DNA from: a virus
Length of the DNA: 27,436 bases
Direction: 5' to 3' (one strand)
Virus record (IMG/VR): IMGVR_UViG_3300009009_000456
Location: 1 to 27,436 of that record
The first letter of the stretch is position 1, and each line of letters starts with the position of its first letter. A program made the position numbers and the translations under genes. The notes under the pieces are model-generated. The model had not been told where the DNA came from. It made no database searches and saw nothing but the letters and a program-made list of their open reading frames with translations. Of this stretch, positions 1 through 27,436 are shown in pieces.

Positions 1-669
1 ACTCGGGTAAAGGGTTTCACCCTTCATCCTACCGAGGAAATTCCCCAAGAAATCATCTTGAGGGGGAGGAGTCGCAGTAGGAACAGCCGCAGGAGCTGCA
101 GGAGCGGAGCCTTCCATAGAAGGTATCGTCGCACCCAACTTTCCTTTGAGATCGGATACCCACGTCCCTTTTTCGGCGGGGGCTTCCTGTTTTTTAAGTT
201 TCTCAAAAGGGTCTGGAGGCATCTGATCCGGAATAGCCGGAGCCTTGGCAACTTCTTCCTCTGGAGCCGGAATTGGCGTCGGTTTAGGGGTCGGTTTAGG
301 AGCCAATGCTTGGCGTACCCTGGCCGCAGGAGCTGGCTTTGGTGCAGGGATAGCTGGAGGAGGAGCAAACTCCGGAGGAATCGTACTCGCTGGCTTTGGG
401 GTGGGAGCAGGAGTGGCCGGAGGAGGCTTGGGAGTAGGCGCACCCGGGGGAGGAGCCGCCATTTTCCCTGCCTCTAACTCTCTTTTAGCAGATCCTAAAA
501 TGGCTCGGAGCTGGGCTTTCTCAGCAAGCGGAACATTGGGGTCTTTCAGACGGGCCTCCAGTAACCGCATGTCCATTTCCCGCGCTGCCGGGGTATACCC
601 GTAAGTGGACCCGGTGCCGGTGAGTCTGCCGATGACTTCGTCATAGATGTTGGGTTGTCCTTCAGCCAT
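1..669 (-). CDS. Pro/Ala-rich virion-region protein, partial (3' end outside window)
   Basis: The reading frame is open from ATG at 669 to the left edge, at least 223 codons, with no stop. The start overlaps the stop of the upstream gene as TAATG. Residues 1-75 look folded and partly helical (MAEGQPNIYDEVIGRLTGTG at the N-terminus). Residues about 76-140 are a low-complexity linker of Pro, Ala and Lys with PKP, PTPKP and APKP motifs. After residue 140 come a charged stretch and a second Ala/Pro-rich stretch. No catalytic motif is visible in the part present; any domain may lie beyond the edge. It follows the putative ejection proteins, so a virion or lysis-related role is possible. The two plus-strand and one minus-strand overlapping frames in this interval are shadows of this GC-rich repeat-like coding. 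Confidence 0.8.
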   Translation of the reverse strand, partial: MAEGQPNIYDEVIGRLTGTGSTYGYTPAAREMDMRLLEARLKDPNVPLAEKAQLRAILGSAKRELEAGKMAAPPPGAPTPKPPPATPAPTPKPASTIPPEFAPPPAIPAPKPAPAARVRQALAPKPTPKPTPIPAPEEEVAKAPAIPDQMPPDPFEKLKKQEAPAEKGTWVSDLKGKLGATIPSMEGSAPAAPAAVPTATPPPQDDFLGNFLGRMKGETLYPS

Positions 670-1514
670 TATTGGTTCCCTTCCTGCGCTTTATCTGTAA
701 CTGCTTTAGCTGCCACATTCGCCGCAGCACCGCCAGCCGGACCTCCGAAATACGTGCCTACTGCTGTTGCTGCTATCTGGAATACTCCAGCCAAAATAGA
801 TCCAGTGGCATTGGCTTTTGCCTGTTTCTGTAGAGCGTCTTTCTGAAGAGACAACAGTTTTTCGTAACGAACCTTGGCAGCATCGAGATTCATCTGACCC
901 AACAGAGTATCAATCTCTCCACGCAGTTTGGCCTCTTCTTGCTTGAGGGCATAATTAGCCTTCTCTGCCTCGAGCTGAAGTTTATTGGTGAGAGCTTGCA
1001 CCTCGTATTGAGTTGCTCTTCCCGCCTGAAGGTCATCGTACATGCGTCGAAGGCCTTCGTCGGCAAGGTATGCATTCTGTGCCAACGCCAACCGCTTGGA
1101 GTCCATGCCCATCTGAAAGGCTTGGTTCGCAAGCTGTCGAGCCGTGTTGGTCTTCATGTCTTCCGTGTTCTGCACGTAGCGATTGATGGCGGCAGTCTGA
1201 CGGGAGGTGGTAATATCCTCCTTCATCTGCGCTCCCTGCATCGCCATCTCGTCGGCTTTCTGCTGCTGCCCAGGAAGCATGGACGCCGTGGTCTGTGCCA
1301 CCTGTCCGAGAAGTCCGCCGATTTTAGCTTGCTGTCCCTGTGCCGCAGCCTGAGCCGCTTGACGATATACGTCCTCTGCCAGCTGTCCCCGCTCCCGGGC
1401 TATCTGCTCCTGATACGCAGGTTGTGCGATATTGGCAAAGGATTCGTATGCTTTTTCTCGGAGCTTGACCCGCTCTTCCGGGGGAAGATCGAAATCAGAA
1501 AATTCCAGAGCCAT
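669..1514 (-). CDS. Putative internal virion/ejection protein, helical with C-terminal membrane-active segment (281 aa)
   Basis: The frame starts at ATG 1514 behind a strong Shine-Dalgarno (GGAGGGGG), overlapping the end of the 129-aa gene by 20 nt. Residues about 10-230 are Gln/Ala/Lys/Glu-rich and predicted by eye to be almost wholly helical with coiled-coil character. Residues 237-275 are hydrophobic and Gly/Ala-rich (GSILAGVFQIAATAVGTYFG onward), long enough to insert in a membrane. This layout recalls the ejection proteins of short-tailed phages (T7 gp14, P22 gp20), which are ejected and form a channel across the cell envelope. The position after the tail nozzle supports that. The same hydrophobic motif recurs at the end of the 244-aa protein two genes upstream. 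The specific function is inferred from composition and position, not from a recognised domain. Confidence 0.85.
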   Translation of the reverse strand: MALEFSDFDLPPEERVKLREKAYESFANIAQPAYQEQIARERGQLAEDVYRQAAQAAAQGQQAKIGGLLGQVAQTTASMLPGQQQKADEMAMQGAQMKEDITTSRQTAAINRYVQNTEDMKTNTARQLANQAFQMGMDSKRLALAQNAYLADEGLRRMYDDLQAGRATQYEVQALTNKLQLEAEKANYALKQEEAKLRGEIDTLLGQMNLDAAKVRYEKLLSLQKDALQKQAKANATGSILAGVFQIAATAVGTYFGGPAGGAAANVAAKAVTDKAQEGNQ

Positions 1515-1884
1515 ATCCCCCTCCTGCCAGTGTCTTCTTCGGAGCCAGTTCAGGATACTTCATTGTCTGGAGTTTTCCCATAGTCGCCAGTTTGTCTCTT
1601 TTCTTGGACATAGGGGTTTCCCCAATCTTCGGAGCAGTGTAAGACTGTTCCGGTTCTGACGCCTGAATGGTGTCAGCCACTGAAGTAAGAGCCTGGGGAT
1701 TGATAGGTTTGGTAGGTTGAGGAGACTGTCCCGTCGCTTCGGCACCCATACCCCCAGGCGAAACCTCTGATTTCACGATGTCCGTTTGCGGCCCAACGGA
1801 TTCTTGCCCTTCTGCGTCTTCCGACGGACGGGTAACCCAATTGGCATCACGCATTTTGTTCAACAAAAGAGCTAGTCGGTTCAT
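1495..1884 (-). CDS. Hypothetical small protein in ejection-protein cluster (129 aa)
   Basis: The ATG at 1884 lies 2 nt after the stop of the 244-aa gene, with a modest AAGGGG ribosome site about 10 nt upstream. The 3' end overlaps the 281-aa gene by 20 nt. The protein is rich in Pro, Ser, Thr, Glu and Lys with little predictable fold: a short helical N-terminus (MNRLALLLNKMRDANWVTRP), a long disordered middle, and a Gly-rich tail ending GGGYGSGIF. I do not recognise a family. Its tight packing between two putative internal virion proteins suggests it is co-expressed with them and perhaps virion-associated. Confidence 0.75.
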   Translation of the reverse strand: MNRLALLLNKMRDANWVTRPSEDAEGQESVGPQTDIVKSEVSPGGMGAEATGQSPQPTKPINPQALTSVADTIQASEPEQSYTAPKIGETPMSKKRDKLATMGKLQTMKYPELAPKKTLAGGGYGSGIF

Positions 1885-1886
1885 AA

Positions 1887-2621
1887 TTAAGACCCCTTAC
1901 TGGCATACGATTTCATAGCAACCGAAGCAATGTCAAACAGTCCACTGATGATGCTTCCGGTATTTCTGCTATCTGCTTCGAACAACGACTTAGCCGCATC
2001 TAGCTTGACTTGGCCCTCTGTTTTAAGGTCTTCCAAAGCGTTTGCGAAATTGTTTTTCAGGATGGCAAAGTACTTGTCGATGTCTACCATAGTGAGCATA
2101 TTGTTTCGTGCGGCGTCCAGCATCTGGAAGTTGAGAGTGCCCTTAGCGTAAGCCTGTTGCATAGCGTCGATTCTCTCAGCCGCTGTCTGGAACGAGGCGA
2201 AGTTCATCTTGCCCATTTGGGTGCGGAACTGGAGGGCCTGTTCCTGCTGAGCCAGTCCAGACTCCTGTTCCATCCGCTTCTGCTGATCCCATACGTCCTG
2301 CTTGAGTCCTTCTCTTCCGGTGAGCGCAGCACGGACACGGTCGGCAATGCCTCCTCGAGATGTCTCAATGGACTGAGCCAGTCCGAACTTCTGTTGAGCT
2401 GCTTGTTGCCGACGTCCGTATTCTGTGCCCTTGTATTCCCTTTCGGCTCTGAGCCTATCGACGTCAGACATCTGCGGGGTAGCTTTGTATGTGCCCCAGC
2501 CACCGTACTGTTCTTGCGCTGCCTTCGCTCGCTTCTGCAAAAGTTCGTTGTACTTTTCGTACTCCCCAGTAATGGGCTTTTCTTTTGTGGCGTCGAAGAC
2601 GTCTTGAGTAAATGCGGGCAT
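1887..2621 (-). CDS. Putative internal virion/ejection protein, helical (244 aa)
   Basis: I chose ATG 2621 over the GTG at 2648. ATG 2621 has an AGGAG five bases upstream and sits 1 nt after the preceding stop, whereas GTG would force a 26-nt overlap. The product is Gln/Ala/Arg-rich and helical throughout, with likely coiled-coil stretches around residues 20-45 and 95-150. Its C-terminus (residues 221-240, TGSIISGLFDIASVAMKSYA) is a short hydrophobic amphipathic helix that matches the C-terminal segment of the 281-aa protein at 10 of 20 positions. Position and composition suggest an ejected internal protein or a component of an internal core. No catalytic domain is visible. Confidence 0.85.
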   Translation of the reverse strand: MPAFTQDVFDATKEKPITGEYEKYNELLQKRAKAAQEQYGGWGTYKATPQMSDVDRLRAEREYKGTEYGRRQQAAQQKFGLAQSIETSRGGIADRVRAALTGREGLKQDVWDQQKRMEQESGLAQQEQALQFRTQMGKMNFASFQTAAERIDAMQQAYAKGTLNFQMLDAARNNMLTMVDIDKYFAILKNNFANALEDLKTEGQVKLDAAKSLFEADSRNTGSIISGLFDIASVAMKSYASKGS

Positions 2622-2622
2622 G

Positions 2623-5600
2623 CTATCTCCTATATCCTGCGCCGCCACCAGACCCCTGTGGCCCGGAGGACACTCCGGAAGGTTGAGTTACATTTGAGGG
2701 TTTTTGAGTGGGGGTAGAAGTCTTCTTTTTGGGGGTCTTTTTCTTTGATTCTTTCTTGGGCTGAGCATCCACCTCAACTGGGGGAGCCGCACGAGTACCC
2801 TTCTTGGGGGGATTTTTCAAAGTCTTAAGCTCCGCCTCAGTAGGCCAGCGCCCATTCTGCTGGTAAAAGGTACTTGCCGCAAGCATTCCTTGACCTATTC
2901 CGAGTGCCCCATATACTTTTCCAATACTTGTTTGAACGTTTTTCGGAAGAGCTTTGGAAGTAGGTTGCGCAGTGGGGGTAGCCCCAACCGTACCGTACTG
3001 GGGCTGGGTGATGAAAGACGGACCTACGCCCTGAGGCTGAGTGATAAACGAAGGATCCTTTCCTTGAGGCTGAGTGATAAACGAAGGATCCTTTCCTTGA
3101 GGCTGAGTGATAAACGAAGGATCCTTTCCTTGAGGCTGAGTGATAAAGGTGGGAGCTCCCACCACGGTGCCTTTTTCTCCCGGCTTCTTTTCTTCTGGAA
3201 CCGGCATTGCCGGAACCTTCGCCATGGCCCCAGTAAGCATATCCCCACGAGCTGCGATGTCAGGCCCCGCGTATTCTCCAGGCAATGCTGCAACCATCGG
3301 AGTGAGATTTTCTGTTGTTGCTGAGCTGAGCTTCGTAATAAGCGCATCAGAGAACGGGATATACTCTCCATTAGACATCTGAATATGGGGAACACCGCCT
3401 TTGAGTGAGATTGAATCCGCCGGGAATCCGAGTTTGTCCGCGAGAGCATCTTTGATTGCATCCGGACCGTATCCCGCCCAATTGGTGATGATGTCCTCAA
3501 TCTCTCCACCAAGCTTGCCCCAATCAATATCCTTGATAGAGGGGGGTTGTTTGTCTCCGGTAATCCAGTCGACCCCGGTTTCCACTCCCTTCGCCACACC
3601 CATACTGAATCCGAGGATCTGATCCGGAGTGAAAGAGGGGAAGTCAGCTGACTTGCTGAGTTCGTCGACCTGCGCAAGATACCCAGTTTCAGGATTTGTG
3701 ATCTTGTCTCGAGCTTCCTGCACCTGCTGCAGGTTCTGCCGGAGAACCCCGTCGGTGTTCTCGTATTCCCCAAGTACGTTCATAACTGTAAGCATCCCGG
3801 GGGGAATGCCGTTTGGATCGGACTTGTATTGGGAATAGAGATTATTGATGTGATCCGTAATCACAGAAGGCATTTTGTCCAAGGTACCTGGAGCATTTAC
3901 GGATTTGGTGTATGCGTCGTAGAGCCTATTCATTGCGGTGAAATCTTTGCTCTTGGCTCCGGAGACAGCTAAATCTACCGGGTCTATCTGAGAGTAAGCT
4001 CCTCCAGTAAGTCTAGACACCAACAACGGATCCATAGAATTCAGTCGGCTGAGTTTCTCCTGCCATTCAATCAATTCTGCCAGCTTAGCTCTTTCTGGGC
4101 CTGGGACGTTTGCCTGTATCCAAGGGTTATTCCCCACCTGCTGAAAGATGGCGTTAAATCGGGACACATCTCGGCGCAGAACGTCTTGCACTTTGCTGGC
4201 GAACTTGGTGTAGATTCCGTTCTTCTGCGCACCTAAATCGTCAATCTGCTGCTGTACGTTCGCCAGAACTCCGGGAATGCCTTTCTCCGGATCTCCATCA
4301 ATCTCCGCGAGTCTTCCCTTCAGCGACGATCTCCACTGATTGATATAGGTGTCTTTTTTGGTTATTTCCTGATTCTGTTTCTCGTGAAAAATACTTACCA
4401 ACTGCTCCTTCTGTTCTGGAGTCATGTTGGTGAGCGTACGGGAAATAAGGCTAGATTTGGCGTCGGCGTCCAATGCATTCCATGTTTTGTCGTCTATCTG
4501 CAGCGACTGGCGGACAAAGTCTTCCGTCTTACTCTGGGCGAATGTCTTAAGACTCTCTACGATTCCACGGTTCAGAGCCACCACACCCGCAGCCAAGCTA
4601 CCCGTGCGATTTGCAGTTTCCATGGCTGTGTCTATCGTGGACCCAATGCTGGTCGCAGTATCCACTCCGATGCCTCGGATCAGTTCGTGCATCTTCTCCG
4701 TCTTCTCTTCCGGAGACAGAGTTTTATCTTTCATGAGAGCATTGATCTGCAGCTTATCTTCGACCGAGGGCTCGACGAACTGAGTTTTCTCGAATCCGTC
4801 TTCTCCTTGGATGTTAATCGGAATCTTTCCCGTGGTGCCCAGAGAGTTAATCCAAGTATACAGCTGGCCTTCTTTGGAGCCACTCCCGGCCTTACCAATG
4901 TAGTCTGCTATGGCCTGTCGCTGTTCTACCCCAAGTCCGCTGTTGGGATCGTTCATGGCGTTATACAGGATGGAGGTAAAATCTCCCCCCTCCTGGAAGC
5001 TCTCAAACCATTTCATAGCGGCAACACCACCCGCACTGTCGTCCAATGCAAGCTCTGCTTTTACTGCTTCAGCCGCTCCTTTGAATGCGGTGTCAATGGT
5101 GTCTCTAGCGGACTGAAATCCTCCCGCCGCTTCATCCATATAGCTCTGGAATCCGGACATGAGTTCGGAGTGTACCGCCTCTTTTCTCCTCGCTGCCGCC
5201 TGTCCTTCTGCGGATTCCGTGTCATATTTCTTCTTGAGGTTCTCTTCGAAGTCTCCTCCGAATAATCCGGAGCTGAACTCTCGGGCTTTTTCAATCTCCG
5301 TGCGGAGAGTATCCGAACTCAACTGGGCGATGTCCAGTGCGGAGTATCCTGTGTCGGCTTGATCCCCATACCACTTGGTTTCTTCTCCGGCGGGATCGAC
5401 TCCCATGAGTTTGTTGTACGACTGCATCGCCTCTCGGAGACTTGAAACCATTCCGAACTGATCCTGTTCTCGGATCTGCGCTTCGAGAGCTTTTGCTTCC
5501 GGGGAACCGGAAAGTCCTCGTGCTTCTAAATCTTGAAGAGCGGTCACCGTCTGAAGGAGAGAGGAGATCTGTGGGTCTTCTCCGAACTGCTCTTCCAGGA

Positions 5601-6162
5601 CTTGCCCAAACTGTTTTCCTACGAGCTTCTCTCCGACCTGCTGAGCGAAGGGACTTAAACTCTGTTTAAGTTTCTCCTGCTGGCGCATCTTTTCTTGGAG
5701 AACAGGTTCGATGTCTGCTTGCTGTTCGGAAATGGACAGCACGTATTTTTTTGAGTCCGGGTCATATTTGTACTGCTCTTTGGCTTGCCCCAGCCCAACA
5801 GCTGACGCACCTCCCTGGAGGAATTGGTTCACATATCCACGCAGGGTGTAAGAGAAGTTGGACAGTTTACTTGCTACGTTCTCCACCGCCATACTTACGG
5901 GAGAAGCCTGCTGCTGCTGTCGAGCTTGCTGCGAGGTTTGGGTTTGTTGTTCCTGTCGACCTTCTTGTTCTGTCTGCGCCCGTTCCCCGGCAGTGGTTCC
6001 TTTTTCTTCCTTGGGCTTGACCTCATTCTGCTGCTGCGACGCCAAAGGGCTACGAGCAAAGGACATATCCTCCTGCTTTGGCGTGAGCCCAGAGATATTG
6101 CCTTGGGCCATTTGGGTTCGAGTATCTTGCGGCAGCCATGCCGAAGGAGTTCTTAGTCCCAT
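2623..6162 (-). CDS. Large helical internal virion protein with FITQPQG tandem repeats (1179 aa)
   Basis: The frame stays open up to 6198, but ATG 6162 (MGLRTPSAWLPQDTRTQ) has a good GAGGTAAAC ribosome site and follows the TGA of the preceding gene at 6170, so I use it. Residues about 25-95 are Gln-rich and probably disordered. Residues about 100-980 are mostly helical and charged with no membrane segment I can recognise. Residues about 1004-1058 hold five copies of FITQPQ, three in near-exact 11-residue units (FITQPQGKDPS). The C-terminus is Lys/Pro/Ser-rich and ends GGGAGYRR. Length, position after the tail nozzle and composition suggest a large ejected core protein like T7 gp15/gp16 or P22 gp16, but I see no transglycosylase motif. 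The family is not recognised. Confidence 0.88.
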   Translation of the reverse strand: MGLRTPSAWLPQDTRTQMAQGNISGLTPKQEDMSFARSPLASQQQNEVKPKEEKGTTAGERAQTEQEGRQEQQTQTSQQARQQQQASPVSMAVENVASKLSNFSYTLRGYVNQFLQGGASAVGLGQAKEQYKYDPDSKKYVLSISEQQADIEPVLQEKMRQQEKLKQSLSPFAQQVGEKLVGKQFGQVLEEQFGEDPQISSLLQTVTALQDLEARGLSGSPEAKALEAQIREQDQFGMVSSLREAMQSYNKLMGVDPAGEETKWYGDQADTGYSALDIAQLSSDTLRTEIEKAREFSSGLFGGDFEENLKKKYDTESAEGQAAARRKEAVHSELMSGFQSYMDEAAGGFQSARDTIDTAFKGAAEAVKAELALDDSAGGVAAMKWFESFQEGGDFTSILYNAMNDPNSGLGVEQRQAIADYIGKAGSGSKEGQLYTWINSLGTTGKIPINIQGEDGFEKTQFVEPSVEDKLQINALMKDKTLSPEEKTEKMHELIRGIGVDTATSIGSTIDTAMETANRTGSLAAGVVALNRGIVESLKTFAQSKTEDFVRQSLQIDDKTWNALDADAKSSLISRTLTNMTPEQKEQLVSIFHEKQNQEITKKDTYINQWRSSLKGRLAEIDGDPEKGIPGVLANVQQQIDDLGAQKNGIYTKFASKVQDVLRRDVSRFNAIFQQVGNNPWIQANVPGPERAKLAELIEWQEKLSRLNSMDPLLVSRLTGGAYSQIDPVDLAVSGAKSKDFTAMNRLYDAYTKSVNAPGTLDKMPSVITDHINNLYSQYKSDPNGIPPGMLTVMNVLGEYENTDGVLRQNLQQVQEARDKITNPETGYLAQVDELSKSADFPSFTPDQILGFSMGVAKGVETGVDWITGDKQPPSIKDIDWGKLGGEIEDIITNWAGYGPDAIKDALADKLGFPADSISLKGGVPHIQMSNGEYIPFSDALITKLSSATTENLTPMVAALPGEYAGPDIAARGDMLTGAMAKVPAMPVPEEKKPGEKGTVVGAPTFITQPQGKDPSFITQPQGKDPSFITQPQGKDPSFITQPQGVGPSFITQPQYGTVGATPTAQPTSKALPKNVQTSIGKVYGALGIGQGMLAASTFYQQNGRWPTEAELKTLKNPPKKGTRAAPPVEVDAQPKKESKKKTPKKKTSTPTQKPSNVTQPSGVSSGPQGSGGGAGYRR
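2999..3147 (-). repeat. 33-bp tandem repeat in the 1179-aa gene
   Basis: Three identical 33-bp units lie at 3032-3064, 3065-3097 and 3098-3130. A truncated fourth copy follows (3131-3147, first 17 bp identical), and a diverged copy precedes them (2999-3031). On the coding strand each unit encodes KDPSFITQPQG, so the reading frame is kept for any copy number. Perfect identity of three units points to recent duplication or slippage rather than old divergence. Confidence 0.95.
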
Positions 6163-6169
6163 GTTTACC

Positions 6170-6685
6170 TCAGAAGATGAGCGCGGTGACAGTCTCAAGA
6201 GCCAGAGACACTACCCAGATATTAGCATACATGAAGTTTTCATCCAACGTGAACTCATTACCTGTGATATTTTCGATGGTTCTGAAGTTGGATCCAAGGA
6301 GTACTTTGTCCCCCACTTGAAAAAGTGCCGGATCTTTCACGTAAATTTTCTGGGTTAAACGTCCAGTCGGTTCGGTCGCCAGTGAAGTAGTCAATAGTTT
6401 AGGCACCACCGTGATTTTATCCTGGGTGGAGGCCGAGATGTTGAACATTTCTACCCTACCGCAGAAAACTACGTTTTTCCGAGTACCTTGTCGGTGGTTT
6501 ACCTGGGAGGGCTGATTGTGGATCAATGTCACTTGCTGGACAGGCAGTGCCACGTCCGCCCCAAGTTTCAGGGGATTAGCATTAAAATCAATAAGATACT
6601 TGCAGACTAGGTTGTAGTGCTGGAAGAATCTGGCCAGTTCAGGTGGCTCACCATTGGGTTTGAATAGTTGTGCCTCGAATTTCAT
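6170..6685 (-). CDS. Hypothetical protein downstream of tail nozzle (171 aa)
   Basis: Its start overlaps the nozzle gene stop as ATGA (6682-6685), and an AGGAGGCGATCG ribosome site precedes it. The protein is probably beta-rich: residues 40-170 alternate hydrophobic and polar residues, including the stretch ALFQVGDKVLLGSNFRTIEN. The hydrophobic C-terminus (VVSLALETVTALIF) is too irregular to call a membrane helix. It has no signal peptide or catalytic motif. Coupling to the nozzle gene suggests a tail accessory or tail-tip subunit, but this is only an inference from context. I do not recognise a family. Confidence 0.85.
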   Translation of the reverse strand: MKFEAQLFKPNGEPPELARFFQHYNLVCKYLIDFNANPLKLGADVALPVQQVTLIHNQPSQVNHRQGTRKNVVFCGRVEMFNISASTQDKITVVPKLLTTSLATEPTGRLTQKIYVKDPALFQVGDKVLLGSNFRTIENITGNEFTLDENFMYANIWVVSLALETVTALIF

Positions 6686-9600
6686 CGATCGCCTCCTGCT
6701 CTAGTGTTCTTCTGAGGTACGAGTCTGGTATTTGTCAGCATTCCCTGCACCTGTACGGAATAAATAGGACAGTCCGTGTCTATCGTCGCCTCGGTGAAGA
6801 GGAAGGACACTTGGGCCACCCTTTGACCAAACGTTTCTCGAATGGCTTTCATTACCCGGTCATTTCCGTACCATTTGGCTCCCGCCACGGTTTCGGCCCC
6901 AGTGATTGGGTACGTCTCTAGTGGATACGTGGTGCTCTTGAAGTCTATCTGGTAGCTAACGTTCATGGTGAAGTCGCTGGTGGTTCCGAACTGGAACAAC
7001 ACATTGCGCCAGAACTTGAAGTTCACTCCCTCGTCTGCCGTGAGATACCGAGTCAGCATGGCGAATGGGACGGCTTCTTCTCCGTCACGATACCGGCTCA
7101 GGAATGGCTCGGAGCGCAGGCGATAGACTCGTCCTCTGCTCGATGCGAAATAGTACTCTCCGTTGATGGAAGTCCACTTGTAGGCGTCGAATCCTTTATT
7201 CACCTGCCATCCCATGACGCCATCGTTGTAGCAGTAGTTAAACTGCCCATCAATATCCGCCGTGTCGGTGATATAGTTACTGACGTATGGGGTTCCAACA
7301 TAGAGCTGCTTGTTCTTTTGGTCCGCAAATCCGGCTGTGCGAGACAGGAGGTACTGACTCTTATTCACCCGGTCTTCAAACAGCTTGTTAAGCTTGAGGA
7401 CAGGTTCCACAGCATTGCCGTCGGTGTAATAGACTCCCTCAGGATTGATGAAGTACATATAGGACAAGGTAGATGGCATGTTATTGTGGCCGTATCCTCC
7501 CACAGGAGACTGTATACGCTGAAAAGTCAAATCGCCGTAGTTGTCGAAAGTTCCGCGCCAGAGAGAATTCTTCTTTTGGACAATCAAAGTATTCTGGAAT
7601 GAGGAAGCCCCGAGAATTTCGGAGTCATCCTGAGTGTCTAAGTCGTAGTAATTTCCTTCTCCGAACATAGGGATATTGGGAGAGATTACCGTTTCCGAAC
7701 GAGCATCAGTCCACTGAATTCTATTGGGATAATTATCCAGAATCGAGGTTCCAGATGTAGAGGAGCTAGTATGATGCTTGCCGAATATAACTTTTCGTGT
7801 TTTGTAAGTGCCAGTGCCGTCATTTACAAATTGAGTTGACTGATAAAACGCATCCGTGGCCAATGAAACAAACGCCGCGGAATACCAGAAATCATACTGA
7901 GTCCATCGAAATGGGTTATATTGGCTGTATCCAGTATATATGTCTGTAATATAGTTTAATACTGAAGTATTGGCAGAAATTATAATTTCATTCGGCTCTG
8001 CCTCCATCAATCCCGCCGGATAACTATCATTATATGCATAGAAGAAATGGTTATATAGGGAATTTATTGCTCCAGTGATTCTTTTCCCTACCTGAACTAG
8101 CCCCACATCTACCAATAATGGGGTTTTGGAAAATATAGGTAGTGCGAGGTCCAACAGAGAGTCAGCCAATCCCAGAGAAATAGGGCAGGGAACAGGAATT
8201 CCATAGGTGGAAGACGTAGATACATTTGTGAAACTGGAGTATCTAATCCCGGTAATTTTAGAATAATCAATAGCGGTAAGATTGGTTCGAAGGGTGGCGT
8301 ATCCTGAAGAATCTCCACCGACTCTCCAGTAATAGCCAGATAGTCCGACATCTGCAGAAGTGAAATCCGCTCCCCGCAGCAGCAGAAAAGACGCATAGGC
8401 TTGAGCGGCATTACCCACGGTGAGTGACCGAGTCAAGCTCTGATAGGGTTGGGCTCCGGTACCGACGTATACCCTTATGTTTCCAGAAGTCAAATAAATT
8501 ATTTTTTTGGCGTTGACGATGTAACTATACTCATCCAGTTCAATGGAGGTTGTCGCAGTGGTAGCGGATCGAAATTCAGGGGAATACGGCACATCTATAG
8601 TGATATAGTAGGGGCTTCCTCCTCCAGTATTTCCAACAGATTTGACTCTAAAAGCCCCAGGCATCAGTTTTGGAAATCCCTGAGGTATTCGCTTCTGATC
8701 CCCGTCGGACAACTCAACTATGGCATAGTCATCTACAGCAAACAAAGTATCTATGCGTAGGGTGGTATGGTAAACGGTCAGGGTAGTAGATGGTAGCGTG
8801 AATCCTGAAAACGTCACGGGAGAAGTGAGCGCTGCTCTTTCATAGATCGTCATGGAGTAAGAAAACGCTCCAAGATCCATGATTTCATCTGCGACTACTT
8901 CATACTTCTGGGCCGCATATGCTCCGGTAGCATCAAGAGTGAAGGTAATGGGAAACAGACGAATGGATTTGTACGTGCGAGTGCCTACGGACACAGTTCC
9001 CGTTATTACCGCTTCAGTAATGAAGGTCAAATCGGAGTCGAACGACAGTATTTTTGTAGTTCCGGCTTTTCGGATATTTCCGAGGGTGCTGGGGCCATTG
9101 ATAATGCAGTAACTGTTTGGCTGTGCCGGAGCAACCGGGGCGGCAATTGTGGCGTCGTAATAGTAATAGATCTTGGTTTCTCCAGCTTCCGTGGAGATAA
9201 CGATTCCATAGTCGGCATTGTCCACCTGAGACTGCAATACTCTTTTCGAAAGTGCGTCTGTCCAACTTCCTCCAGAAACATATGCTTCTGGGAACTCCAA
9301 AGCCGTAGTGTCACGAAGAGCTATTGGAATGCCGGTGGAGTCCAGAGAGGCATCCGTCCATCGAGTAGAACCACGAAGGGTGGTCGGACTAGCTGGGGGA
9401 CTAGTAAGTGATTTGAAAGTGTCTCCGAGGAAATCTATTGGCAAACCCGTTGGGGTGGCACTGCCAGCGAATCGGAATTTCACAGACTGATCAGTAGTCA
9501 CAGTGGTGGTTACATTGAAACGATCTGAAACGTCCCCATACGTAAGTTTGAGTTTCACTCGGGGGGACGTGGCCAACGTATCCCCATTTACTGAGCATCC

Positions 9601-12309
9601 AGTAGTTCCGTTCCAAAGATTGGTGTAATCTAAAGAATAAGTAGTAAACTCAGGATATAGTGAATCCGGGTATCCTGTGATTTCCGTCTTATCTTTAGCT
9701 GGACGAAAGGTTTTAGGTAATCCTCCTCCGGGATTGACTTCGACTACCCCCAAAGGAAAAGTGTAGAATACCGGATCAAAGGCACCACCTCCAGCGTATC
9801 TGTCTCTACACGGCCAGTGAAATGAAGTATACGCGCCAAAAGTATTATCTGAATTAAATACTTTTAGTATCTTTAGTTTCCAATAGTCTTTAGACCTGCA
9901 ATTCAGAGCGACCAGTCTTCCGGCTGCTGAAACTAAGAACTTAGCCAGAGGGGAGGACAGGTGTGACTTACCCTCAGAGAGGGTATAGATAAGTTTATTC
10001 CCAGATAGATATTCAGGGGATATGTCCCCCAAAATAATCGAAGTAGCAGAACCCATGATTGCAGATACTCTTCGATACAGAACATAGTCTAAATCAGAAG
10101 AAGTAGTTGGATCTACTACTCTAACGTAAACATCTATCGTTAATCTGCTAGTCTCCAGCCCACACAGAGTGGGGGGAGGAGAAATTCGATATTCCGCCAA
10201 TTCGGAATAATCACTGCCATCTCTTGCAGCATTCGGAGAAAAAATCCCTTCACTCGCTGACGATGGTTCGGATTCCATCAATCTGTTGTTGGAGTCATAG
10301 TATGAATATACAAATAACGCTTCTATTTGTTTTCCTATTTTTTCCCCGTTACTTCCTACTCTAATTGGAAATCTACCTTTAGTTCCTGGAAGAGAACGTA
10401 TGGTTTCTACTTGGGGTCTTTCTAGCCTAAGTGAGTATACCTCTGTTCCATTGAACACCACGACACCGTCATCTTTTGTGGAGAAAAATGAAGAGCCTGA
10501 GTACGAAACACTGGAGACTATTTCACTTGTGGAGGGGCGCGCAGATATGCCATTTGAGGTGATGGTGGAGAAATCAGGAGAACCAACTGACGGAAGCATG
10601 GGATTTGCTTCGACCGGGAAAACAACCTCTCCCCACCTTTTCTGCACATACACCAATTCAGAAGAGGAGAATACTACGGAATTCTTGAAGACTAGCCTAT
10701 ACTGAGTCTCTGCCACCAATTCATTCGTATACCAGAGCTCATGCGCGGAATACCCAGACCCCAGCCCCCCAAAGAATATGGTATCCCCATGAACAGGATC
10801 ATACGGAGAAACCACTCCGTAGGGAGAATTAGTCACGATCGTGGCTCCGGGAATAAGCGTATCCTCACGAGTAAAATTCCATACTTCCCCATATTCATAT
10901 GAAAGAGAAGTAAGTCCATCCGATGACAGCAGCAATTCCGATCCGGTCGTTCCAGCCACATCTAATTGCGTAATCGAAGTAGCCTCCCCCAAAAGATCTA
11001 TTTTCTTTATCTCGACAACATCCCCTACTCGATAATAAGTAGAGGCAGAGGGGTATGGCACCGTGAATATTCCATTTACTGCAGATACTGTCCCATATGT
11101 AGTAAATGCAGGAGGTTGATCCACACGTAGTGCGGTAAGAAATTCATATTCGGATGGGCCTTTGAAGACTCGTCCGTTCACCAAAGCAGCAATGTTTTGC
11201 TGACCTTCAGCCAAGTTTGTGAACGCCTCTACTGTTTGGACATCTCCAATATCCACTCCAGTTCCATACTCAAAGGTGGACACACCCCAGGGCAAATACG
11301 CTGTCCGGGTAGCTATAGAATTGTCTGAGTTTAGGATATAGGTGTCTACCAAAGGTGTGCCATCTATCGTAGAATCAACTTTCTTATGTAAAGCATACCT
11401 AAACAAAAAAGTAGAATCTGGACGGGTGTCTAAACGTGCCGCGCTCAATCCAGACATTTCAGTTATGGTAAAATACGTCCGATTATCCGTATCCGAAACG
11501 TAACAACAGTTTTCTATAGGGTAATGCCGTGGTCCAATCGCGTCTGTTATCATTCCATCCACACCACCAAGTAGGCGAATGGGGGTGTACTTGGGGAGAG
11601 GGAGTGAGGTGTATATTTTTGCGCTAGTAGCACTAAGTCTCTCTATTTGAGCGATCAAATCGATAGGGAACATAGGCCAAACAAATCCTTGGGTGCCTAT
11701 TGTCTTGTACGTGCCGGTATCAAAATCCTGATACGGAGATCCCAAGAATGCAGCCCAAGTAATGGCTGGGGCAAGATTAAATCCGCTCCATGCTTGCCAC
11801 ACATTGCGGCTAAACATGGCATATTTATTCCCGTATATTTTTATCGGAGCAAAACGACAAACACTTTCTGAGGCCGCTCCATGCACGAAAATTGTATTTT
11901 CGGTTACTGGGTACTCGGCATCCGCCCAAAATTCAGCAAAAAAGTAGTAATCACCAAAATTCGTGGGAAGATCTATGTATCCAATATTTTTTACAATTTC
12001 TTGGAGCCCTCCAGACCATGACAGAGGATACGCTCGAGTCAAATATGGTATCTTACCTATTGGATATTCTTTTCGATACAATGAGTAATAAGTAGGAGAT
12101 CCTGGAGTAACCGGCATGCCGTTTACTGGAAATCTTCCTCCGCAAGTAACATATCCGCCCCGCTTCTTGATAACCCCTGCAGTGCTGATGTCCGCATTCT
12201 CCATCTCTTGGCAAAATCCATCAGCCAAACGTAATGGAGACACAGATCCATCTACCCCTCGATAACTGTTGATTGGAACAAGTGTCGCGGGATCTGGTCT
12301 TATCGACAT
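6682..12309 (-). CDS. Giant tail nozzle / tail stabilisation protein (1875 aa)
   Basis: A single uninterrupted frame runs from ATG 12309, behind AGGAG. The N-terminus (residues 14-50) contains SYRGVDGSVSPLRLADGFCQ followed by ENADISTAGVIKKRGGY, the pattern seen at the start of short-tail nozzle and stabilisation proteins (T7 gp12, P22 gp10 type), where an 'EN...G.i.kRgG' segment precedes a beta-propeller. Residues about 1530-1800 again look propeller-like, with blades such as NTLIVQKKNSLWRGTF, YFINPEGVYYTD and EYYFASSRGRVYRL. Such proteins are usually well under 1,000 residues, so residues about 250-1480 appear to be an extra beta-rich expansion (Thr/Ser/Tyr-rich). This middle part is visibly more AT-rich than its neighbours. 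It lies directly after the adaptor gene, as expected for a protein that extends the tail below it. Confidence 0.85.
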   Translation of the reverse strand: MSIRPDPATLVPINSYRGVDGSVSPLRLADGFCQEMENADISTAGVIKKRGGYVTCGGRFPVNGMPVTPGSPTYYSLYRKEYPIGKIPYLTRAYPLSWSGGLQEIVKNIGYIDLPTNFGDYYFFAEFWADAEYPVTENTIFVHGAASESVCRFAPIKIYGNKYAMFSRNVWQAWSGFNLAPAITWAAFLGSPYQDFDTGTYKTIGTQGFVWPMFPIDLIAQIERLSATSAKIYTSLPLPKYTPIRLLGGVDGMITDAIGPRHYPIENCCYVSDTDNRTYFTITEMSGLSAARLDTRPDSTFLFRYALHKKVDSTIDGTPLVDTYILNSDNSIATRTAYLPWGVSTFEYGTGVDIGDVQTVEAFTNLAEGQQNIAALVNGRVFKGPSEYEFLTALRVDQPPAFTTYGTVSAVNGIFTVPYPSASTYYRVGDVVEIKKIDLLGEATSITQLDVAGTTGSELLLSSDGLTSLSYEYGEVWNFTREDTLIPGATIVTNSPYGVVSPYDPVHGDTIFFGGLGSGYSAHELWYTNELVAETQYRLVFKNSVVFSSSELVYVQKRWGEVVFPVEANPMLPSVGSPDFSTITSNGISARPSTSEIVSSVSYSGSSFFSTKDDGVVVFNGTEVYSLRLERPQVETIRSLPGTKGRFPIRVGSNGEKIGKQIEALFVYSYYDSNNRLMESEPSSASEGIFSPNAARDGSDYSELAEYRISPPPTLCGLETSRLTIDVYVRVVDPTTSSDLDYVLYRRVSAIMGSATSIILGDISPEYLSGNKLIYTLSEGKSHLSSPLAKFLVSAAGRLVALNCRSKDYWKLKILKVFNSDNTFGAYTSFHWPCRDRYAGGGAFDPVFYTFPLGVVEVNPGGGLPKTFRPAKDKTEITGYPDSLYPEFTTYSLDYTNLWNGTTGCSVNGDTLATSPRVKLKLTYGDVSDRFNVTTTVTTDQSVKFRFAGSATPTGLPIDFLGDTFKSLTSPPASPTTLRGSTRWTDASLDSTGIPIALRDTTALEFPEAYVSGGSWTDALSKRVLQSQVDNADYGIVISTEAGETKIYYYYDATIAAPVAPAQPNSYCIINGPSTLGNIRKAGTTKILSFDSDLTFITEAVITGTVSVGTRTYKSIRLFPITFTLDATGAYAAQKYEVVADEIMDLGAFSYSMTIYERAALTSPVTFSGFTLPSTTLTVYHTTLRIDTLFAVDDYAIVELSDGDQKRIPQGFPKLMPGAFRVKSVGNTGGGSPYYITIDVPYSPEFRSATTATTSIELDEYSYIVNAKKIIYLTSGNIRVYVGTGAQPYQSLTRSLTVGNAAQAYASFLLLRGADFTSADVGLSGYYWRVGGDSSGYATLRTNLTAIDYSKITGIRYSSFTNVSTSSTYGIPVPCPISLGLADSLLDLALPIFSKTPLLVDVGLVQVGKRITGAINSLYNHFFYAYNDSYPAGLMEAEPNEIIISANTSVLNYITDIYTGYSQYNPFRWTQYDFWYSAAFVSLATDAFYQSTQFVNDGTGTYKTRKVIFGKHHTSSSTSGTSILDNYPNRIQWTDARSETVISPNIPMFGEGNYYDLDTQDDSEILGASSFQNTLIVQKKNSLWRGTFDNYGDLTFQRIQSPVGGYGHNNMPSTLSYMYFINPEGVYYTDGNAVEPVLKLNKLFEDRVNKSQYLLSRTAGFADQKNKQLYVGTPYVSNYITDTADIDGQFNYCYNDGVMGWQVNKGFDAYKWTSINGEYYFASSRGRVYRLRSEPFLSRYRDGEEAVPFAMLTRYLTADEGVNFKFWRNVLFQFGTTSDFTMNVSYQIDFKSTTYPLETYPITGAETVAGAKWYGNDRVMKAIRETFGQRVAQVSFLFTEATIDTDCPIYSVQVQGMLTNTRLVPQKNTRAGGDR

Positions 12310-12313
12310 TGGA

Positions 12314-13585
12314 TTATCTCCTGAAAGGTCTTGCTCCCCATTGGTTCATCGTGGAGCGATTGATTCGAATTCCGGTAACCCTTCCTCCGAGGTCACCTGC
12401 GAGCTCTTGAAGCTGGAGCTTCAGTGAGTTTACCACTTCAGGATCTGTCTCGTTAAGGGCTCCTCTGACTTTCTGGGTAGCCCAGTCTGTCAGGAAGGTG
12501 TCGAAGGCTTCCCCGAAGATGGAGACTCCGGTGGCCACGCCAAAGCAAACGATGTCGTCGAGCTCGATGGAGCCCCACTGGGTTCCAGGAAGGTCTGAGA
12601 TGTCCCACTCCATGAAGTGCCCAGTACCGCCTACGAGGTAGACAGCGGAGACTGGCTGGGTCTGCACTGTGGTTCCGGTTCCTGTGACCACAGGAGAGGC
12701 CAGAGCGACGACAGCAGGTACGGCAATGGCTGCGGCACGCACTTGGTTGGCCGTGGGAGTAGCACCGCCAAAATTGACTGTGATGGCATTTCCTGAGGCC
12801 GAGACAGCCAAGCCGCCGCCTCCCGTGTCGGTGTACTGCACCGAGATAGCCTGTCCGCCTGTCCCAGCCGTTGCCGCTACCCAGGTGAGATCCTGAATCA
12901 CATAGGCTGCGTATTTCCGTCCATACGGAGCTGAAGCCAAGGTGATTTTTTTGGTTGTGGAGTTCACGGAGTTGTACGGATACAGAGCCTTGAGCTCTCC
13001 TGTCGTGTGATCCGACACGCTGATAAACGCCATGGTCGGATCAGAAGCGTAGGTGGTCAACCGGCTGTCCGCTAGCTCGTCCAGAGTGATTACGTTGCTC
13101 TCAAGATTCGTAATCCGTCCACAATACGTCCCCAGAGGTGCGATTCTGCGGCTGATAACCATCTTCGCCGTGAAGCTCACCAGCGAAGGTGGATAGACGT
13201 AGATCTTGTTGTTCATCTGGCTCCACACATTGGGGTAATACGTGCGGATTCTGTTGGTCTGGTACCGATACGTCTGTTTCCAGTCGTGTTTAGGTATTTT
13301 CACCCAGCCCCAGGGCTGTTGCGACTCATTTGGAGGAGAAGGAATCTGAAAATGCTCAATTCTCTTCGTCCAGAGGTTCTCCGGGAGAGTATATTCAGAC
13401 TGTCCAGCGATAATCTGCAGTTCGTAGATCTCTCCAAAGTGGGTATCGTTGCTTTTTACGAAATGGTTGTACGCAAAGCGATAGGCTTCGTTAAGACACC
13501 GAAGAATGTAGGTGCTGTCGATAGGATCTGTTTGATATTCAAGCAATCTGTCTCGGACAATCGCCTCGAGTTCTTTGGTGTCCAT
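12314..13585 (-). CDS. Head-tail adaptor (tail tubular protein A-like) with inserted beta domain (423 aa)
   Basis: It starts at ATG 13585, 3 nt after the preceding stop. The N-terminal pattern, a helix (LEAIVRDRLLEYQTD), then YILRCLNEAYRFAYN, then QIIAGQSEYTLPENLWTKRI, is typical of podovirus head-to-tail adaptors such as T7 gp11, which bind the portal ring and the nozzle. The C-terminal part (residues 322-423: DISDLPGTQW, a helix VVNSLKLQLQELAGD, ending ARPFRR) continues that fold. Between them residues about 235-321 form a Gly/Ala/Val/Thr-rich beta segment with the motif GGLAVSASGNAITVNFGGA, which looks like an independent domain. The gene sits immediately before the nozzle gene (4-nt gap). 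The adaptor call rests on pattern and gene order. Confidence 0.8.
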   Translation of the reverse strand: MDTKELEAIVRDRLLEYQTDPIDSTYILRCLNEAYRFAYNHFVKSNDTHFGEIYELQIIAGQSEYTLPENLWTKRIEHFQIPSPPNESQQPWGWVKIPKHDWKQTYRYQTNRIRTYYPNVWSQMNNKIYVYPPSLVSFTAKMVISRRIAPLGTYCGRITNLESNVITLDELADSRLTTYASDPTMAFISVSDHTTGELKALYPYNSVNSTTKKITLASAPYGRKYAAYVIQDLTWVAATAGTGGQAISVQYTDTGGGGLAVSASGNAITVNFGGATPTANQVRAAAIAVPAVVALASPVVTGTGTTVQTQPVSAVYLVGGTGHFMEWDISDLPGTQWGSIELDDIVCFGVATGVSIFGEAFDTFLTDWATQKVRGALNETDPEVVNSLKLQLQELAGDLGGRVTGIRINRSTMNQWGARPFRR

Positions 13586-13588
13586 GGA

Positions 13589-14686
13589 TTACTCCATTTG
13601 GTTGATAAGCTGTCGGGCTTTCTCAGCAGGAAGCTTTCCTTCACGCACCATGCGAAGGAGTCTGTCGATTTCAGGGTTAGCCTTCATGCGGCCAGCGAGA
13701 CTTGAAGGGAGTTTCCGCTGCGGAGTGAATCCTTCCTTCTTAGCGTACTCACGGAACTTGTTTCCAACGTCCCGGGTGTACTGCATCGCGGGTTTTACGT
13801 CCTCTTTCACTTTACTTCTTGCCATTTTCTCCACCAGTCTTGGTAATGCGGAAGTGGTTTCCTCGACAGCAGGTCCGGCGAGGTCACTTCCGAGTTTCTC
13901 TACAGCAGGTTTTACGGCTTTACTTCCCAGCTTGCCAGCGATTCCTTTCGCTGCAGCTTTTCCAAGCCCCATGACAGGGCCTGTGGCGAGAGAACCGAGC
14001 AGCCAAGGAAGTTCTTCCTCTTCCGCTCCCTCTTCTCTCATCATTTCCCATGGAACATTCAGTCCCGTAAGCGGATCTTCGTCTTTTTTGGTCTGAGTTT
14101 TCTCAGGCTTCTTCTCTCCGAAGACATCTCCGCTGAGTTCTACAGTTTTCTTAGCAACAGAATCAGTTTTTCCAACAGTTTTCGCTCCACCCTGTTTCTT
14201 TTGGAAGGGTGTTTTAGCCACTGCAACCTCAGACACTTTAGCTGAAGGCTCAGGAGGAAGGTCATCTTCACGAATTTTGCGGAGCGGACCAGTTTTTTCT
14301 TCTTTTGTCGGAGAGAATTCTTCAAGGAGTTCATCGATTGAAGCGCCTTCTTCGTCATAGGACGGAATATCTCCGGGAGGAGCTCGATATTCTCCCCGAG
14401 GCTCAGAATCATCGAAAGTGGTAGGGATGTCGGCGTATTTAAACTCTTTCTCTGCTGGGGATTCTCCTTCTGGGTCATACCATCTTTGTCCTTTTATTCT
14501 CTTTTGTTCTTTCTCGAGACTGCCCAATGCCTTGAGCATCTCTTCCACTGCGATTGGTTCTTCGTCCTGTCTGCCTTTAACGCCGCCAGACTTCATGGCT
14601 TTCAGATATTCTTCAATATCGAAAAGAGCTGGGTCAGTTTCGTCCACAATGCCGAGATAATCAGGATTGAAGGTGTCTTTAGCCAT
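13589..14686 (-). CDS. Unrecognised charged protein with Gly/Ala amphipathic segment (365 aa)
   Basis: The ATG at 14686 lies 1 nt after the stop of the 127-aa gene, whose last codons supply the GGGAGG ribosome site. Residues 1-225 are strongly charged, rich in Glu, Lys, Asp and Pro, and likely disordered with short helices. Residues 226-270 (ELPWLLGSLATGPVMGLGKA onward) are hydrophobic and Gly/Ala/Lys-rich and could associate with membrane. Residues 280-365 are basic and helical, ending in a compact segment IDRLLRMVREGKLPAEKARQ. I do not recognise a family. Its place between capsid and tail genes, with a membrane-active stretch, would suit a minor or internal virion protein, but this is speculative. 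Confidence 0.8.
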   Translation of the reverse strand: MAKDTFNPDYLGIVDETDPALFDIEEYLKAMKSGGVKGRQDEEPIAVEEMLKALGSLEKEQKRIKGQRWYDPEGESPAEKEFKYADIPTTFDDSEPRGEYRAPPGDIPSYDEEGASIDELLEEFSPTKEEKTGPLRKIREDDLPPEPSAKVSEVAVAKTPFQKKQGGAKTVGKTDSVAKKTVELSGDVFGEKKPEKTQTKKDEDPLTGLNVPWEMMREEGAEEEELPWLLGSLATGPVMGLGKAAAKGIAGKLGSKAVKPAVEKLGSDLAGPAVEETTSALPRLVEKMARSKVKEDVKPAMQYTRDVGNKFREYAKKEGFTPQRKLPSSLAGRMKANPEIDRLLRMVREGKLPAEKARQLINQME

Positions 14687-14687
14687 G

Positions 14688-15071
14688 TTATTTTCCTCCC
14701 CGCATTCTCAGGAGCTTGTCCTTCAATCCCTGCTGTTGCTGCGGGGCGGGGGTAGGAAGCTTATACCCCGGAGGAAGAGGTTGAGAGGGTGCAGTATCCC
14801 GTGAAGGCCGCGCAGTGCCGACTCCCTCTGGTCCTTTCGGTGGAATATATCGTCCGTCGCCGTGTGTGGGACGGATAATTTTTTCCTTTATGTCCCTGTT
14901 TGGAACGGGTCCGCCTGGGATTTCCTTATTCCGAAGATTCCAAAAATCTTCCTCTTCCTCAGGAAGCGGAGTAGGAGCAGCAGAAGGAGATTCATTGAAC
15001 ATCGGTTTTCCTTCCCGATACCCTTTGACCAAGTCCTCCAGTGCTTGCGGCAGAATAGCACCTTGTGGCAT
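14688..15071 (-). CDS. Hypothetical Pro-rich small protein (127 aa)
   Basis: It starts at ATG 15071, 1 nt after the stop of the 49-aa gene, and is followed after 1 nt by the 365-aa gene, so the three are translationally coupled. A short helical N-terminus (MPQGAILPQALEDLVKGYRE) leads into an acidic, then Pro/Gly/Arg-rich chain with little folded character. The end is Gln-rich and then basic (GLKDKLLRMRGGK). No known domain is visible. A virion-associated or assembly role would be a guess from context. Confidence 0.75.
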   Translation of the reverse strand: MPQGAILPQALEDLVKGYREGKPMFNESPSAAPTPLPEEEEDFWNLRNKEIPGGPVPNRDIKEKIIRPTHGDGRYIPPKGPEGVGTARPSRDTAPSQPLPPGYKLPTPAPQQQQGLKDKLLRMRGGK

Positions 15072-15072
15072 A

Positions 15073-15222
15073 TTATTTCTCCTTCTTGCTTTTGTACTTC
15101 TTCACTTTATGGAAGATGTAATTCGCCAAAGCCCAATTGGTTTCCTTGCCCTTCTTTCCGGCAGCTTCCTTGGCTTTGTCCCATTTGCGCTCGTCCTTGG
15201 GAGTCTTAACAAATCCGGGCAT
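15073..15222 (-). CDS. Small Lys-rich protein, first gene after the terminator (49 aa)
   Basis: This short frame begins at ATG 15222 with GAGGATGTC directly upstream and ends at TAA 15073-15075, 1 nt before the next ATG. The product starts MPGFVKTPKDERKWDKAKEA and ends KVKKYKSKKEK. It is very basic, with two probable helices separated by a Gly/Lys turn and a conserved-looking WALANYIFHK segment. Short basic proteins of this general shape (KDERxWxxAKxxA followed by an aromatic helix) are familiar in phage structural regions, but I know no function for them. Good ribosome site, tight spacing and coding-like composition support it as a real gene. Confidence 0.75.
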   Translation of the reverse strand: MPGFVKTPKDERKWDKAKEAAGKKGKETNWALANYIFHKVKKYKSKKEK

Positions 15223-15249
15223 GACATCCTCCACGAATCATCATACACC

Positions 15250-15286
15250 AAAAAACGAAAAAGCCCCATCGAGAGTTCGACAGGGC
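15250..15286 (-). terminator. Rho-independent terminator inside the structural operon
   Basis: On the minus-strand RNA a 10-bp stem (plus-strand arms 15277-15286 and 15263-15272, two G-U wobble pairs) closes a 4-nt loop. It is followed at once by a run of five U, then CG, then six U (15250-15262). It lies 21 nt after the stop of the 118-aa gene and 28 nt before the 49-aa gene. It separates the abundant head genes upstream from the tail and internal-protein genes downstream. No clear promoter follows it, so it may act as a partial terminator that lowers downstream expression. Confidence 0.85.
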
Positions 15287-15307
15287 CTTATCACTCTAGG
15301 AGTCCCA

Positions 15308-15664
15308 CTAGCGAACGGGGAGATCGCCAGGGCCCATGCCAGCGGGAACCGCACCACCGGTGGGCTTAGCCATCGGTTTTGCAGGACCGGCACCAACAGG
15401 GGGTTTCCCGGCAAGACCCTCACCCGGTTTAGGGGCAGGCTTGGACAGAATGGATTCAATCTGCGACAGCTGGTCAGGCGAAACCTGGAATCCGGCGTCG
15501 ATCAGAGCTGATTCGAGAGGAGATTCCTTCCCGAACAGATCATCTTCTCCGCCTTCAAGGTCTTGACCCATGATGTCGTCAATATACGAGGAGTCCTCGT
15601 CACCCGGAAGTGGCGCAGGATTTCCCATTGGAGGCTTACCGCCCATAGGCATTGGCATAGGCAT
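15308..15664 (-). CDS. Met/Pro-rich acidic protein after capsid genes (118 aa)
   Basis: It starts at ATG 15664 with AAGGAG upstream, 11 nt after the preceding stop, and ends just before the terminator. The N-terminus is the odd repeat MPMPMPMGGKPPMGNPAPLPG. Residues 21-55 are acidic (GDEDSSYIDDIMGQDLEGGE), and residues 50-75 can form a helix (SALIDAGFQVSPDQLSQIES). The rest is a Pro/Gly/Lys/Ala linker. It has no recognised domain. Its place after the capsid and lectin-like proteins and before a terminator suggests a head accessory role. Its low-complexity ends resemble those of the portal C-terminus. Confidence 0.75.
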   Translation of the reverse strand: MPMPMPMGGKPPMGNPAPLPGDEDSSYIDDIMGQDLEGGEDDLFGKESPLESALIDAGFQVSPDQLSQIESILSKPAPKPGEGLAGKPPVGAGPAKPMAKPTGGAVPAGMGPGDLPVR

Positions 15665-15675
15665 GATCTATCTCC

Positions 15676-16590
15676 TTATGGGTTGATGGCGACAACGACA
15701 GTGTCGATGTCGAACACGGGAGGCGTATGGGTAGCTGCGGCATAGCTCGCTCCGTGACATGTACGGGCCGCAAACTGAAGTCCGCTGGCTACTGTAGCCG
15801 CTATCGAAACCACGAACGCATCGTCAATGAACAAAGAGACTGTGGGAGTTCCTCCAGTCGTCGAGTAGTTGTTCTCAATGCGATAGGTGTGCTTTCCGGA
15901 AGTCGGAATCGGGAACGCCGCACTGGTGAGAATCGTTCCCGCCGTGGCAGGACGAATCCGAAGGTATCCATTTCCGGCGTAGAACTTCAGAGCCACGAAA
16001 GCAACGTCGCTGGTTCCATCCACGTATCCGAACTCTTTCGATGCATCAACGAAGTGCGTGGCGAGATCGCCCGCTCCCATGAATCCGATTTCCTGGAACG
16101 CCACGCCGACAGCATAAGCATTCTTCGGAACGGTAAGTTCGAACTGAGCAACCCAAGGAGTGGACCCTGGAATCCAGAGAGCTCCTTCCTGAGAAACACC
16201 CGCCACGTTCGCTGCATTGACGTCACGATTCGTGAGGCGAAGAACACCCGTGGAGGACGCTGTGGTAGAAGCCACAGGGATACCTACAGTGGAAGCTGTG
16301 GGGGTTGAATCCGACCCACGAAGAGCCAAGAGGTGTCCCGTTCCAGTCACGTAGTAAGGATCCAAGTCTGCATCCAGACCGGTGAGTCCGGTGATATACG
16401 TGGCGACATCGACTTCATCGCCGCCGCCCACGTCGGTACGCACATAGTGAACCAGTCCCTTGCCCTGAAAAGTCTCAATCATTCCGCACTGCATAGCAGA
16501 GAGAAGGAGTCCGTTGTTGGACCGCTTGCCAGCAGACAGATGCCGGTCAAGTGTGTCCTGTTGAAGTCTCGATAATCCAATTGCTGGCAT
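15676..16590 (-). CDS. Structural protein with lectin-like (concanavalin-type) beta domain (304 aa)
   Basis: It starts at ATG 16590 behind AAAGGA. Residues 1-80 are mixed (MPAIGLSRLQQDTLDRHLSA at the start). Residues about 85-304 look like a beta-sandwich of the concanavalin A-like/LamG type: long alternating strands, a KHTYRIENN strand, then TPTVSLFIDDAFVVSI, then a closing strand VFDIDTVVVAINP. This is the usual 'Y.i....g.v.lyIDg..v' order of those folds, which often bind sugars or other proteins on the virion surface. Next to the major capsid gene (with only the homing endonuclease between), it could be a head decoration or head-fibre protein. The fold call is by pattern only. Confidence 0.82.
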   Translation of the reverse strand: MPAIGLSRLQQDTLDRHLSAGKRSNNGLLLSAMQCGMIETFQGKGLVHYVRTDVGGGDEVDVATYITGLTGLDADLDPYYVTGTGHLLALRGSDSTPTASTVGIPVASTTASSTGVLRLTNRDVNAANVAGVSQEGALWIPGSTPWVAQFELTVPKNAYAVGVAFQEIGFMGAGDLATHFVDASKEFGYVDGTSDVAFVALKFYAGNGYLRIRPATAGTILTSAAFPIPTSGKHTYRIENNYSTTGGTPTVSLFIDDAFVVSIAATVASGLQFAARTCHGASYAAATHTPPVFDIDTVVVAINP

Positions 16591-16618
16591 ATCGTATCCT
16601 TTCGGTTATTCAAAAGAG

Positions 16619-17305
16619 TCAATCAGGAATTGGAACACCCAACTCCTTCAGTTTTTCATTCCGACACTCAATAGCTGCTTCAAGAGTAGTCCTTGTGGTG
16701 ATAATTCGAGGTTCGCAGCAAGTTATTTGGATATGATACTTGGGCTTGCCATTCTTATTCACCACAGTAACGTACTTGCGTTTGGTTAAAGTTTTCCTGT
16801 CAGGAGCAGGTTTCTCATTCACATCTGGGAAATTGACTACCGCAAATGCTCCTCTGCGCTGTCTTGCTTCGTAGTCATATGCTTTGGCAGCATTCTCCTC
16901 CGAATCAAAATAGCCGATGTGCTCTCCATCGATAGTTGCAACCCATCGCTGGTGCGTAGCCCAGGAAACCCCGGTATACCGGGAAGTAGTCTCCCGTTTG
17001 CGTTTGCTCCTGTTCCAGGAATTCTCCTGAAAGGTGACCATTCGAAGATTGCTTTTACGACAATTCAATGGGTTTCTGTCGATATGATCCACCACCACTC
17101 CGGATTTTCTCGGCAGTCCGAGAATTGTCTGGTGCAGTTTTTGATTCCAGAAAATCCCATTGGGAGCTTTCACTTTGCGTTGGGCATATTGCTTCGTTCC
17201 CGAGCAAGCATACCATACACTTTTTGAAAGTTCCTCGTACATATCGTCGTCCACCTCAATCTCGAAAACCTTAACCCCGCCCTTGAATACTGGTATCTGT
17301 GCCAT
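16619..17305 (-). CDS. Free-standing HNH-AP2 homing endonuclease (228 aa)
   Basis: The correct start is ATG 17305 (MAQIPVFKGG), with GGAGGA five bases upstream; an in-frame TTG at 17317 has no ribosome site. The HNH core lies at residues 72-98 (VDHIDRNPLNCRKSNLRMV, then FQENSWN), with the Asp-His pair at 73-74 and Asn at 81 and 96. An AP2-type DNA-binding domain follows at 108-160 (SRYTGVSWATHQRWVATIDG, then YFDSEENAAKAYD). This pairing is typical of phage selfish endonucleases that cut an allele lacking them and spread by recombination. Residues 178-223 look like a second, degenerate AP2-like unit ending TLEAAIECRNEKLKELG. It sits between the capsid gene and its partner structural gene, with its own promoter and a start site hidden in a hairpin. 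Confidence 0.93.
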   Translation of the reverse strand: MAQIPVFKGGVKVFEIEVDDDMYEELSKSVWYACSGTKQYAQRKVKAPNGIFWNQKLHQTILGLPRKSGVVVDHIDRNPLNCRKSNLRMVTFQENSWNRSKRKRETTSRYTGVSWATHQRWVATIDGEHIGYFDSEENAAKAYDYEARQRRGAFAVVNFPDVNEKPAPDRKTLTKRKYVTVVNKNGKPKYHIQITCCEPRIITTRTTLEAAIECRNEKLKELGVPIPD

Positions 17306-17338
17306 ATTGTCCTCCAATCGTTAGACGGAGGACAATAT
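17304..17338 (-). promoter_or_regulatory. RBS-sequestering hairpin at the endonuclease start
   Basis: A perfect 12-bp inverted repeat (17304-17315 and 17327-17338) is separated by an 11-nt loop. In the minus-strand RNA the downstream arm contains the Shine-Dalgarno GGAGGA and the first two bases of the ATG, so RNA carrying both arms would block ribosome access. There is no U-tract after it, so it is not an intrinsic terminator. Homing endonuclease genes of T4 (I-TevI) are known to be silenced in read-through RNA by such a hairpin. Confidence 0.85.
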
Positions 17339-17360
17339 CCGAATCTCCCGCATTCGTCAA
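17332..17360 (-). promoter_or_regulatory. Candidate sigma70-type promoter for the endonuclease
   Basis: On the minus strand TTGACG (17355-17360) and TATTGT (17332-17337) are 17 bp apart, matching the consensus boxes at five and four of six positions. Initiation would fall near 17323-17327, at the end of the upstream hairpin arm. The resulting RNA would lack that arm and leave the ribosome site free. The -10 box itself lies inside the inverted repeat. Confidence 0.55.
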
Positions 17361-17365
17361 TTGAC

Positions 17366-19171
17366 TTACAGTATACTTATGGTAAAGTTTCTGAAGAACA
17401 GACAGTCGCGGAGATTCTCAACATACTGTTCTCCTTGTATGGTGTAATACTGCTCATACGCGTTAACTCTTCGAGCAGAACTGTTGAGAGCCATGTACTG
17501 ACGCTGGCCATCAACTTCCACCGGGTCAAGAGTTCCACCCTTCATCTGGATCGCATCCTTCGGAATACCGACGATACGGTCAAGACGCATGGAGGAGTTC
17601 ATGTTCAGCTCGAACTTCTTGTTGCCCACCTGAATGGTCTTACACGAGGTACCACGGATGCCCTTGTCATCGGTGATACGGCGGTCAGCCTCAGAGAGCG
17701 ACAGGAGCGAGGTGTACACCAGCGGGTTCATGTCGAGAAGGTTCCACTGAATCACGTCTGCCGAGTTCGGATCCTTGTCACGGTTACGAACATAGTGCTC
17801 AGCCACACCAGCGAAGAGTCCGTTGAACGTCAGAGCCTGAGAGTTCAAGTCCTTCTTCGTCGGGAGGTACTGCTGGATGCTGTAGCGAGGAACGCCCTGA
17901 ACGAGGTTCGTATCATTGAAAATCAACGATTCGATACCAGTCATCAGGTACGGGTTCACAAGCGACACGTCCTGGGTAACACCGTAGGCAGAGTCCACGT
18001 TCGCATCCCAGCCGAGGCCGAGAATCGCACGAGCCGCTGCAGCATTGGTGGTGGTAGCCCCAGAGAACGAGCTGAAGTCCGAATTGCCGATGCCGTAGTC
18101 AACGGTTCCCGTAGGAATATACCCGGTGAGGACCAAGAAGGTCGCTGTCGGATGGTCCGCAGCCACGTAGCTGGTGAATCCGGCATAGCTGAAGAAGTGA
18201 TCAAGACCGAGGGAGGCACCGCCAGTAAGACCATTGGTATCCGTCGGAGCACCGAGAGCAGTCGTACGACCCTGCCACGGAGTGACAGTCACAGTACCTG
18301 TTCCGCCGCACCACATCGTGGACGAACCGCCCTGCTGCACCATGTGCGAGGCGTCTACCGTCGTATAGGGAGTGTAGGTGTCGCTGTCTCCAGCGGCCTT
18401 ACGTGCGGGAGCGAGAAGAACCTCGTTCGCCGACTGGTTGATACGGACAACACGGAAAGCATCGTAATACGAGCGAACCGTAGAAGCCTTGAATCCGAGA
18501 ACGGCGAAACGAGGAACGCAGTCAGCCTTCGTGGTGGCAACCGTGCCATTGTCATCGTCGTCATAGTTCGGATACAGGAACGAAACCACCATACCTTCCA
18601 TACAGTAGGCGGCAGATCCGGTTGCGGTGTCGAGCGAAGAGAGCTTGACCTTCAGAAGAGTCGAAGGGCTGGCAATCGTGAAGCTGTTTCCAGTTGCGGT
18701 GTTGGATGCACCAAGACCGATAGGAGTAGCAACACGGCCTGTGCCGTCCATAATCTGCTGGAGGTTCGTGAAGCTCTTCTGGAACAGAGTCTTCTGCTCA
18801 TATTCCATCTTCATCGAGCCCAAGTAAGCCTTGGCATCGCTGTCAGTCAACTTGCCCATGATTCGGTCGAAGTACATGGTCATCGTCTGATACTTCGGAA
18901 CCATGAACGCCTGAATTCCGTATGCACGGTCAGGGTTGGCAAACACGCCACCAACGGAGTTCAAACCACTGAACGCTCCACCACCGGCATCAACGGTCAT
19001 GTGGTAACGGAATTCCTTACCCCCAGGCCATTCGCCCTTCTTGGTGACCGAGTCCAAACCCGAGACAACACGCCACAGGGTCTTGGAACCTTTTTCCTGG
19101 ATAAACTTAAGCAGGTCTGACTGCTTAAACTGCGCATTTGAAAATGCGTTGTTCTCTGCAATAACTGGCAT
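17366..19171 (-). CDS. Major capsid protein (601 aa)
   Basis: The start at 19171 has the strongest ribosome site in the window (AAGGAGG, then AAAAA, then ATG), and the gene follows the scaffold by 10 nt. The product is rich in Gly, Ser, Thr, Asn and Ala. An N-terminal arm (MPVIAENNAFSNAQFKQSDL) is followed by an extended-loop-like region (EFRYHMTVDAGGGAFSGLNS) and a long helix around residues 115-150 (SMKMEYEQKTLFQKSFTN). The rest is beta-rich, as expected for an HK97-fold coat protein. At 601 residues it is longer than a minimal HK97 coat, and residues about 155-350 may include an inserted surface domain. Position after portal and scaffold makes the assignment secure. It avoids TTA, CTA and TCA codons, leaving a long in-register antisense open frame. 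Confidence 0.93.
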   Translation of the reverse strand: MPVIAENNAFSNAQFKQSDLLKFIQEKGSKTLWRVVSGLDSVTKKGEWPGGKEFRYHMTVDAGGGAFSGLNSVGGVFANPDRAYGIQAFMVPKYQTMTMYFDRIMGKLTDSDAKAYLGSMKMEYEQKTLFQKSFTNLQQIMDGTGRVATPIGLGASNTATGNSFTIASPSTLLKVKLSSLDTATGSAAYCMEGMVVSFLYPNYDDDDNGTVATTKADCVPRFAVLGFKASTVRSYYDAFRVVRINQSANEVLLAPARKAAGDSDTYTPYTTVDASHMVQQGGSSTMWCGGTGTVTVTPWQGRTTALGAPTDTNGLTGGASLGLDHFFSYAGFTSYVAADHPTATFLVLTGYIPTGTVDYGIGNSDFSSFSGATTTNAAAARAILGLGWDANVDSAYGVTQDVSLVNPYLMTGIESLIFNDTNLVQGVPRYSIQQYLPTKKDLNSQALTFNGLFAGVAEHYVRNRDKDPNSADVIQWNLLDMNPLVYTSLLSLSEADRRITDDKGIRGTSCKTIQVGNKKFELNMNSSMRLDRIVGIPKDAIQMKGGTLDPVEVDGQRQYMALNSSARRVNAYEQYYTIQGEQYVENLRDCLFFRNFTISIL

Positions 19172-19181
19172 TTTTTCCTCC

Positions 19182-20357
19182 TTATGCCTTCATTCTGATG
19201 CGGCCTTCATCCATCCCTTTGAGGAGAAGGTCGAACATCTTAGCTGGATTCTCGTCAATTTCCTTACTGAGCGTACTGCTACGATTTACCTTAGACTGAG
19301 CCTGAGTAGCTGCCCCCTGAACTCTTGCGAGGTTCTGGTTCTTCTTATCCTGCACAATCTTTGCTACTTGGGTATTTACGATTCTGTCATTGGATTTCTC
19401 TTGTATGAGTTCCAGAATGGGCCTCATATTTCGAGCGAAGATCCTATCAAGAGTCTTAACATTAACGTCTTGTCCACTACTCTGCATATACTTGGCTTCT
19501 AATACTGAATTATTAAGTTCACGTTCGATTATACCATGATACGAGTCTGGAATACGTGATTTCATTTTTGACATCACTCCAGAACCCCAAGACTGAAGCA
19601 CGTGCTTATCGGCTTCCACAGCCGCCATACGCCGCTTCTCGTCCAGTTTCTTATCCGCCTCTTCGATGGCTGCAATCTTCCTGCGGAGGAGTTCGTTCTC
19701 CTTCGCAATCATGGCTTGCTTGCGTATTTCCTGATCCTGTCCGTACCATTCCGCTTTAGCGATGAGCCACTCTTTTACATCTTCCTCGGGGAGATCCTCG
19801 ATAATGAGATCCATAAGCCCCTTTGGATCGTTCTCGAGATAGTGATCCATCTGGTCGGAGAACTCTTTGTACTGACCCATCTCCTGAACCTGAGACTCAA
19901 GCGTACGGGTCTTCTGATAGAGCTGGTCGGCAACAATCGCCTTCTTGATGGCGTTGTTGATTTGTTCCTGGCTCTTGAAGTTGATCTTGTAATTCTTCCC
20001 GCCAACCTCTCCTTCGAATTCGAATTTGAATTCGTCAGTAGGGGTTGCTGCTTCGTCCATCTCAGGACTGACGCCTGTGGTCGGATCGATGTTATCTTCC
20101 GGCTCTTCAGGAGGGAGATTTCCATCATTCTCGTCCAGGGCACTCAGAATCTCGTCTGGAGTCCTGTCGTCATACTTACGGGCTTTCGAAAAGTCTGGAG
20201 CTTGCTCTTCCAATTTCGATTCGAATTCACGGAAGATTTCATCCGGAGACATAGCTCCTTCTGGCTGTCTGAATCCGGTGCTAGATGCTGGTGCAGCAGA
20301 AGGTGCTGATACAGGTGCTGGTGCAGATACGGGTGCGGGGGTACTAATCTCTGGCAT
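19182..20357 (-). CDS. Capsid scaffolding protein (391 aa)
   Basis: It starts at ATG 20357 behind AAGGAG. The N-terminus is a Pro/Ala/Val/Ser repeat (STPAPVSAPAPVSAPSAAPA), followed by an acidic disordered region to about residue 105. A short beta segment (FKFEFEGEVGGKNYKINFKS) comes next, then long charged helices at about 125-390 with coiled-coil character (ENELLRRKIAAIEEADKKLD). The acidic, helical composition and the place between portal and coat genes are standard for scaffolding proteins, which guide prohead assembly through a basic C-terminal coat-binding helix. Here the C-terminus ends KGMDEGRIRMKA. No protease domain is visible, so scaffold release may not need cleavage by this protein. 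Confidence 0.85.
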   Translation of the reverse strand: MPEISTPAPVSAPAPVSAPSAAPASSTGFRQPEGAMSPDEIFREFESKLEEQAPDFSKARKYDDRTPDEILSALDENDGNLPPEEPEDNIDPTTGVSPEMDEAATPTDEFKFEFEGEVGGKNYKINFKSQEQINNAIKKAIVADQLYQKTRTLESQVQEMGQYKEFSDQMDHYLENDPKGLMDLIIEDLPEEDVKEWLIAKAEWYGQDQEIRKQAMIAKENELLRRKIAAIEEADKKLDEKRRMAAVEADKHVLQSWGSGVMSKMKSRIPDSYHGIIERELNNSVLEAKYMQSSGQDVNVKTLDRIFARNMRPILELIQEKSNDRIVNTQVAKIVQDKKNQNLARVQGAATQAQSKVNRSSTLSKEIDENPAKMFDLLLKGMDEGRIRMKA

Positions 20358-20381
20358 ACAATTCTCCTTGGTTTAGTGACT

Positions 20382-20410
20382 ATCAAACACTATTTATTCA
20401 CTTTAGTCAA
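20382..20410 (-). promoter_or_regulatory. Weak candidate promoter before scaffold and capsid genes
   Basis: The 49-nt gap between portal stop and scaffold start (20358-20406) is long for this operon. On the minus strand TTGACT (20405-20410) and TTTGAT (20382-20387) are 17 bp apart, matching consensus at five and four of six positions. A weak inverted repeat (TAGTG / CACTA) also lies in the gap. A promoter here would boost scaffold and capsid expression, but the match is not strong. Confidence 0.3.
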
Positions 20411-22434
20411 ACCAGTGGCTGCGAGGGGGAGGCCATGGGCATCCCCGGACCTGCTCCTGGAGGCGGCGCAGGAGGTGCTCCCGCTCCTCCCATCGGCGGC
20501 ATCCCTGGACCGCCAGCTGGACCGCCAGGAGGAGGCATCCCACCAGGACCACCCGCTCCCATCGGACCTCCTGGAGCCCCCGGCTGTCCGCCGGATTTGG
20601 CAATCTTCTCGGCGAGAGTCTTAATGTGGGCTTCTCCATGAGCCCAGATTGCTTCCTTGATGTCCCTTGGAAGGGTTTCGAAGGTCTGGGTTCTTGCAAA
20701 GTCTTCAATGGCTGCGGCGTGTTCCCCATCGTCATCCCATGGCTCCACATTCACCTTCTCGCCCTTGATGAGTCTGGCGATTTCGGCGTTCTGCAGGTTT
20801 CTAGACGTTTCCATCGAATCCTTAACGTCCAACATCGAACCATCAACCAGAAGCGAGGCGGCTTTCTTCATATTGCCGCCAGCCTTCTCGAACATGCCAG
20901 ACTTGATGAACTCCAGAATCTGCTGTTTACGAGCAGCCGGATCCACCGGGATGTAGGCTCCGTAATCCACGGAAATATCGTATTCGCCCTCGAGCTGGGA
21001 CGACATGAAGAATTCGTCGTTCTCGAATCCTTCAACTCCCGTAATGCTGAGCCGAATGGGTTCAGTAACGTACTGTTTGGTCATCTCAAGACCGAAGGTG
21101 TACATGTCCTTCACGTACTGCTTCTTCTTATTGAAGAGGCGGATACGGTACTTGTCGTCCATCTCCAAGGCCAACTGAACCGCATAGGACGAAAGCTCTC
21201 GAGGAATCTGGCCCTGGGAGAACTCATTCATACCATACAGGTTATTGATGTATCCCTTCATGATGTCATAGGCTCGCCACACATCGGAGGTCACATTCAC
21301 TGGACGGAAGAACTCAGGTTTTCCTCCCGAAGCCGGGTTGTACGTTCCAATGAGCGACTTATCGTTGTCGATCATGTCCTCATTGAATCCACCCTCTGGA
21401 AGCATCGCCTTCGCCGCTCCGAAGAGGCTCATGTTGTCCATGACCATGGTGAGCATGTTGTTGATGCTCATCTGGGTCTGGTATGCGTACACAATGCGGC
21501 TCATTCCCATCACGTTGTCTGGGATGTCGATGTCTGTGAGCACACTGTACGGGAGCTTCTTGTGGGCAAAAGGATTCGGACCCCGATACAGAATGCGAGG
21601 ATTCTCAGGCCGGATAAAGATAACATGGGAGCCCAGGAAGCCGTTCCAAGGAAGTCCTTTCTCCCAGTAGTGGATGAGCTTAATAGTGCTCTTCTCTTTA
21701 TTGCCTGAACTTTCGGAGTTGTTTACTTCGTTCTGTGACGCTCGCAGAATCTCTTGCTGCTCGGGTTTATCGAAGTCGTAGTAAGCCTTCTTTGCCGGGA
21801 CGTCCATCTCTTCAAAGCAATGTTCGGCATTGATCCACATGTCCGCCGTAGCATCGGGAAAGAACTTCTTTGGATTGACGTTTCGTACGTCGTGAGCTCC
21901 TTCCATACGGAAGTCAAAGTTCTCGATGTCCACGTTATCCGGAATATCGTCCATGGGCTTCTCGCCGCCATGGGGATTCCAGCCCCAGAAAGTGATTCCG
22001 GTGCCGTAGATACAGAGGTTCAGGAATGCTCCGGCTTCGGAGATTTCCTGCATCCGAGTCTTGTTCTTGAGGTATTCCATGTGCTGCTGGGCATATTTTG
22101 CCGACATCTTGGTGGCATGATCCTGCTTACGGGGAGCAGCGGTCACCACGGGGTCGGAGATACACAGTTTGCTGTGAAGGAACAGGATGGCCTTAGCCAA
22201 GTCCAGTCCTTCGATAAGCGGCATGACGTTCTCTTCGTTTTGTGGAGAGAACAGAAACTGAGTCGCCAGACCAGAGTCCAAAGCGCCACGAATTTTGTTG
22301 TTGATGCACTGATACGCCATCTCGCAGATGTCGTATTCCACCTTGAGTTTATCCGCTTTCTCTTTCGCTTCCTGGTACTGAGCAGCGATAAGCCGGGACA
22401 ACTCGGCATCGGATAGAAGTCGAACTTTTGGCAT
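20407..22434 (-). CDS. Portal protein (675 aa)
   Basis: It starts at ATG 22434 with GAGGTGATAA directly upstream, 3 nt after the small membrane-protein gene. The N-terminal region is helical (LSRLIAAQYQEAKEKADKLK). The body has the alternating helical and beta pattern of podovirus portals, including CIYGTGITFWGWNP, PYSVLTDIDIPDNVMGMSRI and a long helix near residues 310-345. The portal is the dodecameric ring at one capsid vertex through which TerL pumps DNA and to which the adaptor binds. Residues about 612-675 form a low-complexity Gly/Pro/Met/Ala tail (GAPGGPMGAGGPGGMPPPGG and on), unlike classical portals. Order and length support the call. Confidence 0.92.
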   Translation of the reverse strand: MPKVRLLSDAELSRLIAAQYQEAKEKADKLKVEYDICEMAYQCINNKIRGALDSGLATQFLFSPQNEENVMPLIEGLDLAKAILFLHSKLCISDPVVTAAPRKQDHATKMSAKYAQQHMEYLKNKTRMQEISEAGAFLNLCIYGTGITFWGWNPHGGEKPMDDIPDNVDIENFDFRMEGAHDVRNVNPKKFFPDATADMWINAEHCFEEMDVPAKKAYYDFDKPEQQEILRASQNEVNNSESSGNKEKSTIKLIHYWEKGLPWNGFLGSHVIFIRPENPRILYRGPNPFAHKKLPYSVLTDIDIPDNVMGMSRIVYAYQTQMSINNMLTMVMDNMSLFGAAKAMLPEGGFNEDMIDNDKSLIGTYNPASGGKPEFFRPVNVTSDVWRAYDIMKGYINNLYGMNEFSQGQIPRELSSYAVQLALEMDDKYRIRLFNKKKQYVKDMYTFGLEMTKQYVTEPIRLSITGVEGFENDEFFMSSQLEGEYDISVDYGAYIPVDPAARKQQILEFIKSGMFEKAGGNMKKAASLLVDGSMLDVKDSMETSRNLQNAEIARLIKGEKVNVEPWDDDGEHAAAIEDFARTQTFETLPRDIKEAIWAHGEAHIKTLAEKIAKSGGQPGAPGGPMGAGGPGGMPPPGGPAGGPGMPPMGGAGAPPAPPPGAGPGMPMASPSQPLV

Positions 22435-22437
22435 TTA

Positions 22438-22701
22438 TCACCTCGGAGTTCTTTGGAATCGATCTTTGAGAGCCATGTTTTCATTGCGGCGTTTAAGGAT
22501 TTGGGTTTCGTCTTCGAAGATTTTCATCACCTTACCCAAAGTGTTGTTGTTCTTCTCCAGCTCCCCTACTTTCGCAAGGAAATGAGAAGAATAAAGCTCG
22601 AGAGTGTGGGTCTGTTTCCTGTGCGAAATGACTACCCAGACGCCCAAAGCTACAGTTGCCATGAAATTGAGAAAACACAAAACCAAAATTAACTCTATCA
22701 T
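22438..22701 (-). CDS. Small membrane protein between terminase and portal (87 aa)
   Basis: Its start overlaps the TerL stop as ATGA (22698-22701), with AGGAG upstream. Residues 2-26 form one hydrophobic helix (IELILVLCFLNFMATVALGV) followed by positively charged HRKQ. Residues 35-87 are a charged helix with possible coiled-coil repeats (ELEKNNNTLGKVMKIFEDET). The positive residues after the helix favour a cytoplasmic C-terminus, which argues against an inner-membrane spanin, where the coiled coil faces the periplasm. Function unknown; it might be a membrane anchor or a lysis accessory. The coupling to TerL and the portal gene shows late co-expression. Confidence 0.8.
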   Translation of the reverse strand: MIELILVLCFLNFMATVALGVWVVISHRKQTHTLELYSSHFLAKVGELEKNNNTLGKVMKIFEDETQILKRRNENMALKDRFQRTPR

Positions 22702-24239
22702 CTCATGCTCCTAAGTCTACCAATCTGCTGAAACCGTGAATTTCTTGCCGCCCGATTGAATGCCCATTGCTTACGGGTAGACATCGGTCCTGCCTCATAC
22801 TTGCGTATCAGATTCTGGACAGCTTCCTCTTTCACCGTCGGTTGATTCTCTGCCGTAGGAAGAGGATCAGGGATTTCCCGACAGAAATACATGACGCAAT
22901 CCAACATGTGATCCTTCTTCTTTACCACTCCCTGTCCATCGGGCTTGTAGTGGTACTCCTTGAACTGCTCCACCGCTCCTGCAGCTGCCCGACGGAAGAA
23001 CTTCAGTCTCTTGGTTCCCACTGCGTTGCGGGTCTGCATGATGGCCGCTTCTCTGTTCTTTACGATACAGGGACGATACCCATATTGTCTACCGTAGGCA
23101 CCGAACCAAGCTTCTGCGTTGTCGTAGACGCTGTCGTAGTACTTAAAGTACCGGGTGGGCTTCAGGGCTTCGATTACGTCGAGGATGTCCTCAGCTTTGG
23201 CTATCTTGCCCCAGGTAATCTCTTGAGCATGGATAGTGTACCATTCCCCAGTGGCGGGGTCTTCAGCGAAGATGGCATGCCCTGTCACATGGGATGCCGG
23301 GTCGGTATAGCGAATCTGCCGCCAATGGTCGGGGACAGGGAAGTCGTCCACTATCTCTGGCTCGAGCCCTTCGAAGACTGGCTGGTTCGGCCTCTCAATG
23401 TACCATGCTCCGGAAAGACGGGTGTTCCGCTCCTCCTCGGACATGTGGGAGTATTCGGCAAGCACCCTCTCCCGGCGTTCCGGGTGATCCCGGTAGTGCG
23501 GGTTCGCCAAGACGCTCCAGGAGTGCAGGGACATGGTGCCATCTGAACAGCAGCTGTCCAGGTACGCCTGGATCTCCTTGTTCTGCACAATGGGGGTAAA
23601 GCCCAGGGTGATGGAACCATCCTTGTCGAAAGTACGAACTATGAGTTCGGTAATTGTCTTCTTTTCCGGAGGAGCTTCGTCGATGTAAACCTCGTCCACA
23701 GCGAAACCCATCTTGGTGGAATCCTGCTGGGCATAGGTTTTACATTTGAGTACATCGCCGTTGATAAAGTGTACGGCTTCGATATTCTTTTGGTTGGTGA
23801 GTTTGATTTCCTTAATAAACCATGCGGGAATCATCTGCTCCAGATACATTCCCCACATGGTTTCTTTAACGAACTCGTATGTAGGACCAACCACCCAGAA
23901 CGTTCTTGGCTTTGCCTTGAGATACTTCTTCTCATACTCAGGCGTTTCCAGTTTGTCTTTCCATGCCTTGTCTGAAATCTTAAGGACGTTCCAGTCTTGT
24001 CTATACCAGTGAGTACGGGTGATCTTCCATGCCAAGTCTCGCATGGTGGTAAAAGTCTTGGCTGCACGGTTTCCGCAGCGAGCCAGCTTAGAATTCGACT
24101 TGTCGCTGAGGAAGGCTATTTGTTCTGGAAACGGCTCTGCAGAAGGTTTATCTGGGATAAAAACCTTGAGCAGTCGACCTCGTTGTCTGATTACTTCTTC
24201 TTGATACTCTTGTATTAACCTTAGCTTTTCGTCGTCCAC
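22698..24239 (-). CDS. terL: Terminase large subunit (513 aa)
   Basis: It starts at GTG 24239 (MDDEKLRLIQ) with AGTAGGA upstream. The ATPase domain has a deviant Walker A at residues 54-62 (RCGNRAAKT), Walker B at 184-190 (VYIDEAP, with Asp-Glu at 187-188) and a coupling segment TLGFTPI at 211-217. The nuclease domain shows YTDPASHVTGHAIF (Asp313), KYYDS (Asp369) and KKDHMLDCVMYF (Asp443 and Asp447), the acidic residues that bind metal in the RNase H-like fold. It translocates DNA into the prohead through the portal and cuts the concatemer. Length is usual for the family. The partner small subunit is not obvious beside it on the same strand; the helical gene on the opposite strand is the best candidate. 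Confidence 0.97.
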   Translation of the reverse strand: MDDEKLRLIQEYQEEVIRQRGRLLKVFIPDKPSAEPFPEQIAFLSDKSNSKLARCGNRAAKTFTTMRDLAWKITRTHWYRQDWNVLKISDKAWKDKLETPEYEKKYLKAKPRTFWVVGPTYEFVKETMWGMYLEQMIPAWFIKEIKLTNQKNIEAVHFINGDVLKCKTYAQQDSTKMGFAVDEVYIDEAPPEKKTITELIVRTFDKDGSITLGFTPIVQNKEIQAYLDSCCSDGTMSLHSWSVLANPHYRDHPERRERVLAEYSHMSEEERNTRLSGAWYIERPNQPVFEGLEPEIVDDFPVPDHWRQIRYTDPASHVTGHAIFAEDPATGEWYTIHAQEITWGKIAKAEDILDVIEALKPTRYFKYYDSVYDNAEAWFGAYGRQYGYRPCIVKNREAAIMQTRNAVGTKRLKFFRRAAAGAVEQFKEYHYKPDGQGVVKKKDHMLDCVMYFCREIPDPLPTAENQPTVKEEAVQNLIRKYEAGPMSTRKQWAFNRAARNSRFQQIGRLRSMR

Positions 24240-24244
24240 GAATC

Positions 24245-24520
24245 CTACTCTCTGGTCGATTTACCACACTGCTGCGCCATAATTACTTGCTTAAGATTCT
24301 TCTTATTCTTCTTGCTCTCTTCGTCTTTTTCGGCCTTCTTCACCATCTTCTTCTGCAGAAGCTTACGAGCCTCAAAGGCAGAAGGACGGGCTAAGGGTGC
24401 TGTGTGCTTGCCAACGAGGTTCTTAAGGTGTGACCGTTTAACGACTTTCTGGTTCTCTTCCTTGGTCTGAGAACCGCCAACCTTCTCATCATCATGGAAC
24501 CAAATGTCCGAAAAGCTCAT
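24245..24520 (-). CDS. Small basic protein upstream of terL (91 aa)
   Basis: Its start overlaps the stop of the 98-aa gene as ATGA (24517-24520), with AAGGAG upstream, and terL follows after 5 nt. The N-terminal third is mixed (MSFSDIWFHDDEKVGGSQTK). The rest is strongly basic and helical (FEARKLLQKKMVKKAEKDEE, then SKKNKKNLKQVIMAQQ). A DNA-binding or packaging accessory role is conceivable given the neighbours, but no motif proves it. I do not recognise a family. Confidence 0.75.
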   Translation of the reverse strand: MSFSDIWFHDDEKVGGSQTKEENQKVVKRSHLKNLVGKHTAPLARPSAFEARKLLQKKMVKKAEKDEESKKNKKNLKQVIMAQQCGKSTRE

Positions 24521-24813
24521 TGTTTCTTCTCCTTCAGTTTTTTCTTGAATTTGCGCAGCTTATTCGATTCGGCCGTATTCTCCGACCGGGTAGCCGGGTC
24601 GAACTCCCCGCCATCCTTCTCAAAGTGAGAACCCGGTTTGTCATGGGCAGCGACAACATTATATCCAGGGTCTTTGCCCAGTTTCTGCATCAGTTTTTCC
24701 CGGGCAACACTGACTACTTTGCCGTAGCCGTTCTTGTCTTTAGCTATCTTAGACCGCATCATGCGGTAGCCCCGGTTGCCCCCCTCAGTTGTCACTTTGT
24801 CTCGAATGGTCAT
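24517..24813 (-). CDS. Small basic protein, first gene of the minus-strand block (98 aa)
   Basis: It starts at ATG 24813 with an AGGAGG ribosome site (24818-24823). The product is basic: a folded-looking N-terminus (MTIRDKVTTEGGNRGYRMMR), a helix around residues 30-45 (VVSVAREKLMQKLGKDPGYN), an acidic turn, and a Lys-rich tail ending KKLKEKKQ. No recognised family. As the first gene before terL it might be a packaging accessory or, less likely, the small subunit. It lies back to back with the plus-strand operon, separated by 74 nt. Confidence 0.72.
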   Translation of the reverse strand: MTIRDKVTTEGGNRGYRMMRSKIAKDKNGYGKVVSVAREKLMQKLGKDPGYNVVAAHDKPGSHFEKDGGEFDPATRSENTAESNKLRKFKKKLKEKKQ

Positions 24814-24887
24814 TCGGTCCCTCCTGTGGTAGGCTCATAGTTGGCAGCTTACCAGATTCCCAACAGACAGTACATAGGCAGTATACC
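24814..24887. promoter_or_regulatory. Divergent intergenic region between the two operons
   Basis: This 74-nt gap holds the start signals of both operons. For the minus strand there is TATACT (24880-24885, five of six consensus bases but no good -35), and also TTGGGA (24858-24863) with TATGAG (24834-24839) at 18 bp. For the plus strand only a lone TTGGCA (24841-24846) with no good -10 is seen, and the ribosome site before ATG 24888 is weak. A phage-specific or activator-dependent promoter is possible. No terminator is present here. Confidence 0.35.
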
Positions 24888-25388
24888 ATGACCCGTGAAA
24901 TCGACATACTTACGGTAAACGAAATGGCTTCTTTTGTGCCATCAGACAGACAGATTACTCTCAAGCTCGCACTGCACGAACGAACCCCTCCGAACTTCTT
25001 GGGGCGGATAACTGAAGATGACCTTTCTGCGCTGATCCCATACATATCGCCCTTTAAGTTGGCGGAGATAGAAGCGTGGTGTCTTATCCCGGGGTTCTTT
25101 GAGTGGCTCTTAACTCCTGACACGTTCATAATCGCCATGCATAAGGCGAAGACAAAAGCTGCTGAAACTGTCATTGACCTACTGGACCTTGACCCCAGCG
25201 ATCCGGATATGGATTCCAAGACGTTGATGATTAAGTTCAAAGCGGCAGAGCTGCTGCTTAAGTCGGAACGAAAGAAGGAACAAAAGGTACAACAGAATCT
25301 CAAGATAACTGCCAACATTCCTAAACACCTTGCTTCCAAGTCGGTAGAGGCTTTGGAAGAAGAGTTGAAGAAATTGAAAGGAAGCTAG
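24888..25388 (+). CDS. Helical protein, candidate terminase small subunit (166 aa)
   Basis: An upstream in-frame ATG exists at 24789, but that start would overlap the ribosome site and first codons of the divergent gene. ATG 24888 (MTREIDILTVNEMASFVPSD) is more likely, although its ribosome site is weak. Residues 60-135 are helical with the sequence AEIEAWCLIPGFFEWLLTPD followed by KAAETVIDLLDLD and MIKFKAAELLLKSERKKEQK. This recalls the helical core of phage terminase small subunits. The C-terminus ends in a short Glu/Lys coiled coil (EALEEELKKLKG). Adjacency to terL, though divergent, supports the idea. The alternative is an unrelated helical structural protein at the head of the fibre operon. 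Confidence 0.8.
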   Translation: MTREIDILTVNEMASFVPSDRQITLKLALHERTPPNFLGRITEDDLSALIPYISPFKLAEIEAWCLIPGFFEWLLTPDTFIIAMHKAKTKAAETVIDLLDLDPSDPDMDSKTLMIKFKAAELLLKSERKKEQKVQQNLKITANIPKHLASKSVEALEEELKKLKGS

Positions 25389-25389
25389 T

Positions 25390-25821
25390 ATGTCATGGTT
25401 TTTCGGGTCTAAGTCGATTCTCAGCAAGACGTATGGTTCGGATGCCGAAATCGTAGTGGTCGCTGCCGGAGAGACAAAATACTTCGGTGTAGACACTATT
25501 TCCCATCTCGACTCGGTACACGGAGTGTTCTCCACGTTTATCGGAACCCGATACGGGGCGAATGACGTGGAAATCACGCTGCAGGATGCCACTACGCCCA
25601 ATGCGCCGGACGCGGCCTGGACGGACGTGGACGGGCCCGTAAACTTTGGGACTGCCGGAAGCGGCACCATTGGAAGTCCAACGGCGGTGCATCTGATTGC
25701 TCCCCAGGCTCCTTCGGTTGGATCCACCATTAAGCCGTATGTGCGCTTCAAAGTGGTGGCCGGGGCTGCATCAGGGGCGACGTTTACGTCTGTTTACCGA
25801 ACCATTCGTGGCTTGAAGTAA
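25390..25821 (+). CDS. Small beta-rich protein of the fibre module (143 aa)
   Basis: It starts at ATG 25390, 1 nt after the previous stop, with AAGGA upstream. After a short N-terminus (MSWFFGSKSILSKTYGSDAE) the chain alternates hydrophobic and polar residues and is rich in Gly, Ala, Thr and Val. Segments such as NDVEITLQDATTPNAPDAAW and KPYVRFKVVAGAASGATFTS suggest one beta-sandwich domain. The end (SVYRTIRGLK) is similar in place and sequence to the end of the sandwich domain in the next protein. No enzyme motif is seen. Position before a beta-helix gene suggests a virion surface or fibre-linked protein. Confidence 0.82.
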   Translation: MSWFFGSKSILSKTYGSDAEIVVVAAGETKYFGVDTISHLDSVHGVFSTFIGTRYGANDVEITLQDATTPNAPDAAWTDVDGPVNFGTAGSGTIGSPTAVHLIAPQAPSVGSTIKPYVRFKVVAGAASGATFTSVYRTIRGLK

Positions 25822-25831
25822 GGAGGTTGCG

Positions 25832-26551
25832 ATGTCATATCAACTGATTGAACTGAAGCTGGAAAATTACCAGAGGATCATCTCAGACACCACCCCCTTG
25901 CACGTCAGCTTGGGGGCAATTTCTGGAAACGACACCACGACATTGAAGGTGTCCGTAGTCGTATCCGCTTTGTCGGTAGGAGCTACTGCGGATCTATCTA
26001 TCGAAGAATCCCTGGACGGAGGGCTCTCCTGGGTGCCGGTGACTGCCTCGGTCACGGGAACAGTGAATGCCACAGGAACTTGGGCCGTGTGGATTAATGA
26101 GAACTCTGGAATCATATCTCCTACGGTCAGATTATCGCTTACCCCCCTCGGAGCAGGAGATACATTTTATATCTCCAAAGCATATCGAACATTTAATACT
26201 GATGGAACTATCGTACCTAGAGCTAACATCTCTGCTTCTGGATTTGCAACCGAAGCAACTCTTTCCGACATAGATACCGCTGTCGGGAATATTGAAACCG
26301 ACACCGGAGACATATCTACAGACACAGGAAACATTGCCACGGATATTGGAGACATTGAAACGATCTTGTCCGACAGACTTACCGGTTCCTTCGTACCAAA
26401 GAAATTCGATTATGTCGGATACACCGATGGTGGAGCGACTGAAACGTGGGTGTATAAGACAGGTGGTTCTGGTGGAACGACACAGAAGACGGTAACTGTA
26501 TCGTATACCGACGCCACAAAGGCAGTGCTCGTTTCTATCGCAGCGACTTAA
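25832..26551 (+). CDS. Fibre-linked protein: beta domain plus heptad-repeat coiled coil (239 aa)
   Basis: It starts at ATG 25832 with a strong AAGGAGG upstream. Residues about 20-122 look like a beta-sandwich (TTLKVSVVVSALSVGATADL, later AGDTFYISKAYRT). Residues 147-181 are a seven-residue repeat (DTAVGNI, ETDTGDI, STDTGNI, ATDIGDI) with Ile or Val at fixed positions, typical of a trimeric coiled-coil stalk. Residues 185-239 form a short beta-rich C-terminal domain (FDYVGYTDGGATETWVYKTG). Such sandwich-stalk-head layouts are common in phage fibres and fibre adaptors. It lies 11 nt before the beta-helix gene and probably acts with it. Confidence 0.85.
   Translation: MSYQLIELKLENYQRIISDTTPLHVSLGAISGNDTTTLKVSVVVSALSVGATADLSIEESLDGGLSWVPVTASVTGTVNATGTWAVWINENSGIISPTVRLSLTPLGAGDTFYISKAYRTFNTDGTIVPRANISASGFATEATLSDIDTAVGNIETDTGDISTDTGNIATDIGDIETILSDRLTGSFVPKKFDYVGYTDGGATETWVYKTGGSGGTTQKTVTVSYTDATKAVLVSIAAT
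26270..26374 (+). repeat. 21-bp degenerate heptad-coding repeat
   Basis: Four to five degenerate 21-bp units encode the seven-residue repeat of the 239-aa protein (for example GACACCGGAGACATATCTACA followed by GACACAGGAAACATTGCCAC). The DNA repeats are imperfect, so this is a protein-level coiled-coil repeat rather than a recent duplication. Confidence 0.8.
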
Positions 26552-26562
26552 GGAGTTAGCAC

Positions 26563-27436
26563 ATGACTATCGCACCATCCCCCTCCCGTTACGTCTATAA
26601 CGCTAGTACTGGCTACATTGATCGCTTTCCAATGGACAAGGCACAAACAGTAACCGTATGTGCAGCCGGAGGCGCACAGTATACCTCCATTCAATCCGCG
26701 ATTAATGCCGTTACAGATGCCGCCATCAATAAACCATACGTCATTGAGATTTATTCAGGGACGTATGTGGAGAATATCACGCTAAAACCTTACGTGGCTC
26801 TAGTAGGGAAAGGCAATGGGCCGGCAGCTCCTACGATTGTGGGAACGATCACGTCAACCACAACCGGATTAGAGTGGGTTCTGCTCAATCGTATTAACCA
26901 TTCGTACACCATTACAGCAGATGGACAGAGCGCACTGAACGCCACAGGCTCAATTCTCGCAAACGACTACTTTGTGAACGTTACTACAGCCGGAGATTAT
27001 GCCTTTAACGCAGTATCGCTCGCACAGACAACTAGCCCTTATGGAAGTAGCTTTTTTGCATGCTATGTGGTTGTAACCAGTACCTTTGACGGATCAACTA
27101 AAGCTATCAATGCTCTCGCCACGAGTGGAACTTCAACACAACAGGGAATTTTCTTCACCAATAGTACCATACTATTGCAAGCGGCATCAGCTTCAGGCTT
27201 TCTTAAGTGCTATGAGAACTCAGCAGATGCAAGCCTGAACTTCTACGCAAATAACCTCACAGTGATAAACACCAAGGCTGCCTTCTCTGGAACAGTAGAA
27301 GGTTTTTGCATCCTATCTGCATCTGTTTATCCGCGACTTATATCGAATTGTAGTTTTGTTTTGCAGGGAGTCAGCGGCGGTACCGCTAATGGCACGTGTC
27401 TCGACACAAGTGGAAACTCTGGAACGTTTACCACAA
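26563..27436 (+). CDS. Pectinesterase-like beta-helix tailspike or fibre protein, partial
   Basis: The frame begins at ATG 26563 behind AAGGAGTTAGCAC and stays open to the right edge, at least 291 codons. Residues 28-85 (QTVTVCAAGGAQYTSIQSAI, then YVIEIYSGTYVENITLKPYV, then ALVGKGNG) match the start of pectinesterase and pectate-lyase-like folds, in which an Ile-rich helix caps a right-handed beta-helix. Later residues give repeating short strands with Asn and Thr at turns (FFTNSTILLQAA, FYANNLTVINTKA), as in beta-helix rungs. Such proteins in phages are tailspikes that bind or cut host surface sugars. No catalytic residues can be assigned in the part present. The tip domain lies outside the window. 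Confidence 0.88.
   Translation, partial: MTIAPSPSRYVYNASTGYIDRFPMDKAQTVTVCAAGGAQYTSIQSAINAVTDAAINKPYVIEIYSGTYVENITLKPYVALVGKGNGPAAPTIVGTITSTTTGLEWVLLNRINHSYTITADGQSALNATGSILANDYFVNVTTAGDYAFNAVSLAQTTSPYGSSFFACYVVVTSTFDGSTKAINALATSGTSTQQGIFFTNSTILLQAASASGFLKCYENSADASLNFYANNLTVINTKAAFSGTVEGFCILSASVYPRLISNCSFVLQGVSGGTANGTCLDTSGNSGTFTT

Follow-up and report, generated by a model that had tools for sequence, protein, structure and literature searches.

A hairpin predicted to hide the translation start of an HNH endonuclease gene behind the capsid gene of an uncultured tailed phage

The translation start of a free-standing HNH endonuclease gene, carried behind the putative capsid gene of an uncultured tailed phage, lies in one arm of a perfect inverted repeat, and a hairpin over the Shine-Dalgarno sequence (SD) is found in every available orthologue, in leaders of differing sequence. 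The stretch of DNA analysed (hereafter the window) comprises positions 1-27,436 of the IMG/VR record IMGVR_UViG_3300009009_000456. The chances are judged a little better than even that RNA reading through from the capsid gene is silenced by this hairpin and that the endonuclease is made instead from RNA of a local promoter, which lacks the upstream arm. The inverted repeat would then work as RNA, not as DNA. On read-through RNA the 5' arm would cover the SD and start codon by base pairing, leaving the HNH gene nearly untranslated, though such RNA should be abundant. Most of the enzyme would come from short RNAs of a promoter with its -10 within or next to the 5' arm; starting near position 17325, these RNAs would be missing most of that arm and would expose the SD. 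Translational silencing of the read-through RNA is the step best supported in silico, and local transcription omitting the 5' arm is likely.

The HNH gene and its phage setting

The window is a structural-gene block of an uncultured tailed phage, and those of its genes that were tested are identical to the genes of a second IMG/VR contig (IMGVR_UViG_3300027762_000008). Its portal is similar to P22/SU10-like portals, while its terminase is distantly related to Pseudomonas phage terminases, including those of Bruynoghevirus. The endonuclease gene (16619-17305, minus strand, ATG at 17305) encodes 228 amino acids with an AP2-like C-terminal part. It matches Pfam HNH_3 (E 4e-9) and PHROG 99, 'HNH endonuclease' (E 8e-31), and HNH-AP2 endonuclease is the annotation in some named phage relatives. 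It has the nuclease domain expected of a free-standing HNH homing endonuclease; cutting and preferential inheritance are putative. The upstream gene (17366-19171, minus strand, 601 amino acids) is called capsid from its position downstream of the terminase and portal genes. It is without a Pfam or PHROG match, and its protein had no match in 50,697 phage records; it is conserved in the related loci L003, L006, L007, L009, and L010. The downstream gene (15676-16590, minus strand, 304 amino acids) is conserved among relatives whether or not they carry the endonuclease. Elsewhere in the window, a gene for a protein of 1191 amino acids (2623-6198, minus strand) contains 11-codon tandem repeats (FITQPQGKDPS).

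The site behind the capsid gene is occupied in some close relatives and empty in others, as expected of a free-standing HNH homing endonuclease. The HNH gene is present in the window, L003, L006, and L007; a different HNH gene is found in L010, and only a 3' remnant in L009. The remnant lies between the capsid and downstream genes of L009 (6935-6988) and comprises the 3' end of the HNH gene, HRNEKLTEYNIPIPD, with its stop codon; a terminator-like hairpin precedes it near 6853-6880. L009 is a relative that has lost the endonuclease. The HNH gene behind the L010 capsid gene (6870-7614, start at 6964) is unrelated and is separated from the capsid gene by a terminator-like hairpin with a T run, so that its transcription probably depends on a separate promoter. 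Here too the SD is base-paired (CATCTTCC/GGAGGATG), in a hairpin that is unremarkable by z score (-0.2).

An inverted repeat over the translation start

The arms of the repeat, at 17304-17315 and 17327-17338, are complementary at 12 of 12 positions across an 11-nt loop, and the transcribed (minus) strand reads ...GGATATTGTCCTCC-GTCTAACGATT-GGAGGACAATATGG. The 3' arm, GGAGGACAATAT (17304-17315, minus strand), contains the SD GGAGGA (17310-17315) and the first two bases, A and T, of the start codon at 17305. These observations confirm an earlier, sequence-only reading of this DNA, which had described a perfect repeat with GGAGGA and most of the ATG in one arm. Repeat search and folding both delimit the 5' arm, ATATTGTCCTCC (17327-17338, minus strand), and two more predicted pairs close part of the loop, GTCTAACGATT (17316-17326, minus strand). 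An outer stem, GAATGC (17350-17355) with GTATTC (17285-17290), is predicted on weaker evidence to enclose the hairpin (17285-17355, minus strand). Among non-palindromic inverted repeats of at least 12 nt with arms within 40 nt, this one is unique in the 27-kb window. The leader RNA folds at z -4.3 (71 nt) and z -3.5 (90 nt) relative to shuffled sequences. The capsid stop codon precedes the stem by 27 nt, and ribosomes terminating at this codon would probably leave the stem closed.

Pairing kept in related phages

Orthologues of the HNH gene occur in four related loci, two of which (L003 and L004) share one leader, so that three further distinct leaders (L003/L004, L006, and L007) could be compared with that of the window. 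The orthologous lineages that are independent number three, and all structures are predicted. In each locus the orthologue lies between the same two neighbor genes as in the window; identity to the window's proteins is 35-50% for HNH and 62-87% for the capsid. The leaders of the window, L003, and L006/L007 align poorly by sequence, and the SD lies in a hairpin in each, with z scores of -4.3 (window), -4.5 (L003), -3.4 (L006), and -4.6 (L007). The L003 hairpin, TCTCC-AAAA-GGAGA, sits inside a long outer stem, and those of L006 and L007 read GCCTCTCTTC-GAAA-GGAGGGAGGT and GCCTCTTTCT-GAAA-GGAGAGAGGC. Loss of pairing in homologues had been named as an observation that would refute the proposed switch; pairing was instead kept in all three further leaders, which supports the hidden start.

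Between L006 and L007, five of the ten stem pairs have changed on one side and all ten remain paired, by way of G-U, so that pairing is kept at 100%, vs. 65-81% for slid pairings. All five substitutions preserve pairing, and none of the ten pairs has changed in both arms. RNAalifold gave little signal over all five leaders, including that of L010, because these could not be aligned by sequence.

The cost of freeing positions -15 to +3 is 20.0 kcal/mol in L007, 19.0 in the window, 17.1 in L006, and 11.7 in L003, vs. a median of 6.1 over the starts compared. The four HNH starts thereby rank 1, 2, 3, and 7 among 70 starts found mechanically in these phages, some of which are surely not real genes. 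On RNA initiated upstream, the SD and start codon are predicted to lie inside a stable hairpin, as in the known hairpin-silenced homing endonuclease genes.

Searches for further relatives gave the same nine loci each time viral contigs were scanned for the capsid, and none among GTDB genomes. An HNH scan with the L006/L007 pair as query recovered only L006 and L007.

A promoter-like site and predicted release of the start

The sequence-only reading had also placed a promoter within the hairpin. The site is present as described, TTGACG (17355-17360) and TATTGT (17332-17337) separated by 17 nt on the minus strand (17332-17360), and is a match in sequence only. The TATTGT sits inside the 5' arm, and transcripts from it would be expected to start near 17325, some 20 nt upstream of the ATG. 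Predicted folds of both transcript forms bear out the further claim that RNA from such a promoter could not form the stem, which is largely missing from RNA starting near 17325. Shortening the RNA from the long form to the predicted start lowers the opening cost from 16.9 to 3.5 in the window, 11.6 to 4.9 in L003, 15.2 to 1.2 in L006, 8.4 to 1.3 in L007, and 8.5 to 4.6 in L010. The SD is freed in all five leaders, least in L003 and L010.

How far the promoter itself can be trusted was judged from scores in five leaders, four orthologous and one of the unrelated HNH gene of L010. On both strands of a 7-kb region, four matches of this quality were found vs. 4.8 expected by chance, that is, without enrichment. 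Within the 63-nt leader of the window, the best score has a shuffle p of 0.012. In all five leaders the best match predicts transcription from within or immediately beyond the 5' arm, 14-20 nt ahead of the ATG, and with the arm fixed and the part upstream shuffled, p was 0.020, 0.071, 0.065, 0.014, and 0.031. The combined p is 0.0002 for the five leaders and 0.005 when only the orthologues are taken, each lineage once, both partly post hoc. Four of the five leaders carry TTGAC or TTGAT 52-55 nt upstream of the ATG; for a single leader, the probability of such a pentamer within nine positions is about 2.4%. The -35 of L006 is without TTGA, and the -10 matches of the relatives are poor (TAGCCT, CATCTT, and AATGCT). 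Since the score matrix was an approximate sigma-70 type, and the range of starts was set after seeing the data, these figures support the promoter with only moderate strength. Sites matched in position, whose RNAs would free the SD, occur in all five leaders, but each is weak, and that of the window is at chance level for its region. A promoter inside the hairpin, and a switch operated by it, are plausible on these sequence matches.

The same figures leave some room for a less probable arrangement, which may be entertained tentatively, in which the hairpin is a constant throttle that lowers translation on one long structural transcript and, without any local promoter, breathing of the stem yields enough enzyme. 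A strong hairpin kept in relatives fits such a throttle, as does a promoter match at chance level in a region that is not enriched. It would leave the promoter-like sites at the matching place in five of five leaders to coincidence, however, and a stem that costs 8-17 kcal/mol to open, as predicted for the orthologues, would allow very little translation.

Other roles for the hairpin

It is improbable that the hairpin serves the capsid message, protecting or defining the 3' end after the capsid gene, with hiding of the SD as a side effect. L009 and L010 carry terminator-like hairpins after the capsid gene and the carriers of the HNH orthologue have the SD hairpin only, a distribution that would suit this role. 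The stem in the window was nonetheless rejected as an intrinsic terminator because a T run is missing after it, and the 3' arm falls on the SD in all four leaders, which protection would not need. Still less probable is a DNA operator, in which the dyad would be the target of a dimeric repressor or of the endonuclease, much as I-TevI binds the operator of its late promoter. The dyad does overlap the promoter-like site, and autorepression by I-TevI is known (PMC2988022), but the relatives keep the pairing and not the dyad sequence, and G-U pairs break DNA symmetry while preserving RNA pairing. A functionless chance repeat, which might account for a single sequence alone, has a negligible likelihood given four distinct leaders, their ranks of 1, 2, 3, and 7 of 70, and a repeat unique in the window.

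Leaders of other HNH genes

A strong SD hairpin was rejected as a general rule for phage HNH-AP2 genes: the opening cost of 42 other HNH leaders is like that of neighbor genes (3.74 vs. 4.01, p 0.62), and strong SD hairpins are therefore not general in the family. Pairing of the SD with upstream bases is somewhat higher in these 42 leaders (p 0.007). Promoter scores of 10 or more are commoner before HNH genes (6 of 70, vs. 9 of 471 neighboring genes, p 0.007).

Several individual leaders show arrangements of their own. Six distant HNH-AP2 genes (L054, L019, L017, L025, L073, and L055) have strong sigma-70-like sites about 50 nt before the HNH start, for example TTGACA-17-TATATT in L054, with the -10 only 12-16 nt before the ATG and the SD weak or absent, as if leaderless. 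About 55 nt before the HNH start of L025, L045, and L041, a terminator-like hairpin lies directly 5' of the gene, with a -35-like hexamer in the region of its loop and a -10 within or beyond the T run; promoter and terminator may share sequence here. In L090, 50 nt before the start of an unrelated HNH gene at 3001, the SD forms part of a nine-pair hairpin (GCTCCTTCA/TGAAGGAGC). In L006 (5075-5100) and L007 (7700-7726), a possible 6-bp hairpin (AACTCA...TGAGTT) has the SD of the downstream gene in its loop.

Relation to known systems

The same arrangement has been described for I-TevI, I-TevII, I-TevIII, segB, and Aeh1 mobE (PMC2988022; PMC3014915). The SD of phage T4 I-TevI lies in a stable hairpin on read-through RNA, and RNA from a local promoter is without the 5' arm (PMC2988022). 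I-TevI is, however, an intron-encoded GIY-YIG enzyme, in contrast to the free-standing HNH gene considered here, which follows a capsid gene, and it is served by a T4 late promoter within an early/middle transcription unit, whereas the promoter-like site in the window is of sigma-70 type. In mobE of Aeromonas phage Aeh1, an HNH gene that Figure 5 of PMC2988022 draws as free-standing, a hairpin likewise sequesters the ribosome-binding site and the promoter is similarly arranged; an effect of this hairpin on translation is reported as shown (PMC3014915). The mobE gene belongs to the ribonucleotide reductase locus of a T4-like phage and is likened to the present gene by arrangement. T4 segB is a free-standing endonuclease gene with a ribosome-site hairpin and a predicted late promoter (PMC2988022) but is of the GIY-YIG family and in a tRNA region, and T4 e and soc, whose SD is hidden in long RNAs (PMC3014915; PMC2988022), are not mobile genes. 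For insertion sequences, a search of the available literature turned up no useful analogue of read-through silencing. The suggestion that a free-standing HNH gene using this solution would itself be novel does not hold, because mobE is an HNH gene drawn among the free-standing ones and segB is similar (PMC2988022; PMC3014915). What is new here is the phage lineage, the position behind the capsid gene, and the comparative evidence.

Timing and implications

In T4 a late gene lies within early RNA; the present endonuclease gene follows a capsid gene, and read-through RNA would therefore be late. Should host polymerase read the local promoter, the endonuclease would appear early and be silenced late, a clear prediction opposite to the timing in T4. 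The fuller version of this idea is a time-inverted I-TevI switch, in which a host-type promoter would act in the early phase, as the genomes of co-infecting phages meet, while late in infection the hairpin would shut off expression under the flood of capsid read-through; the unrelated HNH gene of L010 would use terminator, hairpin, and promoter. Such a switch is unlikely, if by no means far-fetched. Were it true, the L010 arrangement would imply that genes behind capsid genes have more than once evolved insulation from read-through. The leaders, in which sequence shifts and structure stays, provide a small comparative test that the hidden start is under selection, and hairpin silencing of homing endonucleases would extend beyond the T4-like phages to an uncultured group with an unmatched capsid.
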